From positions 1 to 64,000 of the forward strand of contig NZ_SLXT01000002.1 in NCBI RefSeq assembly GCF_004341395.1: 64,000 bases of DNA, written 5' to 3'. Origin of the DNA: Heliophilum fasciatum (GTDB taxonomy: Bacteria; Bacillota; Desulfitobacteriia; Heliobacteriales; Heliobacteriaceae). How positions within the stretch are numbered: position 1 is the stretch's first letter; each line of letters opens with the position of its first letter. The position numbers and the translations under genes were made by a program. This document shows, in pieces, positions 1-64,000 of the stretch. Below the pieces are notes generated by a model that ran no database searches, was not told where the DNA came from, and was given only the letters and a program-made list of their open reading frames with translations.

Positions 1-95
1 TTAGTCCGAATTATCTGTCAATTTACCATGGCAAATCAGGGGCCGGTCAACTTTTGCTCTAGCGCAGGTGGTCAACTTTTGTGTTGACGAAACCA
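1..95. mobile_element. Probable terminus of an IS21-like insertion sequence (partial)
   Basis: The 12-mer GGTCAACTTTTG occurs twice as a direct repeat, at 45-56 and 70-81 (25 bp apart), and is followed by TGTTGACG. Multiple short GTCAAC-type repeats inside the ends are a habit of IS21-family elements, which is established knowledge; assigning this sequence to that family is my inference. The last codons of the neighbouring minus-strand lipoprotein gene run into this sequence, so the element appears to have inserted in it. No transposase is visible because the window begins here. The exact boundary cannot be set. Confidence 0.45.
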
Positions 96-830
96 CCTGA
101 TCTTAGGAAAACGTTTTTCTGTATCGCTTTTATCATAATTCTTCGTTACGGATAGATATTTCCAACTATTTGACGTATATTTCATTGTAAAAACTTTCGT
201 ACAATAAATTTCTCCAGATTCCGGCACAAGAAAATCAACAATTAATCTAACAGTGTCATCAGAAATTTGCTCTTTATTTGAGAGTTCAACTTTTCGATCA
301 CCGCCAAATCCTGCAAAGATAGGCGTAACAAATTCATTTTTAACCGGTTCGAAAGCATATACCTTTTCCGGTTTGAATCTAGTTTTTTCAAAATATTTGT
401 CGAGAACTTCACGTATTGTTTTCACAGGGATATGATACTTATTGTCCCCCTTATTAAGGAATTTATCTCCCGAATCCTCAATATCACCATGAGTGAAATG
501 ATATTCCATGTCCATTACATAGATAGAAAATGTATAGAGGGTTTGCGAAGGAATATCTTCTGAATTGGCAAATATCAATTCGGGAACACAGATATCAAGA
601 TCTTTAATGTACCTAGATATAAACTTGTCATCGATCAACTTTAATAAGTCAGTAGTAAATGCAGTCTTTCTCTGTTGTTCACTGTTAGATTGTATAGTCG
701 ACACCTGAGTTGCATCCATTGTAATTGAGTTAGCTTTCGGCGAATATACGGTCGCTGTTTTACTACAGCCGATCAGAAAACAGGTTGCCAAAGTTAAGCT
801 AAAAATAGCGATTATTATTCTTTTTATCAT
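72..830 (-). CDS. Putative lipoprotein, probably 3'-truncated by an IS end
   Basis: This is a 252-residue exported protein of unknown function. The N-terminus is a type II signal peptide: basic MIKR, a hydrophobic stretch and the lipobox LIGC with Cys22 as the lipidation site. A GGGGG ribosome-binding site sits 5 bases before the ATG. The remainder looks globular and soluble, with many charged residues and no recognised domain. The final residues (about RQHKS and stop) are encoded by the sequence that carries the repeated GGTCAACTTTTG motif, so the natural C-terminus has probably been replaced by read-through into a mobile-element end. It is first or last in a run of minus-strand genes for exported proteins. 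Whether the shortened protein still works is unknown. Confidence 0.6.
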   Translation of the reverse strand: MIKRIIIAIFSLTLATCFLIGCSKTATVYSPKANSITMDATQVSTIQSNSEQQRKTAFTTDLLKLIDDKFISRYIKDLDICVPELIFANSEDIPSQTLYTFSIYVMDMEYHFTHGDIEDSGDKFLNKGDNKYHIPVKTIREVLDKYFEKTRFKPEKVYAFEPVKNEFVTPIFAGFGGDRKVELSNKEQISDDTVRLIVDFLVPESGEIYCTKVFTMKYTSNSWKYLSVTKNYDKSDTEKRFPKIRWFRQHKS

Positions 831-941
831 ACATTCCCCCTAATATAAAAATAATGCTAAAAAGTAGTTTATCTATTTTGATTTCCGTCCCATCATAGGC
901 GAAAACGATTCGCTACCTGCCAGGCATCGGCTTTTTATCTG

Positions 942-2405
942 CTACTCCGGTATCAGCAACGTTTGCTTACAAGACAGGTATGTAAAATAGATTTCGCCAA
1001 GCGGATCATGGACCTGAAATTCGATCGTCCACTCAGCCGTCGGTTTCAGTACATTTCCGGGGTTGTTCCAAACTAAGCGATCGAGCGCTTGCTCGAAGGT
1101 AAGGGGGCGATAGTTCTCGTCTTTTTTGATCAATTCCCATACAGCTTGGGCATTGGGCGATCCTTCCGTTTCCATGGATTCACCGTCAGATACGTTCATG
1201 TAGTACCCCTTAAGCTTGGCTTGCCATATCTCCTGCTGATCGGCTGTTGGCTTTTTTTCCAGATCGGTTAGTTCAAAAATAAAATACCCCTGATCACTCC
1301 ATCCGATGGGCTTATATGTTCCATCGACACAGGTCAAAAAACGTGAAGAGCGATGACTGTTATCACGATGGCCAAAATACATTTCGGTTATCGAATCAAA
1401 TTGTTCTTTCGTGATGGTGCCGTCTTGCGGATTAATGATCCCTGCTTTATCCTTGGCCATCTGATAAACGTACAAGGTTAGCTCATCCCAGTTGGGCCGC
1501 TTGCCGCGATCAAAAGCGGGAAGATCGCGAAGCTCTCCGTTATTTTTCTTGAAGTAGTAGTAAAAAAACAGCTTGTTTTCCATGGCCACTTTTGTTGAAC
1601 CCTTTTTGATCTGCTGCTCGTAAAAATTGTCTTGGTACGGATAGGGCCAGCGGTTAAAGGAAAGCAGCGCATACTCCGAAGGTTTAAGATTCCAATCCAA
1701 TGGCAACGCTCTTGCTTCTTTCACCCGGATACCGCCCCAGCGATCACCTTGTTGGACAAAAATGATGTCTTCCGGTACATTGAGCACATCCATAAAGGCA
1801 TTGTCCCAGATCGGCTCCACGAGCCCTTTGCCTTCTCTCGTCACGTAACCAAACTTTTTGTTTTTTTCGACTTTGACAAAAGGTTCGACTTCCTCGTAAA
1901 AAGTGAGATGAATAAAATCAAACTCGGGCGGAATGACCATCCGTCCTTGTTGATCGATCGCACCCCAGCGCCCGTTTTGTTTCACTCGAACCAATCCGTT
2001 GACCTTATAACCATCGGGCCTGATGGGATTCATGATATCTTCATAGATAGGGTCACCGATTTTTTCGCCTGTCAGATTATAAAGCCCCCACAGGTTGTCT
2101 TTTTTCGCCAATACCAAATCCCGCATGATATCAAAGTCCTGAAAGCCGGTGAGAATGGGCACCTGATTAGCGGTCAGGAGCGATTTTTGACCATCAGGCG
2201 ATGAAGTGATCAAATACTCCGTAATTTTGTCTTCTTCGTTTTCCCCGTAGTAGCTGACAGTGATTTTTTCCGTGCTTGGAACCATGCTTGAAACCGTGTT
2301 TGGAGTCACATTTTGATTCGTATCTTGATAAGCAACGATACTGCACCCGGCAATCATCAAGGAAACAATGAATACGAAAAGACTGGGATAGATTTTTCTT
2401 TTCAA
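942..2405 (-). CDS. WG-repeat lipoprotein
   Basis: This is a secreted lipoprotein of about 487 residues. I place the start at a TTG because GGAGGGG lies 7-8 bases upstream; an upstream ATG at 2444 would add 13 residues that overlap this ribosome-binding site. The signal peptide ends in lipobox IAGC (Cys21). Between about residues 100 and 230 there are WG-type repeats, for example NLWGLYNLTGEK, GRWGAIDQQGR, KKFGYVTREGK and DRWGG. These are beta-rich motifs common in bacterial surface proteins with no fixed enzymatic role. The C-terminal half has no recognised domain. It lies 53 bp downstream of the CuAO-N protein on the same strand. It is presumably a cell-envelope protein; its ligand is unknown. 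Confidence 0.7.
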   Translation of the reverse strand: MKRKIYPSLFVFIVSLMIAGCSIVAYQDTNQNVTPNTVSSMVPSTEKITVSYYGENEEDKITEYLITSSPDGQKSLLTANQVPILTGFQDFDIMRDLVLAKKDNLWGLYNLTGEKIGDPIYEDIMNPIRPDGYKVNGLVRVKQNGRWGAIDQQGRMVIPPEFDFIHLTFYEEVEPFVKVEKNKKFGYVTREGKGLVEPIWDNAFMDVLNVPEDIIFVQQGDRWGGIRVKEARALPLDWNLKPSEYALLSFNRWPYPYQDNFYEQQIKKGSTKVAMENKLFFYYYFKKNNGELRDLPAFDRGKRPNWDELTLYVYQMAKDKAGIINPQDGTITKEQFDSITEMYFGHRDNSHRSSRFLTCVDGTYKPIGWSDQGYFIFELTDLEKKPTADQQEIWQAKLKGYYMNVSDGESMETEGSPNAQAVWELIKKDENYRPLTFEQALDRLVWNNPGNVLKPTAEWTIEFQVHDPLGEIYFTYLSCKQTLLIPE

Positions 2406-2458
2406 AGAAATCCCCCCTCCATCTCTTTGGCTACATAGCCCCAATGGATACTACTTGC

Positions 2459-4060
2459 TTAGAAAACATTTTCGATAACCACTTCTCCTGTTTTCGCGTC
2501 AAAGCAATAATAGTACTGCTTGCTGTTCGCTTCGGCGATCAAAAACCAATTAACTTGGTTTTTTTCATAAGGTGCTAAATATGACTTTTTTAGATCACTA
2601 CTGCCGATACCCTTGCTTTGTATGAATAAAAGTATTTTGTCTAAAGAAATTACATCTTTCATTAAAACCGCCGATTCCACTGATATCGTATTGTCATATT
2701 GGTTTTGCGCAACCCAAACCGCTTTTTCATTGCCGAATTCATCTACACCAACCACCATCGTGTCCATTGGGCCAAATTCGGTAAAACGGGTGGGCGTAAA
2801 TTCAACTTTATTGATCTTTGTAAGGATTCCCTCTTTTAAAACATATTCTTTGGCATCTTCAAAAGAGCACACCGTTACCCCAGCAATCGGCTCATCGGGT
2901 ATCACATTCATATTCTCCGTTTTAATCCAAACCGAACAGCTTTTATCATCCCACCGGACATTGCAACCCATCGATTCGCTGACAAAGCGAAGTGGCACCA
3001 TCGTATGCCCTTCGATAATTTCAGCCGGTCGATCCAGTAACATCTCTTGACCGTCTTTTTGTGCGCTGGCCGATCCGATGATCAACCAAAGTGTCGTTTT
3101 TTCTTTTGTAGCCGTAACCTTCTGTACGTTTCCGTCCCATTGGACAGTCGCCCCCAGCGCTTCAAAAATCCCGCGCAAAGGAACCAAAACCCGATCATCC
3201 CGGATGACGGGATCTTGCGTAAAGGCTAATTTTTTTCCGTCCAGATAAACCGTAATCGGCGAAGGCGCTTCTAATGTATCAGCGGCATCAGTAGCATTGG
3301 CGGCATTGCCGGTAGCAGCTTCAGCAACATCGGCAGCATTGGCAGCAGCATCCTCAGCAACAACTTGAATGGTAAAAGCTTTCGTATATTCGCCCAGACG
3401 AGCCGTAATCGTCGTTTCACCTTCCTCCAGCGCAACGATCGTCGGCTCATAGCTTCGTATCTTGGCTACTTGATCATTACCAGACACAAATTCAGCCGGC
3501 GGCCAAAGCCCCACGTGAGCGCCGTTAGCCAGGATCTTTTCATCATATAGTTGCGCTTGAAATCCCTTATGTACCACAAAAGCACCATTGATGACGGGAA
3601 CATAAAAATATTCCGGATCACTTGTCCTCTTTGGCCCAAAGTGAAGTTGGATATCGATAACCGGACTAACTTCTACATTTACCGATCCGCTGCAACCTTG
3701 ATAGCGAGCCGTAACCGTTGTGCCGCCGATCGCCTTAGCGGTAATTTGGGATCCATCAAAACTAAGAACCTCCGGATTACTTGCTTCCCATACAGCTTGG
3801 TCCGATACGTTTATTTCCGAACCGTCCGCATATCGCGCCTTCGCCTCAATCATCTCTAGGGCTCCCGGAAAAAGAGCAATCGGCTCGCCCGGTTTGTCGG
3901 TTTCCTGCGGATAAACTTTTTGCACAGTCACGGAAACCACTTTATTTTCCGGCTCTGCCGCCATGACCGTTACAGGTACCATAAGTATTAAAAGTACAAA
4001 TAGTAATGTAATTAAGAATGATAGATTTTTTCTTACGCCCAAGTTACTTGTTAGCGCCAT
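2459..4060 (-). CDS. Secreted protein with Big-like and copper amine oxidase N-terminal domains
   Basis: This is a 533-residue exported protein. Start chosen at ATG 4060, which has GGGAGG at proper spacing; an ATG 33 bases upstream would overlap the preceding gene. The signal peptide spans about residues 1-36 (hydrophobic LLFVLLILMVPV, then AMAA-like cleavage). Residues about 40-130 look like a bacterial Ig-like (Big) domain. An alanine-rich linker (about 236-265) follows. Residues about 270-380 carry two copies of the copper-amine-oxidase N-terminal motif (VLVPLRGIFEALGATVQWDG and TMVPLRFVSESMGCNVRWDD). In Firmicutes this domain is a cell-surface module and does not imply amine oxidase activity. 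The C-terminal 150 residues resemble a PepSY/YcdB-like fold only vaguely. Probably co-transcribed with the gene at 4065. Confidence 0.72.
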   Translation of the reverse strand: MALTSNLGVRKNLSFLITLLFVLLILMVPVTVMAAEPENKVVSVTVQKVYPQETDKPGEPIALFPGALEMIEAKARYADGSEINVSDQAVWEASNPEVLSFDGSQITAKAIGGTTVTARYQGCSGSVNVEVSPVIDIQLHFGPKRTSDPEYFYVPVINGAFVVHKGFQAQLYDEKILANGAHVGLWPPAEFVSGNDQVAKIRSYEPTIVALEEGETTITARLGEYTKAFTIQVVAEDAAANAADVAEAATGNAANATDAADTLEAPSPITVYLDGKKLAFTQDPVIRDDRVLVPLRGIFEALGATVQWDGNVQKVTATKEKTTLWLIIGSASAQKDGQEMLLDRPAEIIEGHTMVPLRFVSESMGCNVRWDDKSCSVWIKTENMNVIPDEPIAGVTVCSFEDAKEYVLKEGILTKINKVEFTPTRFTEFGPMDTMVVGVDEFGNEKAVWVAQNQYDNTISVESAVLMKDVISLDKILLFIQSKGIGSSDLKKSYLAPYEKNQVNWFLIAEANSKQYYYCFDAKTGEVVIENVF

Positions 4061-4064
4061 AGGA

Positions 4065-4430
4065 TTAATCCTCCCATACAACTTGATTTTCACTACTTAA
4101 CCCCGTAATCGCCCAAACCTGCTTCCCACTTGCCAGCATAGAAAACATCAAAAAAGTTGCTTGTTGATCTGTGCGATGAAAGTTACCACGTATACGTACA
4201 ATGAACATCGGAGCCTTTGTAGATACGTCAGATGTTAATATTAGCTTCTCCAGTCTTGGATTTGCTTCACCGTAACTCATTGATACTTTTGTTATTTGTT
4301 CCATAACATCGATGCCCTCAGGGAATATTTCCTTTTCCTTATATTGAAATGAGTTTTCGTTTACGATCAAAAAAACAACGGCACAAATGGCAAGTGCAAC
4401 GAAAAGAGCCCATACTTTTTTTACATTCAA
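4065..4430 (-). CDS. Hypothetical membrane-anchored protein
   Basis: This is a 121-residue protein with one N-terminal membrane segment (about residues 5-22) and a soluble extracytoplasmic remainder. The start is TTG at 4430, nine bases after a GGAGGGAG ribosome-binding site that lies between this gene and the upstream C39-like gene. No family recognised. It sits between the C39-like protein and the CuAO-N protein, with gaps of 19 and 4 bp, so these three are very likely one operon for cell-surface proteins. Confidence 0.6.
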   Translation of the reverse strand: MNVKKVWALFVALAICAVVFLIVNENSFQYKEKEIFPEGIDVMEQITKVSMSYGEANPRLEKLILTSDVSTKAPMFIVRIRGNFHRTDQQATFLMFSMLASGKQVWAITGLSSENQVVWED

Positions 4431-4449
4431 GTTTCGCTTCTCCCTCCTT

Positions 4450-5088
4450 TCATTGTTTTGTATTTATCGTTATGTACACATGATGAAACAAAGGCAGCCC
4501 GTTATCCCACATCAATAAAAAATATTCTTCACTTAACGTCCGATTGCCAGGTAATTGGTCGTTTTCATCTTTTTCCTTCTTGGAATCAAAAAAATAAACT
4601 TCCTTTTTGGCATTGTCATATCCCAACATTGTCATATAATGCTGCCATAATAAACCGTTGACGACGAGTACAATCACCGGATTCCCTTGCGTTAACCTGG
4701 CTTTTAACGTATCGATGGTTCCCCGGTAAATCGATGGCTGTAGTCCTTGCGATTCAAGATACGTTATAATCCCTTTGGGCAATACATAGCCCGAAACAGG
4801 TATCTTGTAATCAATCGAATTGTAAACAAGAGTCCCTTTCGCCTCCCGGCCGAGGGTTCTTAGCAAATACGCCGTTGCGAAGGCCGAACATTGGTTGTGC
4901 CCCTGAACTTCAAAATCTGCTTCTCTGAACACAGTAAAACGCGGTGGATTTTCTGTGGTCGCTGAATCTTCAGAAGGAAACGGAGTCAACAAATATACCA
5001 TCGTCCCGCTTACTAAGCCCATGAGGGCGGTAAATGTAAGAAAAATTCGACGCACCTTTTTCATTCTCAACCCTAAATCTGATCTCAA
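4450..5088 (-). CDS. C39-like family cysteine peptidase, membrane-anchored
   Basis: This is a 212-residue protein. The TTG start at 5088 is preceded by AGGAGG nine bases upstream. One N-terminal membrane segment (about residues 14-33) anchors an extracytoplasmic papain-like domain. The expected C39 catalytic elements are present: Gln66-Cys67 in GHNQCSAFA, His150 in LLWQHYMTMLGYD and Asp168 in YFFDSK. The family (Peptidase_C39_2) includes surface hydrolases and is distinct from bacteriocin-processing ABC transporters, since no transporter domains are present here. No leader-peptide substrate is visible nearby. It heads the probable operon 5088-2459. The substrate cannot be inferred. Confidence 0.68.
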   Translation of the reverse strand: MRSDLGLRMKKVRRIFLTFTALMGLVSGTMVYLLTPFPSEDSATTENPPRFTVFREADFEVQGHNQCSAFATAYLLRTLGREAKGTLVYNSIDYKIPVSGYVLPKGIITYLESQGLQPSIYRGTIDTLKARLTQGNPVIVLVVNGLLWQHYMTMLGYDNAKKEVYFFDSKKEKDENDQLPGNRTLSEEYFLLMWDNGLPLFHHVYITINTKQ

Positions 5089-5249
5089 ACTTCAAATCCT
5101 CCTATATCGAAGAATCTAAAATACTGAATTTAACATCTTGGATTAATAATACCACACTACATCCGAATATAGGAAAAGAAGAACAATAATTCATTCCCTA
5201 TTTTTATATCGTAATAGCTGCCGACACAACAGCCTATCCATACATAAAT

Positions 5250-5289
5250 AAAAATGCGAAGCCAATTCATTCTGGCTTCGCATTTTTTT
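5250..5289 (-). terminator. Rho-independent terminator of the pyruvate-kinase-like gene
   Basis: An inverted repeat AAATGCGAAGCC / GGCTTCGCATTT with a 10-base loop lies immediately after the stop codon; on the minus strand it is followed by TTTTTATTT. The T-run on the other side makes it potentially bidirectional. Confidence 0.85.
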
Positions 5290-7151
5290 CACTCAAAAAT
5301 CCCATGTTGCTCCGTGAACTGACGGAAGATCTGGCGTTTCTTCATGTGGTTACGTTCTTCCGAACAGAGCAACGCCGAAAGCGTCTTAATCGCATCGATG
5401 ATGTGGGCACCTTTGTTAAGCATGACCGCGTCGGCGCGGTGAGCCGACGCAGCGTCAGTAATCTCCGCACGAGCCGGTAATCCCGTTTTGGCCATCGTCT
5501 CCAGCACTTGCGTCGCCCAGATGACCGGAACGTGGGCAGCTTCACACAGACAGAGGATCTGCTCCTGAATGATCGCCAAGTTTTCGAAGCCCACTTCAAC
5601 AGCAAGGTCGCCGCGAGCGATCATGACACCAAAGCAAGGGAATTGCAGCCCCGTAATCAACAATTGCGCCAGGCCATGGAGCGCTTCCGGGTTTTCAATC
5701 TTAGCGATAATGCCGAATTCCGGGCGGCCAAGGTCGATCAGTGCATGATGTAAATCAAGCAAGTCTTGCGGACGCTGCACAAAGGATAATCCCACAGCGT
5801 CAGCATGCTCGGCGATGAAGGGCAGTGCTTCTTTATCTTGCTCCGTCAACGCTGGGAGATCGAGCAGGGAGTCCGGAATATTGATGCCTTTTTCCGCTTT
5901 GATGCGTGCCGGTGCACTGTCCGGCGAGAGAATCCGCAGTTCAAGGTAGGTATCATTTTTACCGGTGACATGAGCGCTGATTTTGCCGTCATCGATAAAA
6001 AGGCGATCACCGATTTCCACATGAGTAAGCGCCGCCGGCAGTGTACAAGCAATACCGGCCGGGCGTCCTTCTCGGGCCGGATGGCCAAGGCGTTGCGGAT
6101 CGCGGTAAAGAAGCAACCGGTCCCCGGCTTGGACTTCAATCCGTACTGGCTGCGCGGCCACCGGGCCTATTCGGAAGCGCAGTCCGTTTTCCGCGCAGAG
6201 CATGATGCCTTCTTCGATATGGGCATTACGGCTGAGACTCACTTTGACACGACCCGGCCCTGTATGTTCCAGTACGTGGAAGGTGCGCTTGCGATTGCGG
6301 CTGTCTTCGAAGAATAAGGTGCTGCCGAGCGGTAACTGTTCAAGTCGTTTTTGCCCGGGAAGGGCAATAATAAACTTGGCCGTGCTGTCGGGAAGGTTGA
6401 TTTTTTCCGTCTCTGCTGCATTGCTGTCGAGATAACCGAATAATTGCGGATGCGGCATCTCCGCCGTGATCGGCGGAACGCTTAGCTTGAGTGGGCGCGA
6501 TTCGGCCAGTAAGGCGCCCGTGCGGATCTTGGGACCACCAAGATCCATGACGATATGGCAGCGCCGCCCAACCCCTTGACCGCTACGTTCCAGTTGCGCC
6601 TCAGTGGTACGAATTGCGTCGATGATCTTGTACCACGTCTCGGGATTGTCATGGGCGCAGTTAATCCGCGCCATATCCATGCCGCTGCGGAGCAGTTCTT
6701 CAATGAAGCCGGGACTGGCGATAGCAGCGGTATCCAGCGTAACCATGATTCGAGGACTGCGTTGCTCCCGCGGGCGGCCAAGCAGTTGGATGCTGCGTTT
6801 TTCCAGCATGGTCCGCGCTTCCGCATTCGTCGTTTTATAGAGCGTTGTCGCCGGGATCGGTGCGCCAAGGTGTTGCATGACCCGTTCAATACTGGCAAGC
6901 ACCGATGGTTCCAAACGTCCAAGGGAAGAAAGACCATGTTCGGCCAGCGCCGATTGCAAGTCAAAAATATCATGGCGACGTAAGGCCAAGTACGCTAAGA
7001 GATTATCACAACTCGCCTGAATTTCTGCCGTTGCTTGCGGTTTGTGAAAGCAGGTGTTGCTGGCTTTATCGACAATATCCGAATAGAGGTCGTGCAGTTG
7101 ACTGGCAAGGTAAGCATGCTCGTCATGATTTACTGGGTAGGAACCGGACAT
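5289..7151 (-). CDS. Pyruvate kinase-like protein with N-terminal extension and no C-terminal regulatory domain
   Basis: This 620-residue protein carries the pyruvate kinase barrel, which transfers phosphate from PEP to ADP. The catalytic elements are present: ARINCAHD (about 161), GPKIRTG, the lysine in IAKIENPE, the metal site ARGDLAVE, and ATQVLETM followed by RAEITD. It differs from ordinary PykA in three ways. About 130 helical residues precede the barrel, the middle (lid) region is long, and the sequence ends just after the barrel so the usual allosteric C-terminal domain is missing. Such divergent kinases are known in a few bacterial phyla. The start has AGGAGG at good spacing. It is monocistronic, with its own terminator. 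It could be an unregulated isozyme or act on a related enolphosphate. Confidence 0.75.
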   Translation of the reverse strand: MSGSYPVNHDEHAYLASQLHDLYSDIVDKASNTCFHKPQATAEIQASCDNLLAYLALRRHDIFDLQSALAEHGLSSLGRLEPSVLASIERVMQHLGAPIPATTLYKTTNAEARTMLEKRSIQLLGRPREQRSPRIMVTLDTAAIASPGFIEELLRSGMDMARINCAHDNPETWYKIIDAIRTTEAQLERSGQGVGRRCHIVMDLGGPKIRTGALLAESRPLKLSVPPITAEMPHPQLFGYLDSNAAETEKINLPDSTAKFIIALPGQKRLEQLPLGSTLFFEDSRNRKRTFHVLEHTGPGRVKVSLSRNAHIEEGIMLCAENGLRFRIGPVAAQPVRIEVQAGDRLLLYRDPQRLGHPAREGRPAGIACTLPAALTHVEIGDRLFIDDGKISAHVTGKNDTYLELRILSPDSAPARIKAEKGINIPDSLLDLPALTEQDKEALPFIAEHADAVGLSFVQRPQDLLDLHHALIDLGRPEFGIIAKIENPEALHGLAQLLITGLQFPCFGVMIARGDLAVEVGFENLAIIQEQILCLCEAAHVPVIWATQVLETMAKTGLPARAEITDAASAHRADAVMLNKGAHIIDAIKTLSALLCSEERNHMKKRQIFRQFTEQHGIFE

Positions 7152-7283
7152 TAGGTGTCCTCCTCTGCATTAATTGACAGTTTTTCCTATACCAATATGT
7201 ATATGTCGCTACTTGTAGTTTAAATTCTGCGGATTAACGAAACAAGTAAAGTTTTATTAAAGATTTTGCCAAAAATCAGCACG

Positions 7284-7327
7284 AAAAAGAAGAGAAGATA
7301 CCGGCCTCCAAGCCAATATCCTCTCTT
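7284..7327 (-). terminator. Terminator downstream of the phosphorylase gene
   Basis: The plus-strand arms AAGAGAAGATA (7290-7300) and TATCCTCTCTT (7317-7327) pair with one G-T wobble. On the minus strand the hairpin is followed by CTTTTT. It ends the trmL-pfkA-phosphorylase transcript. The 254-bp gap 7152-7405 contains nothing else I can identify. Confidence 0.7.
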
Positions 7328-7405
7328 CGGTATTTTTAAAGACTTTTCATCGGGCACTTTTTTATCCGCTACTTCTTTCCCGGGCGCTTCGTAACCAGGC
7401 ACTTC

Positions 7406-8251
7406 TTAACCGGGCACTTTCCGCTCCTGCAACAGCGTCGTCTTGCGCAACTCGCCACAGGAACAGCTTTCTACGGTATCACTCAAGGTGGCCATCGCCA
7501 TCAACAGCCGCCGCCCGGCCCGCTCCGACTCCTCATAGAAGATATCTTTCAGTTCCTGATGGGTCCAGTCGGTGATCACACCTTCGGCAAAGTTCACGAC
7601 CAGTTCCATCCGGGCGTAGCAAGCGCCGATCTCCCGGGCCAGATATACTTCCGGCGCCACGCTCTGCCCGATCACATCGCCCCCGGCGATGGCAAAATGG
7701 CGCACTTCCGCCGGGCTCTCAAAATGCCGGCCATCGGTGACGACATAGTTGGAACGATCAAAGACGCGCCCTTGCCCCGGTAATTCTTCACAAGCCGCCA
7801 CAAAAGCACGGCGCATGACCGGACAAAAGGCTTGACGCATGATGCAAAGCGTCCCTGAGCCGAGATCGACGTCCTTGCGCATGGAAAAGTCGAGGTAATC
7901 ATGGGGCACCACCAGATCGCGCGGGCGCAGCAGATGATTGATGGCGCCGACGCCCCCTTCCGAAAGCACCCGCTTCACGCCGGCTTCCCGGAAGACCCAG
8001 AAGATCTGCCGCGACGCATCGGCCCGCGTGACGCCGCGCCGCCATCCATGCATCGTACAAGTCAGCGCCCGCTGACCGTTCAGTTCAAAGTAAACAAAAG
8101 GCGGACTCATGCCATAAGGCGTCTCCCAACCGGAAAACACCGATAGCACCGTCAACCCCGGAAAAGAGATATCTTCCGGAAAGTGCAGCGAATTCGTACT
8201 GGAACCGCCGATAATGCCAAAACTTGCGGCAGGTATTGCAGGTAACGTCAA
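7406..8251 (-). CDS. Purine nucleoside / methylthioadenosine phosphorylase family protein
   Basis: This 281-residue protein belongs to the MTAP/PNP phosphorylase superfamily, enzymes that split nucleosides with phosphate in purine or methylthioadenosine salvage. Recognisable elements are the N-terminal beta strand GIIGGSS, then GGVGAINHLLRPRDLVVPHDYLDF and GQSVAPEVYLAREIGACYARMELV. Start TTG at 8251 is chosen because AAGGGAG is nine bases upstream; an ATG at 8278 is possible. The usual GTGL phosphate loop reads GSSTNS and the substrate-contact Met before the PE motif is Gln, so it is a divergent member and the substrate is uncertain. It is the last gene of a trmL-pfkA-phosphorylase run. Confidence 0.68.
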   Translation of the reverse strand: MTLPAIPAASFGIIGGSSTNSLHFPEDISFPGLTVLSVFSGWETPYGMSPPFVYFELNGQRALTCTMHGWRRGVTRADASRQIFWVFREAGVKRVLSEGGVGAINHLLRPRDLVVPHDYLDFSMRKDVDLGSGTLCIMRQAFCPVMRRAFVAACEELPGQGRVFDRSNYVVTDGRHFESPAEVRHFAIAGGDVIGQSVAPEVYLAREIGACYARMELVVNFAEGVITDWTHQELKDIFYEESERAGRRLLMAMATLSDTVESCSCGELRKTTLLQERKVPG

Positions 8252-8358
8252 CCGTCGTTTCTCCCTTCTCCAACCCATGTAATGCTTTTGATACTAACCC
8301 TTGTCGGACTTTCGATCTGGGTTTTCGAGCTGTCTTTTGCCCTTCCCGGCACTGTTGG

Positions 8359-9453
8359 TTAGTTCCCGAAGGAAATGCCGACCGCCTTTGCCGTACGCAC
8401 CAGTTGATCTTCCGGATCGACCTTCTTCGATGTGCCGATCGCTTCGGTAAGCGGTACCGGTAGGATAAAGGGCGTCCGCAACGCCACCATATGACCGTAA
8501 TGACCGCTCATGATCGCATCGACAGCGGCCACGCCATAGCGCGTGCTCAACACCCGGTCGTACACCGTCGGCGAACCGCCGCGTTGCACATGGCCGAGCA
8601 CCGTTACCCGCGTTTCCATGCCCGTCATCTCTTCCAGCTTCGCGCCAACAGCATTGCCGATACCACCCAAACGAATCGGATCATGGCTTTGCGCTACCAT
8701 CTTTTGCACAACCATCTCGCCGCCGATCTCCTTGGCCCCTTCAGCCACAACGACGATCGAGAACTTTCGCCCTTTTTGTGCCCGTGCCCGGATATGATTG
8801 GCCACTTGATCCATATCGTAGGGAATTTCCGGAATTAAAATCACGTCAGCCCCGCCGGCCACACCGGAATGCAAGGCAATCCATCCCGCATAGCGCCCCA
8901 TCACTTCTAAGATCATGATCCGGTGGTGCGACTCCGCCGTTGTATGCAGTTTATCAAGCGCCGATGTGGCCGTGGTGATCGCCGAATCAAAGCCGAACGT
9001 CACATCCGTCGCCGACAGATCATTGTCGATCGTCTTGGGCACTCCGACCACTGGCACGCCCTTCTTGTGGAAGTTATAGGCAATATTTAAGCTGCCGTCA
9101 CCACCGATCATGATCAGCGCATCAATGCCGCGCCGCTCCATGATCGCCATGCACTGCTCCGAGCGATCTTCAAAGACCAGTTGGCCGTCTTTTTCAACGG
9201 CATAACGAAAAGGGTTATCACGGTTGGTGGTGCCCAAAATCGTACCACCGCGATGAACAATACCGGCCACATCATCTTCCGTGAGCGGTTTCATAATGTC
9301 ATTGACGAGGCCATAGAAGCCGTCAGAGATACCGACAACCTCTAAATCATAACGACGAATCGCCGTCTTCACGACAGCTCGAATCACCGCATTCAGGCCC
9401 GGGCAATCCCCCCCACCGGTCAGTACACCAATTCGCTTGATGGACTTTTTCAT
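8359..9453 (-). CDS. pfkA: 6-phosphofructokinase
   Basis: This 364-residue enzyme phosphorylates fructose 6-phosphate to the 1,6-bisphosphate, the committed step of glycolysis. Visible motifs are the nucleotide-binding GVLTGGGDCPGLNAVI, GGDGS (117-121), the catalytic PKTIDND (139-145) and MGRYAGW. The combination of a glycine in GGDGS (typical of ATP use) with lysine in PKTIDND (typical of PPi enzymes and the mixed-substrate clade) places it in the mixed PFK group, where ATP is the usual donor. Family knowledge supports this; I cannot test the donor here. An AAGGAG site precedes the ATG. It follows trmL by 48 bp and precedes the phosphorylase gene, so it is probably in one operon. Confidence 0.93.
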   Translation of the reverse strand: MKKSIKRIGVLTGGGDCPGLNAVIRAVVKTAIRRYDLEVVGISDGFYGLVNDIMKPLTEDDVAGIVHRGGTILGTTNRDNPFRYAVEKDGQLVFEDRSEQCMAIMERRGIDALIMIGGDGSLNIAYNFHKKGVPVVGVPKTIDNDLSATDVTFGFDSAITTATSALDKLHTTAESHHRIMILEVMGRYAGWIALHSGVAGGADVILIPEIPYDMDQVANHIRARAQKGRKFSIVVVAEGAKEIGGEMVVQKMVAQSHDPIRLGGIGNAVGAKLEEMTGMETRVTVLGHVQRGGSPTVYDRVLSTRYGVAAVDAIMSGHYGHMVALRTPFILPVPLTEAIGTSKKVDPEDQLVRTAKAVGISFGN

Positions 9454-9501
9454 CTTGCCAAAACTCCTTTTTTATCTTTCTCTTGCTATCGGGCCTGCGG
9501 T

Positions 9502-9969
9502 TCAGACCAGATGCAGGTAACCTGTTTGGCGCAAGGCCTCAAAGACCACGACGGCCACCGCATTGGAAAGATTCAGCGATCGCGCTTCCTTGCGCAAGGG
9601 AATACGTACCACCTGATCGGGCCATTGCTCCAATAAGGAATCCGGCAAGCCCTTCGTTTCCTTGCCAAAGACCAGATAATCTCCCGGTTGATAGGCTACT
9701 TCATGGTAGGACCGCGTACCTTTGGTGCTCAGGAAAAACTTTCGCCCCTCCGGGCAGCTTTGCTGAAAATCATCCCAGCCCTCATGGTAGCGCACATCGA
9801 CCAAGTGCCAGTAGTCCAGTCCCGCCCGTTTTAAGTAGCGATCATCCACGGAAAATCCCAGCGGTTTGATCAGATGGAGAACACATCCGGTGCCGGCGCA
9901 AAGGCGCGCCACATTGCCCGTGTTGGGTGGGATCTCCGGTTCTACTAACACGATATGAAAATTATGCAT
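9502..9969 (-). CDS. trmL: tRNA (cytidine(34)-2'-O)-methyltransferase
   Basis: This is a 155-residue SPOUT-class methyltransferase that 2'-O-methylates the wobble nucleotide of tRNA-Leu isoacceptors. Key features are the N-terminal VLVEPEIPPNTGNVARLCA, the LIKPLGF motif, and the C-terminal knot motifs LVFGKETKGLP and IPLRKEARSLNLSNAVAVV, which form the SAM site. The length matches the family. It is the first gene of the minus-strand run leading to pfkA and the phosphorylase; nothing in the sequence links the functions beyond co-transcription. Confidence 0.92.
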   Translation of the reverse strand: MHNFHIVLVEPEIPPNTGNVARLCAGTGCVLHLIKPLGFSVDDRYLKRAGLDYWHLVDVRYHEGWDDFQQSCPEGRKFFLSTKGTRSYHEVAYQPGDYLVFGKETKGLPDSLLEQWPDQVVRIPLRKEARSLNLSNAVAVVVFEALRQTGYLHLV

Positions 9970-10042
9970 CTTGCCATAGCCCCTATGTTATTAAAATGTC
10001 CTCTATTTATTCTGCTCATCATCACCAAAATCCTTCCCCTTT

Positions 10043-10050
10043 TGTATACA
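10043..10050. promoter_or_regulatory. Palindromic TGTATACA, possible operator upstream of aconitase
   Basis: A perfect 8-bp palindrome in TTTTGTATACATG lies 22 bp before the -35 element of the aconitase promoter. TGTATACA-like palindromes are used by some GntR-family repressors; whether it has a function here is inference. Confidence 0.25.
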
Positions 10051-10071
10051 TGCGGTTACAGGAATCAACAA

Positions 10072-10100
10072 TTGACGCTTTCCGCTATTTTTGTTACATT
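10072..10100 (+). promoter_or_regulatory. Sigma-A-type promoter of the aconitase gene
   Basis: TTGACG (10072-10077) and TACATT (10095-10100) are separated by exactly 17 bp, and the GTG start codon with its AGGAGG site follows 32 bp later. Confidence 0.7.
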
Positions 10101-10131
10101 GAAGGGGTGATTACAACAAGGAGGGGTACCC

Positions 10132-12060
10132 GTGGGGAAAAATCTTGTTCAGAAAATTCTTAATGCTCACTTACTTGAAGGCGAACTCATCGCCGGCCAG
10201 GAGATCGCTATTCGCATCGATCAAACCTTGACCCAAGACGCCACCGGCACAATGGCCTACTTACAATTCGAGGCTATGGGCGTTCCTCGTGTCAAAACGG
10301 AGCTCTCCATCTCTTACGTTGACCACAACACCTTGCAAAGCGGCTTTGAAAATGCTGACGACCATCGCTTCTTGCAAAGCGTTGCTTCCAAGCACGGTAT
10401 CTATTTTTCCCGCCCCGGCAACGGCATTTGTCACCAAGTCCATCTGGAACGCTTCGGTGTTCCCGGCAAAACCTTGCTTGGTTCGGACTCTCATACACCG
10501 ACCGGCGGCGGTATCGGCATGATCGCCATTGGTGCCGGTGGCCTCGACGTGGCTGTGGCCATGGGCGGCGGTCCGTTCTACTTAACTTGCCCGAAAGTGG
10601 TCGGCGTCAATCTGACCGGTAAGCTTTCGCCTTGGGTATCGGCCAAAGACGTCATCCTGGAAGTGCTGCGCCGCATGACCGTCAAAGGCGGCGTTGGCAA
10701 AATTGTCGAATACTGCGGCCCTGGCGTCGCTTCCCTGTCGGTACCGGAACGCGCCACCATCACCAACATGGGTGCTGAACTCGGTGCCACCACGTCGGTC
10801 TTCCCGTCCGATGCAGTGACTCGCGAGTTCCTGACGGCGCAAGACCGCGCTGACGTTTGGGTGGAACTCGGCCCCGATGCTGACGCCACCTATGACGAAG
10901 TGATCAACATCGATCTGTCCGCATTGGAACCGGCCGTCGCTTGCCCGCACATGCCCGATGCGATCAAAACGGTGCGCGAAGTGGGCCCCATCGCCGTTCA
11001 ACAAGTACTTATCGGTTCCTGCACCAACTCTTCCTACGCCGATCTGATGAAGGTAGCCGCTATGGTCAAAGGCAAAACAGTTCATCCTTCCGTCAGCTTT
11101 GGCATTGCCCCCGGCAGTCGCCAGGTTTTTGAAATGCTCGCCCGCAATGGCGCCCTTGCCGACCTGATCGCCGCCGGTGCCCGGATCCTCGAATCGGCTT
11201 GCGGCCCTTGCATCGGTATGGGACAATCGCCCAGCTCCGGCGCTGTCTCGGTCCGGACCTTCAACCGCAACTTTGAAGGCCGCAGCGGCACCAAAGATGC
11301 GCAAGTCTATTTGGCTAGCCCCGAAGTTGCTGCCGCAACGGCACTGACTGGTGTCTTAACAGACCCCCGTGACCTCGGCGCTCCCATCGAGATCGCCATG
11401 CCCGAGAAATTCCTCATCGACGATCGTTTGGTCCTGGCGCCGTCGGACAACCCGGAAGATGTGGAAGTCCTGCGCGGACCAAACATCCAGCCGCTGCCGA
11501 TCAACACGGCTCTGCCAGGGTCGCTCACCGCGGAAGTGATCTTGCATGTTGGCGACAACATCACCACCGACCATATTATGCCGGCCGGTGCTAAGATCCT
11601 GCCCCTCCGTTCTAACATCCCGGCCATCTCGCAGCACGTCTTTGCCGGCGTCGACGCTACCTTCCCGGACCGCGCCAAAAAAGCCGGTTGCGGCGTCATC
11701 GTGGGCGGTCAAAACTACGGTCAAGGCTCGTCGCGGGAGCATGCGGCATTGGCACCGATGTACCTCGGTATCAAAGCCGTCATTACCCGTTCCTTCGCTC
11801 GGATTCACCGCGCTAACTTGATCAACTTTGGCATCCTCCCCTTGACCTTTGCCAGCGATGCGGACGCTGCAAAAGTCAAACAAGGCGATGTGCTGACTTT
11901 TGCCGACTTGGGCGACCAATTAGGACAAGCGGAAACACTGACGGTGAAAAACGAAACAACCGGCGAAACCTTCACAGTTCGCCCTGACCTGACGGAACGC
12001 CAAGTGGCGATCATCAAAGCCGGCGGTCTGCTCAACTTCACCAAGCAAAACGCACAGTAA
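10132..12060 (+). CDS. acn: Aconitate hydratase
   Basis: This is a 642-residue enzyme that interconverts citrate and isocitrate through a [4Fe-4S] cluster. The cluster-binding cysteines are seen in IGSCTNSSY and ACGPCIGMGQSP, and the C-terminal swivel domain has GQNYGQGSSREHAAL followed by ITRSFARIHRANLINFG. The compact length is that of the mitochondrial-like/clostridial aconitases, about 250 residues shorter than AcnA/IRP1 types. The start is GTG, seven bases after AAGGAGG. It is monocistronic, with a promoter at 10072 and a terminator at 12099. No citrate synthase or isocitrate dehydrogenase gene lies next to it in the window. It probably feeds 2-oxoglutarate/glutamate synthesis. Confidence 0.95.
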   Translation: MGKNLVQKILNAHLLEGELIAGQEIAIRIDQTLTQDATGTMAYLQFEAMGVPRVKTELSISYVDHNTLQSGFENADDHRFLQSVASKHGIYFSRPGNGICHQVHLERFGVPGKTLLGSDSHTPTGGGIGMIAIGAGGLDVAVAMGGGPFYLTCPKVVGVNLTGKLSPWVSAKDVILEVLRRMTVKGGVGKIVEYCGPGVASLSVPERATITNMGAELGATTSVFPSDAVTREFLTAQDRADVWVELGPDADATYDEVINIDLSALEPAVACPHMPDAIKTVREVGPIAVQQVLIGSCTNSSYADLMKVAAMVKGKTVHPSVSFGIAPGSRQVFEMLARNGALADLIAAGARILESACGPCIGMGQSPSSGAVSVRTFNRNFEGRSGTKDAQVYLASPEVAAATALTGVLTDPRDLGAPIEIAMPEKFLIDDRLVLAPSDNPEDVEVLRGPNIQPLPINTALPGSLTAEVILHVGDNITTDHIMPAGAKILPLRSNIPAISQHVFAGVDATFPDRAKKAGCGVIVGGQNYGQGSSREHAALAPMYLGIKAVITRSFARIHRANLINFGILPLTFASDADAAKVKQGDVLTFADLGDQLGQAETLTVKNETTGETFTVRPDLTERQVAIIKAGGLLNFTKQNAQ

Positions 12061-12098
12061 ACTCCGTCTTTGCCATTTCAAGCTTTTATAGCAATAAT

Positions 12099-12145
12099 AA
12101 AAGTAGCTATGATCGGTGAGTTCACCGCATCATGGCTACTTTTTT
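12099..12145 (+). terminator. Terminator of the aconitase gene
   Basis: A long hairpin: arms AAAAGTAGC and GCTACTTTT enclose a second pairing (ATGAT / ATCAT and CGGTGA / TCACCG), followed by TTTTTT on the plus strand. Confidence 0.85.
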
Positions 12146-12157
12146 ATCTTTATAATG

Positions 12158-12937
12158 TTAGGCAGCTTTAATTTTTCGAATATTTGCTTCGCTGTGTCGT
12201 TTTGACCATAAGATATAGTCAGAGTTTTTAGCTGCAAGAGCATCTAAATACTCGGTTTTGATTTCCTTCTCCTCATCATTGATAATGGCTAAGCTATAAA
12301 GTGTTTTCTGAGTAATACGTTGCCTAGTCTCTTTGATATCATCCCAACTAAAAAGAAATTTCGACAGATTCGTCTTGTTTATCGAATTAAATGTGTTAAT
12401 AACAATCTCCTTTTCCTTTCGGGCAATTTGAAAGTCAAAAGTGAATTCTAATCCTGTACTGCCCTTGGAAATAAATTGCGGGGTATAGATTATATCTTGT
12501 TCATCCAGAAAACCTCTTACATCTTCTTTAAACACCGAAAACACATTTTGTCTGGCAAGCATATACATATCCGATATTTCCATGATCGCCGAAAGTAGAT
12601 TATGCTTTTTTTGCGGAAAATCCTTCAAAGTAGACTGCGTAATTAATTCTCCGTTATTATCAATGCTAACCCCATAGTTCAACAGTATTTTGTCGATGAC
12701 TTCTTTTCTTTTTTGCGATCTACTTGATGACACCCCCATCATTTCTAAATCATTCAACGTCTTTCCGTCATCAGATAGAATAATAATCCCATTGTTCTCC
12801 TTACAATATATTTCTATCGCATCATTAAATAATCCTAAAAAAGGTGTGCTTATGATTATCCATCCTGTTCCTTGCATTATCCTTGTTTGAGCTTTTAAGA
12901 ATTTATAATATTCATTAATAGCAGTATCAATCCACAT
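12158..12937 (-). CDS. DUF1828/DUF1829 domain protein
   Basis: This is a 259-residue cytoplasmic protein of unknown function. The N-terminal half (INEYYKFL ... IEIYCKENNGIIILSDDGKTLNDLEMMG) matches the DUF1828 pattern. The C-terminal half (FSVFKEDVRGFLDE ... FDFQIARKEKEIVINTFNSIN) matches DUF1829. Start at ATG 12937 is preferred over an in-frame ATG at 13000, since MWIDTAINEYY is the usual family N-terminus and AGAGG lies upstream. The ATG overlaps the stop of the gene before it (TAATG), a sign of translational coupling. The codon use is much more AT-rich than in the flanking acn and glgA genes, suggesting transfer. These proteins occur in phages and accessory islands; the role is not established. 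Confidence 0.7.
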   Translation of the reverse strand: MWIDTAINEYYKFLKAQTRIMQGTGWIIISTPFLGLFNDAIEIYCKENNGIIILSDDGKTLNDLEMMGVSSSRSQKRKEVIDKILLNYGVSIDNNGELITQSTLKDFPQKKHNLLSAIMEISDMYMLARQNVFSVFKEDVRGFLDEQDIIYTPQFISKGSTGLEFTFDFQIARKEKEIVINTFNSINKTNLSKFLFSWDDIKETRQRITQKTLYSLAIINDEEKEIKTEYLDALAAKNSDYILWSKRHSEANIRKIKAA

Positions 12938-13461
12938 TATAAAAACAACCTCTTTTCTATGTCCAACTCCGTGTTCAGTCTGATTCTTTTCCCAAAACAC
13001 AGTATAGCCTGCTGAAATGATGTAAAGTCATCGATCGTTTTAACCGGAAACACATCTACCGCGAGGGGTACTGCCCATGATAGCGTTTTGTATCCTTGAA
13101 CATGATAATGTATATGATGGTCCTCAAAATCAAAAAACTTACTGGCGTAGGGTTGGATAAAAAGAGGAACGTGAGGAGTAATAACATCCGGGTTTTTATG
13201 GCATCCGTTAAAATCAATCCGCAAAAGGCCGACCTTTGTATTATCTTCTTGAAAATGCAATGTTATTTTTATATTATATTTAGCACTTTGTTGAACGGTA
13301 AACAAAAACATATGTTCCCCGTCATCAGAAATCGCATTTAATCGCAAGTTAACCGCGGCACTATTCGTTGGAATTTTCATGTTCTCAATTTTTTCGTCAT
13401 TTAAAACGATGAATTTTGGTGTTTCCAACAGTTTTTCTGCTTCTTCATTCGTCATGTCCAT
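12937..13461 (-). CDS. Hypothetical protein, DUF6978-like, partner of DUF1828 protein
   Basis: This is a 174-residue soluble protein. The core has a beta-rich, acidic/histidine pattern (LRIDFNGCHKN, FFDFEDHHIHYHV) that resembles the DUF6978 family as I remember it; this is from memory and only moderately sure. The first 20 residues are helical and acidic. A GGGG-type ribosome-binding site precedes the ATG. It is the first gene of a two-gene AT-rich operon and overlaps the DUF1828 gene by one base. The pair resembles a mobile two-component module such as a toxin-antitoxin or defence pair, but no catalytic residues are evident to support either. Confidence 0.55.
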   Translation of the reverse strand: MDMTNEEAEKLLETPKFIVLNDEKIENMKIPTNSAAVNLRLNAISDDGEHMFLFTVQQSAKYNIKITLHFQEDNTKVGLLRIDFNGCHKNPDVITPHVPLFIQPYASKFFDFEDHHIHYHVQGYKTLSWAVPLAVDVFPVKTIDDFTSFQQAILCFGKRIRLNTELDIEKRLFL

Positions 13462-13526
13462 GTTTATTCCCCCCAGACATAACCTACTCTTTCCTCCATT
13501 CTAATCCATCTGGATAGACTTGCAAG

Positions 13527-13582
13527 AAAAAAAAGAGGTCAAAGTAACCGGCAATATCACCGGCTGCTTCGACCTCTTTTTA
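13527..13582. terminator. Bidirectional terminator between DUF503 and the DUF6978/DUF1828 operon
   Basis: Outer arms AAAAGAGGTC (13531-13540) and GACCTCTTTT (13571-13580) enclose a CCGG / CCGG inner stem. There are poly-A and poly-T runs on both sides, so it can work in both directions; on the minus strand it ends the DUF503 transcript. Confidence 0.85.
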
Positions 13583-13596
13583 ATTCCATTTGACGA

Positions 13597-13878
13597 TCAA
13601 TAAACCTCCCGCTCCACCGCCACGATCTCCACATCGTCGACGCCTTCCATCTGGCGGAGTGCCGCATCCATTACCTGCCCGATAAAGGCATGATCATTGC
13701 CGACCACAGCAAAGCCGACCACGGACGCTTGCCATAGGTCATGCTTGTCCACTTCAGCGATCGATATATTGAACTTGTTTTTCAAGCGCTCAACCACACT
13801 TTTTAATACGCGTCGTTTTCCTTTCAAGGAGTCCACGCCAAACAAATGTAGTGTCACTTCACAATACCCGACGGCCAT
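13597..13878 (-). CDS. DUF503 / YlxP-family protein
   Basis: This is a 93-residue protein of the DUF503 (YlxP-like) family: GYCEVTLHLFGVDSLKGKRRVLKSVVERLKNKFNISIAEV is the hallmark, with VEIVAVEREV at the end. In Bacillus the homologue lies in the nusA-infB-rbfA region and is linked to ribosome or RNA processes, but the precise function is not known. Here it is uncoupled from that locus and follows the PRC-barrel gene. AGGAGG precedes the ATG. Confidence 0.88.
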   Translation of the reverse strand: MAVGYCEVTLHLFGVDSLKGKRRVLKSVVERLKNKFNISIAEVDKHDLWQASVVGFAVVGNDHAFIGQVMDAALRQMEGVDDVEIVAVEREVY

Positions 13879-13935
13879 GGGACCCCTCCTGTGCGATCAC
13901 CATCGCTCTGTTCGCCGCTCAACCAGCGCTAGATT

Positions 13936-15477
13936 TTACGCATCTTGTACATTCATGATCAGTTCCAGATAACGGCCTGCTTGTTTGACCTTATCAATGA
14001 TCAACGGCGTAACAATAGCACCTTTTTCAACGATCACTTGCCCTAAGTTCGTTTCAATGCGCTTGGTCACACGCTTGCCTAAGTAATGCTGATACTGTAA
14101 AGGGCCAAAAAGCTTTTCGTTCTCCTGAGGCGTCGATGCTGTTGGCGAACCTGCCGTCACTGGTAATCCGCTGTTCCTTGATGGAGGTTCTGCGTTAAGG
14201 GTATTTACGCCCCCGCCTAACGCAACTTCAGCCATGTCCGAAGCCGATTCATTTTGTCCAGCCAGAATATTGAGTGTCCTTCCCGCATCGGTCGCCCCGG
14301 AAGCGGTTACCGGCCCCTGACTTGGCGCGAGCAATTCCGTCCAAGGAACAAACTCTGTAGCCGCCCGGGATGATTGCTGCTGCTCATTTCCTTGAGGATA
14401 CTGCGGTTGCGTCTCTCGCGCTGCTGGATACTGCGGCTGCGCTTCCCGCGTCGGCGGATACTGGGGTTGCGTCTCCCGTGCCGGCGGATACTGCGGTTGC
14501 GTCTCCCGTGCCGGCGGATACTGTGGTTGCGCTTCCCGTGCCGGCGGATACTGTGGCTGCGCTTCCCGTGCCGGCGGATACTGCGGCTGCGCTTCCCGCG
14601 CCGGTGGGAACTGTGGCTGCACTTCCCGCGCCGGTGGGAACTGCGGCTGCACTTCCCGCGCCGGTGGGAACTGTGGCTGCGCTTCCCGCGCCGGTGGGAA
14701 CTGTGGCTGCGCTTCCCGCGCCGGTGGATACTGCGGCTGCGCTTCCCGTGCCGGCGGGTACTGAGGCTGCGCTTCCCGCGCTGGCGGAAATTGTGGTTGC
14801 GTCTCCCGTGCCGGTGGATACTGCGGTTGAACTTCCCGTGTCACCGGAAAAGATGTAGGGTACTCCCTTACCGGAGGAAAGGCAGGCTGATTCTCTCTTG
14901 CTGGGGGAAAGAGCGATGGCTTAGCGTGCATAGCAACGGATGGCTGTGGGTTATCCATCACCTGCGCAAGCGCTGCTGAGGCAGGCCAAACCGATGGCGT
15001 TTCCACCACCAGAACTTCCCGACCAAAGGTCACAATGGCTGATGCCGGAATGTGATACCCCTCCTGGTCCCCTGCAGCCGGCTCCAAGACCGTCTCCGTA
15101 ATGCGGCCACTGCCGAGGTCAACAAAAAAAGAAGCCACACGGCCGATCAAGCGTCCGTCGCGGGTTAGCACCTTCGTCCCGCGCACCTGCACGGGACGCG
15201 TGACCAGCGCTTGTGCCGCCGGTACATCGGCCAACCACTGCAGCACTTCACCGGATTCGATCAATACCGCATATTCACCAACACTGAGGATTTGATCAAA
15301 GGGTAGTACCAAGGCACCTCGATACCATTCTTCATTTTCGAGCAACAAATACACCACCGAGCCAACGCGCGGATCAATGACAATGCCTCGAACATGGCCC
15401 ATTTCACAGCCATCGTTAACCGCGATGACCATTCGTCCCAGAAACGCTTCATCAGCAAACGTTTCTACCCCCTGCAT
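13936..15477 (-). CDS. PRC-barrel protein with 17 ten-residue Pro/Gln-rich repeats
   Basis: This protein has about 513 residues. I choose ATG 15477 because GGAGGGGG lies eight bases upstream; the longer reading from 15579 would overlap the end of glgA. Residues about 1-165 form two PRC-barrel units (FLGRMVIAVNDGCEMGHVRGIVIDP and VLTRDGRLIGRVASFFVDL), a small beta fold found in RNA-processing and photosynthetic proteins and in Firmicute proteins like YrrD. Then come 17 repeats of the form [FY]PPARE[AVT]QPQ, a partial 18th, a linker, and a conserved-looking 60-residue tail (YLGKRVTKRIETNLGQVIVE and onward). The repeats probably act as an extended spacer. It lies 52 bp after glgA on the same strand. 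Confidence 0.72.
   Translation of the reverse strand: MQGVETFADEAFLGRMVIAVNDGCEMGHVRGIVIDPRVGSVVYLLLENEEWYRGALVLPFDQILSVGEYAVLIESGEVLQWLADVPAAQALVTRPVQVRGTKVLTRDGRLIGRVASFFVDLGSGRITETVLEPAAGDQEGYHIPASAIVTFGREVLVVETPSVWPASAALAQVMDNPQPSVAMHAKPSLFPPARENQPAFPPVREYPTSFPVTREVQPQYPPARETQPQFPPAREAQPQYPPAREAQPQYPPAREAQPQFPPAREAQPQFPPAREVQPQFPPAREVQPQFPPAREAQPQYPPAREAQPQYPPAREAQPQYPPARETQPQYPPARETQPQYPPTREAQPQYPAARETQPQYPQGNEQQQSSRAATEFVPWTELLAPSQGPVTASGATDAGRTLNILAGQNESASDMAEVALGGGVNTLNAEPPSRNSGLPVTAGSPTASTPQENEKLFGPLQYQHYLGKRVTKRIETNLGQVIVEKGAIVTPLIIDKVKQAGRYLELIMNVQDA
14374..14910 (-). repeat. Tandem 30-bp repeats encoding a [FY]PPARExQPQ decapeptide
   Basis: There are seventeen in-frame copies of a 30-bp unit (14401-14910) plus a degenerate partial copy (14374-14400). 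The central copies are nearly identical at DNA level, with differences clustered at third positions and in the A/V/T codon. The outer copies are more divergent, the pattern expected from unequal crossing over or slippage. Confidence 0.95.
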
Positions 15478-15529
15478 GATCGAATCCCCCTCCATGCCCC
15501 TATGCTCTCCCTGCTCTCCATTTTCAGTA

Positions 15530-16996
15530 CTATTTGTCATAGCCATATTTCTTGGCGATTTTATCATATAGTTCGACATATTCCCGCGCCGAACGATCCC
15601 AAGAAAAATTCACTTGCAACGCCCGCTGCACGAGCTTCAACCAACGGGAACTATCGCGGTAACAGCGCAGTGACCGCCGCAGTGTGGATAGCAGTACCTG
15701 CGCTTCGTATGCTTCAAAAACAAACCCCGTCCCTTGATCGCTGTCCACATCGATATCGATCACCGTATCGGCTAACCCGCCGGTCGCCCGCACAATCGGG
15801 ATCGTACCATAACGTAACCCAATCAACTGGCCGAGCCCGCACGGTTCAAAGCGGGAAGGCATAAGAAAAAAATCACTCCCGGCATAGATCCGTTGAGCCA
15901 ATGCTGAATTAAAGCCAATGTGAGCAGCCACTTTCTGTGGATAGCGATACTCCAAGTCATGGATCCAGTTTTCATAGCGGGGATCACCTTGGCCCAGGAA
16001 TACCAGTTGCACATCATCCCGTAGCAGTTCATCGGCGATTTCCACGATCAAATCCAGCCCTTTTTGATCCACTAAGCGCGAGACTAATCCATATAGCGGC
16101 ACCGAAGCCACCGGCAAGCGCATTTCCTGCTGCAGCGCCGTTTTATTCAGCGCCTTCGGCCGAAGATTTTCCGCGGAATAATGGTGGCTGATATAGGGGT
16201 CACTGGTAGGATCGAACCGGCGCACATCGATCCCGTTAACGATCCCCGAAAAATCTTGGCTTCGCTTACGCAGTACGCCTTCCAGCCGTTCGCCATACTC
16301 GATGGTTTGCACCTCGCGGGCATAGGTCCGGCTCACCGTGTTCACATAATCGCTGAAGAGAATGCCTGCCTTTAAGAAATTCACCTGTCCGTAAAACTCC
16401 AAAGCCTCCAGTGTGAACCAAGCCGGGCTAATACCGAACTGGTGAAGGATTTCCATCCCGAAAAGCCCTTGATATTGCAAGTTATGAATCGTGAGCAGCG
16501 TACCGATATTCGCATACCGCGATTTATTCCGGAATTCCGTCTTGAGCATCAGCGGCACCAAACCCAATTGCCAATCATTGAGGTGCAAGATGTCCGGAAA
16601 AATACCGACGGCTGCGATCATCTCTAACAACGCACGGCTGAAGAATCCCCACCGGGCGCCGTCATCAGCATATCCGTAGATCCCGGGACGCTGAAAGAAC
16701 TGATAACAGTCGACAAAGTACACCGTGATTGGGCCACTTTCCGGATGAAGACGGTTTTCCATTGTGCCTTGCCGGATGATCGCCGTTTCCACGCGCTCAC
16801 CCATAATCACCGGAAAATCAGCGAGGTAGGTACCTTTTTCAATCTGCATATACCGTGGCATGACAATCCGTACATCGACGCCGAGAGCGGCCAACGCCTG
16901 TGGCAATGAACCGGCTACATCTGCTAATCCGCCTGTTTGCGCAAAAGGAACCACTTCCGTTGCTACGAATAATACTTTTTTCGGTAACGCTGTCAT
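15530..16996 (-). CDS. glgA: Glycogen synthase (ADP-glucose type)
   Basis: This is a 488-residue GT5 glycosyltransferase that elongates alpha-1,4-glucan from ADP-glucose. It shows the N-terminal KVLFVATEVVPFAQTGGLADV, the middle LTIHNLQYQG, and the C-terminal nucleotide-sugar site FFLMPSRFEPCGLGQLIGLRYGTIPIV followed by GLADTV. The canonical KxGGL motif reads QTGGL here, so the lysine that contacts the donor phosphates in the E. coli enzyme is Gln; related clostridial proteins may share this. The length is standard. An AAGGGGTG site precedes the ATG. No other glg genes are adjacent; the PRC-barrel gene follows. Confidence 0.93.
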   Translation of the reverse strand: MTALPKKVLFVATEVVPFAQTGGLADVAGSLPQALAALGVDVRIVMPRYMQIEKGTYLADFPVIMGERVETAIIRQGTMENRLHPESGPITVYFVDCYQFFQRPGIYGYADDGARWGFFSRALLEMIAAVGIFPDILHLNDWQLGLVPLMLKTEFRNKSRYANIGTLLTIHNLQYQGLFGMEILHQFGISPAWFTLEALEFYGQVNFLKAGILFSDYVNTVSRTYAREVQTIEYGERLEGVLRKRSQDFSGIVNGIDVRRFDPTSDPYISHHYSAENLRPKALNKTALQQEMRLPVASVPLYGLVSRLVDQKGLDLIVEIADELLRDDVQLVFLGQGDPRYENWIHDLEYRYPQKVAAHIGFNSALAQRIYAGSDFFLMPSRFEPCGLGQLIGLRYGTIPIVRATGGLADTVIDIDVDSDQGTGFVFEAYEAQVLLSTLRRSLRCYRDSSRWLKLVQRALQVNFSWDRSAREYVELYDKIAKKYGYDK

Positions 16997-17128
16997 CGGT
17001 TATTTCACCCCTTTTGAACATTGTCCCAACCGCATCATCGATTTTAGTCGCCAGTTCCCTACTATATCCATATATTGTAACCAAGGTTTCCATACCTAGT
17101 TCCATCGATCAGAAGAAAGGATTGTCCG

Positions 17129-17812
17129 ATGCTAACGTTATGTGATCGCTTTTGTGCTGATTTTTGCGCGAAACACTCTCTCCATCGTCACTACAAACCA
17201 TCTGTCGATCCTCCATGGAGAGAGATGGGGTTTCACTATGTGGGGCAAGGTCAGTATATGATCGTTTTTCGCTATAAGCACATTGCACTGAAAATCCCCC
17301 GTAAACCAAGCCATGACATTGCGTCTGAGCGGAACCGCTTGCGTGCCTTACATCCCTGGGCCAGTTTTGAAAAATACATCGCCCATGGTGATCGCTGGTT
17401 AGCTACCGGCTTCGTGACCGGCGAGCGGCTTGATCATTTGATCGACAAGGGGAACTTCCACACGACTTATAGCGCCATCTTGCAGTTGGAGTCGGATTTG
17501 CGGCAAAGCATGTCCGTAACGCCCTACCTGCCTCGCGACTTGCAGTTGTTTAACTTGATGCAAACGCCGGAAGGACGGCTGATCCTTATTGATACCGGCG
17601 AATTCATCGACACTCGACAATCACCGAAACGTCTCTACCAAGCCCAGTATCTCAGTTCGCTACAACGGGTTCACAGCCTAATCTACTGGCTTTCTGAGTA
17701 CGCTACACCCCGGGCTGATCCCCCATGGCACCACGAAAACCATCTTCCCCTGTCCGGTCGCTCGCGCTCGCTTAGTGAACCTCGAGCAGCATCGCTATTT
17801 CATCACAGTTAG
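17129..17812 (+). CDS. Small protein-kinase-like fold protein
   Basis: This 227-residue protein keeps a reduced protein kinase pattern. There is a glycine-loop-like VGQGQYMIVF, a VAIK-type lysine in IALKIPR, a catalytic-loop-like PRDLQLFNLM (the HRD His is Pro) and a metal-loop LIDTGEF in place of DFG. Similar short kinases such as Bacillus YrzF exist, and their substrates are unknown. An AAAGGA site precedes the ATG. It is transcribed against glgA (divergent) and its last 41 bp overlap the convergent GNAT gene. The C-terminal 40 residues look unstructured. Activity is plausible but unproven. Confidence 0.6.
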   Translation: MLTLCDRFCADFCAKHSLHRHYKPSVDPPWREMGFHYVGQGQYMIVFRYKHIALKIPRKPSHDIASERNRLRALHPWASFEKYIAHGDRWLATGFVTGERLDHLIDKGNFHTTYSAILQLESDLRQSMSVTPYLPRDLQLFNLMQTPEGRLILIDTGEFIDTRQSPKRLYQAQYLSSLQRVHSLIYWLSEYATPRADPPWHHENHLPLSGRSRSLSEPRAASLFHHS

Positions 17813-18239
17813 GGAATTTAGGGCAGTCAATACACTCTTTCCAGACCTTATGGGGTAATTGCTCTTTGCTGACGATGCGAAAACCGCACTTCGCAAAAAA
17901 ACCGTCCTGATAGGTCAGCGCAAACACACGGGCTAAGCCTAACCCCCGCGCTTCTTCGGTCAGCGCCTCCACAATCGCCCGTCCAATCCCACGGCCCCGC
18001 CCTTCCTTGGCAATCGCTAAGCCCCGGATTTCCGCCAAGTCTTCCCAGAGGATATGCAACGAACCGGTGCCGATAATCTTACCGTTTTCTTCAGCCACCG
18101 TCATATCCCGCAGCGACTCGTAAAGCAAACTGCGCGGGCGAGCTAGCATCAGGCCCTCGGCAGCATTTTCACTGATTAACGCATGAATCGCCTCCACATC
18201 ATTCATCCGGGCCTTACGCAGCATGAACTGTTGTACCAC
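17772..18239 (-). CDS. GNAT N-acetyltransferase, ArgA-like
   Basis: This is a 155-residue single-domain GNAT acyltransferase using acetyl-CoA. The acetyl-CoA pyrophosphate loop is in EGRGRGIGRAIVEAL. The C-terminal KVWKECIDCPKFPNCDEIAML, with its Cys-x2-Cys-x5-Cys pattern, is typical of the short stand-alone N-acetylglutamate synthases of Clostridia and archaea, the first step of arginine synthesis. No arg genes are adjacent, so the assignment rests on sequence pattern only. It starts 14 bp after the endonuclease IV gene and is probably co-transcribed with it. Confidence 0.72.
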   Translation of the reverse strand: MVQQFMLRKARMNDVEAIHALISENAAEGLMLARPRSLLYESLRDMTVAEENGKIIGTGSLHILWEDLAEIRGLAIAKEGRGRGIGRAIVEALTEEARGLGLARVFALTYQDGFFAKCGFRIVSKEQLPHKVWKECIDCPKFPNCDEIAMLLEVH

Positions 18240-18253
18240 CTTGAGTTCCCCCT

Positions 18254-19096
18254 CTATTTTATCTTATCGTTCTCCAGAACGGCGGATCGCATCCAAGCAA
18301 TCTCCCGCTGATAGTCCGCAAGCTCGCCCGGTGTTTCCAGGTTCACCGGCAGCGACGCCAGGGCCGGATGGCGTAGTACCTCCGCCAGTGCAGTTGCGCC
18401 AATCTGGCCTTGCCCGATCAGTGCATGCCGATCTTTACGCGATGCCAGCGGTTGCAAGCTGTCATTAAAATGCATGGCCTTCAAGCGCGTCAAGCCAACG
18501 ACTTGATCAAACTCAGTCAGCACCGCGCTAAAATCATGCACATCATAGCCGGCACCGAACAAATGGCACGTATCCAAGCACACACCGACCATTTCCGGCA
18601 CGTCCAGCCGATCAATGATGGCTCGCAATTCCTCAAAACGACCGCCAACTTCTGAACCGGCGCCGGCCATCCCTTCCAAAAGCACCATCACTTCTTGATC
18701 CGGGCGCAGGATTGCATTCAATGCTGCTGCGATTCGTTCCACACCAGCTTCCGCACCTTGACCGACATGGCTCCCGGGGTGAACCACGATGTACGGAATC
18801 CGAGCCTGGCCCATCCGGACAATATCGGCAGCCAGCGTCTGTCGCGCAAACGCCCAGGTCTCCTCTTTCTCCGCCGCCATGTTGATCGTATAGGGCGCAT
18901 GAGCGACCAGCGGACCAAAACCATGTTCCTGGCGCAATTGCCAGGCTTTCTCAATGTCTTCGGCATCCAGCGCTTTGGCTCCTCCTCCGCGCGGGTTACG
19001 GGTAAAAAATTGAAAGGTTGTGGCCCCAATCGCCAGGGCCTCTTTTACGGCCGCTGTAAAGCCTTTTGAAATCGATAAATGAGCTCCAAAGAACAT
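18254..19096 (-). CDS. nfo: Endonuclease IV (AP endonuclease)
   Basis: This is a 280-residue zinc-dependent TIM-barrel enzyme that incises DNA 5' to abasic sites in base-excision repair. The metal-binding motifs are visible: GAHLSISKG near the start, VAHAPYTIN, VVHPGSH, LLEGMAG, CLDTCHLFGAGYD, AMHFNDS and the final NLETP. The length and order match the Nfo family. It is followed closely by the GNAT gene. Confidence 0.94.
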   Translation of the reverse strand: MFFGAHLSISKGFTAAVKEALAIGATTFQFFTRNPRGGGAKALDAEDIEKAWQLRQEHGFGPLVAHAPYTINMAAEKEETWAFARQTLAADIVRMGQARIPYIVVHPGSHVGQGAEAGVERIAAALNAILRPDQEVMVLLEGMAGAGSEVGGRFEELRAIIDRLDVPEMVGVCLDTCHLFGAGYDVHDFSAVLTEFDQVVGLTRLKAMHFNDSLQPLASRKDRHALIGQGQIGATALAEVLRHPALASLPVNLETPGELADYQREIAWMRSAVLENDKIK

Positions 19097-19200
19097 CTCA
19101 CATTCATTTCCTTTCGTGGACAGTCACCGTTTCCGCAAAATCCCATAATCTTAACACTGAGCCTAGAGTTACTCGCCTAGCAGAAAGGAGTGCTTTTCAC

Positions 19201-19311
19201 ATGAGCGGTTATGGCTTCTTCGGTCGCTTCCAAAACGTCGCTGGTCTCGTGATCACTTTGATTGTCATCGGTGCCTTTTTCCCCAGTTTGTTCTGCGGTT
19301 GCAACGACTAG
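19201..19311 (+). CDS. 36-residue single-span membrane peptide A
   Basis: This small ORF is preceded by AGAAAGGAG nine bases before the ATG. The peptide starts MSGYGFFGRFQN, has one hydrophobic span (about residues 13-29) and ends with SLFCGCND. Short YjcZ-type membrane peptides of spore formers look similar, but there is no firm match. It is followed 41 bp later by another 36-residue peptide of the same architecture with its own strong ribosome-binding site. Confidence 0.6.
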   Translation: MSGYGFFGRFQNVAGLVITLIVIGAFFPSLFCGCND

Positions 19312-19352
19312 TTCATCCAAAACCTATCCATTCAGCGTAAGGAGGTAACACA

Positions 19353-19463
19353 ATGAGCACGGTATGTGGTGGCGGCTCCCGGTACAGCAATGATATCATC
19401 GCCTTAGCAATCCTGATCATCATCATTGCCATCTTAGGAACTTCAGCAACTCGTTGCTTCTAA
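19353..19463 (+). CDS. 36-residue single-span membrane peptide B
   Basis: An excellent AAGGAGG site lies seven to eight bases before the ATG. The peptide starts MSTVCGGGSRYSND, has a continuous aliphatic span (about residues 15-29, mostly Ile/Leu/Ala) and ends ATRCF. It has Cys residues near both ends, unlike peptide A, which has them only at the C-terminus. With peptide A it forms a two-gene unit followed by a hairpin at 19491. The function is unknown. Confidence 0.6.
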   Translation: MSTVCGGGSRYSNDIIALAILIIIIAILGTSATRCF

Positions 19464-19490
19464 CTTGAAATCTCTAATGAGCCCAACGTC

Positions 19491-19526
19491 CGGTTTGAGC
19501 GGAGCTTCTAAGCTTCGCTCAAACCG
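19491..19526 (+). terminator. Hairpin after the small membrane peptides
   Basis: Arms CGGTTTGAGCG and CGCTCAAACCG (11 bp, perfect) are followed by TTCTTGG; the T-run is weak, so termination is likely but not certain. Confidence 0.55.
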
Positions 19527-19559
19527 TTCTTGGCTTAAACCACTCTTGGCAAGATACGC

Positions 19560-19583
19560 AAAAAAGCGGGGCCATCACCCCGC
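19560..19583 (-). terminator. Terminator of pepF
   Basis: The stem GCGGGG / CCCCGC (19566-19583) is followed on the minus strand by TTTTTT, 80 bp after the pepF stop codon. Confidence 0.75.
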
Positions 19584-19663
19584 GTGCTTCCTGGATTCTT
19601 AAAAATATTATACACGATGGTAATAAAATTTACCATGTGCCTACCCGGATATCGGTTATCGGT

Positions 19664-21478
19664 TTAGGTTAAGGTCAACCGGTTCAGGCGCGCTAATTCC
19701 TCCACATGGGTTGCAAACACTTGCAAGCTCTGGGCAATCGGTTCCGGCGATGTCATATCGACACCGGCTGCCTGCAACTGTTCCAGCGGATAATCAGAAC
19801 CACCACTCCGGAGAAAAGCCAAGTATCGCGCAACCGCCGGCTCACCTTGCTCCAGAATCTGCTGCGCCAGCGACGTCGCCGCTGAAAAACCGGTAGCGTA
19901 TTTATAAACATAAAAATTCGAGTAAAAATGTGGGATCCGCGACCACTCCAAGGCGATCGGTTCATCGACCACCATATCCGGCCCATAATAGTCCTGATTC
20001 AACTGCCGGTACTGCGCTCCCAGCGTGGGCGGTGTCACTGCCTGACCGGCTTCTACGTGGGCATGAACCGCCTTTTCAAACTCAGCAAACATGGTTTGAC
20101 GGAACACAGTACCACGGAACTGCTCGAGGTAATGATTGACCAGACTGGCCCGCTGTCGATCGTCCTTCACCGTTTTGAGTAAGTAATGCATCAACAAGGT
20201 TTCATTGACCGTCGATGCCACTTCCGCCGCAAAGATCGAATACTGGCTGTTTACATACGGCTGCTGGTGTGCATAGTACGAATGCATCGCATGGCCCATC
20301 TCATGAGCCAGTGTAAAGACATCATCCAGTGTTCCCTGATAATTCATCAAGACAAACGGATGGGTGCCATAGGGTCCCCAGGAGTAGGCACCACTCGTCT
20401 TGCCGCGATTTTCATACACATCGACCCAGCCGCTCTGAAATCCTTCCGCCAGCACACGGCCATACTCTTCGCCCAGGGGTCGGAGACTTTCTTGCACCAT
20501 CGCGACCGCTTCTTCGTAAGGCACATGCCAATCCATGTCTTTGGTCAGCGGTACATACAAGTCATACATGTGCAGCTCATCGACGCCCAGCAGTTGCTTA
20601 CGCAGGCGCACATAACGATGCAACACCGGCAGCCCGGCCCGGATCGTGGCGATCAAATTGTCATAGACGGCCAAAGGCACTTGGTCGGCAAAAAGCGATG
20701 CCTCCAGGGCTGATGGATGCTTACGGGCACGGGCATAAAAAATATCCCGTTTGATCACGGCCCCCAGCGTCGCCGCCAGCGTATTTTGCACCGAACCGTA
20801 GGTTTGATAAAAACCGGCAAAAGCATCGCGCCGTACGCGCCGGTCCCGGCTTTCCATAAAACGTACAAAACGGCCATGAGTAATTTCCACTTCATGGCCC
20901 TGTTCATCGCGGATCACCGGAAAACGCAGATCGGCGTTATTCAGCATGGTAAACACATGGGACGGTACTTGCGCCAGATCACCGGCTTGGGCCAACAGCG
21001 CTTCTTCTTCCCGCGACAATACATGGGGCTTTTGCCGCAATGTATCTTGTAAGAAAAACCGATACACTTGCAACCGCGGTTCTTGATCGAGCCACGCCTG
21101 CAACTGTACTTCAGACAAGGTTAAAATTTCCGGAACCAAAAAAGCCGTTTTGCCGGCCACCACCGTACCCAGGGCCATGACCCGTTCCGTCATCGCCTGG
21201 TAGGTGGCATTGGCGTTATCCTCATCGCGGCGCATCCGCCCATAGGTAAACAAGCGATCCAAGGCCAGGTTGATCCGGTCATGGAGTTCCAAGACGGTAG
21301 CAAGCGCCGCCGCGCCCTCGGTGATTCGCCCTTGCCACGCTGCTATCTCTTGCAGGAGCGCAGGCAACGCCTGAAAATCGCGTTCCCAAGCGTCATCACT
21401 GGCATAAATATCTTCAAGCCGCCATTTGGCCGATGCGGCGATCTCCGAACGATTTGGCAGTGCCTTCGTCGGTTGCAT
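19664..21478 (-). CDS. pepF: Oligoendopeptidase F
   Basis: This is a cytoplasmic zinc metallopeptidase of the M3B family, about 604 residues, that cleaves oligopeptides of roughly 7-17 residues. The zinc motif is in TLAHEMGHAMHSYYA (HExxH), with the third ligand glutamate in FAAEVASTVNE, and NYQGTLDDVFT lies just before. Start ATG 21478 has GGAGG about ten bases upstream; a TTG three bases earlier or an ATG at 21505 are alternatives. It is downstream of ppaC on the same strand, with a terminator between. It probably has a role in peptide turnover. Confidence 0.93.
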   Translation of the reverse strand: MQPTKALPNRSEIAASAKWRLEDIYASDDAWERDFQALPALLQEIAAWQGRITEGAAALATVLELHDRINLALDRLFTYGRMRRDEDNANATYQAMTERVMALGTVVAGKTAFLVPEILTLSEVQLQAWLDQEPRLQVYRFFLQDTLRQKPHVLSREEEALLAQAGDLAQVPSHVFTMLNNADLRFPVIRDEQGHEVEITHGRFVRFMESRDRRVRRDAFAGFYQTYGSVQNTLAATLGAVIKRDIFYARARKHPSALEASLFADQVPLAVYDNLIATIRAGLPVLHRYVRLRKQLLGVDELHMYDLYVPLTKDMDWHVPYEEAVAMVQESLRPLGEEYGRVLAEGFQSGWVDVYENRGKTSGAYSWGPYGTHPFVLMNYQGTLDDVFTLAHEMGHAMHSYYAHQQPYVNSQYSIFAAEVASTVNETLLMHYLLKTVKDDRQRASLVNHYLEQFRGTVFRQTMFAEFEKAVHAHVEAGQAVTPPTLGAQYRQLNQDYYGPDMVVDEPIALEWSRIPHFYSNFYVYKYATGFSAATSLAQQILEQGEPAVARYLAFLRSGGSDYPLEQLQAAGVDMTSPEPIAQSLQVFATHVEELARLNRLTLT

Positions 21479-21506
21479 CAATCGATCACCCTCCATTTTA
21501 TCCAAA

Positions 21507-21532
21507 AGCCCGGAGCTTACCAGCTCCGGGCT
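21507..21532 (-). terminator. Terminator of ppaC
   Basis: A perfect 11-bp stem AGCCCGGAGCT / AGCTCCGGGCT with a 4-base loop is followed by TTTT on the minus strand, directly after the ppaC stop. Confidence 0.85.
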
Positions 21533-21544
21533 AAGGTTTCCCGA

Positions 21545-23179
21545 TTACATACCAAAATATGCCGACAAGGGAGGTACAACTTGTTTTTTACGGGAGAGAA
21601 CACCGGGCAAGCAGGCTACGCCATTCTCCACCTTGGTTTTGAAGACCTTTTCGATTATTTCGAGTTTGTCACCGGTGACCAGCAGCGATGTCACTTCTTT
21701 AATAATATCGGTGAACATCAACAAGGTCATATCGAGTCCTTTATGTTGACGAATGGTTTCCATTTTATCCAACAGTTCTGCCTGCAAATGGGTAGCACCG
21801 ACGGCATCCATCGTTTCCACTTGGCTGATGGCCAAGGCCACGTCACCGAAATGAAACTCTTTGAAGTCCTGGTAGATGATCTCCTCGGCGGAACGCCCCT
21901 CCAAGGAAGATCCGGCCGTAAAGAGCGCCGTACCATACTCCATGATGTCCACACCGGCAATGGCGGCCAGCTTTTCGGCGGTCCGGCGATCACGGGGCGT
22001 ACAGGTAGGGCTCTTGAACAACACCGTATCGGATAAAATTGCCGACAGCATCAAGCCGGCCATTTCCTTCGACGGTTCGATCTCATTTTCTTCATACATC
22101 CCGGCCACGATCGTTGCGGTACAGCCCACCGGTTCGCTGCGGAAGTAAATGGGCTCGCCGGTCTGTACATCGCCGACGCGGTGGTGATCAATGACTTCCA
22201 GCACTTGCGCTTGATCCAACCCGGCAACAGCTTGGCTTTTTTCATTGTGGTCGACCAAAATCACCTTTTTGCGCTGCAGGGCCAACAGGTGGTAACGGGA
22301 CACGACGCCGATGAACTTGTTATCTTGATCGACGACGGGATAGTTACGAAAACGCGTTTCCAACATGACTTTACGGGCATCATCAGCAAAATCATCGGGT
22401 TGGAAGGTGATCATCCCTTCCGTATGCATCAGTGTCGATACGGGCGCACTGAGCCCCAGCAAACGGGCCGTGCTGAAGGTATCATGAGGTACCGACAGCA
22501 CCGGCGTGCCCAGATCGTATGCTTTTTTCTGAACACGCGATGTGATGGCAAAGCCACCGGTCACGATCAAGCAACCTGCACCGGCTTCCAGTGCCGCCAG
22601 GTGCGCATCTTCGCGGTCACCGACGAGCACTACATCACCAGGCTCAATGCGCGCCGCCATCGTTTCTACGTTCATCGCAGCGATCATTGCCTTACCGCGC
22701 AATTGCGTTTCCGGATTGGCCGGCACCAGGAAGCGCCCCCCCATGGTCCGCAACACACCGCCCAAGGTAAAATGCATACGCTCCAGATCTTTAAGTTCAT
22801 CTAAGCTTAAATAACGCTGAGTAATATCGCCTAAGGAAATCACACCTAATAACCGACCATGATCATCAACCACAGGCAAAGACTTGGTGGTGTTGGTTCG
22901 GGCCAGAATCCCGACTTCGCGAATCGGCGTGTCGGGCGAAACCGTAATCGGTGCTTCATTGCCCAGCATGTCAGAAACGCGCGAGCGTACATCTAGCACC
23001 AGTTCCGGTGCAGCAACATTGAAGGTATCTAACGCAAATTGCGTTTCTGCTTTGATGTTCCCGGTCCGAGCCGCGATATACTCTCTCCCGGTTAATTGCT
23101 GCTTCAATGCAGCATAGCTGATGGCCGAACAGATCGAATCTGTGTCCGGATGCCGGTGGCCAATCACGATGACAGCCAT
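21545..23179 (-). CDS. ppaC: Manganese-dependent inorganic pyrophosphatase with CBS and DRTGG domains
   Basis: This is a 544-residue family II (DHH) pyrophosphatase that hydrolyses PPi to phosphate. The catalytic motifs are GHRHPDTDSICSA near the start, LVDHNEKSQ, EVIDHHRVGDVQ and the C-terminal DHHA2 part. Between the first motif and the rest of the DHH domain are two CBS domains (about 70-125 and 250-305) separated by a DRTGG domain, the architecture of nucleotide-regulated clostridial enzymes: AMP/ADP inhibit, and ATP or diadenosine polyphosphates activate. That regulation is known for the family and inferred here. The enzyme would pull biosynthetic reactions forward. Confidence 0.92.
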   Translation of the reverse strand: MAVIVIGHRHPDTDSICSAISYAALKQQLTGREYIAARTGNIKAETQFALDTFNVAAPELVLDVRSRVSDMLGNEAPITVSPDTPIREVGILARTNTTKSLPVVDDHGRLLGVISLGDITQRYLSLDELKDLERMHFTLGGVLRTMGGRFLVPANPETQLRGKAMIAAMNVETMAARIEPGDVVLVGDREDAHLAALEAGAGCLIVTGGFAITSRVQKKAYDLGTPVLSVPHDTFSTARLLGLSAPVSTLMHTEGMITFQPDDFADDARKVMLETRFRNYPVVDQDNKFIGVVSRYHLLALQRKKVILVDHNEKSQAVAGLDQAQVLEVIDHHRVGDVQTGEPIYFRSEPVGCTATIVAGMYEENEIEPSKEMAGLMLSAILSDTVLFKSPTCTPRDRRTAEKLAAIAGVDIMEYGTALFTAGSSLEGRSAEEIIYQDFKEFHFGDVALAISQVETMDAVGATHLQAELLDKMETIRQHKGLDMTLLMFTDIIKEVTSLLVTGDKLEIIEKVFKTKVENGVACLPGVLSRKKQVVPPLSAYFGM

Positions 23180-23222
23180 GGATGCTCCCCCTCATTCTCC
23201 CCTAGATTCATGCACTCCGTTT

Positions 23223-24266
23223 CTATTTCTTACGGGTGCTAACTGCTACCTTTACAAGTTTACACGCTGGCGCCTTGCGCCGCAAGCGAACATACTCACG
23301 GGAGCCCCAACGACTTAATTCATCGTCTTCATGAATCCCTAACGTCACATTATGGATGTTCGGATAGATCTTTTTGAGGCGCCGCTCGATCTCATCTTTC
23401 ACATCTTCCGCTTCGCCAACGGACATGGTCTCGGGCAGTTCGATGGTGCCGTCCACATCCAAAAAGGCGCCTTCCTGTACCACATCCAACTCATAAAGGT
23501 CTTCCACACCTTCAACTTCCATAATCGCTTCGGCAATTTCCTCGACCACTTCCTCCGGTGCCGTATAGCCGATCAAACCCTTGATGTTTTCCCAAGCAAC
23601 GTTCACCGCAATGCCAAAGAGCAATACACCGATAATCAACCCAGCCAGGCTGTCACCCCACGGTGCCACACCCAGATGGGCCGCGGTAATCCCGGCTACG
23701 GCGATGAAGATCGCCCCTGTGGCCAATAGATCTTCCCAAAACACCAGCCGTGTTTCCGGTGTGGCCAGGTGGTACGATCGCAATGACAATTTAACCAATT
23801 CCCACCCTCGTGCCGGGCTTTCGACTTCCTTGCCGATATCTTTCATGGCTTGGTAAAGCACGAACCCATCTACGACAAAGGCACTTACCAGCACTACGAT
23901 ATTCCAGAAAAAACCTGCGGCCGGCGATGCTGCCGGTGCCAGCAGGACATGAAAACTTTTCTGGATCATGTGCTCGGCGTTATAAGCCATAAAAATTGCC
24001 ACAAAGAGGACAATCAAGTTGGAAAGGCGCCCAAACCCATTCGGAAACGATGATGTTGGTTTGCGCGAAGCAAAGACCGATCCCACAAAAACCGCCGCTT
24101 GGGCGCAGCCGTCGTTAAAACTGTGGATCGCTTCGGCCTGCATCGCCAGGGAACCGGTAAACGTAAAGGCAAAAAACTTGATGACCGCAAGAAACAAATT
24201 CCCGATGGCACTTTTTAATGACGTATAGTTGGCTTGACGTAACAGAAACAGGACTTGCTTAGCCAA
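23223..24266 (-). CDS. Cation diffusion facilitator family transporter
   Basis: This is a 347-residue inner-membrane CDF protein exporting divalent metals (Zn, Fe, Mn or Co) by proton antiport. There are about six membrane segments in residues 15-230. The metal site is suggested by AEAIHSFNDGCAQ in helix 2 and FVVDGFVLYQA in helix 5. The cytoplasmic C-terminal domain (about 240-330) has the ferredoxin-like fold with VEGVEDLYELDVVQ and VTLGIHEDDE. The metal cannot be named from sequence alone. It follows ppaC by a short gap upstream on the same strand; a PPi/Mn link is possible but speculative. Confidence 0.86.
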   Translation of the reverse strand: MAKQVLFLLRQANYTSLKSAIGNLFLAVIKFFAFTFTGSLAMQAEAIHSFNDGCAQAAVFVGSVFASRKPTSSFPNGFGRLSNLIVLFVAIFMAYNAEHMIQKSFHVLLAPAASPAAGFFWNIVVLVSAFVVDGFVLYQAMKDIGKEVESPARGWELVKLSLRSYHLATPETRLVFWEDLLATGAIFIAVAGITAAHLGVAPWGDSLAGLIIGVLLFGIAVNVAWENIKGLIGYTAPEEVVEEIAEAIMEVEGVEDLYELDVVQEGAFLDVDGTIELPETMSVGEAEDVKDEIERRLKKIYPNIHNVTLGIHEDDELSRWGSREYVRLRRKAPACKLVKVAVSTRKK

Positions 24267-24325
24267 TGAAAATAACGCTCCTTCTAAATATCGCCGGTTG
24301 TTAACAATAAGCAGGCAATAAGTAC

Positions 24326-24352
24326 AAACCCGCTGAAAATCGGATCAGCGGG
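24326..24352 (-). terminator. Terminator of the flavodiiron gene
   Basis: Stem CCCGCTGA / TCAGCGGG with an 8-base loop, followed by a short TTTG on the minus strand just after the stop codon. Confidence 0.6.
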
Positions 24353-24366
24353 CTTGCAACGTAGTG

Positions 24367-25530
24367 TTAGTTGATGGCGGCCTGAACTCGCTCACGGATT
24401 GCCTGCAGTTCCGCCTCATCCGGTATATAGTTGACGCGAACTTGTTCCAGCATGTCAAATCCGCAGCTTTTGAGCATATCGTCCACAAGCTGAATGCTTT
24501 GTCCGCCCCATCCGTAGGAACCAAAAGCAAGGGCAGTGCGGTTTTTCGGTGCCAACCCTTTGAGATAAGCCAAGAAACCGGCAACCGTCGGCAGCATATT
24601 ATTGTTCAGCGTCGGCGAACCTACGCAAATGTATTTCGCTTCAATCAGATCGGTCATGATGTCTGAAATATGGTTCGATGTTAAGATGCACATCCGCACT
24701 TGAATGTCCTTCTCTTCAAACACACGGGCCAGTGAACGAGCAATCAGATCGGTCGAACCCCACATCGTATCATAAACAATGACCGCTTTGGGCTTGGTAA
24801 TGTTGGCCGCCCATTTTTTATATTCCTCAATAATTTCACGGACATGGGTACGCCAAATCGCACCATGGCTCGTTGCAATCATATCGATATCCATTTTTTC
24901 GACGGCCGCCAAGGCTTTTTGCACTTGCATGCCGTAGGGAAGCACAATATTGGCATAGTATTTGCGCGCTTCTTCGATGACGATGTGTGAGGAAAGCTCA
25001 TCGTCAAAACGCTCAGAAGAGGCATAATGCTGGCCGAAGGCATCGTTGGAGAAAAGGATTTTATCTTCTGCCAGGTACGTAACCATGCTGTCGGGCCAAT
25101 GGACCATTTGCGTATGGACAAAATTCAAGGTTTTCTGACCAATCGATAAGCTGTCGCCAGACTTTATCACCTTCACAGGGTAATCTTTCTTGAAGTGTGC
25201 TTTTAAGGTTTTCGCGCCATTGACCGATGTGCAAATGGTCGCGTTCGGCGCCAATTCCATCATCCGCGGCACGGAACCCGAATGATCCATCTCAATATGG
25301 TTACACACAATATAATCGATTTTAGCCGGATCAACCAGATGGGAAATCCGCTCCAACATCTCATCAGTGAGATAATGTTTTACTGTATCAATCAAGGTAA
25401 TTTTCTCGTCAATGATCAAATACGCATTATAGGTGGAACCCCGCTGGGTCAAATAGCCATGAAATTCACGGAGATCCCAGTCAATGGCGCCAACCCAATA
25501 CACGTTGTCCTTCAACTTGATCGGTTTCAC
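24367..25530 (-). CDS. Flavodiiron protein (FprA-type oxygen/NO reductase)
   Basis: This 387-residue A-type flavoprotein reduces oxygen to water (or NO to N2O) in anaerobes. The N-terminal metallo-beta-lactamase domain carries the di-iron ligands HIEMDHSGS, the His in MVHWPDS, Asp in FSNDAFGQHY and His in TSHGAIWR. The C-terminal flavodoxin domain (from about residue 255) has the FMN loop YDTMWGSTDLIA and GSPTLNNNMLP. No rubredoxin domain is fused and none is adjacent. A short, good ribosome-binding site precedes the ATG. It is monocistronic. Confidence 0.94.
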   Translation of the reverse strand: MKPIKLKDNVYWVGAIDWDLREFHGYLTQRGSTYNAYLIIDEKITLIDTVKHYLTDEMLERISHLVDPAKIDYIVCNHIEMDHSGSVPRMMELAPNATICTSVNGAKTLKAHFKKDYPVKVIKSGDSLSIGQKTLNFVHTQMVHWPDSMVTYLAEDKILFSNDAFGQHYASSERFDDELSSHIVIEEARKYYANIVLPYGMQVQKALAAVEKMDIDMIATSHGAIWRTHVREIIEEYKKWAANITKPKAVIVYDTMWGSTDLIARSLARVFEEKDIQVRMCILTSNHISDIMTDLIEAKYICVGSPTLNNNMLPTVAGFLAYLKGLAPKNRTALAFGSYGWGGQSIQLVDDMLKSCGFDMLEQVRVNYIPDEAELQAIRERVQAAIN

Positions 25531-25689
25531 GTTGTTTCCTCCTTAATATGGATCAAAAACGCATGCCCTCGGTTATCACGTCTCATTTATTTTGCCGTAA
25601 TTCCAGTTCTTTGTCAATCAGTAATCATTCCTAATTATTGTTTTCTTATGTATTTACGCTCCAATGGTTCAATTTCTTCAGGCAATACA

Positions 25690-25719
25690 GAAAAACGCCG
25701 ACGCAAAAGCGACGACGTT
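25690..25719 (-). terminator. Terminator of ftsZ
   Basis: Arms AACGCCGACGC and GCGACGACGTT pair with one mismatch, and the minus strand continues with TTTTTC; it lies about 35 bp after the ftsZ stop. Confidence 0.6.
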
Positions 25720-25752
25720 GTCTTAATTGTCGGGACTGAGGACTGACGATCC

Positions 25753-26988
25753 TTAACGATATTTACGCAAAAAAGCGGGGATATCCAGCTCTTCACGTAC
25801 AAATTCTTTGGTCTCCGGCATCGTTGGCGGTGCCGATGGCGCAACCGTCTCCATGGTTTGACTTCTTGAACCGGCCGGCGTTGGCAGCGGTTGCTGGCCT
25901 ACCGTAGGTTGCCCGATTGAAGATTGCCCTATGGCAGGTTGTTGACCACCGCTGAATTGCTGTCCTGCCTGCCCTTCGGCTCGCCCCGCCGGTTGCGAAA
26001 CAGCCGGTTGTCCGGCCATCGCATCGCTGTTCTTATATCCGGTAGCTACGATCGTTACGGAGACCTTATCGCCGAGCAGCGGATCGATATTGGCACCAAA
26101 GATGATGTTCGCTTCCGGATCGGCAATCTGCGTAACAATCTCGGCTGCTTCATTGATATCGATCAAAGACAAGGAGGCCCCCATTGTAAAGTGAATCAAT
26201 ACGCCCGTAGCCCCATCCAGTGTCCGTTCCAGCAAGGGGCTGGAGATCGCTTTTTTCACCGCAGCCATGGCGTGATTGGTACCGGAAGCGCTGCCTACGC
26301 CAAGCATCGCAGGCCCTCCGTTATGCATGATCGCGCGCACATCGGCAAAGTCAAGGTTGATCAGGCCAGGTACAGCGATCAAATCGGAAATCCCCTGGAC
26401 CCCTTGCCGTAATACATCATCGGCATATTGAAAGGCTTCGGTCATCGTCGTACGTTTATCGACAATTCCTAATAAGCGATCATTGGGAATGGTAATCAGC
26501 GTATCCACAGCCGACTCCAACTCACGCAAGCCGGCTTGGGCATGACGAGCTCGTGTTCGTCCTTCAAAAGCAAAGGGACAGGTAACAACGCCTACCGTTA
26601 ATATCCCCATTTCCTTCGCGATGCGGGCGATCACCGGCGCTGCTCCCGTTCCTGTTCCTCCACCTAATCCAGCCGTAACAAAAACCATATCGGCACCGGA
26701 TACTACTTCTTTGAGGAGCTCACGGCTTTCTTCCGCTGCCAGTCGTCCGTTTTGTGGATTCGCCCCAGCACCAAGGCCTTTGGTCAAGCGTGTGCCGATT
26801 TGTACCCGTTGTTCTGCTCTGGAGGTGCTCAGCGCCTGGGCGTCGGTGTTGATCGCAATAAAATCTACGCCTTGAACGCCATGGTCAATCATTCGGTTAA
26901 GGGCATTGCCCCCGCCTCCTCCGACACCAAGCACCCGGATGGTAACCATATTCAAGGGGCCATTATCAATTTCAAACAGAGCGACCAC
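25753..26988 (-). CDS. ftsZ: Cell division protein FtsZ
   Basis: This is a 411-residue tubulin-like GTPase that forms the cytokinetic ring. The GTP-binding elements are [32 protein letters not shown] and the T7 loop [14 protein letters not shown] Gln/Gly/Pro-rich linker (about 320-390) leads to the conserved C-terminal peptide [11 protein letters not shown], which binds FtsA/SepF. The start is uncertain: GTG 26988 has AGAGG too close, and a CTG nine bases later would give an N-terminus closer to typical FtsZ. It stands alone, with no ftsA, ftsQ or mur genes beside it, so it is either relocated or a second copy. Confidence 0.93.
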
Positions 26989-27175
26989 ACCTCTTCTCCG
27001 TACTCGCTATATCAATTTGCTTCTTTAATATCCAAAGCCAGTTTTCACGGAACTTTTATTTCACTGCAAAGATGAATTCAACCTTTTTGTTCTTTTTCCT
27101 GCTACCGTGCAATATTTTTCCTTTTTTAATTTATTCAGCTTCCCTCATACGGTCGGAATTAGGCACCTAACTCCG

Positions 27176-28129
27176 TTAATCCCGTTGCCGGTCAAGAAAA
27201 CAAGCTAAGCCCTTCGCATTTAGTTCCAGATCAAATTCCAGGGTAGCCAACTCCGGCTGCTCCGGCCCGATACCTTGTTGTTGCAGTTGTTCATAAAAGG
27301 CCTGGCGCATAGCCCGGGCAATACTGCTCCAACCTTCCTGACGATCATAATGAACTTGGCCCAGCTGGACATAGGTATCGATCCACTGCAAGTTCTGCTC
27401 AATAATCGCTAAGGCACCTTCATGGCGTCCGTAATGGGTAAAGTAGATCACTTCCGGTTGAAGCGCTGCACATCGGGTCAAAGTGGCTTTCAACGCTGCC
27501 GGATCAAATTGCGTCGGCGATGAGGTAGGGCAATAAAAACGTGCCCCCAATTGGTTCAGAGCAGGGAAAGTTAAACCGATGGTATCACCACTGAAAATCC
27601 CCCGTGATAAATCATCATAAATAGCCACATGATGACGAGCATGGCCGGGCGTGTCTAAGAGCGTTAGGGTTCGTCCGTCCAGGGCCAGCGTCATGCCGTC
27701 TTCCGCTAAGATCACTCGTTCCTGCGGTACCGGAACGATCGGGTCAAAAAGTTGTTCAAAAGAGTCGCCGTAGACTTCGCGGGCACTGGCGATCAGTTTG
27801 GTCGGATCGATCATGTGCCGGGCACCACGAGGATGAACGACCAACTTGGCATTGGGCAATGCTTGCAGCAACCGACCGGCACCACCGGCATGATCAAGGT
27901 GAATATGCGTAACGATCACATATTGCACATCCTGCGGAGCGATGGCCAGTGCCTGTAAAGCCGCCAATGTATTTTCAAAAGCACCGCTCGTTCCGGTTTC
28001 GATCAACGTGGGAACGGCCCCGGTAATCACATAGCCTGATGCACATTCCGGTTGTCCGCCATACATCAAATCATATTGCGCCACACCATGATCCCACTGG
28101 ATCAATCGCGCTTGTTGGTCTGCGCTCAT
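27176..28129 (-). CDS. MBL-fold metallo-hydrolase
   Basis: This is a 317-residue metallo-beta-lactamase-fold hydrolase. The metal motif is THIHLDHAGGAGRL (HxHxDH), with further ligands in VVHPRGARH, DTPGHARHH and FTHYG. The overall organisation (one metal-binding domain followed by a helical C-terminal segment) fits glyoxalase II-like/lactonase-like members; the substrate cannot be told. It follows acs by a terminator on the same strand. Confidence 0.8.
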   Translation of the reverse strand: MSADQQARLIQWDHGVAQYDLMYGGQPECASGYVITGAVPTLIETGTSGAFENTLAALQALAIAPQDVQYVIVTHIHLDHAGGAGRLLQALPNAKLVVHPRGARHMIDPTKLIASAREVYGDSFEQLFDPIVPVPQERVILAEDGMTLALDGRTLTLLDTPGHARHHVAIYDDLSRGIFSGDTIGLTFPALNQLGARFYCPTSSPTQFDPAALKATLTRCAALQPEVIYFTHYGRHEGALAIIEQNLQWIDTYVQLGQVHYDRQEGWSSIARAMRQAFYEQLQQQGIGPEQPELATLEFDLELNAKGLACFLDRQRD

Positions 28130-28202
28130 ATTTCAACGTCCCTTCTCTTCGGCATTTTTTGCCGATATCCTGCAATTCGAATGATCACAACAAAAAAAGA
28201 TA

Positions 28203-28245
28203 AAGAAAACTGCCGGCGCTCATCCGTAAAGAGCCATCCGGCAGT
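28203..28245 (-). terminator. Terminator of acs
   Basis: Stem ACTGCCGG / CCGGCAGT with a 21-base loop, followed by TTTTCTTT on the minus strand, 25 bp after the acs stop codon. Confidence 0.75.
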
Positions 28246-28269
28246 AATCCTACGTATTTTGTAACGTTG

Positions 28270-30159
28270 TTATTCTTCCAGTGTTGTGAGATCGCCAGGA
28301 TCTTGTCCCATCTCACGAGCCTTCAGGAGTCGACGAATGATTTTCCCGGAACGGGTTTTGGGCAGTTTCGTCGCAAATTCCAGTTCGGAGATGATCACGA
28401 TCGGACCCAGTTCCTTCTTCACGTGCTTGATCAATTCTTGCTCCAGTTCCGGCGACGGCTCGAAACCTAACCGCAAGGTGACGAAGGTTTTCAAGACTTC
28501 GCCTTTGACCGGATCGGGCTTGCCGATCGCTGCGGCTTCGGCAACGGCCGGGTGCGAAACGAGGGCACTTTCGACTTCCATCGTACCGATACGGTGACCG
28601 GCAATGTTCAGGACGTCATCCGCGCGACCCAGAACGGCGATGTAGCCTTCTTCGTCCATGACCGCCATGTCACCAGTTGCATAGCTGCCGGGAATGCGAT
28701 CCCAGACTTCGGCATAACGGTAAGGATCGTTGAAGATCGTTTTCATCATGTGCGGCAACGGCTTCCGCAAGACGAGCAACCCGCCTTTGTTGGCTTCCAT
28801 CGGGTTGCCTTCGGCATCAACGACCTCGGCGATAACACCGGGCAACGGACGGCCCACTTTACCGGGTTTAGCCGCCATGATCGGCAACGTACCCAGCGTC
28901 GGTCCGGCAATTTCTGTTTGCCACCAGTTGTCCACCAAGAACCCATCATGGGGCGAGATCAGGTGCTCGTAAGCCCAGCGCCATGCTTCGGGGTTCAAGG
29001 GTTCGCCGGCGCAGATCATGTAACGCAGGCTGGAGATATTGTATTTTTGCGGCCATTCATTGCCGTATTTCATCAGTAAGCGAATCGCCGTCGGGGCGGT
29101 AAACATAACGGAAACATCGTATTTCTCGACGATTTCCCAAGGTTTGCCGGGATCGGGGAAGTCCAGTGCGCCTTCACGGAACACCGTCGTTACGCCGGCA
29201 ACAAGCGGACCGTAGACGATGTAGGAGTGACCGACGATCCAGCCGATATCAGAAGTACACCAGTACACATCATCGGGTTTGAAGTCCATGAAGGCTTTGG
29301 CCATGTAGTAGATACCGACCATATAACCGCCATGAACGTGCACGATACCTTTCGGTTTGGCCGTTGTGCCGGAAGTGTAAAGGATGAACAGCGGATCTTC
29401 CGCATCCATGACTTCGGCCGGGCAATCTTTGCTTCCCCGGGCGATGAAGTCTTGGTAGTCCATTTCTTTGCCGGTCAGTTCTGTATTGGTGACCCGGCGC
29501 CAGACCACGACGTGCTCCACCGAAGCAGCTTCCAGAACAGCTTCATCAACGATGGGCTTTAAGGGCACGGCTTTACCGCGGCGGAAAGTGACATCGGACG
29601 TAAAGACCACTTTGGCTTGCGAATCATCAATCCGCTCACGGAGAGCGCCCGAACCTAAGCCGGCATAGACCACACTGTGGATTGCGCCGATACGGGCGCA
29701 AGCAAGCATGACGATGGCGCCTTCGAGCGTCAGCGGCATATAAACGATGACGCGATCGCCTTTGCCAACACCCAGCGATTTTAGCGCGCTGGCAGCGCGG
29801 CATACTTCACCATGCAGTTGCCCATAGGTGATCTGCCGTTCCGTGCCGTCTTCGCCTAACCAGATAAAGGCAACTTTATTGCGATTGCCGTTGGTCAGGT
29901 GACGATCAAGGGCATTGTATGTAATGTTTACTTGCCCGCCAACAAACCAACGATGATGGGGACACTGCCAGTCTAACGTTTTTTCCCAGGGCTTAAACCA
30001 CGATAATTCCGAGGCTACTTCACCCCAGAAACCATCGGTGTCAGCAACCGAACGAGCGTAGACTTCGTCATAATTTTTCAAGTTTGCTACATCGGTCACG
30101 CGCGCCGGCGGCGGATATGCAGCACTCATTTGAAGTAGATTGTCCAGATTCTGAGTCAA
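28270..30159 (-). CDS. acs: Acetyl-CoA synthetase (AMP-forming)
   Basis: This 629-residue enzyme activates acetate with ATP and CoA via acetyl-AMP. Motifs in order: IWLGEDG, the P-loop-like YTSGTTAKPKGIVH, WCTSDIGWIVGHSY, NWWQTEIAGP, YATGDMAVMDEEGYIAVLGRADDVLNIAGHRIG and the C-terminal PKTRSGKIIRRLL, whose lysine is the acetylation-controlled catalytic residue. The TTG start follows AGGAGGGACAGCA. It is monocistronic, with a terminator downstream. It would let the cell assimilate low acetate concentrations. Confidence 0.95.
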   Translation of the reverse strand: MTQNLDNLLQMSAAYPPPARVTDVANLKNYDEVYARSVADTDGFWGEVASELSWFKPWEKTLDWQCPHHRWFVGGQVNITYNALDRHLTNGNRNKVAFIWLGEDGTERQITYGQLHGEVCRAASALKSLGVGKGDRVIVYMPLTLEGAIVMLACARIGAIHSVVYAGLGSGALRERIDDSQAKVVFTSDVTFRRGKAVPLKPIVDEAVLEAASVEHVVVWRRVTNTELTGKEMDYQDFIARGSKDCPAEVMDAEDPLFILYTSGTTAKPKGIVHVHGGYMVGIYYMAKAFMDFKPDDVYWCTSDIGWIVGHSYIVYGPLVAGVTTVFREGALDFPDPGKPWEIVEKYDVSVMFTAPTAIRLLMKYGNEWPQKYNISSLRYMICAGEPLNPEAWRWAYEHLISPHDGFLVDNWWQTEIAGPTLGTLPIMAAKPGKVGRPLPGVIAEVVDAEGNPMEANKGGLLVLRKPLPHMMKTIFNDPYRYAEVWDRIPGSYATGDMAVMDEEGYIAVLGRADDVLNIAGHRIGTMEVESALVSHPAVAEAAAIGKPDPVKGEVLKTFVTLRLGFEPSPELEQELIKHVKKELGPIVIISELEFATKLPKTRSGKIIRRLLKAREMGQDPGDLTTLEE

Positions 30160-30291
30160 TGCTGTCCCTCCTGTAGTTTATTTTGTTGGCTATCGAAAAT
30201 GATTGTAATGGAAACGGTAATGATTGCGCAAGACAATGGTCGCAAATTTTTTAAATCTCTGGACAAAATGCCTTGTTACCCCATACAATCC

Positions 30292-30858
30292 TTACGATTG
30301 CCGGTAGCCATCGCCGACGACCCGGTTATTCGCAGGATCAATCGCTACCCAGCCCACCTCAGGCAGCCAAAATTCCACCCAAGTGTGGTTACCACCGTAC
30401 CCGCGCAAGGTTGGATCGGTTACCTCACCGCTGATCAAACGTGCCGGGATTTGGCCTGCACGCAAGATAGCGATGAAAAGATGAGCAAAATCCTGGACCG
30501 TTCCTTTTTTCTGCTGCAACATGTCCTCAATCCGTCCCGCCGGGGCGATGACAAAGGCGTAACGTTGGTAGATAAAATCGGCCAAGATGCTGATGGCTTC
30601 CCAGCCCCCTGCAGGTAAAGCAAAACGACGGGCCAACAATTGCACTTCCGGTAAAAAAGGGCAATCTTCGGTCTCGGCCAACCACAGGGACTGCTGCTGC
30701 TGCAATTCCTCCACCGCCACCGGTGACGGTATCGACGCTGCTAAGCGTTCGCTCATACTTTCCTCTAAGGGTACTCCATGGGCTACCGCATGGGATGCGA
30801 TCCGACCTGCAGCCGTAGCCGCCCAGAGATCTCTTGGTTTGGTTTCTATTGACGTCAT
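30292..30858 (-). CDS. Transglutaminase-like protein lacking the catalytic cysteine
   Basis: This is a 188-residue protein with the bacterial transglutaminase/protease-like core: KKGTVQDFAHLFIAILRAGQIPARLISG, then NHTWVEFWLPEVGWVAIDPANN. In active members the first motif reads G-[TV]-C-Q-D-F-A-H; here the Cys position is Val121 (codon GTC), while His158 and Asp174 of the triad remain. The protein therefore looks like a pseudoenzyme, perhaps a binding scaffold. It is cytoplasmic, with no signal peptide. It is divergent from the AAA ATPase gene, with a 291-bp intergenic region that shows no other feature. Confidence 0.72.
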   Translation of the reverse strand: MTSIETKPRDLWAATAAGRIASHAVAHGVPLEESMSERLAASIPSPVAVEELQQQQSLWLAETEDCPFLPEVQLLARRFALPAGGWEAISILADFIYQRYAFVIAPAGRIEDMLQQKKGTVQDFAHLFIAILRAGQIPARLISGEVTDPTLRGYGGNHTWVEFWLPEVGWVAIDPANNRVVGDGYRQS

Positions 30859-31149
30859 TGTGCTTCCTCCTTTTGCTACTGATCAACAAGGGTGGCAAGA
30901 AACCTTCTCTGAGCTACCGCTTGTACGGTATAACCCTATTATAACGGGTTCTCGCACGTGATAAAAGTATAGTTTCAAAAAATTCAAATTAGTCGTTCAA
31001 AACAGTGTTTACCCTTTCTCTACATTCTGTCAAAGCCTGCCACGGTGGGCTGGGGCGTAGTTTCGCTTGACAGCGATACAAGCTCGATCGCACAATTGAA
31101 GCACAACCACCGATGAAGCACAACTCAAAACAAACAAGGAAGAAACACA

Positions 31150-32766
31150 ATGATTAATATGCATATTCAACTTCACCTGCCCTTCTCTTGGTCCCGGCAA
31201 AGCTGGAATACCTGGCGCGTGGCTCGCCGCCACCCCTCTTTTACGCTCACCCGTTTTCTTCAGGGACGGCGTACCGGGCAGTTAACCTTCAGCGGCAGTG
31301 ACACCGATCTGCAAGCGTTATGCCAACTTTGGCCGCTGTTGAGCAAAGGGCCGGAACCGGCGGTCACGGTCAACGGTGAACCGCTTTCCTTTGCCCAGTT
31401 CACCTTAGTGATCGGCTGCCTTCAAGAAGCCCTGCGCGCCGATGATTCCCGGCGTCACTGCAACGGCGGTTACCAGAGCAGCGACGCACCCATTACGGGA
31501 ACGGAACGATTTCGTCCCGGTTGCCGTTACTTGATTGTGGACATGCTCGACGCCGGCACCAATGGACCTCGGTGGTATCACTGCGGCCACGTTGATGGCA
31601 ACGGTGTCTTTCACCTGGATCAAGATGCCCTTTTGACACTGCTTCATGAGCAAGCGGAACAGCGCCACTGCCGCCTTTGTCCTCGCCTGGATTGGGACTA
31701 CATACGAAGCCAGATAAAAAGGCTACCTGCTACCATCGATCCCCGTTACGATCCCACATGGACCTATCGTTTTGCCGGCACGGAAGTGATCGGCATTGAA
31801 CGGGCCAATCCCAACAGCGAAAACCAGCCCATACCGGATTTTTTCGCAACGAAAACCGAAGCTGCGCAGCCCGGTGCTACCCGTCCTGCCCAAGCTCTAC
31901 CGTCGCGCAACGGCTGGGACAGTAGTTTCTCTTTTGAACCGGTCGAGCCAACTCAACCGATCAGCTATCTCGATGTGGGTGGGTTAAAATCCGAAGTTCG
32001 CCTGATGCGCGAAGCCGTGGAACTGCCCTTTCGTTACCCCGATCTGATCCAAACGCTGGGTATCAAACCACCGAAAGGGGTCTTGCTGTACGGCCCTCCC
32101 GGTTGCGGCAAGACGCTGCTCGCGCAGGCTGTTGCCCAAGAAGTAGATGCCCGCTTTTTTTCCGTTAAAGGCCCCGAATTCCTTTCCTCCCTGCACGGTC
32201 AAAGCGAACAGCGCTTGCGCGAACTCTTCACCCAAGCCGAAAAAATGGCGCCGAGCATCATCTTCTTTGATGAGATCGACGCATTTGCTTTTGATCGCAA
32301 CCGCGCAACCTCCTCCTTTGAAGCCACACTCATCGCCCAGTTTCTTTCCCTGATGGACGGTTTCACCCGTCGTTCCCAAGTAGTTGTCATTGCCACGACC
32401 AACCGGCTGGACATCCTTGATCCGGCCTTGCTTCGTCCCGGCCGCTTCGACTACCAGATCCGCGTCACCCTCCCCGATCAAGCCGGCCGTGCACAGATCT
32501 TACAATTGCATACCCGGCAAATGCCTATCGCCGACGATGTCGATCTCGACGCATTGGCCGCCCAAACCGAAGGGTACAGCGGTGCCGATTTGGCGTTGCT
32601 CTGCGCCAAAGCCGGTCTGATCGCCCTCCATGATATCCTCGGTCGTGATATGGACACTTGGCCGGCTACCTTGGATTCGTCCGTTACCGAGCAAATGCAA
32701 ATCGAAGCTGCCCACTGGGCGGAAGCGTTATCGCAAATTCAACCGTCCACACCGGTGGAATCATAG
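31150..32766 (+). CDS. AAA ATPase with a novel N-terminal region
   Basis: This is a 538-residue protein. The C-terminal half is a classical AAA (CDC48/FtsH-like) module: Walker A GPPGCGKT (about 315-322), Walker [11 protein letters not shown] (370-379), sensor-1 VIATTN, arginine-finger segment LRPGRFD (428-434) and the helical lid ending with [15 protein letters not shown]. The N-terminal 260 residues match nothing I recognise; they include Cys/His-rich [10 protein letters not shown] and RHCRLCP, then a low-complexity linker before the conserved [10 protein letters not shown]. No membrane span or protease domain, so it is a substrate-remodelling ATPase of unknown target. A GGAAG site precedes the ATG. 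A CHASE4 sensor kinase gene follows by 69 bp. Confidence 0.8.
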
Positions 32767-32835
32767 TGTAATAGAGGTGATGCTCAGAAATCATTGACAC
32801 GCTTTTATATTTATCCGGCAAAAGGGGGGCCTTGT

Positions 32836-34659
32836 ATGCCAAACCTCCGTTTTACTCCTGACACCATACGCACCACCGTACGGGTAGCACTGCTTTCGGT
32901 AGGATTGCTACCGTTGCTGATCTACTTGCTGATCACCAATTCCTCACTATCAAGCAACTTAACCAAGTTAGAGCATAAAGATGCCCTCAATGACATTAGC
33001 AATGTCCTGGTGTTGTTAAATAGCGAAGTCGACAGTTTGATGAAAACGGCCAAAGATAACACCACCTGGGATGAAGCGTATACAAAAGTCCGTGACCATG
33101 ATGTCCGATGGCTGCACGAAAACTTTGCCGAGTGGACACCGGAGAACTTCGATCTCGACCTGGTACTGGTCACCGATCAAAAGACCAATATTCTCGCCAG
33201 TTACGGTGAAGCCACCGCTTCAGGCGTGGCCTTACTTCGCCATCCGGCAGTTCAGCAGTTGCTGCAGTCCTTTGGGCCCACACAAATGCGAGGCTACATT
33301 CTCTTCGAAGACGAACCGTACCTCGTGGCCATTTTACCGTTTTTAACCTCGGAATCAACGGGCCCACCGCAGGGCTTGCTCCTGCTTGGTAAAAAAATTG
33401 ACTCCGCTTTTCTTGAGAATATTTCGTCCTCTCTCGGCGTTCCTTTGGCGATCACCTATGACCTGCCCCAAGGGCGCCAACACATCATTTCGAACCCGGA
33501 ACTGACTACGCCAAACTTACCGGCCTGGATCAAGGAAAACCAAATTACCGAAAGCCCTGATGCCTTATGGGCCACCACGGGCCTGTTGGACATATTTTAC
33601 CAACCGTTCGGTTCCCTCTCCATTGGTAAATCCCGTACCTTATACAGTTCTACCCTGCAGGTCATCCGCACCAATGCCTTTATCACCTTTTTGGTTTCAT
33701 TGTTGATCATCCTCGGGCTAAGTTGGTTCTTAGAACGAACCATCGTGAATCCCATCTACCGGTTGGCGAACAAAATTCAAGACCATAGTTCCAACGGCCC
33801 CCTGGAGCAGATTGAACAAACCGCTCCGCAAGAGCTTACAACGGTCATCAATGCTTTCAACCAGATGGCCCGGCAAATTCGCATACAGATGGAGCAACAA
33901 CAAGCAACTGAAAAAGAACTGCTTAACGCCAAAGAACTAGCCGAATCGGCGAATATGGTGAAAAGTGAGTTTTTATCGATCATGAGTCATGAACTCCGGA
34001 CGCCACTAAATGCCATCACAGGCATGTCCGAATTACTGGAAGAGACTGAGCTTACGGAAGAACAAGCAGAATTTTTGCAGATCATCCAAGGTTCTACCCA
34101 AAAACTGACCATGTTGATCACCGACATTCTGACCTACTCCCAACTTGACAGCGGCACTTTTTGTTTATGTCATATTCCCTTTCAACCCGGTCCGTTAGTT
34201 CAGCAAGTTGCAGGACCTTTTATCGCCCAAGCCAAGGAGAAAAACACCGAAATCCATCTCGATATGGATCCCCAAAGTAACTTGCTAATTATGGGTGATC
34301 CGCTGCAGCTTGAGCAAATTCTCCTTCACCTGCTCGACAACGCTGTCAAATTTACCACCCATGGTCATATTTATATCAAAGTGCAAAGCGTAAATGTAAC
34401 CGATAAATCCGTTGAACTGCGCTTCTCTGTCACCGATACCGGTGTGGGCATCGAAGCCACCACCTTGGAGCGCATCTTTACACCGTTTATGCAAGGTGAC
34501 AGTTCCTCAACCCGCCACTACGGCGGTATTGGCATGGGCTTAACCTTGGCCGGTCGTATTGCCAATCTCATGAGCAGCAAGATCGAAGTAGAAAGTGCAC
34601 TGGGCCAAGGATCCTCCTTTGCTTTTACCGTCACGTTCCCACGCGCCGAAATGGAATAA
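32836..34659 (+). CDS. CHASE4-type sensor histidine kinase
   Basis: This is a 607-residue membrane kinase; start ATG 32836 has AAAGGGGGG at good spacing, rather than an upstream TTG. Two membrane segments (about 14-34 and 275-297) flank an extracytoplasmic sensor region of about 240 residues with a CHASE4 look ([32 protein letters not shown]). HAMP follows, then HisKA with the phosphoacceptor in [19 protein letters not shown], and the HATPase domain ([30 protein letters not shown]). No response regulator gene is adjacent, so it is an orphan kinase. A terminator follows. Confidence 0.88.
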
Positions 34660-34702
34660 AAGACAAGTCCCCTCACACCTGCTGTGAAGGGACTTGTTTT
34701 TT
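34658..34702. terminator. Bidirectional terminator between the sensor kinase and lactate permease
   Basis: Arms ACAAGTCCC and GGGACTTGT plus an inner TCACA / TGTGA pairing; TTTTTTT follows on the plus strand and a shorter T-rich stretch on the minus strand. Confidence 0.8.
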
Positions 34703-34722
34703 TGCGGCCGCTTACGCGTTAA

Positions 34723-36291
34723 TTATATGTAGATAAAAATCATTGCCATCACCGCTGTGATCGTCGTCAACAACAGGGAAATGGCAAAAGCCGTCTTGAT
34801 CACTTGACTTTCAATCCCCAGCGCATCAATCGTCGCTGCTGCATTCTGCAACTTAGCCGGCGAAATCACGCTGGCTAAGCCACCGCCAATCGCCGTAGCT
34901 GCCGTAACTAACAAAGCATCGACATGGAGCATTTCTGACGTCAGCAAATGATACTTCGTAAACATGGCAATTGTCGACGCTTCGGAGCCACTGACAAAAC
35001 CGCCGAAAAGCCCCAGAAAAGCACTGACAAAAGGATAAAAGCTACCAAAGAATGAAGAAGAAGCATTCGCCAATACCCAGATCATATTGGAACTGGGTTC
35101 AACCAGCTTCCAGGCACCGCCGACATTCTGCATCCCCGAGTTGTTGATCACAAAGGCAATGGCAAAGAAGATGGCTGCCGCCAGTGTCGGCCGTGGTGCC
35201 CGCCGTCCCCATTTGGTCAGCGTCTCGCGCCAAGCCTTTCCTGACGGCCGCAAAATTAATACGGACAGCAAGGTGCTGATCACGACCCAGGTATAGGCGT
35301 TCCAGAGCAACCGCGTTTTGATCGGCTGATTAGGGATCACCGTGACCGGCATGGCCATGGCCTTAAACAAAAAGTCATAGATCGGCCCGTAAAAATTCGT
35401 CACCATCAACAAGAATACCAAGATCAGCCATGGTGACAGCGCTTTGCCCAGCGACATGTTTCTCTCGACAGCACGGTCTTCATCGGTCAGCAAGTTGGGA
35501 TCTAAGATCGGTTTCCCCAGCAGTTTCAGATAAAGCAGCATCATCAAAATCGTCGCGGTTCCGGCAATGACACCCGTTAACACCACGCCGGCATTTAGCG
35601 CCGGGATCCAAGCGATTGCCAGCGCCATGCCGCCGTTGGTCACACCAGCGAGCACACAAGGAATAAAACCTTCCTTGACCAGCTTCCAGCGCCCCACAAT
35701 CCAAAGCATCCCAAAGCCGATCATTGTCGAAATGACCGGCAAGAACTTCGCAAAGACTTGTGCCGATTGCACCAGGGGCGTCCCCGTCAAGTCGGCATAG
35801 ACCACCAGCGGCGCACCGAGCAGGGCAAAGGTACATAAAGCATCAAAACCGATGGCCGGCAAAGCGACGGCCACAAAAGCCGAGTATCCCAACGCCAACA
35901 AGATCGGCGGTAAAATCGAAACCGGTGTGGCCCCGATCGAAACCAGCAGTGTCCCGGCACCGACATTGAGTAGCATGATCTGCACCGCTCGATCCGTTGG
36001 TGCTAACATTTTGACAAAAACCACAATTCGGCGCAGTGCCCCTGTTGCTTCCATAAAGGAAATTTGGAAAATGGACGCGGCCACCATCAGGGAAACAGGA
36101 AACGAAGCAATCGTCCCGGCGAGACTGGCCCGAAGCCCAACTTCCAGGGACGTATGAAAGAAAACTCCCGCTACCAACAGTGTCACCAACCATCCTACAA
36201 CACCGCTCACATCGGCTGCCCAGTGTCGCCAGGTCATCAGCAACACAATCACGACAATGGGCAATAAGGTCAACAACAACGATCCTACCAT
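34723..36291 (-). CDS. lctP: L-lactate permease
   Basis: This 522-residue transporter takes up lactate (or glycolate) by proton symport. Start ATG 36291 is chosen because AGGAG lies ten bases upstream. The sequence is almost entirely hydrophobic, with about 12-14 membrane segments. Family marks are NVGAGTLLVSIGATPVSILPP, FINNSGMQNVGG-like AFVINNSGMQ, and GGFVSGSEASTIAMF followed by ISPAKLQNAAATIDALG near the C-terminus. It is divergent from the HTH/Fe-S protein gene, which may control it. No lactate dehydrogenase gene is adjacent. Confidence 0.86.
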   Translation of the reverse strand: MVGSLLLTLLPIVVIVLLMTWRHWAADVSGVVGWLVTLLVAGVFFHTSLEVGLRASLAGTIASFPVSLMVAASIFQISFMEATGALRRIVVFVKMLAPTDRAVQIMLLNVGAGTLLVSIGATPVSILPPILLALGYSAFVAVALPAIGFDALCTFALLGAPLVVYADLTGTPLVQSAQVFAKFLPVISTMIGFGMLWIVGRWKLVKEGFIPCVLAGVTNGGMALAIAWIPALNAGVVLTGVIAGTATILMMLLYLKLLGKPILDPNLLTDEDRAVERNMSLGKALSPWLILVFLLMVTNFYGPIYDFLFKAMAMPVTVIPNQPIKTRLLWNAYTWVVISTLLSVLILRPSGKAWRETLTKWGRRAPRPTLAAAIFFAIAFVINNSGMQNVGGAWKLVEPSSNMIWVLANASSSFFGSFYPFVSAFLGLFGGFVSGSEASTIAMFTKYHLLTSEMLHVDALLVTAATAIGGGLASVISPAKLQNAAATIDALGIESQVIKTAFAISLLLTTITAVMAMIFIYI

Positions 36292-36456
36292 AACTACCGT
36301 TCTCCTACCTTTCCTCACCTTACCCTTACGCGTATCTTGCGCTCCGGTATCTTTCGCATCATACACCTGTCATCGAAAAGGATCAATATTCTTTTATATA
36401 ACTTCTTGGTCATACCAGCAAATCTCACGCCGAGACAAATGATTCTTCGCAGTAAT

Positions 36457-36476
36457 TGTGATACACTTGCATCACA
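36457..36476 (+). promoter_or_regulatory. Extended -10 promoter overlapped by an inverted repeat
   Basis: TGTGAT and ATCACA (36457-36462, 36471-36476) form an inverted repeat with an 8-base centre; inside it is TGATACACT, an extended -10 element. It is 31 bp upstream of the HTH/Fe-S gene, so a repressor bound here would block RNA polymerase. Confidence 0.4.
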
Positions 36477-36506
36477 TGGACGCAACCATAGTAAGGAGTG
36501 AACCCT

Positions 36507-37631
36507 GTGGGTCATCTCGGCATCGGCAAAGCCGACGTTTTCCGTGCGCTCGCTCATCGGTTGGATCAAAACCCCACCGGTGCTCCCATGAATGAAACGC
36601 TGATGCAAATCCTGCACATCATGTATTCCGAACCAGAAGCGCAGATCGGCAGTACCTTTCCCCAAGGATTTACCACCAGTGACAAAATCGCCAAAGCGTC
36701 CGGACTTCCGGAAGCAACGGTTCATGCGCACTTGGAATCCATGGCCAATAAAGGCCTGATCATTGATGTTCCCCGCAAAGGTAAAAGTCTTTACATGCTT
36801 AGCCCGCTTGTCATCGGTTTTTTTGAATATACCTTTATGCGTGTGACTGACCAATTACCGATGCATGATCTGGCGCATCTCTTTGAGCAGTACCACCTGG
36901 AACGTGGTGTCAGTGAATCCTTCTTCGGCGCTGAGACCAAAATGTTTCAAACCTGGCCTTATGAAAGCACCCTGCCCGACGCGGCCGTGGAAACCGAAGT
37001 GATGCCTTACGAAAAAGCGTCCGCCATGATCCGCGACGCCGGCGGCGGCTCTTTGACCATGTGCTACTGCCGCCACCAGGCCTGGCATCGCGGCACCGCT
37101 TGTGATGCACCGTTGCAAGATGTTTGCACTTCCTTAGGCACCGCTTCCGAGTTCCTCGTCCGCCGCGGTTTTGCCCGTCCCGCCACGGTGGACGAACTGC
37201 TGCGTGTGCTGGAACAAACGGAAAAGCTCGGTCTCGTTCACCTGGCCGATAACGTGCAAAACCGCCCCGCTTATCTTTGTCATTGTTGCGGCTGCTGTTG
37301 CGGCGCCTTGCGTGTGCTGAACGAGCAAGGCATCCCTTCCGTTCACCCTTCCAATTACATCCCCGTCATCGACGCGGCCCGGTGTACCGGTTGCGGTGCT
37401 TGTGTGGACGCCTGCCATGTGCACGCACTGGCACTGATCGACAGCGAACCCGGTGCCAAAACACGCCGTCAAGCCATGGTGCTTACCGAACGCTGCATCG
37501 GCTGCGGTGCTTGCATCCAGCGTTGTTCTCGTCGCGCCATGACCTTACATCGCCGCACCCATCTGCACATTCCTCCCAAGGACAAACGGGAACAACTGTC
37601 CCGCATTGCCAAGGAAAAAGGCCAATCATAA
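36507..37631 (+). CDS. HTH and 4Fe-4S cluster domain protein
   Basis: This is a 374-residue cytoplasmic protein. Start GTG 36507 lies eight bases after GGAG. Residues about 45-110 form a winged-helix-like region (TTSDKIAKASGLPEATVHAHL). The middle has cysteine motifs found in a family of clostridial ferredoxins (TMCYCRHQ and LCHCCGCCCGAL). The C-terminus has two ferredoxin-type motifs, CTGCGACVDACHVHA and CIGCGACIQRC, that should hold two clusters. The combination suggests a redox-sensing regulator or an electron carrier with a DNA-binding part. It is divergent from lctP. Confidence 0.75.
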   Translation: MGHLGIGKADVFRALAHRLDQNPTGAPMNETLMQILHIMYSEPEAQIGSTFPQGFTTSDKIAKASGLPEATVHAHLESMANKGLIIDVPRKGKSLYMLSPLVIGFFEYTFMRVTDQLPMHDLAHLFEQYHLERGVSESFFGAETKMFQTWPYESTLPDAAVETEVMPYEKASAMIRDAGGGSLTMCYCRHQAWHRGTACDAPLQDVCTSLGTASEFLVRRGFARPATVDELLRVLEQTEKLGLVHLADNVQNRPAYLCHCCGCCCGALRVLNEQGIPSVHPSNYIPVIDAARCTGCGACVDACHVHALALIDSEPGAKTRRQAMVLTERCIGCGACIQRCSRRAMTLHRRTHLHIPPKDKREQLSRIAKEKGQS

Positions 37632-37659
37632 ATCTTCATGGATGAAGGAGTCGATACCC

Positions 37660-38448
37660 ATGCGCAAGGCTTACTGGCCCCAACTCCTGCTGTTACTCCT
37701 GATCAGCGGCCTCTGCTTCCCCTTCACATTCGCCCTCGCTTGCGGTCCGTCCCATCCGCCGGCCGGTGCGCCAGCGCCGCCGCAAGTGACGGCCACCTCG
37801 CCCGTGAACGGGGCAACAGCAACCTTACCATTAAAAGAGATCATCATCGTCTTTAGTCACGCCGTCTCCCCTTGCACAAGTTATGGTGACATTGCCCTCC
37901 GTGATGGGCAAAACCAAGCCCTATCGATTCAAACCAAGATCGATGATCGCCAGCTCACCATCTACCCACAGCAACCCTTGCAACCGGAAGCAACGTACCG
38001 CCTCATCGTCCCGGTCAGTGCTGTCAGTGATATGTATAACCAGCCCAATATCCCCGCCTTTGAACTTACCTTTCAAACCGCCGCCGGGCCGCGGGTATTG
38101 CTCAATCAAAAAGATCTCGCCTTCACCGATGCTCAACCCTTTTTCTGCCCCAAGATTGAACAACTGCTTGTTCCCCTCCGCGCCGTCAGTACTACCCTTG
38201 GCGCCCCCATCCGTTGGGACGGCGCTACCCAGTCGGCCATCATCAGCTACCAAGATCGCCAGATTCGTCTGACCCCAGCGCAGAAACAAGCTTGGATCAA
38301 CGAGCAACCACGCCAGCTCAGCAACGCACCGGTCCTCTTCCATGACCGCCTCTACATACCGCTGCCTGCTGTTCAGGAACTATTCGGTATCGCCGTCACC
38401 TGGGACGAAGCGACCCAAACCGCCACCATCACCACAACGGCATCATAA
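37660..38448 (+). CDS. Secreted protein with Big_5 and copper amine oxidase N-terminal domains
   Basis: This is a 262-residue exported protein. Start ATG 37660 has AAGGAG at good spacing. The signal peptide ends near FALACGPS; the Cys could be a weak lipobox (ALAC). Residues about 42-125 form an Ig-like Big_5 domain (TSPVNGATATLPLKEIIIVF, LIVPVSAVSDMYNQ). Residues about 130-262 form the copper amine oxidase N-terminal domain (LLVPLRAVSTTLGAPIRWDG and LYIPLPAVQELFGIAVTWDE). This is a cell-surface module without enzyme activity of its own. It follows the HTH/Fe-S gene by 28 bp, so is probably co-transcribed. Confidence 0.8.
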   Translation: MRKAYWPQLLLLLLISGLCFPFTFALACGPSHPPAGAPAPPQVTATSPVNGATATLPLKEIIIVFSHAVSPCTSYGDIALRDGQNQALSIQTKIDDRQLTIYPQQPLQPEATYRLIVPVSAVSDMYNQPNIPAFELTFQTAAGPRVLLNQKDLAFTDAQPFFCPKIEQLLVPLRAVSTTLGAPIRWDGATQSAIISYQDRQIRLTPAQKQAWINEQPRQLSNAPVLFHDRLYIPLPAVQELFGIAVTWDEATQTATITTTAS

Positions 38449-38455
38449 GATACAA

Positions 38456-38494
38456 AAAGACGCCAGGAAACGAAATTCCTCGCGTCTTTTTTTT
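38456..38494 (+). terminator. Terminator after the CuAO-N/Big_5 gene
   Basis: Arms AAAGACG / CGTCTTT enclose an AGGAA / TTCCT inner stem and are followed by an eight-base T-run. Confidence 0.85.
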
Positions 38495-38573
38495 ATTATG
38501 TATGTAGCGTTCATTATGTTTATGTGTGTAGCTTTCATTGTCTATGTAACCAGTGAGTATGTACCTAAGGGGA

Positions 38574-39224
38574 TCAGTTCCATACACGCCGCTCAATTAA
38601 CAGCGGCGGTCGAATCGTCAAATACAATGCCGGCCCGACGAACGGCAACAAACAAGCCATCCAGTAGGTTGCTCCGTTCCAATACCCGCGCCGCATCATA
38701 TCGTCGCTTAGGGTCAACGCAAACAAAAACTGCAACACAAAAAAGTCAATCGACATGATATGGACCAAACCATTTTGTCGGAATTCCGTAAGATAAGCGG
38801 ACCAATCACCCCAGATCAACCCATAGACACTTAAGACCGCCGCGGCCACCAAGGTCAGTGCGCCCAAAATACGCGAGTCCAACCAGCGTACCCAGCCACG
38901 GCGCTTGCCCAGAAAAGTGTATCCTTCCTGGCGTAGCACAAAATACGGCAACAGCGCGAACCCGCCCAGGACAAAGGATAAAGCAACAAAGGGCCACGCC
39001 GGCACATCCTGTTCACGTCGGTCAAAAAGCACCACCGCCGCTAGCATCAGCGGAAACAGCCCCAGTGACTGAAAGACAGCAATCACCAGGGGATTATAAT
39101 CATCCCACCGCAAGGTGAGCAAGTCCACAACCAGTTGAAACTCATTGCCCTGTGATGGGGCCAACCAAACGGCATAACCAATCAAGGCCACCCAAGCCAG
39201 AAAAAGCAGTCCTTTACGTATCAT
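38574..39224 (-). CDS. Hypothetical polytopic membrane protein
   Basis: This 216-residue protein has about six membrane segments (starting at residues 5, 43, 75, 118, 150 and 190 approximately). It contains DWSAYLTEFRQNGLVHIMSIDF in the middle, a pattern shared with small membrane proteins of phototrophs and Clostridia of unknown function (DUF2834-like by memory, low confidence). It is monocistronic on the minus strand. No function can be inferred. Confidence 0.6.
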   Translation of the reverse strand: MIRKGLLFLAWVALIGYAVWLAPSQGNEFQLVVDLLTLRWDDYNPLVIAVFQSLGLFPLMLAAVVLFDRREQDVPAWPFVALSFVLGGFALLPYFVLRQEGYTFLGKRRGWVRWLDSRILGALTLVAAAVLSVYGLIWGDWSAYLTEFRQNGLVHIMSIDFFVLQFLFALTLSDDMMRRGYWNGATYWMACLLPFVGPALYLTIRPPLLIERRVWN

Positions 39225-39423
39225 CGGTTTTAACCTCCACTTGGCCTTTTCTCATCCTTGATCTCCGTAACCTTACCCTTGAACAAAGGTTAAACAAGGA
39301 GAAATGCATAAGATTATCATACACGATAACCCGGTTTATCGCTAGCCTGATTACGACAACGATGCGTCCTAGCGGCGCCGGTGGAGCAGACCTGCGATTT
39401 CTTTTGATTTCATTTGATTTCAT

Positions 39424-39454
39424 AAAAAAACCCCGGAGATGGTGCTCTCCGGAG
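39424..39454 (-). terminator. Terminator of the DEAD-box helicase gene
   Basis: Stem CCGGAGA / TCTCCGG with a 6-base loop, followed by TTTTTTT on the minus strand, just after the helicase stop codon. Confidence 0.85.
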
Positions 39455-39463
39455 TTTTCCTGT

Positions 39464-40912
39464 TTATTTGTTGCGATTCGTTCCCCGGCGTACCGGCTTA
39501 TTCGTACCCGGTTTACCGGAACCGGCCTTGGAGCGATGCCCCGTCGACTGCGCTTTCAGTACCTTCTGGCCACCGCTCTTTTGCGCTTTGCCTCGGTACG
39601 GCGCTTCACCGGCATCAGGAGCCCGACCAATCGAAGCAGCTTCAAATTCACCGGCCTCCTCCGTGCGCGCCTGCGGTTTGGCTGACTGCAGTTTGGCAAA
39701 CTGCGGTTTAGCGGACTGCCGATGGTCGCCGGAACGCATACCCGGTTCCTTAAGACGCTTCGTCGGTTTTTTGGCACCGACGCCTCGCTCATTCGTCCCC
39801 AAGGAAAAGGTAGCCCGCTCCGCTTCAATCCCTAACTCGGCACAAAAAGCCAAGAGACGCTTTTCTTCTTCCGGCGTAACGAGCGAAATCACTTGGCCGG
39901 CAGCGCCCATACGGCCGGTTCGGCCGGCACGATGTACATAAGCGACCAGCTTTTCCGGCAAATCATACTGGATTACATGGGTCACACCAGCCACATCAAG
40001 GCCCCGCGCCGCCAGATCCGTCGCAATCAGTACCGGTGATTGACCATGGCGAAATTTTTGCATCACTTGGCTTCGCTCGGCTGCCGGTGCTTCCCCTTGC
40101 AGCACTTCCACATCGACCTTTTTTTCCAGCAGTCGGCTGGCCACGTGCGGCAAAAAAGCGCCGTCATTGACAAAGACCAACGCCTTGATCGGCCCGCTCT
40201 TGATGATGCGCCGCAATAATTCGGCTTTGTCAGGCCGCCGGCACACATAATAGCGATGGGCTACGGCGATCGCATCCAGTTCCTGCGCCGATACCCGAAT
40301 GACCTCGGGGGAACGCAACAGGCCCTGCGCGACCGTTTCCACCTTGGCCGGTACCGTTGCTGAAAAGAAAAGCAGTTGGCGATCACGGACGGTGGTGCGG
40401 ATGATCTCCCGCACGACACCCATAAAGCCCATCTCCAGCATCATATCGGCTTCGTCGATCACGATCGTTCGTACTTCGTGCATCTTGAGTTTCCGCGCTT
40501 GAATCAGATCCGCTACCCGCGCCGGTGTCCCGACGATAACTTGGGGATGGCTCTTTAATTTTTCTACTTGACGGCGCACATCGGCACCGCCGATCAACGC
40601 CACCGCACCGATGGACGTTCCTTGGGTGAACTTCTGCACTTCTTGGTGAATCTGCACCGCCAGTTCCCGCGTCGGCGCCAAGATCACCGCTTGCGCGTGA
40701 TGAATATCCGGGTTCATCCGCGATAATATCGGCCATACATAAGCCAACGTTTTCCCTGTGCCGGTGGGCGACTCGGCGAGCACGTCCTTACCGGCCAAGA
40801 TCAGCGGCACTGCTTTTTGCTGGATCGGTGTAGGCTTCTGAAACCCATTGGCTTGACAAACCGTTAGAATAAACGGCGGCAACCCCTCAAAGGTCTGCCA
40901 GGGATCCGTCAT
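39464..40912 (-). CDS. DEAD-box RNA helicase
   Basis: This is a 482-residue ATP-dependent RNA helicase. Motifs in order: Q-motif GFQKPTPIQQKAVP, Walker A ESPTGTGKT, PTRELAVQ, GTPARV, DEAD in VIDEADMML, SAT in FFSATVPAK, TDLAARGLDV and HRAGRTGRMG. The C-terminal tail of about 100 residues is basic and low-complexity (repeated AKPQFAKLQSAKPQ-type units), as in RNA helicases that act on structured RNA or cold-shock ribosome assembly. No dbpA-type specificity domain is seen, so the specific gene name is withheld. Confidence 0.93.
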   Translation of the reverse strand: MTDPWQTFEGLPPFILTVCQANGFQKPTPIQQKAVPLILAGKDVLAESPTGTGKTLAYVWPILSRMNPDIHHAQAVILAPTRELAVQIHQEVQKFTQGTSIGAVALIGGADVRRQVEKLKSHPQVIVGTPARVADLIQARKLKMHEVRTIVIDEADMMLEMGFMGVVREIIRTTVRDRQLLFFSATVPAKVETVAQGLLRSPEVIRVSAQELDAIAVAHRYYVCRRPDKAELLRRIIKSGPIKALVFVNDGAFLPHVASRLLEKKVDVEVLQGEAPAAERSQVMQKFRHGQSPVLIATDLAARGLDVAGVTHVIQYDLPEKLVAYVHRAGRTGRMGAAGQVISLVTPEEEKRLLAFCAELGIEAERATFSLGTNERGVGAKKPTKRLKEPGMRSGDHRQSAKPQFAKLQSAKPQARTEEAGEFEAASIGRAPDAGEAPYRGKAQKSGGQKVLKAQSTGHRSKAGSGKPGTNKPVRRGTNRNK

Positions 40913-41062
40913 ACATTACCGACTCCTTATTGTTTATTATTAAAACCATGTACTGCCATCATAGTCCCCTACTGATCTCCTGTCAACCAAACCTCATCAA
41001 GCCGGCCAATCTCTGGCAATCGCATAAAACCCCGGATTGCCCTTTTTTCCCCTTCCCCCGGT

Positions 41063-41071
41063 TGTTATAAT
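41063..41071 (+). promoter_or_regulatory. Extended -10 promoter of xpaC-telA
   Basis: TGTTATAAT is a TGn-TATAAT extended -10 element, 50 bp before the xpaC start codon; no good -35 is seen at 17 bp, which is common for extended -10 promoters. Confidence 0.5.
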
Positions 41072-41120
41072 GTACGTATCATCGCCATTCATCGACAACG
41101 GACTTTCGAGGAGAACTGTC

Positions 41121-41753
41121 ATGAAAACGATTCTGCTCACCCTTAAACGTGTCTTTCTCGCCTCTTCCGCCGGCATCACCGCATTTATCGTGCTTTACGC
41201 CTTCAGCCCCCTTACCTTTCTCCCGGCCCTGCTCGGCGGCGGCGCGACTTACGTCATGACCAACTATGCCCTACGCCAACGCTCTACTGCGCGCGCCCTG
41301 CTTCCCGGTCCCGTTGGTGATGATCGGTACTTTGCCGAGCAAACGTTAAAAGAAGCCCGAAAAAAATTACGAGCCCTCGGACGACTTCGCTTCAAAATTC
41401 GTTCCTTGACCGTCTGGCTCAAAGTTTCCCGGCTCTACAAACTAGCCAACCAGATCATCACCATCGCCGAGAAAGAACCACAGCGCATCAAAAAAATTCC
41501 TACTTTTTTCAATCACTATTTGGATGCCACCGTCACCATCATGGAAAAGTATGTGCTCTTGGCCGCCCAGCCCATCGAAAACAGTGAAATTCGCACGGCC
41601 ATGACCAAAACGGAAAGCAGCCTCGACGAACTGCATCGGGCGCTGGAAACCGAACTGCATCACCTGTTATCCAACGACATTTTGGATCTCAATGTTGAAA
41701 TCGATGTCCTCAAATCCACCTTTAACCACAAAGGAGAAGGAGAGAAAAAATGA
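41121..41753 (+). CDS. xpaC: XpaC-family protein (5-bromo-4-chloroindolyl phosphate hydrolysis family)
   Basis: This is a 210-residue protein with two N-terminal membrane segments (about 13-32 and 34-50) and a helical cytoplasmic domain rich in Lys/Arg and Glu. Start ATG 41121 follows GAGGAGAACTGTC. Its gene overlaps telA by four bases (ATGA), the characteristic xpaC-telA pair of Firmicutes. XpaC was named for hydrolysis of a phosphatase dye substrate in Bacillus, but its biochemical role is not established; the pair is linked to envelope and toxic-anion stress. Confidence 0.82.
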   Translation: MKTILLTLKRVFLASSAGITAFIVLYAFSPLTFLPALLGGGATYVMTNYALRQRSTARALLPGPVGDDRYFAEQTLKEARKKLRALGRLRFKIRSLTVWLKVSRLYKLANQIITIAEKEPQRIKKIPTFFNHYLDATVTIMEKYVLLAAQPIENSEIRTAMTKTESSLDELHRALETELHHLLSNDILDLNVEIDVLKSTFNHKGEGEKK

Positions 41754-42985
41754 GCACACCGAGCGATCCTTTCGCCACACCAGGCCCCTTTACTCCCTCC
41801 GGCGATTCTCTGGCATCATCGCCCAAGGTGACCTCACCTCATGCCTGGGCCGGTAATCCCGCAGCCCCCCCCAGCGCTCCCGCGGTGCCGGTTCCCACAG
41901 CGACCCAAGCAGCGCCGTCGGATATTGCCACCATCGCGACCCTGCCGCCGGAACAACAAAAACAAGCGCTGCAGTTGGCCGGGCAGATCACCCCGGAAAA
42001 CCCGCAAAGCTTAATCCAATATGGCGTTCCTGTACAAGCAGAACTTTCGCGCTTCGCCGACAGCATCCTCGATCATGTCCGCGCCAAAGACACCGGTCCC
42101 GTCGGCGAACTCCTGGGCAATTTGATGATCCAGCTCAAAGAGGTTAACCCCAGTGAACTGAGCAGCGAAAAAAGCGGCTTTTTTACCAAGCTTTTCGGCA
42201 ATGCTAAACGCTCCACCGAAAAAATCCTCGCTCGCTACCAGACCGTCGGCAATGAGATCGATCACATTGCCCAGCAGCTTGACAAAGCACGGTTGCAACT
42301 TTTACGCGATATCACCTTATTGGAAACGCTTTTTGAGAAAAACCGCACTTATTTTCGCGAACTCAACATCTATATCGCCGCTGCCAAATACCGCTTGGAT
42401 GAACTGCAAAACCAAACCATTCCGGCACTCCAACAAAAAGCGTTACAAACCAATGATGCTACAGTGCTGCAAACCTTAGATGACGCCATCCAGTTTGCCG
42501 AACGGCTCGACAAAAAAATTCACGACCTCTTGATCAGCCGGACGGTCACCATGCAAACAGCACCGCAGATCCGCTTGATCCAAAACAACGACCATGTGCT
42601 TGTGGAAAAACTGCAGTCTTCCATCTTGACGACGATTCCCCTTTGGAAAAACCAAATCGTCCTGGCCGTCACCTTGCACCGCCAGCAAAGCGCCTTGGCG
42701 ATGCAGCGTCAGGTGACCGATACGACCAACGACCTCCTGCTTCGCAATTCGGAAATGCTGAAAACCAACAGCATCGGCGTTGCCCGCGAAAATGAGCGCG
42801 GCATTGTGGACCTGGAAACGCTGCAAAAAACACAGGCAAACTTGATCGCCACCTTAGAAGAAACACTGAAGATCCAGCAGACCGGCCGCGCCAAACGGCG
42901 CGAAGCCGAAACAGAACTGGCCCGTATGGAGCAAGAACTGAAAACCCAGTTAACCACCCTGACGACAACACCGCTGAAGCGCTAA
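41750..42985 (+). CDS. telA: TelA-family toxic anion resistance protein
   Basis: This is a 411-residue, mostly helical cytoplasmic protein. A low-complexity Pro/Ala-rich N-terminus (about 1-60) is followed by the TelA domain: FGNAKRSTEKILARYQTVGNEIDHIA, LLRDITLLETLFEKNRTYF, LNIYIAAAKYRLDE and LLLRNSEMLKTNSIGVARENERGIVDLETL. The name comes from tellurite resistance, but many homologues have no shown role in it, and in Gram-positives the family is linked to envelope stress. The ATG overlaps the stop of xpaC, so the two are translationally coupled. Confidence 0.9.
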   Translation: MSTPSDPFATPGPFTPSGDSLASSPKVTSPHAWAGNPAAPPSAPAVPVPTATQAAPSDIATIATLPPEQQKQALQLAGQITPENPQSLIQYGVPVQAELSRFADSILDHVRAKDTGPVGELLGNLMIQLKEVNPSELSSEKSGFFTKLFGNAKRSTEKILARYQTVGNEIDHIAQQLDKARLQLLRDITLLETLFEKNRTYFRELNIYIAAAKYRLDELQNQTIPALQQKALQTNDATVLQTLDDAIQFAERLDKKIHDLLISRTVTMQTAPQIRLIQNNDHVLVEKLQSSILTTIPLWKNQIVLAVTLHRQQSALAMQRQVTDTTNDLLLRNSEMLKTNSIGVARENERGIVDLETLQKTQANLIATLEETLKIQQTGRAKRREAETELARMEQELKTQLTTLTTTPLKR

Positions 42986-43070
42986 TCGACGGTTCTGGCA
43001 CGTAGCGGCAGCGCCATTGTTCACCACTTTCGGGATTTATCGTCAACGATAGTTTACTGCCGCCGGCGGT

Positions 43071-43697
43071 TTACTGCTGCCGGCGAGTTCCCGCTTCTAG
43101 CAGCCTGCGCAATTGTTGATAGCGGCGAAGAACAACAGTCCAATCGATATTTTGAAAAAATGCATTGATATAGGGTCCCCGATTGGCTCCATAATCGATA
43201 AAATAAGCATGCTCATAGACATCGATGAGCAGCAAGGGATAGGACGACTGTACGATCCCGACATTGTGAGCATCGGCTAAAAAGTTATGGAGTGCACCGC
43301 TGCGGTAATCATAGGCCAACATGGCCCATCCCCGTGACGCCGCAGCGGCAGCCCGAAAATCTTTTTCCCAGGCATCGAAGGAGCCAAAGTCCGTTTCAAT
43401 CGCTTGCCGCAACGCCGGAGCGGGCTGTTCCCCGGGAGCGGTGAGGTTTTCGAAGTATAATTCATGGAGAATCACACCATCCAGGTTAAACGTTTCCTCC
43501 ACCTTCATTTCACGATAGGAACTGTACCGGGGATTGACGTTTTCACGGCTCACCGTCCGTAAGTCTGTCCGGATCCGATTGACCGTCGCCACGTACCCTC
43601 GATAGAGGATCTCAAAGTGTTCCCGGATTTGACGGGCTGAAATCCCCTGCAATTGAAGCCATTTCGGCTGAAACGGCATTGATGTCAACTCAGCCAT
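43071..43697 (-). CDS. sod: Fe/Mn superoxide dismutase
   Basis: This 208-residue enzyme of the Fe/Mn family disproportionates superoxide. The four metal ligands are present: His in IREHFEILYRGYV, His in LHELYFENL, and Asp and His in LLLIDVYEHAYFIDYG. The gatekeeper Tyr34 equivalent is kept (GYV) but His30 equivalent is Leu (HFEILYR in place of HYGKHHQ), so the second sphere is unusual and catalytic activity cannot be assumed. The C-terminus is complete. It is monocistronic, 374 bp upstream of the XRE repressor gene's stop, with a terminator between. Confidence 0.83.
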   Translation of the reverse strand: MAELTSMPFQPKWLQLQGISARQIREHFEILYRGYVATVNRIRTDLRTVSRENVNPRYSSYREMKVEETFNLDGVILHELYFENLTAPGEQPAPALRQAIETDFGSFDAWEKDFRAAAAASRGWAMLAYDYRSGALHNFLADAHNVGIVQSSYPLLLIDVYEHAYFIDYGANRGPYINAFFQNIDWTVVLRRYQQLRRLLEAGTRRQQ

Positions 43698-43772
43698 CGG
43701 TTTTATCTCCCTTCATCGCTCTTTTTCTTACGGTACGAACAAGTTAACCATTTTAGGATAGCGTAACAGAGA

Positions 43773-43824
43773 AAAAAGCAGCCTCACGACAGCCAATCAT
43801 TGGCATCGTGAGGCTGCTTTTTTA
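43773..43824 (-). terminator. Terminator of the XRE-S24 repressor gene
   Basis: A long stem AAAAAGCAGCCTCACGA / TCGTGAGGCTGCTTTTT with a further TTGGC / GCCAA pairing inside; poly-T on both strands, so it may stop both the repressor transcript and any antisense transcript. Confidence 0.9.
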
Positions 43825-43856
43825 CGCAACCCGCTAACTTGTCAAGGACAAAGACC

Positions 43857-44621
43857 TTAGCGCACCGCACTTGATTTGGCCACCTTGGCCATAACCTCGA
43901 CCATTTTTTCCACTTCCACGCCACTTAGGCCGGCTTGAGTGGCTTTTTCGATCGCGCCTTCCCACTGCGTATCGCGATCTTCTTTAACCGCCAAGATGGA
44001 GCGATAGTCCTGCAGCGACGGTGGCTGCTTTTGAATGCTTACCACGTAGCCAAGAATGCGCGTGTGCGGGCCTACAGGTAGATCTTCATAGTAGGGATTC
44101 GCCGCCCGCAGCCACGCTTGCCCGCCTTCCACGACATAAAACTTCAGCGTCGCCCGCCACTCACCGTCATCCATGCCGGCGGCAACAATCATGCCCGGGC
44201 GCGGCGTATCGGTCTGCCGCAAAATGGCGATGTCGCCGTCGCTGATCCCGGCCCAGGACATACTGTCGCCGGAAACATGCAGGGCAAAATCAGCATGCAG
44301 TTCATCAGGCACAGCGATCTCGCCCTCAATATGCTCATCGGCCAACAGTGGAATCCCCGCTTTGATCGTCCCAAGAATCGGTACCCGTTCCAGTGGCTTG
44401 GCAGCCCGCAGATCGATGTCCCTTTCCATGCGCCCCAAGATGTAGTCAACGGACGTGCCAAAAAAGTCCGCCAGTGTTCGCAACGACTTATAATCGGCTT
44501 CACTGCTGTTTGTCTCATAGCGCGTATAGGTTGAGCGCTTCAGTCCCAGGTAATTGGCTACTTCCTCCTGATTCACGCCTTTGCGTTCCCGCAGCTTTTT
44601 CAAGCGTTTGCCTACGTCCAT
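43857..44621 (-). CDS. XRE-family repressor with LexA-like S24 peptidase domain
   Basis: This 254-residue protein resembles phage cI/ImmR-type regulators. Start ATG 44621 has GAGG eight bases upstream. Residues 1-60 are an XRE helix-turn-helix (KLRERKGVNQEEVANYLGLKRSTYTRYE). Residues about 80-210 are an S24 peptidase domain with the Ala-Gly cleavage segment LGTIKAGIP (88-89), the catalytic Ser120 in HVSGDSM and Lys160 in RATLKFY. All residues for self-cleavage are present, so it may be inactivated on DNA damage (RecA-dependent), as in lambdoid repressors. An inverted repeat at 44666 covers its promoter. It is divergent from the DUF1659/DUF2922 operon. Confidence 0.85.
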   Translation of the reverse strand: MDVGKRLKKLRERKGVNQEEVANYLGLKRSTYTRYETNSSEADYKSLRTLADFFGTSVDYILGRMERDIDLRAAKPLERVPILGTIKAGIPLLADEHIEGEIAVPDELHADFALHVSGDSMSWAGISDGDIAILRQTDTPRPGMIVAAGMDDGEWRATLKFYVVEGGQAWLRAANPYYEDLPVGPHTRILGYVVSIQKQPPSLQDYRSILAVKEDRDTQWEGAIEKATQAGLSGVEVEKMVEVMAKVAKSSAVR

Positions 44622-44665
44622 TTTTATCACCTCATATCCTGATACCCTTATTATACGTTACGTTA

Positions 44666-44690
44666 TTGCACACGGAAATATGATGTGCAA
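44666..44690. promoter_or_regulatory. Inverted repeat, probable operator of the XRE-S24 repressor
   Basis: TTGCACA (44666-44672) and TGTGCAA (44684-44690) are perfect inverted copies with an 11-base centre. They lie between the minus-strand -10 TATAAT (44655-44650) of the repressor gene and the -35 of the plus-strand promoter at 44709, a typical position for an operator controlling both. Confidence 0.5.
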
Positions 44691-44708
44691 AAAACTCACA
44701 AAAGATAC

Positions 44709-44737
44709 TTGACGTGCGTTTTTGTAACATATATAAT
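44709..44737 (+). promoter_or_regulatory. Sigma-A-type promoter of the DUF1659/DUF2922/YvrJ operon
   Basis: TTGACG (44709-44714) and TATAAT (44732-44737) are 17 bp apart, a near-consensus promoter, with AAGGAGGTGAT beginning about 11 bp downstream. Confidence 0.8.
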
Positions 44738-44761
44738 CAGGGACACAAGGAGGTGATGCAA

Positions 44762-44923
44762 ATGCACAAACGAATTCGCGACAGGCCATTTTTTTACCCA
44801 ATGATGTTACCAAAATTCACACAACAAGCGCACATTACAAGCACCCAAAATAATCGTCTGTCCGCACAGAAAGGAGCTATTTTATGGCGACTACCGCTCA
44901 ACCCCTCTACCGGCGCGGCATGA
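44762..44923 (+). CDS. Possible 53-residue leader ORF
   Basis: A perfect AAGGAGGTGAT ribosome-binding site precedes this ATG by four to eight bases, which is the main support. The 53-residue product is basic (MHKRIRDRPFFYP) with no recognised family, and it overlaps the first 40 bases of the DUF1659 gene in another frame. It may be a short real gene or simply a coupling leader that delivers ribosomes to the DUF1659 start. Confidence 0.35.
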   Translation: MHKRIRDRPFFYPMMLPKFTQQAHITSTQNNRLSAQKGAILWRLPLNPSTGAA

Positions 44924-45108
44924 TTGTCATCCAACCGGCCGTCAATCAGCAAGGGATGCCGGTCCTCAAGCAAGTGGCCATCCCGAACTTACGCCCTGAA
45001 AGCAATCAAGCCGACATCTACAGCACCCTTCAAGCTATCGGCCAATTACAGCGTCATCCCGTAACCGGGATCATGACCGTTGATACGGCCGAACTGATCG
45101 AAGCGTAA
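44884..45108 (+). CDS. DUF1659-like small protein
   Basis: This 74-residue protein is preceded by AAAGGAG. The sequence (YRRGMIVIQPAVNQQGMPVLKQVAIPNL, then DIYSTLQAIGQLQRHPV) is that of the DUF1659 family, which in Bacillota is commonly encoded with DUF2922 and YvrJ proteins. The function of the family is unknown. It is the first of four small genes sharing the 44709 promoter. Confidence 0.72.
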   Translation: MATTAQPLYRRGMIVIQPAVNQQGMPVLKQVAIPNLRPESNQADIYSTLQAIGQLQRHPVTGIMTVDTAELIEA

Positions 45109-45123
45109 AGGAGGTGAACAAGC

Positions 45124-45348
45124 ATGGCAGTAACCTTAACCCCTCAAAGCACAGCACTGCTCATTTCCCTTGAAGAGGGCACAACCACTTCGGGCAGTCC
45201 CAAGTACAAAACCTTGACCTTTAGCAACATCAACACCGGCGCGACCAACCAAGACGTTTACGACATCGGCGCCGCACTGGCCGGTTTGCAAAATAAAACT
45301 CTCTATCAGATCGAGCGCAAAGACAACGGCACACTCGCCAGCGCTTAA
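45124..45348 (+). CDS. DUF1659-like small protein (second copy)
   Basis: This 74-residue protein lies 15 bp after the first DUF1659-like gene, with AAAGGAGG before the ATG. It has the same layout: a beta-rich N-terminus (KYKTLTFSNINTGA) and a helical C-terminus (QDVYDIGAALAGLQNKTLYQIERKD). The two copies are divergent in sequence but equal in length, indicating an old duplication. Confidence 0.7.
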   Translation: MAVTLTPQSTALLISLEEGTTTSGSPKYKTLTFSNINTGATNQDVYDIGAALAGLQNKTLYQIERKDNGTLASA

Positions 45349-45473
45349 TCCCAGGCTGACAGGATGGTTTTACCTTACATCCAGCCCTACATCCGGTAAC
45401 CTCATCCTCCGAACCCCATTTGGGCGGAAAAATCATCATCACGTAAAATAAAAAATTAGAGGAGAAATGAACC

Positions 45474-45698
45474 ATGGCTAAAGTACTTCGTATGACCTTT
45501 GCCACCAGTGAAGGTGGCTCCTTTCAACTGAACATTCCCGATCCGCTGGACACGCTCGATTCGACGGCCATCGCCAACGCAATGGACCTGATCATCACCA
45601 AAAACGTCTTTACGACCAAAAAAGGCAATCTGGTGAGCAAAAAAGACGCCGTCGTCGTCGAAACCACGATGACGGACCTGTACACCCCGGCCGTTTAG
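45474..45698 (+). CDS. DUF2922-family small protein
   Basis: This 74-residue protein has AGAGGAG before the ATG. Sequence AKVLRMTFATSEGGSFQLNIPDP, then TAIANAMDLIITKNVFTTKKG, is characteristic of DUF2922. Family members almost always sit with DUF1659 and YvrJ proteins, as here. The function is unknown; the three may form one small complex. A 125-bp gap separates it from the second DUF1659 gene. Confidence 0.75.
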   Translation: MAKVLRMTFATSEGGSFQLNIPDPLDTLDSTAIANAMDLIITKNVFTTKKGNLVSKKDAVVVETTMTDLYTPAV

Positions 45699-45845
45699 CC
45701 GATATTCCCTAATTTCTTTCCGTAATTACCGGACTTCTCTTACCTTTGAGCGGGATCACCTAAGCAGGTGCCCCGCTCCCATCACCTCAGAAAATCAAAT
45801 TTCAAAAACAAAAATCATATAAACTCTGAGAGGTGACTCCTTCCT

Positions 45846-46040
45846 ATGGACGAGCAACTCCTGCGCAGCGTTGCCGACGTCGGCTTCCCGATCGCCATCG
45901 CCAGCTACTTGTTGATCCGTTTTGAACCGCTGATCAAAGGACTGGAAAACACGATCCACATGCTGACGCTGATCATCGCCAAGCAGCAAGACCTGAACAT
46001 CGAAGAGGTCAAGCCCTTGATCAAAGGCGTGAACGGTTAG
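45846..46040 (+). CDS. YvrJ-family small membrane protein
   Basis: This is a 64-residue protein with one hydrophobic segment (about residues 7-25, GFPIAIASYLLIRFEPL) and an amphipathic C-terminus. The opening MDEQLLRSVADVGFPI is the YvrJ family mark. GAGAGGTGACTCC precedes the ATG. In the family this gene accompanies DUF1659/DUF2922. It would place the small-protein set at the membrane; the function is unknown. Confidence 0.75.
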   Translation: MDEQLLRSVADVGFPIAIASYLLIRFEPLIKGLENTIHMLTLIIAKQQDLNIEEVKPLIKGVNG

Positions 46041-46380
46041 CGCAACAAGCGAATTCCCGTATATTCCTTACCCCTAGGCCCTCCTAAATAAAAAACCCGA
46101 TCATAAAGCCCCAGGAATTCTTGAATTAAAGATTTCTGGGGCGTTTTACGTTCAGGAAGATATCACTGTCAGGTCCGTTAAATCAGGAGAGCATCAAGGA
46201 TTTCCGGGTTTCCCTTTTTCGGAAAATATAACGCCACGATGAAGCCACAATGAAATCATGCTATACTAAATTCATCTGAATTGGTATTTTATTTTTATTT
46301 TATGTATTTAGCGTTGACGAAAATCCGCGAGCGGTGTGCCGCTTTTGCCATACACTTTTGTCCAAGGAGGTTGTTCGATC
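46041..46380. other. 340-bp intergenic region
   Basis: It holds the terminator at 46108-46147, an inverted repeat TTTCCG / CGGAAA (46201-46206 and 46220-46225), and a probable extended -10 promoter TGCTATACT (46259-46267) for the hybrid kinase. Nothing else was found. Confidence 0.6.
46108..46147 (+). terminator. Terminator of the DUF1659/DUF2922/YvrJ operon
   Basis: Arms GCCCCAGGAA and TTTCTGGGGC, with a 15-base loop, followed by GTTTT on the plus strand. Confidence 0.75.
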
Positions 46381-48603
46381 ATGCCTACATCTATCCGCTC
46401 GGCACTTACACTCTTACGTACCGCTCCGTCTTCGTTAAGCAAAACGATATTATCCGTGATCTTTGGTTTTGTTTTTTTGATTGTTACCACCCTTTGGGGA
46501 ACGCTCTACTTCAAAATCTCCCAAGAACGGGAAGCCGAAATCCAGCGCACTTATACAGAACTGTCCAATTTGTCCAAAGCCTTCGAAGAACATATTGTCA
46601 GTGTCATCAACACAACCGACCAGGATTTATTACTGCTAAAATCAATTTATGAAAAACAGGGCCACCAGGGACTGAACACAGTCAAACAAGGCATTATTAC
46701 CCCTATAAAAATCAAAGAAATGGCGCTTTTCGATGGGTCCGGCCAAGCGATTTACACGACGCTCCCGCCACGCCCAACAGCGGAACCGCTGAACATCGCC
46801 AATCGCCCTTATTTTACCGTTCACCAGAACCAAAGTGCACAGTCGCTTTACATCAGCCCGCCGCTCAACGAGGACTTGACGGGGAAAGCAGGGATTCCCT
46901 TTAGCCGGAGCCTCAATCATCCCGACGGCTCCTTTGCCGGTGTAGTCGTGACGTGGGTCGAATCGGCTTATATTTCAGATTTTTATCAGAAATTCGACCT
47001 TGGGAATAATGGTCTCATCAACTTTGTCAGCCTCGATGGCCTGGCCTATGCCCGGCGCGTGAACAATAATGCCGAATTCGGTCAGGACTTGCGCCAGACC
47101 AAGCCCTATCAAAAAATTATGGCCAGATCGCTCAGCGGTAATGAAGAAACGGTCAGCCCTATCGATAACGTGCCGCGCTTTGTCCATTACCAGAAGCTAC
47201 CGCAATACCCCTTTTATCTTTCCGTCGGTATGTCGCAAAGCGAAGCATTGTATGCCTTTCATCAACGGGAAACAATGTACTATTTATGGGCCTCGATCGT
47301 GACTGCCGGGGTCATCGCCTTTGGTATCCTATTGATCCTCTTGCTCTCCCAACAGCATCATTACGATCGTGAAAAACAAGAAAGCCTGTATGCCATACGC
47401 ACCGCCGAAGCGGCCAATCAAGCGAAAAGTGCTTTTCTCGCCCACATAAGCCATGAAATCCGCACACCGATCAACGGCATCATTGGTATTAGTGAGCAAA
47501 TGATCGAACAGCCTATGAGCCCGATTTTAAATCAATATGCCACCATCATCAGGCAATCAGCGGAAGCGTTACTGCAAATCATCAACGATATTCTCGATGT
47601 AACCAAAATGGAATCGGGCCGGTTTTCGATTGTGACGGCCCCCTTTGACCTTCGTAACTTACTTCAGGAAGTCATTGAGCTGCTTATCCCCAAAGCAAAG
47701 GAAAAATCAATTTCCTTGCATACCCAGATTAACCCGGAGATCGCCCCGGTCATCGTCGGTGACGCGTTGCGCGTTCGCCAGGTATTGCTGAACTTGCTTG
47801 GTAATGCCGTCAAATTCACCGACCAAGGTTCCGTAACCATCGCTGTTACGCTGCAACCCGGTGGAGAGCATTCTGAATGGATTCATATTGCCGTGCAAGA
47901 TACAGGCATTGGCATCGATACCGGCGATCAAGCACATCTTTTTAGGCCCTATGTGCAAGCCAGCAACCACGCCGGGCACAAGTATGGCGGTACCGGTTTA
48001 GGATTAGCGATCAGTAAAGATCTGGTCGAACGTATGGGAGGACAAGTCGGCCTACAAAGCCAAAAAGGCCAAGGTTCAACCTTTTGGTTTACCCTTCCTT
48101 ACCAGCCTTTCCACTCCACTGTTGAACCCGGTGATACCGTTGCTCCTGGTCCTACCGGCGAAACCGGCCCCGACACAAGTAACTCGGGCAACGTGGCATC
48201 CCTGCAAGCAGCACAGGCGATGGAGCTTCCTGTCTTACTGGTCGAAGATAACACCGTCAACAAGCTGATAACTGTCATGCAACTCAAAAAGCTGGGCTTT
48301 ACACAAATCGATACCGCCATGAACGGCCATGCAGCATTGGAAGCCGCCAACACCAAACCCTATGGATTGATTTTAATGGACGTAATGTTACCGGACATGA
48401 CCGGCGACAAGATCACCCAAAAAATCCGTGAATCTGAACAGTCGCTTAATCGCCATACACCGATTCTGGCACTGACCGCCCAAGCCATGGATGACGCTCG
48501 GGAACGGTGCTTTGATGCCGGTATGGACGGTTATGTCATCAAACCGATCCATTTCGCTCAGTTACGCGATGCCATCGTCGAAGTATTGGCTAAAAACTTA
48601 TAA
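46381..48603 (+). CDS. Hybrid sensor histidine kinase / response regulator
   Basis: This is a 740-residue membrane kinase; ATG 46381 is preceded by AAGGAGG. Two membrane segments (about 20-42 and 300-325) flank an extracytoplasmic PDC/dCache-like sensor domain of about 250 residues ([14 protein letters not shown], then LYISPPL). The HisKA dimerisation domain has the phosphoacceptor His in [19 protein letters not shown]. The HATPase follows ([30 protein letters not shown]). After a Gly/Pro-rich linker a receiver domain has its aspartate in [13 protein letters not shown]. No HPt domain, so phosphate is probably passed within the protein or to an unlinked partner. Confidence 0.92.
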
Positions 48604-48670
48604 AATTCTTGACGTTCTCCTGGTACAATGAATCATCATACCGGTACTTCGATGAACGGAGCGATGCTGT

Positions 48671-49372
48671 GTGGCACTAACCATCCTTGTTGTCGATGAT
48701 GAACAAAAGATCCTCGATATGGTAACCCGCTTTCTGACCTCCGAAGGCTACAACGTCAAGCAAGCCCTGGACGGACCGGCTGCACTGGAAACCATTCACC
48801 ACAGCCCGCCCGATCTGGTGCTTCTGGACTGGATGCTTCCCGGCAAAAGCGGCATTGACGTGTGTAAAGAAATTCGCGCCCATTCCCTTATCCCGATCAT
48901 CATGCTAACCGCCCGTGTCGACGAAAGCGAAAAAGTGCTTGGTCTGGAAATGGGCGCCGACGATTACATTACCAAGCCCTTTGGCCTGCGCGAACTGGCG
49001 GCCCGGATTCGTTCCGTCATGCGCCGCTACGAAAAGCATAGTGAAATCACTGCTCCCGTCAACCCCTCGATCCTGCGTCGCGGCGCCTTGTCCATCGACA
49101 CCGAGAAATTCGAAGCTTCGCTCCAGGATCAACCGCTGAACTTGACAGCGACCGAATTCAAGATTTTACACACCTTAGCCCAGCGCCCTGGTGTTGTCTA
49201 CAGCCGACTCCAACTCATGCGCCTCGTCATGGGGGAAGCCTACCTCAACTACGAACGTTCCATCGACACCCACGTGAGCAATTTACGTAAGAAAATCGGC
49301 GATACCCAGGGAGAACAAAAATACATCCTCACCGTTTTTGGTGTAGGCTATAAATTTGCTGAACGTTACTAA
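48671..49372 (+). CDS. OmpR-family response regulator
   Basis: This is a 233-residue two-component regulator. The receiver domain has the acidic pair in VVDDEQ, phosphoacceptor Asp in LVLLDWMLPG, and KPF in ITKPFGLREL. The C-terminal winged helix is of OmpR/PhoB type (LNLTATEFKILHTLAQRPG, YERSIDTHVSNLRKKIG). GGAG is nine bases before the GTG start. It is followed 46 bp later by its probable kinase. An extended -10 TGGTACAAT lies at 48622. Confidence 0.93.
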   Translation: MALTILVVDDEQKILDMVTRFLTSEGYNVKQALDGPAALETIHHSPPDLVLLDWMLPGKSGIDVCKEIRAHSLIPIIMLTARVDESEKVLGLEMGADDYITKPFGLRELAARIRSVMRRYEKHSEITAPVNPSILRRGALSIDTEKFEASLQDQPLNLTATEFKILHTLAQRPGVVYSRLQLMRLVMGEAYLNYERSIDTHVSNLRKKIGDTQGEQKYILTVFGVGYKFAERY

Positions 49373-49418
49373 TCCTATGCCCCCTGCGGGCCTACCTTCA
49401 ATGAGGCGATGAACACCG

Positions 49419-51044
49419 ATGCGACTACAAAGCAAACTCCTGCTGGGCTCCTTTTTGATCATTTTTACCCTCTCCAGCGTCTATCTCATGCTTTCCCTGC
49501 GCGCTACCGATATGGTTTTCGAACGCTTTGAAGGCTTTGTCCAAAAACAAATGGCCGAACAAATGCAAGACGCCTTGATCGATTACTACTTGGAAAACGG
49601 TGAAAGCTGGGCGGGTGTGCAACAGTACCGGTTTTCTCCGCCACGCCCTCGCGGTCGACCGGACCGGATCACGATGGCGCTTTTTGATCAGCAACATCAA
49701 CTGATTACCACCTGGCCCGCTATCCCGCCCGGCAACGACCTGGACATCAACTTTTTTGCCCGCTTCGGTGTTCAAGTTCCGCTGCTTGTGGACGATCATC
49801 CGATCGGCACGCTTTGGCTTCCTTCCCATAACCCCATTTTCATTGATGGCATCCGCGCCAAATTATCGGTATCCTTAATCAATAACTTTTTGATTTCCAT
49901 TCTGCTCAGTTCCGCCATTGCCATTGCGCTCAGCTATTTTCTGGCCAATCGCTTGACCCATCCCCTCAAACAGTTGGCTGTAGCCGCCGGGGAAATCAAA
50001 AAAAGACGCTTTGATCGGCGCTTGCCCGTGACCTCCGGTGATGAAATCGGTACCGTGATCACCGCCTTCAATGAAATGAGCGAAGAACTGCAGCGCGGCG
50101 AACAAGTGCGCAAAAACATGGTCGCTGATGTAGCCCATGAATTACGCACACCGCTGACGATCATGGAAGGCCAGTTAGAATCGATCCAGCAAGGCCTGAT
50201 TCCGGCTACCGTAGAAACAGTGTCACCCATCTATGATGAAGTGATCCGCCTGACCCGCCTTGTCGGTGATTTACGCCAATTGACCTTAGCCGAAGCGGGA
50301 CAACTTCCCTTGCGGCTTATGCCGACCGATGCGGCAGCGGTAATCCAGCGTATCGTCGAAACCTTTGCCTTCGAGGCGGAAGCGCAAAACGTTACCATTA
50401 CCTTGCATTCCCAGGATCGTCACTCAACGCTGGATGTGGTGGCCGATCCCGATCGCCTGACGCAGATCATCGTCAATATCGTCGGCAATGCTCTTACCTA
50501 TTCGCCCGTCGGCAGCACCATCATCGTTGGAGTGGCACAGGTCACCTTGCCGGCCGGTGCGGCGTCATCGTGGCTGGACACCTGGCTGCAAACCCATGTC
50601 CTTGATGAAGCTCCGTCCAAGGATACTTCTCTGGCTCCCTCTACCGACGCCACGGCATCGCCAGGCCATCCTTCGCCATCGGTACCCGGCATCATCGTTT
50701 GGATCGCCGACGAAGGCCCCGGCATCGCTCCGGAACATCTTCCCTTTGTTTTTGAGCGTTTTTACCGTGGTGATCCTTCCCGTAGCCGGGAAAGCTATGC
50801 TCCTGGCGGCAACAGCGAAAATCCTTCCGTACCGTTGACGCAATCGCCGGACGCCGCTTTCAGCGATCCTTTTCAGGATCACCCTTCTCCTGCCGGCGGC
50901 ACGATTGGCGGTACCGGCCTCGGCTTGGCCATCGCCCGCGAGTTTGTGCTTGCTCATGGCGGCCAGATCACCGCCGTCAACCGCCCGGAAAAAGGCAGTT
51001 GCTTTGCCTTTTATTTACCCTCCCGCCCGACCGATGCTTCCTGA
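49419..51044 (+). CDS. Sensor histidine kinase with insertions in the ATP lid
   Basis: This is a 541-residue membrane kinase paired with the upstream regulator. Two membrane segments (about 7-28 and 153-172) flank a 120-residue sensor domain. HAMP (about 175-230), HisKA with ADVAHELRTPLTIMEGQ (His about 241), and HATPase ([42 protein letters not shown]) follow. Two low-complexity insertions, rich in Ser/Pro, split the HATPase: about 40 residues before the G1 box and about 40 residues between the F and G2 boxes. The catalytic boxes themselves are intact. The transmitted signal is unknown. Confidence 0.9.
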   Translation: MRLQSKLLLGSFLIIFTLSSVYLMLSLRATDMVFERFEGFVQKQMAEQMQDALIDYYLENGESWAGVQQYRFSPPRPRGRPDRITMALFDQQHQLITTWPAIPPGNDLDINFFARFGVQVPLLVDDHPIGTLWLPSHNPIFIDGIRAKLSVSLINNFLISILLSSAIAIALSYFLANRLTHPLKQLAVAAGEIKKRRFDRRLPVTSGDEIGTVITAFNEMSEELQRGEQVRKNMVADVAHELRTPLTIMEGQLESIQQGLIPATVETVSPIYDEVIRLTRLVGDLRQLTLAEAGQLPLRLMPTDAAAVIQRIVETFAFEAEAQNVTITLHSQDRHSTLDVVADPDRLTQIIVNIVGNALTYSPVGSTIIVGVAQVTLPAGAASSWLDTWLQTHVLDEAPSKDTSLAPSTDATASPGHPSPSVPGIIVWIADEGPGIAPEHLPFVFERFYRGDPSRSRESYAPGGNSENPSVPLTQSPDAAFSDPFQDHPSPAGGTIGGTGLGLAIAREFVLAHGGQITAVNRPEKGSCFAFYLPSRPTDAS

Positions 51045-51144
51045 TCTGCCGGGCGCACAACGCTTGACTTCCGGCACACACAACGCCCGACCTCCGGCGC
51101 ACACAACGCCCAACTTCCGGCACCAGCCCGGAAAACTCCACAAA

Positions 51145-51162
51145 ATCTTGATACCTTCCTGA
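51145..51162. promoter_or_regulatory. 11-bp phased direct repeat upstream of the secreted protein
   Basis: ATCTTGA (51145-51151) and TTCCTGA (51156-51162) are 11 bp apart, the phasing used by OmpR/PhoB-type regulators. The same pattern is found upstream of 52418. Probable binding site for one of the two regulators at 48671 and 53941. Confidence 0.45.
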
Positions 51163-51254
51163 AACCCACTAAAAACACGTAGGTTATTCTATAGTCAAGG
51201 GAAAACAGTCCCGCACCCCATGAAATAGGAACAAAGAAAAAGAGGTGGACACTT

Positions 51255-52166
51255 ATGCTATCCATGAAAAAAGGAATGATTGCCCTCGGCCTGATTGGCA
51301 CTGTATTTACCGGTGGGGTCATTGCCTATGCGGCTACTGGAACAACCGATAACAACGCCCCGCAACGACCTGCTTTTGGCTCCTGTTTTGGCGTTAACAA
51401 AGTCAACTGCGGTCCTGGTATGCAGGGAAAAGGCCAACCGATAACCGAACTGGCGACGATTCTCAACATCGATGCGACTGCACTGCAAACGGAATTGCAT
51501 AGCGGTAAAACCTTAGCGGAAATCGCTCAAGCCCAAGGCATCACCAAAGAAGACCTGATCGCCAAAATGGTGGCAAATGTGCAAACACGGCTGGATCAAG
51601 CTGTGACCGACGGTAAAATTACCGCCGAGCAAGCTGCTACCATGAAAGCAAGAATGACCGAGCGCATCACGGCGTCTGTCGACAACAAGTGGGAAGGCAA
51701 GCTCGGCCCGCGCGGTGATAACTTTGGCAATAAACGTGGCGGTGGATTCCTTGGATTCGGTGGACCGGCCTATATGGAGCAAATCGCTCCGATCGTCAAC
51801 TTGACCGTTGATGAATTACGAGCCGAGTTACAAGCTGGCAAATCCCTTGTCCAGATCGCCCAAGCCAAAGGCATCAGCGCTGATACCTTAAAAGCGCAAG
51901 TTCTCGAAGTGGCCAAGAAAACCATCGCCACGCAAGTGGAACAAGGCAAGCTGACCCAAGAAAAAGCGGATCTCATGCTCAGCAACCTCCCCAACCACAT
52001 CGATACGTTCTTGAATCATTGCGCTCAAGGCAAAGGACTCGGTAATGGGTCCGGTAAAGGACCCGGCAACGGGTCCGGTAATGGGCTCGGTAATGGATCC
52101 GGCAGAGGTTACGGCAATGGCTTCAAAGGCCAGGGCCAAGCCCGAGCCCAAGCCCCTGCTCTGTAG
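51255..52166 (+). CDS. Secreted protein with a duplicated domain and Gly-rich tail
   Basis: This is a 303-residue exported protein. GAGGTGGACACTT precedes the ATG. Signal peptide to about residue 26 (VIAYAAT). Two homologous units follow: residues about 60-135 (ITELATILNIDATALQTELH..GKTLAEIAQAQG) and about 175-250 (IVNLTVDELRAELQ..GKSLVQIAQAKG), both ending in a helical segment with K[ILT]T.E[QK]A. A tail of GNGSGKGPGNGSG-type repeats closes the protein. Family not recognised; the helical units resemble the DUF2680-like repeats of small envelope proteins. It follows the kinase by 210 bp and has phased regulator repeats upstream. Confidence 0.7.
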   Translation: MLSMKKGMIALGLIGTVFTGGVIAYAATGTTDNNAPQRPAFGSCFGVNKVNCGPGMQGKGQPITELATILNIDATALQTELHSGKTLAEIAQAQGITKEDLIAKMVANVQTRLDQAVTDGKITAEQAATMKARMTERITASVDNKWEGKLGPRGDNFGNKRGGGFLGFGGPAYMEQIAPIVNLTVDELRAELQAGKSLVQIAQAKGISADTLKAQVLEVAKKTIATQVEQGKLTQEKADLMLSNLPNHIDTFLNHCAQGKGLGNGSGKGPGNGSGNGLGNGSGRGYGNGFKGQGQARAQAPAL

Positions 52167-52202
52167 AAACTACAGCTCCTAAAGCCTCGATGTAAGATAA
52201 GC

Positions 52203-52247
52203 AAGCCGCCTCCTCCCGCGTCAGCGTGGAAGAGACGGCTTTTTTTT
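52203..52247 (+). terminator. Terminator of the secreted-protein gene
   Basis: Arms AAGCCGCCTC and GAGACGGCTT (one mismatch) around a GCG / CGC-rich inner part, followed by TTTTTTT. Confidence 0.8.
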
Positions 52248-52301
52248 ATGCGTCCCAATCAACATTTATAACCAGGCACTGACACCGAGACGGCCATTAG
52301 A

Positions 52302-52330
52302 TTCTTGACAACTTCTTGATATTTTCTCAA
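52302..52330. promoter_or_regulatory. Three 11-bp phased TTCTTGA repeats upstream of 52418
   Basis: TTCTTGA at 52302-52308, TTCTTGA at 52313-52319 and TTCTCAA at 52324-52330 are spaced exactly 11 bp apart. This is the pattern of OmpR-family regulator sites. It is 88 bp before the start codon at 52418, a normal position for an activator. Confidence 0.55.
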
Positions 52331-52417
52331 TTCGTTTTGGTTGTTTTTGGTTTATCCTTAAAAACGACCTCCCTGTTGCAGGGATATTTCAGGACATAAT
52401 GAAAGGAGCCTTTCCCC

Positions 52418-52846
52418 ATGAACCTTCGTGTATTGCTTTCCACCTTTTCGCTTTTCCTGCTCAGCCCCGTCGCCGCTTGGGCCGATGGCCCGCTCAAAGA
52501 CCCCATCGCTCAACAAGTCGATGGTAGCGGCAAGATCATTGTACCCTTGCTGGCCCTTACGCTGTTATCGGCCATCGTCGTGCGTTTCAGCAAAAACAAG
52601 ATCATTCGCAAACTGCATCAAGGCATTGGTCTGATCGCCGGTCTCGGTGTGTTCGGCCATGCTGTCTATGCGCTCAGCCAAATGGGCTTTGAAAAACCAG
52701 GCGTCAACATCACCGGCATGGTCGCGGCCATCGCCGTCGCCATCGCTCTTTTCTCCGGATTCCGCAAAATGTCACCGGCGTTTCACCGCATTGCTACAGT
52801 CGTTCTCATTGCCGGATTTGTTGGCCACAAAGCTCTGATTGCTTAA
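52418..52846 (+). CDS. Four-helix membrane protein with two H-x13-H pairs (predicted di-heme b-type cytochrome)
   Basis: This is a 142-residue membrane protein. A signal peptide (cleavage near AAWADG) is followed by four helices: about 38-57, 64-88, 97-114 and 119-141. Helix 2 has His67 and His81 and helix 4 has His123 and His137, each pair separated by exactly 13 residues and preceded or followed by glycines, as in the heme ligands of cytochrome b helices B and D. I infer two stacked hemes. There is no match to a named family that I can recall, and no flavin or iron-sulfur domain. GAAAGGAG precedes the ATG. The next gene encodes a transporter, and a two-component pair follows. Confidence 0.72.
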   Translation: MNLRVLLSTFSLFLLSPVAAWADGPLKDPIAQQVDGSGKIIVPLLALTLLSAIVVRFSKNKIIRKLHQGIGLIAGLGVFGHAVYALSQMGFEKPGVNITGMVAAIAVAIALFSGFRKMSPAFHRIATVVLIAGFVGHKALIA

Positions 52847-52877
52847 GACCATCCATCAACGCATCGGGGGATTGGTT

Positions 52878-53861
52878 ATGGGGAAAACTGTTTTTTTCTG
52901 GCCCTCGAAAAACCCTGTGCTCAGCATTCCCTTGGCCTTAGCACTTGGGTTTCTCATTGGGTTACAGGCGGACACGACATTTCTGAGTAGTTCCATCCTC
53001 ATTTTCACCTTTTTGATGATCTACCCCACCATGATCGGTGTAAAATTAAGAGAAGCCTTTGATTTGAGTCACGCCAAAGTAGTCGGCATCTCACTGCTGA
53101 TCAACTTTTTGCTTATTCCGCTGCTCGCATGGGGGTTAGGCAAGGTTTTTCTCTCTAACGATCCCACGATGATGGCCGGCTTAGCCATTGCCGGCCTGCT
53201 GCCGACGAGTGGAATGACCATATCATGGACGATGATGTTCAAAGGCAACGTACCGGCCGCCGTCAAAATGACCGCCCTCAGCTTAATTGTCGGCTCACTG
53301 CTGGCACCTTTTTACCTGTTGCTTATGGTCGGTAAGTATGTACCTGTCGATATCATGAAAACCTTTACGACGATTGCCATCATTGTCTTCTTGCCCATGA
53401 TCCTCGGCCATTTCACTTTCCAGCAGCTCTTGCGCCGCTACGGCCAAGAACATTTTCAAAAAGTGCTTAAGCCTTACATGCCGGCCTTCAGCTTCTGGGC
53501 CATGTTAGCGGTGATCTTTTCTTCCATCTCCATGAAAGCCAAAACGGTCATTGCCCAGCCCCACTTGATCGGTGGGATCCTGGTCGCCTTGGTGATTTTC
53601 TACCTGGCCAACTTCACCGTAAGCACGGTTATGGCCCGCCTCTTCTTCGCCAAGCCCGATGGCATCGCTTTAATTTATGGCACAGTCATGCGTAACCTTT
53701 CCATCGCCTTAGGTTTGGCCATCACCGCCTTTGGCCCCCAAGCCGGGCTGGTCGTAACTCTAGCCTTTATCTTGCAAGTGCAAGCGGCGGCATGGTACGG
53801 AAAGCTGGCCGAACAGTATCACTTTTTCGGTAAGCCGCAGGAAGTGACCGCCAAGCAATAA
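52878..53861 (+). CDS. BASS / ACR3-like membrane transporter
   Basis: This is a 327-residue polytopic protein with about nine to ten membrane segments, resembling the bile acid:Na+ symporter superfamily (SIPLALALGFLIGL, GLLPTSGMTISWTMMFKGN, YGTVMRNLSIALGLAI). The arrangement is also that of ACR3 arsenite permeases, but no cysteine is present, so the ACR3 metalloid site is absent. Start ATG 52878 follows GGGGGATTGGTT; a TTG at 52839 overlapping the previous stop is less likely. It is co-transcribed with the predicted di-heme protein. The substrate is unknown. Confidence 0.75.
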   Translation: MGKTVFFWPSKNPVLSIPLALALGFLIGLQADTTFLSSSILIFTFLMIYPTMIGVKLREAFDLSHAKVVGISLLINFLLIPLLAWGLGKVFLSNDPTMMAGLAIAGLLPTSGMTISWTMMFKGNVPAAVKMTALSLIVGSLLAPFYLLLMVGKYVPVDIMKTFTTIAIIVFLPMILGHFTFQQLLRRYGQEHFQKVLKPYMPAFSFWAMLAVIFSSISMKAKTVIAQPHLIGGILVALVIFYLANFTVSTVMARLFFAKPDGIALIYGTVMRNLSIALGLAITAFGPQAGLVVTLAFILQVQAAAWYGKLAEQYHFFGKPQEVTAKQ

Positions 53862-53940
53862 CAATCAATGTGATTAAAAAATCAATAAAAAAGGAGTATG
53901 GTACCAGCCATGCCACGATCACAGTTAGGAGGCGCACAAA

Positions 53941-54624
53941 TTGTCCAAGATACTAATCGTCGAAGATGAAATCAAACTACGCGAGAGCATCGGGCAGTTT
54001 CTCCGCAGTGAAGGTTTGGCAGTGATCGAGGCTGCCGACGGCCTGACAGCATTGAAGAAGGTCCGGGAAGAAAAACCGGACCTTCTTCTTTTAGATATCA
54101 TGCTCCCGGAGCTTACTGGCATCCAAATCTGCAAGATTGTCCGTCAGGAATGGTCTACGCCGATCATCATGCTCACCGCTTTAGGCTCGGAAGATCATGT
54201 ACTTGACGGCCTTGAGCAAGGTGCCGACGATTATATCGTCAAGCCCTTTCGCATGCGCGAACTGGTCGCCCGCATTCGCGCGGTCCTCCGCCGCCATCAT
54301 GCTTTACCGGCCACGGGGAACGTGCTTGCTTATGGCGAGTTAAACCTCGATCTCGATGCTGTTCGCTTAGAAAAAAGCGGTCGTGAAATCCCGTTAACGC
54401 CTACAGAATTCAAATTGCTCGCCATGATGGCCCGGCAGCCGGGACGCGCCTTTACCAGGCTCCAGCTGCTGGAAGGTGCTATTGGTGAAACTTTTGAAAA
54501 CTACGAGCGCACCGTTGATACGCATATTTTCAACTTGCGCAAAAAAATAGAAGCCCATACGGGAAAACCACAGTACTTACAGACGGTTTTCGGCATCGGC
54601 TACCGTTTTGGAGAAAAGTCATGA
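53941..54624 (+). CDS. OmpR-family response regulator
   Basis: This is a 227-residue regulator; the TTG start follows AGGAGGCGCACAAA. Receiver domain with VEDEIK, Asp in LLLLDIMLPELTG and KPFRMREL; winged-helix effector domain (PLTPTEFKLLAMMARQPG, YERTVDTHIFNLRKKIE). Its stop overlaps the start of its kinase (ATGA). It is the best candidate for binding the phased TTCTTGA repeats upstream of 52418, since the two genes lie in one transcription direction. Confidence 0.93.
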   Translation: MSKILIVEDEIKLRESIGQFLRSEGLAVIEAADGLTALKKVREEKPDLLLLDIMLPELTGIQICKIVRQEWSTPIIMLTALGSEDHVLDGLEQGADDYIVKPFRMRELVARIRAVLRRHHALPATGNVLAYGELNLDLDAVRLEKSGREIPLTPTEFKLLAMMARQPGRAFTRLQLLEGAIGETFENYERTVDTHIFNLRKKIEAHTGKPQYLQTVFGIGYRFGEKS

Positions 54625-55733
54625 TCTTACGACGTATTTTCATGTCTTTTTTTCTGTTTATCTTGCTTACCGCCAGCTTGAATATTTTCATTGGCCACTT
54701 TTCCACTCAGCATTTATTACACTACTTCACCTTGAACTTCCAAAATGAGGTTTCTCAAGATGTGACCCGTAATTTTTTCCTACGCTCCATCACCCGGATG
54801 AACATGCTGTCGGCCATCCTTTCATGCGTACTGGCACTTGCGTTCGCCTATTTCGTTTCGCGATTTTTTTCGGCCAAAATCGAAACGCTGGCCCGGGCAG
54901 CTCATCTGATCGCCCAAGGTCAACTGGAACACCGGGTACCGGTAAGCCCCAACGAAGTCCTGGGCAAACTATCGGCCGATTTCAATACCATGGCCGACCA
55001 TTTGCAAAAAGGGCAACAGCTTCGCCGCCAGTTGCAAGCCGATGTGGTCCATGAACTGCGGACGCCGCTGGCTGTCAGCCAGGGCATTCTTGATTCGCTG
55101 GAAAGCAAGGTCATCCCCTGGGATGAGCGATCCCTGTCCTCTCTCCAAGAAGAGATCGGCCGCATGAACCGACTCGTTACGGACTTGCACGATTTAAGCA
55201 AAGCCGAAACGCGCCAGCTTTCCATCCAAAAAGAACTGATCTACGTCGGTGATCTGTTGGAACGGGTACAGGAATCCTTTCAAGAAACGGTCCGCTTGGC
55301 GGGGGTACATTTTCAGGTTGGCCTCCCCCCTGCCGAAAGCGGCGCTTTGCTTTATATCGATCCCGATCGTACCATCCAGATTCTTTTGAACCTCCTGCAT
55401 AATGCGCTACGCTACACTCCATCTGGCGGGATGATTCAGATCAACCTTTGTCTTCAAATCGCCAACAACAGCCCTGGAATCAACATCATGGTCACTGATA
55501 CAGGAACAGGTATTGCCCCGGAACATTTGCCGTTTATCTTTGATCGCTTTTATCGAGGCGATCAAAGCCGCAGTCGCCAGACCGGCGGTTCCGGCCTGGG
55601 GTTAGCCATTGCCAAAGAGTATGTAGAGCTTCAAGGCGGTCAGATTATGGCGGCAAGCACGTTAGGCGCAGGAACAACCATTCGTCTTTGGCTTCCCGTT
55701 GAATCCGAATTAGCCACGGTCGAATTAAAGTAG
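54621..55733 (+). CDS. Sensor histidine kinase
   Basis: This is a 370-residue membrane kinase, coupled to the preceding regulator by a four-base overlap. A first membrane segment (about 5-25) and a second (about 60-82) leave only a 35-residue extracytoplasmic loop, so it probably senses through its membrane part. HAMP, then HisKA with DVVHELRTPLAVSQG and HATPase (LLHNALRYTPSGG, DTGTGIAPEHLPFIFDRFYRGD, GGSGLGLAIA) follow. A strong terminator comes directly after. Confidence 0.92.
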   Translation: MILRRIFMSFFLFILLTASLNIFIGHFSTQHLLHYFTLNFQNEVSQDVTRNFFLRSITRMNMLSAILSCVLALAFAYFVSRFFSAKIETLARAAHLIAQGQLEHRVPVSPNEVLGKLSADFNTMADHLQKGQQLRRQLQADVVHELRTPLAVSQGILDSLESKVIPWDERSLSSLQEEIGRMNRLVTDLHDLSKAETRQLSIQKELIYVGDLLERVQESFQETVRLAGVHFQVGLPPAESGALLYIDPDRTIQILLNLLHNALRYTPSGGMIQINLCLQIANNSPGINIMVTDTGTGIAPEHLPFIFDRFYRGDQSRSRQTGGSGLGLAIAKEYVELQGGQIMAASTLGAGTTIRLWLPVESELATVELK

Positions 55734-55775
55734 GTCCCTGTTCAAACCCATTACTGTTTGAACAGGGACCTTTTC
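55734..55775. terminator. Terminator between the sensor kinase and pflA
   Basis: Perfect 15-bp arms GGTCCCTGTTCAAAC / GTTTGAACAGGGACC with an 8-base loop, followed by TTTT on the plus strand; on the minus strand the pflA transcript may also stop here. Confidence 0.85.
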
Positions 55776-55830
55776 GCTGGTTTTATCATTATAAAGGCTT
55801 GCGACATGCTCTGTTTCACAATAACAACGC

Positions 55831-56634
55831 TTACTCCACTGGCAGACCATACTGCCTTGCCTGCGCTCGTATGGCCGCCATCGCCGTCTCCGACGGTGGT
55901 TTTACACCAACGAGTGCATTGGTAATCCCCATTTCCTCGCGCTTGCCTGCCCCTAAGGTATGATAGGGCAAAAAAGTCACGCGCCGGATGATCCCGCCCA
56001 AGCCTACAAGCAAACGGCAAAGCTGATCGATGTCCTCCGGCGCATCTGTAGATCCCGGCACCACCACATAGCGAATCCATACCGGAATCGCCCGGTCTTT
56101 TAGCATCCGGGCAAAAGCCAATATCCGCTCATTGTCGACGCCGGTCAGCGCCTTGTGCTTATCCGGATCAGCCTGTTTGATATCGAGCAGCACCAGATCA
56201 GTATCATCAAGAAACAACTCCGCCTGCGCCGGTTCACAATAGCCGGACGTATCTAAGCAGGTATGAATGCCCTCGGCATGACAGCGTTGAAAAAGCGCCC
56301 CCAGAAAGGCCGCCTGCATGGCCGGTTCACCGCCGGAGACCGTAATGCCGCCGCCGGACGCGGTAAAATAGGGACGATAGCGCCGCAGTTCCGCCATGAT
56401 CGTTTCGACCATTTTGATTTCACCGGCTTGGGGGCTCCAAGTGTCTGGGTTGTGGCAATAGGCACAGCGTAAGGGACAACCGGCCAGGAAAAGCACGTAG
56501 CGGATCCCTGGGCCGTCCACGGTGCCGCAGGTTTCTACCGAGTGGACACAGCCCTTCGTCGCCAGAATCTGCGCTTCTGGCACACCGGCCAGGGCTAGTT
56601 CGCCGTCACTGTCCGTCAAATCGATCATCATCAT
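55831..56634 (-). CDS. pflA: Pyruvate formate-lyase activating enzyme
   Basis: This is a 267-residue radical-SAM enzyme that installs the glycyl radical on PflB. Start ATG 56634 follows GGAGG by eight bases. The SAM/[4Fe-4S] motif is CPLRCAYCHNPDTW (CxxxCxxC). Next are SGGEPAMQ and DTSGYCEP, and the C-terminal VVPGSTDAPEDIDQL. No additional ferredoxin cluster domain, so it is the standard short PflA. It follows pflB with a 34-bp gap. Confidence 0.94.
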   Translation of the reverse strand: MMMIDLTDSDGELALAGVPEAQILATKGCVHSVETCGTVDGPGIRYVLFLAGCPLRCAYCHNPDTWSPQAGEIKMVETIMAELRRYRPYFTASGGGITVSGGEPAMQAAFLGALFQRCHAEGIHTCLDTSGYCEPAQAELFLDDTDLVLLDIKQADPDKHKALTGVDNERILAFARMLKDRAIPVWIRYVVVPGSTDAPEDIDQLCRLLVGLGGIIRRVTFLPYHTLGAGKREEMGITNALVGVKPPSETAMAAIRAQARQYGLPVE

Positions 56635-56668
56635 GCCCGGCACCTCCTCAACGCTTGCCCGTCCCTAA

Positions 56669-58900
56669 TTAGATCCCTTCATGGAAAGTCCGCTGAATTA
56701 CATCCAATTGCTGCTCCCGCGTCAACTTGATGAAATTCACCGCATAACCAGACACGCGAATCGTCAATTGGGGATACTTTTCGGGATGCTCCATCGCATC
56801 CATGAGCATTTCCCGTTCAAAGACGTTGACATTGATATGATGACCGTTTTGAGCAAAATAGCCGTCCAACAACGCAACCAAATTGCGTACCCGGCTATCG
56901 GCCGTCGTTCCCAAGGCCTTCGGGATGATCGAAAAAGTGTAGGAGATCCCGTCCTGGCTGTGGGCATAAGGCAGCGTCGCCACCGAATTCATCGACGCGA
57001 CGGCGCCTTTGTGATCGCGTCCGTACATGGGGTTCGCACCCGGTGCAAAAGGTTCACCGGCTTTGCGGCCATCGGGCGTGTTGCCCGTCTTTTTCCCATA
57101 GACCACATTCGAGGTGATCGTTAAAATACTCATCGTCGGCACAGCCTGGCGATAGGTCCGGCACTGGCGCAGTTTTTCCATGAACATGCGCACCACATCC
57201 TGGGCGATGCCATCGACGCGGGGATCATCATTGCCAAATGCCGGGTACTCACCGGCCACTTCATAGTCCACGGCCAGTCCCTGTTCATCGCGGATCACCC
57301 GCACCTGGCTGTAGCGAATGGCCGATAAGGAATCAACTACGACCGACAAGCCGGCAATCCCGCAGGCCATCGTCCGCAGCACTTCCCGGTCATGGAGGGC
57401 CATCTCGATGCGCTCATAGGCGTACTTGTCATGCATATAGTGGATGATATTCAACGTATCGATATAAAGCCCGGCCAGCCAATTAAGCAGCGTATCGAAC
57501 CGCTTCATCACGTCATCGTAATCAAGCACATCGGCCGTAATCGGTACAAAGGTCGGTGCCACCTGCTCACCCGATTTTTCATCTTTACCGCCGTTGATCG
57601 CATAAAGGAGCGCCTTGGCCAAGTTGACGCGGGCACCGAAAAACTGCATCTGCTTGCCGATGCGCATCGCCGAAACACAGCAAGCGATGCCGTAGTCATC
57701 GCCCCAGTAGGGACGCATAAGATCATCGTTTTCATACTGAATCGACGATGTAGCCACCGACAGTTCCGCACAAAAACGCTTGAACCCTTCCGGCAGCTTT
57801 TGCGACCAAAGCACCGTCAAATTCGGCTCCGGCGCCGGTCCCAAATTGGTCAAGCTGTGCAGGATGCGAAAAGAGTTTTTCGTGACCAGCGTACGTCCAT
57901 CGACACCCATACCGCCGATGCTTTCGGTCACCCAAGTAGGGTCGCCGCTGAACAGTTCATTATAAGATGGCGGACGCAAAAAGCGCACCAAGCGCAGCTT
58001 GATCACCAGATCATCCATCCAAGACTGCACGGTGGCCTCGTCGGTCGTTCCCCGCTTTAGATCGCGCTCCAAGTAGATATCAAGGAACGTCGAGATGCGT
58101 CCAATACTCATGGCCGCCCCGTTTTGCTCTTTTACCGCCGCCAGGTACGCCAGGTAGAGCCATTGAATCGCTTCCCGGCCGTTTTCCGCCGGGCGCCGCA
58201 CATCGCAACCGTAGCGCTCAGCCATGACGGCCAGTTCCTCCAGCGCCGCCATTTGCTCACGCAGTTCCTCACGGAGGCGAATTTGCTCCTCCAGCATACC
58301 GGCATTCCCTACCGTGGCCAATTGGGCTTTCTTGTCTTCGATGAGCCGCGTCACACCGTAAAGAGCCACCCGCCGGTAATCACCGATGATCCGCCCCCGC
58401 CCATAAGCGTCAGGCAGTCCCGTCAACAGCCCGTTGCGCCGGGCCGCCCGCATCTCCGGCGTATAGGCATCCATCACCGCTTGGTTATGGGTCTTGCGAA
58501 TCGTGGAAAAAATCCGGTCAATCTCCGGATCCAGTTCATAGCCGTAGGCCTCACAAGACTGGCGCACCATGCGGATACCCCCAAAGGGGATGACGGCCCG
58601 CTTGAGTGGTGCATCGGTCTGCACGCCGACGATCTGCTCCAATTCCTGATCGATATAGCCCGGTCCGTGACTGATGATCGTGCTGATCGTCTTTGTATCA
58701 ACATCCAGCACCCCATCGCGGTCGCGCTCCTGCTTTAAAAGCTCTGCTACTTTCGCCCAGAGCCGTTGAATGCGTTCGGTCGGAGCGGTTAAGAAAGAAC
58801 TGTCCCCTTCATAAGGTCGATAGTTCGCTTGGATAAAACCGCGAACATCAATCTCCCGCTGCCAATCGCCACCGCGAAAATCTGCCCATGCCTGTTGCAT
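56669..58900 (-). CDS. pflB: Formate C-acetyltransferase (pyruvate formate-lyase)
   Basis: This is a 743-residue glycyl-radical enzyme converting pyruvate and CoA to acetyl-CoA and formate. Start ATG 58900 has GGAGG eight bases upstream and gives an N-terminus aligned to E. coli PflB ([20 protein letters not shown]). An ATG at 58990 with its own AAGGG site would add 30 residues and cannot be excluded. The catalytic Cys-Cys pair is in IACCVSAM (about 410). The glycyl radical is Gly718 in RVSGYAVNF near the C-terminus. Its leader holds a ZTP riboswitch with a terminator. Confidence 0.96.
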
Positions 58901-59026
58901 TTGCATTGCCTCCTCAACATCATCTGGTGATTGTATCGATGTCCCGGACAGCTTTTTTTCAACCTGCCCTCCGTCAAGCGCCGGTTTCATAGAACCAACC
59001 CTTCCCGAGGAACCGATTTAAAAAAC

Positions 59027-59056
59027 AAAAAAACCCCTGGACAACGATTGCCCAGG
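59027..59056 (-). terminator. Riboswitch-controlled terminator in the pflB leader
   Basis: On the minus strand CCTGG and CCAGG form a stem around a 10-base loop, followed by GGTTTTTTTG. The 5' arm is part of the conserved CCGCCTGGGC of the riboswitch, so folding of the ligand-bound aptamer prevents this hairpin. Confidence 0.8.
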
Positions 59057-59120
59057 CGGTCGGCATAAAAGCTCAATCACACTCCCTGTGGTATACTCCA
59101 CTTCCGCCAGTCGTGTGATT
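59050..59120 (-). ncRNA. ZTP/ZMP riboswitch (pfl motif)
   Basis: In the 5' leader of pflBA, reading the minus strand: helix AATCACAC / GTGTGATT (59120-59113 with 59082-59075) encloses GACTGGCG, a GTGG / CCAC stem and GGGAG. A linker leads to the conserved GACCGCCTGGGCA (to about 59048). This is the pfl RNA motif, which binds ZTP or ZMP (AICAR), signals of low 10-formyl-tetrahydrofolate. The overlapping terminator indicates an ON switch: the ligand permits pfl transcription, and the formate it yields can feed one-carbon units. The fold is inferred from the sequence motif; it has not been modelled. Confidence 0.85.
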
Positions 59121-59137
59121 GCGTAAATTCAATTACT

Positions 59138-59956
59138 TTGTCATTTTATCGCCCGCTCGTCTTGTTTGTCAAGAAGCATGTTTTGGCACTGCCACAACCA
59201 ACAACATGGTTGAACGTCTTTCGCATGCAACTGCTTGGCGCCAAAGTGGAAGCCGTCAAAACCGGCACCCGTACGCTGAAAGACGCGGTTGACGCCGCGT
59301 TAGTTGACTATATGACCAACTACGAAAACACCTTCTATCTCCTCGGTTCCGCCGTCGGCCCCCATCCCTATCCCCTGATGGTCCGTCACTTCCAGTCGAT
59401 CATCGGCATTGAAGCACGTCGCCAAATCTTAGAGCGGGAAGGCCGTCTGCCCGATTATTTGCTGGCCTGCGTCGGCGGCGGCAGCAACGCTATTGGTCTT
59501 TTTTACCCTTTCCTGGAAGATAAGAGCGTCAACATCATCGGTGTGGAACCGGCCGGCCACGGTTTGGAAACGGGCCGTCACGCCGCAACGATAACCACCG
59601 GCTCCCCCGGTATCATTCATGGCTTCCGCTGCTACGTCATGCAAGATGAGCAAGGCAACCCGCTGCCGACGTACTCCGTATCAGCCGGCCTGGATTATCC
59701 CGGCGTCGGTCCGGAACATAGTTACCTCAAAGATAGCGGCCGCGCCACCTACGTAGCGGTCGATGACAAAGAAGCGCTCAGCGCCTTTGCCCTGCTTTCC
59801 AAGACCGAAGGCATCATTCCGGCGCTGGAAAGCTCTCACGCCGTGGCTCATGCGCTTAAGCTGGCACCGACACTTCCCCGCGATCAGATCATCATTGTCA
59901 ACCTCTCTGGCCGTGGTGACAAAGACGTCGAGCAAGTCAAAGCGTTACTTGGTTAA
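59138..59956 (+). pseudogene. trpB: 5'-truncated tryptophan synthase beta-chain gene
   Basis: The open frame encodes 272 residues; homology to TrpB starts at about 59209 ([19 protein letters not shown]) and runs to the natural C-terminus ([13 protein letters not shown]). Preserved are [10 protein letters not shown], the phosphate-binding [12 protein letters not shown] and [16 protein letters not shown]. The N-terminal 150 or so residues, with the PLP-binding lysine, are absent, and no start codon with a ribosome-binding site is visible. The missing part is replaced by the pflB promoter (TTGACA at 59172-59167). The remaining frame is intact, so the truncation is recent. Confidence 0.85.
59143..59172 (-). 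promoter_or_regulatory. Sigma-A-type promoter of pflB-pflA
   Basis: On the minus strand TTGACA (59172-59167) and TAAAAT (59148-59143) are 18 bp apart; transcription should start about 59136, just before the ZTP riboswitch. Confidence 0.75.
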
Positions 59957-60025
59957 CGCACTTCTTACCTTTTACCTAAAAATATTAAATATATTGCTCT
60001 GATAACGTAATATAACAAGTTATTT

Positions 60026-60066
60026 AAACACCTCTGCGCTTTGTTTAAGTGCAGAGGTGTTTTTTT
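60026..60066 (+). terminator. Terminator after the trpB remnant
   Basis: Arms AAACACCTCTGC / GCAGAGGTGTTT (12 bp, perfect) followed by TTTT on the plus strand; a further sign that the remnant was once a transcribed gene. Confidence 0.88.
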
Positions 60067-60173
60067 AGAAAAAATTCATAGAAAAACTGATTATCTAGCA
60101 AGATTTATCACAGTTCACGTCGAATAACCTCAGAAGCAAGTGCATATAAAGATCGATTAAGGGGGCATCTCTA

Positions 60174-62258
60174 TTGGGCTGGCTAAACAATCTGAAAGTT
60201 TCGCAGAAAGTCATGCTACTGATTACCGTAGCGGCACTGTTCATGACTCTTCTCGGTGGCATTACTTACACCTATCTATCGGAAATTGCTCACAGTACGA
60301 ACGAACTTTATGCTTCACGCTTGTTACCGGTAAAATGGCTCAACGAATCACGTACATTGACCGTTGAAAGCGAAGCCGCCACATTGCAAGCGATATTTTC
60401 CCAGGATCCGCAAGAGCGTCAACGGTTGTTTGCCGTAGTTGAAAAAAACTCCCAAAAAATTCGGGAGCTTGAAGATCAATTTAAGAAAACCGAACTGGAT
60501 GCTTATTCACAGGAACTGGTCACCGCGTTAGATCAACAATTGGCCACGTTCGTAGGCATCCGGGGACGGGTCATCCAAGTGGCCAACCTCGGCAACAACG
60601 AGCAAGCTTTTTTAGCCTACCGTATCAGCCGCCCTTACTATGATAAAGTGGCTGAATCACGGCGTTTGCTTGCCGAACACAACGCAGAGTTAGCGTCGGA
60701 GCTCAACAAAGCCGTCAACGAGTATATTACCCAGATCATCTATACCTTGCTGGGCCTTACGGCATTAGCTATCGTCTTATCCAGTGTCTTTGGTATCTGG
60801 CTGTCCAAACGCATCACCAACCCCATTCAGGAAATTGAAGAACAAATGATTCGCGCCGGTGCCGGTGACCTGACCGTGCAAGGGGCAGTCCATTCCGTTG
60901 ACGAAGTGGGACAACTTACCGCCTCGTATAACCAGATGATCAATCAGCAATCGCAAATGGTCAGCCTCGTCCGCAAATCAGCAGACGAACTGGCCGCTGC
61001 CTCGGAAGAAATGGCTGCTTCCTCGGAAGAAGTTTCCGCTACCATCAATGAAATCGCTCAAAATGCCCAAAAAGTCGCAGGGGAAGCACAAAAAGGCAGC
61101 GGATCGATCCTCGATTCTTCCGAAGTTCTCTTGGAGCTTTCCTCATTGATTCAGATCGCTCGCGAGAAGTCCACCAAAGCGGCAGAATCCTCGCAATTTA
61201 CCCTCAATACGGCCAAAGAAGGTACGCAAACTGTCTCCGAATCCATCGCCAGCATGATGAACATCAAGCAAAAAACCTTGGAAACGGAAGAACGCATGGC
61301 GATCCTCAACGATTACTCGCAACAAATCGGTCTGATCACCGAAACCATTGCTAACATTGCCGGTCAAACCAACCTGCTCGCCCTCAACGCCGCCATCGAA
61401 GCAGCGCGGGCCGGTGACGCCGGTCGCGGCTTTGCCGTCGTTGCCGAAGAAGTGCGGAAGCTGGCTGAGCAGTCCAACCAAGGGGCAATAGAAGTAGCCA
61501 ACTTGATGAGCAAAGTCACCGAAAATACAAGTGCCGCCCTTGAATCGACATTGCTGACACGCAACGAAGTGGAAAAAGGTGTGACTGCCGTTAACAACGC
61601 CGGACAGGCCCTGGAACGAATTCTGCATGCGATGGAAAACACCGCGTCCGCCGTCGATGACATCTATCATCTTACGGAAGAAGAAGTAGCTAGCTCCGAT
61701 CGCATCTTGAAGCTGATCGATTCTATCGCCTCGGCGGTGGAAGTCATCAATCAACAAATTCACCAGATCGCTGAATCAACGGAACATGTCTCCCTAGCGA
61801 TGGAAACGATCGCGGCCAGCACCGAAGAAACCAGCGCCATGGCCGGTGAACTGCGGATGAACATGAGCCGCTTCAAAGTGCAAGATGCGGGAACCAAAGC
61901 CGATCTATCGGTTGTCGATATCCTGACCAAAGCCAAATCGGATTATCTCCTCTGGAAAATGCGCGTGGAAAACTTGGTGGCCGGCAAGGAGGCTTTTAGC
62001 CTCGATGAGCTTCCCCAATTCAAAGATATGCCACTGACCAAGTGGTATATGGACGAAGACAACCCGCTCCGTCGCGATCCCGATGTGGTTCACTTGAAAA
62101 AACCACACAAACAAGTGCACGAAGCATTGAAACGGACGGCCACGGCCTGCTCTCTGGAAAACGTGGCCGAATGCCAATACTTCCAGGCTCAGTTGGGACA
62201 ACATATGGAATCTTTCATCGAAATGATTGATGTTTTAATTCGCAAGTTTATGAAGTAA
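60174..62258 (+). CDS. Methyl-accepting chemotaxis protein with degenerate CZB domain
   Basis: This is a 694-residue chemoreceptor; the TTG start follows AAGGGGG. Two membrane segments (about 12-32 and 188-208) flank a helical sensor domain (4HB_MCP-like, [19 protein letters not shown]). HAMP follows ([14 protein letters not shown]), then the signalling domain with the CheA/CheW-binding tip [23 protein letters not shown]. The last 110 residues resemble the zinc-binding CZB domain ([30 protein letters not shown]), but the first His is Tyr and the Cys is Met, while the third motif keeps its two His. It may not bind zinc. It is monocistronic. Confidence 0.93.
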
Positions 62259-62296
62259 AAAAACGCGGCGCCGGAAATTCCGGTGTCGCGTTTTTT
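62259..62296. terminator. Bidirectional terminator between the chemoreceptor and the YwaF-family gene
   Basis: Arms AAAACGCG / CGCGTTTT with inner GCCGG / CCGGT pairing and T-runs on both strands. Confidence 0.88.
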
Positions 62297-62312
62297 GCCG
62301 CTTGATTGTATT

Positions 62313-63068
62313 TCACAGACTTTTTTTATTTTTCCAGTTTTTCTGCTCCCCCACCGCCGGGCTTTTATCGCGACGGGTCAACCGGAAGGGCAAGTAACAA
62401 AGCCCGAACAGTACCAATCCCACTGCTTCCAGCGACAAGATATACCACGGCCATGGCCCCATAACATCCATTATGGATGCGTTCATTGGCTTCGTGCAAA
62501 GAAAAAGATAATTACCGTTGACCAGCCAATTAACAATCGCCACAGGCACCATATAGGCATTGGTCACCCAAAAGGTTTTTTTGATCGACCCGATCGTCGG
62601 GACAAATCCATCGATCCATGTAGCATACAAGCACGCCAGGACGATTGCGCCGTGAACAATAAAAAAGTGAAAAAAAGCCACACTGGGATAGTCATTATAC
62701 CCCAGCGCCGGTGTCAGCAATGCTTGCACCGCACCGGCCATGCCCCAGAAATAAACCACTTCATAGATACCATAGCTCCGCAAAAAAAGCATGACTACCG
62801 CCAGTAAAGCCGCTATGCCGCAAATATGAAGCGGTAAGACCGTCGCTGCCGACCACGTACCTGCGGCCAGATGGGTGTACTGCGTATAGGCTTCCTGCAA
62901 CAAAAGAACACTGATCAAACCCGTGCGCACGATCCGGTCCACATCGGGCTGCTGCAACAGCGCCCGTTGCCAATACAAGAGCAAACAAAGCGCTACGATT
63001 ACCGCAAGTACCACAAGGTGAGAAGAGGAAAAAGGAACAAAAAGTTTGGCTTCCGTTACGGTTGGCAC
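62313..63068 (-). CDS. YwaF-family (TIGR02206) integral membrane protein
   Basis: This is a 251-residue polytopic protein with about seven membrane segments. Start GTG 63068 follows GGGAGAGGGCT; longer readings would run through a terminator hairpin. Family marks are HICGIAALLAVVMLF, the GMAGAVQALLTPALGYNDYPSVAFFHFFIVHGAIVLACLYA core, and NWLVNGNYLFLCTKP. The family is widespread in Gram-positives with no established function. It is oriented toward the chemoreceptor gene, with a terminator between. Confidence 0.85.
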   Translation of the reverse strand: MPTVTEAKLFVPFSSSHLVVLAVIVALCLLLYWQRALLQQPDVDRIVRTGLISVLLLQEAYTQYTHLAAGTWSAATVLPLHICGIAALLAVVMLFLRSYGIYEVVYFWGMAGAVQALLTPALGYNDYPSVAFFHFFIVHGAIVLACLYATWIDGFVPTIGSIKKTFWVTNAYMVPVAIVNWLVNGNYLFLCTKPMNASIMDVMGPWPWYILSLEAVGLVLFGLCYLPFRLTRRDKSPAVGEQKNWKNKKSL

Positions 63069-63141
63069 AGCCCTCTCCCTTTCTTGTGTTAACTCTGTGT
63101 TTTGTTTTAGTTTGCATAACCATATCATCATAACCATAATC

Positions 63142-63179
63142 AAAAGCCACCGCCGAGATCGTCTCTGGCGGTGGCTTTT
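63142..63179. terminator. Bidirectional terminator upstream of the YwaF-family gene
   Basis: Arms AAAAGCCACCGCC / GGCGGTGGCTTTT (13 bp, perfect) around a 12-base loop that itself contains GAGA / TCTC. Confidence 0.9.
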
Positions 63180-63204
63180 GATTGGGGAAGGAACCGATTG
63201 CTTC

Positions 63205-63435
63205 CCGATGCGATGCAGCGCAACGGAAAACACTCCTTCCATCAGTCAATGCTAGGCACTACCGGTGCGATGCAGCGCAGCGGTTGTGCCTCCTTCGTCT
63301 GCTTATGTTGCTTCGATTGGAGGGCTCTGGCGTGAACATCTCCGTTGCGATGCAGCGCAACGGAAATCTCATCTACTTTTGCCGCTTCTCTGTGCGTATC
63401 TACGGCAGTCTCGCCGGTGCGATGCAGCGCACCGG
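63205..63435. repeat. Cluster of four 22-bp hairpin repeats
   Basis: Copies at 63205-63226, 63262-63283, 63342-63363 and 63414-63435 share stem CCGNTGCG or similar, loop ATGCAG and closing arm CGCANCGG. Copies 3 and 4 pair perfectly (8 bp) with T-A replaced by G-C at the fourth pair. Copies 1 and 2 have an A-A or G-G mismatch at that same pair. The separating segments are 35, 58 and 50 bp long and unrelated to each other. The role is unknown; it is not CRISPR-like because the spacing is irregular. Confidence 0.9.
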
Positions 63436-63441
63436 GAAGAT

Positions 63442-64000
63442 CTACATCGAAGGCATTTCAAAAATACGGCGAAGTAAGTCGTAGGCTTCCTCACGAGTGA
63501 TGCGTGCCTCCGGTCGGAAGGTCCGATCGGGATAACCCAACGCTAAGCCGTGGGCATGGGCACTGTTAAGGATATCTTTGGCCCAGGAATCAGCAGTGTC
63601 ACCAAATGCAGTTGGTGCCTTCTGCCCATTCCAGGCAAAAAATCGTGATAATTCAGTAACCGCTTCCGCGCGGGTAAGCGCATCGGCCGGTGCCAGAATA
63701 TTGCCGGGACGCCCGATCACTAGCCCTTCTTGTACTAATCCGGCAACACCGGGCTTCAAGGCAGGATGGGTACGATCGCCGTCAGTAAATCGTTGTAAGA
63801 TCGTCGTCGCTGCTGCTTCCGATACGTTCGGCACCGGGCGCAGTGACGACGTAACGCTCAGCGACTGTTGGAAAAATTCTTGCCGCGAAATCGTCCCTTG
63901 CAAATCGGCTGGGCTTTGAGGCCACATGACCATATCGGAGATGCGCACCGCACTGTAGTTGGGACGATTAAAGAGGAATTCCAGCATGGGCACCGCATCA
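63442..64000 (-). CDS. S-layer homology (SLH) domain protein, partial
   Basis: This frame encodes the C-terminal part of a surface protein and stays open to the window edge, so the start is outside. Two SLH repeats can be seen: one around LVQEGLVIGRPGNILAPADA..TRAEAVTELSRFF, and one around ILNSAHAHGLALGYPDRTFRPEARITREEAYDLL. SLH domains bind pyruvylated secondary wall polymers and fix proteins to the Gram-positive envelope. The gene ends just upstream of the hairpin repeat cluster. Confidence 0.85.
   Translation of the reverse strand, partial: DAVPMLEFLFNRPNYSAVRISDMVMWPQSPADLQGTISRQEFFQQSLSVTSSLRPVPNVSEAAATTILQRFTDGDRTHPALKPGVAGLVQEGLVIGRPGNILAPADALTRAEAVTELSRFFAWNGQKAPTAFGDTADSWAKDILNSAHAHGLALGYPDRTFRPEARITREEAYDLLRRIFEMPSM

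Follow-up and report, generated by a model that had tools for sequence, protein, structure and literature searches.

The UviA-UviB-amidase sets of clostridia are described, in the available text of PMC9527704, as bacteriocin-release sets with holins of the BhlA/TpeE family. In Bacillus subtilis, yvrJ is controlled by SigO-RsoA, according to the available part of PMC8103513. We analyzed a stretch of 64,000 nucleotides from Heliophilum fasciatum (hereafter, the window), in which an XRE-S24 repressor gene faces a DUF1659-DUF1659-DUF2922-YvrJ operon, and each of the two units ends in a hairpin terminator (Table 1). A sequence-only reading had interpreted this layout as a phage-type switch. We propose, with moderate confidence, that the operon is a copy of a Bacillota cassette that acts like a holin/endolysin release or lysis unit with exchangeable regulators; a regulated lysis or protein-release module is probably a better description than a lone phage switch.

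Table 1. Coordinates of the features of the repressor-operon locus, in positions of the window.
Feature	Position	Strand	Basis or remark
Bidirectional intrinsic terminator	43775..43823	.	between sodA-like gene and repressor
XRE-S24 repressor	43857..44621	-	254 aa; Pfam HTH_3, Peptidase_S24
Possible repressor -10 (TATAAT)	44650..44655	-	read from sequence
Inverted repeat TTGCACA-N11-TGTGCAA, candidate (auto)operator	44666..44690	.	exact single genomic site
Operon promoter TTGACG-N17-TATAAT	44709..44737	+	promoter scan
53-codon ORF	44762..44923	+	near-perfect Shine-Dalgarno AAGGAGGTGATG
DUF1659 copy 1 (divergent)	44884..45108	+	Pfam PF07872 E 2.9e-13
DUF1659 copy 2	45124..45348	+	Pfam PF07872 E 3e-23; phrog_20302 E 4e-9
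DUF2922	45474..45698	+	Pfam PF11148 E 1.5e-23; phrog_21372 E 5e-11
YvrJ, small holin-like protein	45846..46040	+	Pfam PF12841 E 5.4e-13
Operon terminator hairpin	46108..46142	+	-21.4 kcal/mol, z -4.8, 0/200 shuffles as good

The composition of the locus agrees with the sequence-only reading: all four Pfam matches were obtained for the operon, and the description of a LexA/CI-type repressor facing an operon of small membrane proteins is a fair account of the sequence. The repressor has Peptidase_S24 (E 4e-22) and HTH_3 (E 3e-13) domains in Pfam. Its better start is the ATG at 44621, preceded by GAGGTGAT, and numbering from this codon gives S120, K160 and A87-G88; by sequence, the protein thus has the XRE HTH with Peptidase_S24, the Ser and Lys, and the Ala-Gly site of a self-cleaving XRE-S24 repressor, as had been claimed. 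The architecture is an HTH (1-64), a LexA/CI-like peptidase and a C-terminal helical hairpin (203-253). In an AlphaFold2 model built with seven homologues (pLDDT 84), the best fold match was LexA, and the HTH is nearest, among solved structures, to ICEBs1 ImmR. The tail, predicted as a two-helix hairpin, has a weak match to NF046031 (SinI/SinR dimerisation; E 0.021, 14.9 bits versus a cut-off of 80), also seen at E<=1 in five of eight repressor homologues; no Pfam SinI match was obtained for it, and its PDB matches include neither SinI nor SinR. The Ala-Gly site is missing in homologues L004 and L005 and the Ser in L006, while L004 and L007 adjoin what we read as small XRE-like genes, like phage/ICE repressors.

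On either strand, the first terminator has a folding energy between -32 and -34 kcal/mol (z -9.4 and -7.6), with a T run on each side and none of 200 shuffles equally good. Both terminators and the 53-codon ORF, which overlaps the start of the first DUF1659 gene, were absent from the earlier note. The ORF is possibly a leader peptide or a chance occurrence; it had no clear family match (best E 0.03 in phrogs; none in NCBIfam). The next gene after YvrJ is a 755-codon kinase-like ORF; there is no hydrolase gene at this place, and amidase is absent from the window locus.

From the repressor start to the first ORF of the operon there are ~140 bp, which contain both promoters. The operon promoter is of the sigma-A type and has 11 of the 12 consensus bases, so that its description as near-consensus holds. 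It should be noted that one promoter-like site was found in the intergenic region, compared to 2.9 expected in shuffles; therefore, the operon promoter rests on quality and place, not on numbers. The possible promoter of the repressor has no consensus -35 and was not called by the promoter scan. The inverted repeat, said earlier to lie between the two promoters, is exact; it was found once in the H. fasciatum genome, and a search of 60 other genomes gave no occurrence. Conversely, among 2000 dinucleotide shuffles of this 140-bp stretch, 298 contained a perfect 7-bp repeat with a spacer of 3-20 bases; thus, the repeat alone is not beyond chance. It covers the presumed -35 of the repressor and is located ~19 bp upstream of the operon -35, off the operon promoter. 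This position would suit control of the repressor's own promoter, for which the repeat is a candidate operator. Allowing up to three mismatches, the genome contains 132 places per strand, compared to 54 in the read-backwards control; a regulon was rejected, the single one-mismatch site being inside what we read as a coding, aroE-like stretch.

Against the LexA equivalog model TIGR00498, the repressor scored 82.5 bits, below the cut-off of 110.95. No LexA_DNA_bind (PF01726) match was found in the H. fasciatum genome, whereas 20 of 20 relatives have one, and the genome thus seems to be without LexA. The SOS box GAACN4GTTC has no occurrence in the window (one expected). The putative induction by DNA damage draws on two observations, the intact S24 catalytic residues and the apparent absence of LexA.

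The small genes are a real and widespread module. Among 152 DUF2922 loci surveyed, DUF1659 was upstream at 149 and YvrJ downstream at 100; since 52 loci have no YvrJ, the core of the module is DUF1659-DUF2922. In the class sample, DUF1659 was found in 48 of 61 genomes, as was DUF2922, and the latter was present in 130 of 249 sampled genomes of the phylum; Thermotoga maritima, a control, has members as well. The location of the module is not conserved among heliobacteria. The triad is also found on plasmids, although it is chiefly chromosomal in the sampled genomes. No kinship was detected between DUF1659 and DUF2922 (hhalign probability 2%) and no solved relative was found for either; a single-sequence fold of DUF2922 was discarded (pLDDT 52). 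DUF2922 was found in none of 50,697 phage records and in none of five scans of viral contigs. YvrJ matches in phages, all at E values of 0.4 or more, were discarded, and a second query gave none at E 0.1.

The window YvrJ passes Pfam PF12841 (48.7 bits versus a cut-off of 29.5) and consists, by our reading of its topology, of a short hydrophobic helix, GFPIAIASYLLIRF, and a helical tail. Of the 11 aligned YvrJ members tested, nine matched the phage holin family phrog_4898 (best E 6e-8), as did copies on Geobacillus and Paraclostridium plasmids. The window protein had no PHROG match at E<=1, phrog_4898 included, and is therefore proposed to work like a holin, not to be a member of the family. 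The motif G[FP][FP]x5[WYF]LL was present in 95 of 99 distinct YvrJ proteins, and none of the 5604 other ORFs in the 40-120 aa range had it; its spacing is that of the BhlA/TpeE holin consensus, as given in the available text of PMC9527704.

At 77 loci, the gene following YvrJ was assigned to Amidase_2 (27), Peptidase_M15_3 (5), VanY (1) or Amidase_3 (1), leaving at least 43 genes, the window's kinase-like ORF counted among the 77, unexplained by these four families. The genes themselves were chosen by a script that picks the longest ORF and may take the wrong one; one of the 27 amidases, at L204, was entered by hand over the script's choice. SPOR domains were found in 10 of the 77 genes and are, to our knowledge, untypical of phage endolysins. 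A local amidase profile gave 27 matches downstream on the same strand, one upstream and one downstream on the opposite strand. On Geobacillus plasmids, YvrJ is followed by an M15 endolysin (phrog_2649, E 1.7e-46). Loci without YvrJ can carry an unrelated holin in its place: Phage_holin_4_1 is the next gene in 3 of the 29 YvrJ-less loci having one, and locus L290 carries a holin of phrog_13712. A hydrolase supplied from elsewhere in the H. fasciatum genome was considered and rejected: the one amidase homologue found, on contig C8, is unlinked. That homologue sits in what we read as a prophage.

Dedicated regulators commonly adjoin the module at the surveyed loci. A sigma-like gene was found upstream on the same strand at 14 loci (16 matches), and one more inside the operon at L344. 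The window locus has no sigma factor beside the operon; XRE-S24 is there instead. This pairing is private to the H. fasciatum genome. Conservation of the repressor next to the small genes, proposed earlier as a check, was not observed: none of the 138 other repressor-homologue loci has the small genes beside it, and, as their frequency in the class sample indicates, these genes usually occur without the repressor, an outcome that the sequence-only reading had itself named as refuting it.

In the release or lysis unit that we propose, YvrJ, a short hydrophobic helix with an amphipathic helix, would perforate or thin the membrane, and a hydrolase would open the wall; the latter is the neighboring gene in many species and would be supplied from elsewhere or be absent here. 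We infer a window copy functional without an adjacent hydrolase. The DUF1659 and DUF2922 proteins may be partners, timers or cargo. A release unit must stay off, and lineages would differ in the dedicated regulator that they add to it, from a sigma factor, ComK or Mor to the LexA/CI-type repressor of this heliobacterium. Most likely, this repressor acts via the 44666-44690 region to repress its own promoter, and it may silence the operon or set its level; RecA-stimulated self-cleavage would then switch the cassette on.

The survey supports the phage-like, membrane-acting output of the switch described by the sequence-only reading, but the rest of that reading is less secure. A DNA-damage-inducible bistable switch, with the small-protein operon as output and the repeat as shared operator, is consistent with the divergent layout, the intact S24 residues, the near-consensus promoter, the apparent lack of LexA and the XRE-like genes beside L004 and L007. 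However, the small genes are missing from all 138 other homologue loci, the repeat is matched in shuffles and suits the repressor promoter rather than the operon's, no cro-like gene lies opposite the repressor, and the cleavage residues are not kept in L004, L005 and L006; we consider this switch unlikely. A mere chance neighborhood, in which a repressor gene of a mobile element lies beside an independent, constitutive operon, would explain the private pairing, the unconserved position among heliobacteria, the non-significant repeat and the separate terminators. The gap of only ~140 bp with both promoters within it, and the dedicated regulators common beside the module, argue against it, making it possible but rather doubtful.

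A role in sporulation or in the mother cell, with the cassette lysing or remodeling the wall as spores form or germinate, is improbable, in spite of the SPOR domains after YvrJ and the assignment of DUF1659, in the available part of PMC2955703, to a sporulation cluster of discriminative domains. DUF2922 was present in 118 of 215 SpoIVA-positive genomes and in 12 of the 34 without SpoIVA (Fisher p 0.04, which ignores relatedness); thus, it is missing from 97 SpoIVA-positive genomes, while members occur in those 12 SpoIVA-negative genomes and in T. maritima, and the window promoter is of the sigma-A type. The occurrence of the triad on plasmids could suggest that the DUF pair and YvrJ form a stability module of the toxin-antitoxin type; this is very improbable, given the mainly chromosomal location, the adjoining hydrolases and the absence of any antitoxin family among Pfam matches of the window proteins.

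If the release-unit interpretation is true, three Pfam families of unknown function gain a testable role in the passage of membrane and wall, many Bacillota own a small lysis/secretion unit, each with a separate switch, and the heliobacterial copy is a natural case of a release unit under a LexA-type repressor. A more far-reaching version is speculative and, in our opinion, quite unlikely: an undescribed, host-owned holin-type release system of Bacillota, with the DUF proteins as cargo or gate and both the hydrolases behind the module and the regulators before it exchangeable, would here be wired to DNA damage via a LexA-like repressor in a LexA-less genome.

Compared to known systems, the module resembles the UviA-UviB-amidase sets, as far as the available text describes them, in a dedicated sigma factor, a nearby N-acetylmuramoyl-L-alanine amidase and a holin of very small size that combines a short helix with an amphipathic tail; unlike them, it begins with two DUF proteins and no bacteriocin was found, and in the window copy an S24 repressor takes the place of the sigma factor and there is no amidase. 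As in phage holin-endolysin cassettes (phrog_4898, phrog_199, phrog_822, phrog_2649), the gene after that of a holin-family protein encodes an amidase or M15 endolysin, whereas the constant part of the module is DUF1659-DUF2922, no phage genes surround the window copy, and DUF2922 is absent from the phage collections searched. The B. subtilis yvrJ shares with other loci of the module a dedicated sigma factor, and the available part of PMC8103513 gives it no DUF1659/DUF2922 partner and no function. Finally, the window repressor shares the S24 fold, the Ser-Lys dyad and the Ala-Gly site with LexA and with repressors of the lambda/ICEBs1 type; unlike in LexA, XRE replaces the winged helix, and a C-terminal helical hairpin is added.

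The DUF1659-DUF2922-YvrJ arrangement is a real module. In the class sample, DUF1659 is found in 48/61 genomes and DUF2922 likewise in 48/61; in the phylum sample, 130/249 genomes have DUF2922. In the window and 149 stretches fetched around matches, which are a choice (most of the listed phylum-sample matches, and only some copies in multi-copy genomes), there are 152 DUF2922 genes; DUF1659 lies directly upstream at 149 of them and YvrJ downstream at 100, with both at 99. The window carries all four small genes (DUF1659 x2, DUF2922, YvrJ) that had been read as an operon divergent from the repressor.

The module, which lies beside lysis genes, is probably holin/endolysin-like. At 77/100 YvrJ-bearing loci, an ORF of about 90 aa or more follows YvrJ on the same strand and starts within 400 nt; this ORF was taken as the next gene. 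Pfam matches among these 77 genes, the counts of which may overlap, were Amidase_2 (27), Peptidase_M15_3 (5), Peptidase_M15_2 (5), VanY (1), Amidase_3 (1) and SPOR (10), whereas the 25 commonest families in the control, the genes upstream of DUF1659 (n = 127), include none of these. A local amidase profile gave 27 matches downstream on the same strand, spanning 11 taxonomic families, compared to one upstream and one downstream on the opposite strand. Geobacillus plasmids have the order ComK, DUF1659, DUF2922, YvrJ, M15 peptidase, and this peptidase matches phage endolysins (phrog_2649, E 1.7e-46); one further plasmid record of this set leaves the small genes without names and has no YvrJ annotation. 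At YvrJ-less loci, Phage_holin_4_1 was present in 3/29 next genes, all of one family (L309 and L335, each checked individually, and L312, alike by eye); at L290, also YvrJ-less, a holin of a different family (phrog_13712, E 1.9e-4) stands behind a weak hemolysin match (phrog_1193, E 0.005), and no holin was seen at the remaining YvrJ-less loci inspected. A phage link is consistent with a passage of PMC11170907, in which PF11148 (DUF2922), PF12841 (YvrJ), N-acetylmuramoyl-L-alanine amidase, Mor and recombinase all appear in one list of functions common in gut viral contigs; no DUF2922 was found in the viral collections searched.

Other neighbours recur as well. A DUF3102-type gene (cluster c6) adjoins the module in several class genomes (L200, L202, L207-L211, L228, L230), with PF11300 (DUF3102) in 7/127 upstream genes, and HlyD/efflux-type genes (cluster c4) lie upstream, mostly divergent (L193-L206 and others), with HlyD families in 9/127. 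Elsewhere in the window's own genome, the surroundings of an amidase homologue (L349, see table) look like a prophage lysis region.

Regulators beside the module vary. Sigma-like genes upstream on the same strand gave 16 matches at 14 loci, and sigma-70 regions were confirmed by Pfam in 7/7 of those tested. Locus L344 has DUF1659-DUF2922-DUF1659, a sigma-like gene with HTH_16 (its sigma-70 support in Pfam is weak), and then YvrJ, i.e., a regulator within the operon. B. subtilis yvrJ transcription is driven by SigO-RsoA, according to a passage of PMC8103513. Some plasmid copies have ComK genes nearby and others Mor genes; one further plasmid copy has neither. Exchangeable dedicated control of the module is thus common, and an S24 repressor would add one more kind.

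The pairing of repressor and module is unique to this genome. Conservation of the repressor beside the small genes, which the sequence-only reading proposed as a check, was not found: among 139 repressor-homologue loci scanned, the window's own alone carries the small genes, so the count for the others is 0/138. These loci come from three sets (30 + 29 + 80) that partly overlap, some genomes being present twice; many match in the HTH or S24 part only, and flanks in the 30- and 29-locus sets are 1.5 kb at most. Repressor matches above 170 bits occur in four other genomes of the 61, covering nearly the whole protein in three (G001, G005, G040) and residues 77-253 in the fourth (G019); none lies near any listed DUF1659 or DUF2922 match. 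The module's position varies among heliobacteria, and the effect of the repressor on the operon is putative.

The repressor itself has XRE HTH and S24 peptidase domains (Pfam). Its most likely start is ATG 44621, with GAGGTGAT five bases ahead; this start places the catalytic residues at S120 and K160 and the Ala-Gly site at 87-88, as previously read. The C-terminal tail might serve in oligomerisation or as a binding site for an antirepressor.

Features of the repressor-operon region and related loci
Feature	Coordinates	Strand	Remarks
Repressor C-tail	43857-44024	-	two-helix, common to long homologues, weakly SinI-like
Possible repressor -10	44655-44650	-	TATAAT; no good -35, its expected position under the inverted repeat
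53-codon ORF	44762-44923	+	near-perfect Shine-Dalgarno; few bases past expected transcription start; overlaps first DUF1659 gene
ZMP/ZTP riboswitch	59043-59124	-	Rfam RF01750, 68.6 bits
L093, second own-genome S24 protein	C1:201457-201801		no recognised HTH
L349, own-genome amidase homologue	C8:119278-119628		with repeat-rich tail-like protein and small membrane protein

LexA is likely to be missing from this genome, as far as a draft assembly (73 contigs, 99% complete) can show. A profile search for the LexA DNA-binding domain PF01726 gave no match here, but one or more in every relative searched (20/20). The own-genome matches to PF00717 (S24) are the window repressor and one protein on contig C1. 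If the absence of LexA is true, the repressor would be the sole HTH-S24 protein found in the genome.

The inverted repeat TTGCACA-N11-TGTGCAA is exact, as described, and unique across the 61 genomes; it covers the repressor's expected -35 and is upstream of the operon -35. Dinucleotide shuffling of the 140 bp that separate the repressor from the 53-codon ORF nevertheless gave a perfect repeat of 7 bp (spacer 3-20) in 298/2000 cases. No regulon was visible in an own-genome site search, and the repeat, if an operator, would first of all be an autoregulatory one. The near-consensus operon promoter was recovered (TTGACG-N17-TATAAT), the only promoter-like site in 43700-46400 in a promoter scan, and both units end in hairpin terminators. 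The 53-codon ORF could be either a leader peptide or a chance occurrence.

Published descriptions of these families are few in what we searched. No paper naming DUF2922 was found in an open-access search; a passage of PMC2955703 places DUF1659 in a sporulation cluster of discriminative domains, and the open-access passages retrieved for DUF1659, DUF2922, YvrJ and their Pfam numbers give them no holin or release function. Of 11 aligned YvrJ proteins, nine have a match to the holin family PHROG 4898 (best E 6e-8); the window YvrJ is one of the two without. The motif G[FP][FP]x5[WYF]LL is present in 95/99 distinct YvrJ ORFs versus 0/5604 other ORFs of the same size, a contrast that describes a family motif and is not an independent test, the YvrJ set having been gathered by profile. 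Its spacing is the same as in the consensus of the TpeE/BhlA holins, G then PFAxLFx[WY]LL, as given in the review PMC9527704, where the UviA sigma, UviB holin and amidase are described as one set.

Follow-up and report, generated by a model that had tools for sequence, protein, structure and literature searches.

The window analysed here, a 64-kb stretch of Heliophilum fasciatum DNA, contains a gene for a protein of only 142 residues with two pairs of evenly spaced histidines, followed by a transporter gene and a two-component pair (Table 1). What kind of protein is this, and does it work together with its neighbours? Judging from sequence comparison, the gene product is most likely a membrane cytochrome of very small size, which would pass electrons across the membrane via two predicted hemes, and it is most likely a distant, stripped-down relative of the ferric reductases and NADPH oxidases. 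We put at about 0.83 the probability that it is a diheme four-helix transmembrane cytochrome resembling the ferric reductase domain (FRD), with heme binding as a prediction.

Table 1. Features of the cytochrome locus, with positions in the window.
Feature	Position	Strand	Basis
Three 11-bp-phased repeats TTCTTGACAAC / TTCTTGATATT / TTCTCAATTCG	52302..52334	+	TTCTTGA-like; pattern match
Mini ferric-reductase-domain-like membrane cytochrome (predicted)	52418..52846	+	142 aa; ORF, orthologues, distant homology to stand-alone FRD proteins, AF2
Signal peptide or signal anchor (predicted)	52418..52483	+	Hydrophobic N-terminus by hydropathy
His67, helix 2, putative cytoplasmic-side heme ligand	52616..52618	+	Invariance in 20 relatives; positive-inside rule
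His81, helix 2, putative outer heme ligand	52658..52660	+	Invariance in 20 relatives; positive-inside rule
His123, helix 4, putative cytoplasmic-side heme ligand	52784..52786	+	Invariance in 20 relatives; positive-inside rule
His137, helix 4, putative outer heme ligand	52826..52828	+	Invariance in 20 relatives; positive-inside rule
SBF/BASS-family transporter	52878..53861 (ATG 52878; alternative TTG 52839)	+	PF01758
OmpR/PhoB-type response regulator	53941..54624	+	Pfam Response_reg, Trans_reg_C; conserved downstream in H. chlorum, H. mobile
Histidine kinase	54621..55733	+	Pfam HisKA, HATPase_c, HAMP

The protein contains exactly four histidines and no cysteine. The histidines of each pair are 14 positions apart, i.e. 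separated by 13 residues (H-x13-H, twice), an arrangement that arose in 0.17% of trials when four histidines were placed randomly in 142 residues. In the AlphaFold2 model the chain forms four helices of 21–29 residues each (approximately residues 29–57, 61–89, 94–115 and 120–140), with the histidines on helices 2 and 4. Both the reading frame and the model agree with the initial annotation, which had described a 142-residue four-helix protein with two histidine pairs 13 residues apart. If the hydrophobic N-terminus is a signal peptide, cleavage after AWA (residue 22) is possible.

Close relatives of the protein are present in five of the nine heliobacterial genomes, including those of H. chlorum and H. 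mobile, and are absent from all non-heliobacterial genomes in the set of 41 and from the plasmid and viral collections. Conservation of the four histidines in homologues, the check put forward in the initial annotation, was borne out: all four are invariant in the five heliobacterial orthologues, in spite of identities of 68% down to 49%. No significant family was found for the protein in Pfam or NCBIfam, and a sequence search of the PDB gave no match. The protein had no match to the Ferric_reduct profile (PF01794; cut-off 28 bits) up to E 5–10, while the family consensus scored E 0.47 and 11 bits and one orthologue E 4.4. As the curated cut-off is missed, the cytochrome is not filed as a member of PF01794 and is regarded as a distant relative only. 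A Pfam match to Chromate_transp (E 7.5e-4, under the cut-off, in one of five members) and one to E1-E2 ATPase in two family members were taken as composition effects, and the first-pass matches of the orthologue profile in the phylum and class (UMP kinase/EF-Ts regions, SpoIIIAD-like, LysE-like) looked, where inspected, like partial matches by chance.

The relationship to ferric reductases becomes apparent through other small proteins. A class-wide search with PF01794 returned many small stand-alone frames of 125–200 aa. H. fasciatum itself encodes a second mini FRD-like protein (P0003 on contig C19; 195 aa, PF01794 E 2.7e-5). Relatives of P0003 occur in H. chlorum, H. mobile and a second family of the Bacillota. 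Four helices with a double H-x12/13-H are common to these proteins and to similar ones of 120–190 aa elsewhere in the class and phylum. For a homology test free of circularity, HMMs were built from small FRD-like proteins only, with the family of the 142-aa cytochrome left out, and that family was then scored with them alongside 717 background frames and 1000 shuffled copies. The HMM of the seven-member D group, at least four of whose proteins exceed the PF01794 cut-off on their own, matched the core of the 142-aa cytochrome at E 7.8e-6 as the top non-member, compared with 0.05 for the best of the 1000 shuffles. This test replaced hhalign, whose results on small alignments of 4–5 sequences (P 0.004–0.024) were too weak for a decision. 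When 20 of the proteins were aligned, the only invariant columns were the four histidines and two glycines, with a third glycine nearly invariant; the invariance of the histidines across groups is not fully independent, since some relatives were collected via the Ferric_reduct profile, which rewards histidines. A profile of the 20 sequences has matches in 25 of the 83 genomes of the class. A further subgroup (L127–L131), mostly from genus g6, comprises small four-helix proteins with the same double-histidine pattern, in which the chain ends right after the last histidine. For the one-stop frames in a further small-protein subgroup, reading of five loci showed the stops to be normal ones at the C-terminus.

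With orthologues only, AlphaFold2 reached a pLDDT of 58; with a 17-sequence family alignment, to which distant relatives had been added, it reached a pLDDT of 91.3 and a pTM of 0.81. Foldseek retrieved no solved structure at E 0.001 or better with either the weak or the good model. Voltage sensors and PsbQ appear in the Foldseek lists side by side with heme proteins such as heme A synthase 6a2j (E 2, TM-score 0.75 by query), and the lists were therefore not counted as evidence. The orientation in the membrane was read from the loop charges summed over the 20 proteins, which amount to 72 positive and 8 negative residues in the loop between helices 1 and 2, 63 and 5 between helices 3 and 4, and 16 and 32 between helices 2 and 3. 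Given the strong positive charge of loops 1-2 and 3-4 but not of loop 2-3, helices 2 and 4 are predicted to run from the inside to the outside, which by the positive-inside rule would place the first histidine of each pair on the cytoplasmic side. In NOX2, His101 and His209 are the inner ligands and His115 and His222 the outer ones (PMC3591440).

The initial annotation had likened the histidine spacing to that in cytochrome b of bc complexes, and in this respect the comparison stands: cytochrome b of the bc1 and b6f complexes likewise has two helices that each carry a histidine pair with a 13-residue gap. Its orientation in bc complexes is opposite to that of the NOX and FRD proteins, and the orientation predicted here fits the latter. 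A minimal homologue of bc/b6f cytochrome b, i.e. a quinol-oxidising core, would likewise have four helices, with H-x13-H on the second and the fourth, but the charge pattern indicates the reverse membrane orientation, no cytochrome b Pfam model is matched up to E 5–10 and the sequences do not match, and there is no Rieske gene beside the cytochrome gene, all of which makes such an origin extremely improbable. The histidines might instead serve a non-heme metal or have some other role in a four-helix protein, so that the heme reading would be wrong, and this would be compatible with heme being a prediction and with the unspecific Foldseek result. However, two histidines 14 positions apart on the same helix are separated by approximately 21 Angstrom, a distance that a single metal site could not span but that suits two stacked hemes, and the sequence is homologous to FRD proteins; we thus consider a non-heme role very improbable.

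Under the preferred reading as an FRD-like cytochrome, the protein would be a stand-alone b-type cytochrome that corresponds to the heme-carrying core of the FRD (TM2–TM5), in which a secretion signal replaces the first FRD helix and the dehydrogenase is absent. Helices 2 and 4 would clamp two stacked hemes, the inner one between His67 and His123 and the outer one between His81 and His137. Electrons might then be passed from menaquinol or a cytoplasmic-side donor via the two hemes to an acceptor outside the membrane. Against this reading, no redox-protein neighbour of the cytochrome was found within the window. The bis-histidine diheme transmembrane conduit put forward in the initial annotation is upheld, by inference from histidine invariance, FRD homology, orientation and the confident model; the link to transport that was part of the same proposal is not.

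We could not agree that such a protein has no described counterpart, since short FRD-only proteins of bacteria have been described, most of the short forms having two or three histidines (PMC3591440). Three features of the FRD superfamily are found in or predicted for the protein, for which heme b binding would be a further one: four histidines as two pairs in two helices, with 12–13 residues between them (five orthologues, 20 relatives); a first histidine predicted on the cytoplasmic side by the charge count over 20 proteins; and homology to accepted members (the seven-protein HMM, E 7.8e-6). Like the short FRD forms (bFRE/bFRD, YedZ/MsrQ, PF01794), it comprises the transmembrane heme core only and has no dehydrogenase; the arrangement of four histidines in two helices with gaps of 12–13 residues and the predicted inner/outer order are also the same as in bFRE/bFRD and YedZ/MsrQ, and the homology runs through intermediate small proteins. 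It differs in having four helices and an N-terminal signal-like segment instead of the six helices of these forms and of the MsrQ-like FRD proteins, and in keeping all four histidines, where two or three are found in most of the short forms described (PMC3591440). MsrQ-like PF01794 proteins of flavinylation clusters have six helices and two hemes, and some of them are encoded beside the iron transporter VIT1 (PMC8238504). DUF4405 proteins and the ferrosome protein FezC have been purified with heme b bound (PMC10979944); these proteins (PF14358 and kin) are likewise small membrane proteins with conserved bis-histidine sites, but DUF4405 models have six helices and FezC acts as a dimer. The PF14358 profile did not match the 142-aa cytochrome, and in the class-wide search it listed other loci of the H. 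fasciatum genome (G000). Also close are the stand-alone FRD-like proteins of 120–200 aa (groups B, C and D) found in other Bacillota and in Desulfitobacteriia-like relatives. These share the size class, the four helices, the double H-x12/13-H and the charge pattern, but their identity is 17–27% and their neighbours are different (molybdoenzyme-like operons, ApbE, a multiheme cytochrome). The kind of protein is thus already known; what is new is a distant, lineage-specific member with four helices, four histidines and a signal sequence. The relatives of the FRD thereby gain a well-conserved, very small four-histidine form from the phototrophic heliobacteria, and together with the other 120–200 aa proteins this form delineates a widely distributed set of stripped-down, putative diheme cytochromes, partly overlooked by standard profiles. 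Such proteins would be handy minimal models for transmembrane electron transfer, and they suggest that these anaerobes carry out extracytoplasmic redox steps that are still uncharted.

In favour of the reading as an FRD-like cytochrome, several of the small relatives are encoded in redox loci. In G228, from another Bacillota family, a relative of P0003 is found with a kinase, a regulator, a PF01794 protein and ApbE (L114:4227-8261), which suggests a flavinylation-linked redox module. In H. fasciatum, P0003 belongs to a single gene run on C19 (L116:3681-8287) together with a regulator, a kinase, a 189-aa b561-like protein and a cytochrome with nine CxxCH motifs, possibly an outward electron-transfer chain in a heliobacterium. 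The small relative in H. chlorum lies beside a 4Fe-4S protein, and the operons that contain those of G017 and G019 also encode a 4Fe-4S protein and a molybdoenzyme-like catalytic protein.

The gene downstream of the cytochrome encodes a member of the Pfam SBF family (PF01758; 1.3e-27, 97.2 bits, cut-off 24.3). Its closest NCBIfam model, ACR3 (TIGR00832), gave 76.4 bits, far below the cut-off of 282.8. ACR3 arsenite carriers use cysteine, and cysteine is absent from the translation of the transporter. Pfam matches and the translation confirmed the earlier description of a cysteine-free BASS-like transporter and a two-component pair encoded alongside the cytochrome. Orthologues of the transporter are present in eight of the nine heliobacteria (identity 71–81%); the two genes are adjacent in H. 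fasciatum, H. chlorum and H. mobile only. In two genomes (G007 and G008) the cytochrome gene is found away from the transporter, with a DUF2867 gene and a gene for an aminotransferase-like protein as neighbours, and of the four heliobacteria that lack the cytochrome, three have the orthologous transporter.

The phased repeats upstream of the cytochrome gene match their pattern with 0 mismatches, where 0.09 matches are expected by chance in the window, and are near-identical in H. chlorum and H. mobile, which confirms the phased site of the initial annotation. The repeats are likely a binding site of an OmpR-type response regulator, presumably the neighbouring one, and the adjacent two-component system would probably set the transcription of the cytochrome and the SBF transporter through them. 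The kinase has 370 aa, compared with 478 aa in H. chlorum and H. mobile, and a periplasmic sensor part of approximately 108 residues is missing.

These neighbours raise the question of whether the cytochrome is dedicated to one of them; both possibilities overlap with the reading as an FRD-like cytochrome. The cytochrome could form one functional unit with the adjacent SBF/BASS transporter, acting on the redox state of the substrate or driving or gating the carrier, as the shared direction, the 31-bp gap, the common upstream site and the gene order kept in three genomes would suggest. There are precedents for a cytochrome beside a metal transporter in FezC with FezB (PMC10979944) and in an MsrQ-like protein with VIT1 (PMC8238504). 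The separation of the genes in two of the five genomes and the three heliobacteria with only the transporter argue against this partnership, as does the lack, in this SBF carrier, of the cysteine used by ACR3. Moreover, no transport of redox metals is known for the SBF family. Functional coupling is possible, co-occurrence does not support it, and we regard a dedicated partnership as unlikely. That a four-helix diheme conduit of approximately 120 residues and the SBF/BASS carrier make up one unit, with electron flow coupled to solute transport under two-component control, is very unlikely; if true, it would be a cytochrome-coupled secondary transporter, a kind not described for the SBF/BASS family. 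Alternatively, the cytochrome could assist the two-component system as a redox or heme sensor, its state informing the kinase, and not act as an electron carrier. Regulator/kinase pairs do occur beside several relatives (in the window, on C19 of H. fasciatum, in G228 and in G017/G019), and the kinase in the window has lost its periplasmic sensor domain. However, adjacency to a regulator is common for regulated genes, the relatives in G007, G008, G371, G237 and G446 have no adjacent pair in the stretches examined, and nothing points to an interaction, which makes the accessory role quite unlikely.

In three heliobacteria with no adjoining cytochrome, a gene for a NapH-like 4Fe-4S membrane protein lies approximately 1 kb upstream of the SBF orthologue (L037:2258-3106, L038:2001-2849, L039:2233-3249). 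H. chlorum and H. mobile carry, on the opposite strand between the transporter and the regulator, a DsrE-family gene that is missing in the window (L001:7103-7495, L002:9562-9936), and both kinase orthologues (L001:8434-9870, L002:10919-12355) keep the sensor domain that the window's kinase lacks, with a histidine-rich stretch EPHAHGPLWSPIDSNHNH. Just upstream in the window, the gene at 51255-52166 encodes a protein that is secreted and has a glycine-rich tail as well as two DUF2680-like repeats, and its promoter region contains CTTGA/CCTGA half-sites approximately 11 bp apart that resemble the repeats at 52302.
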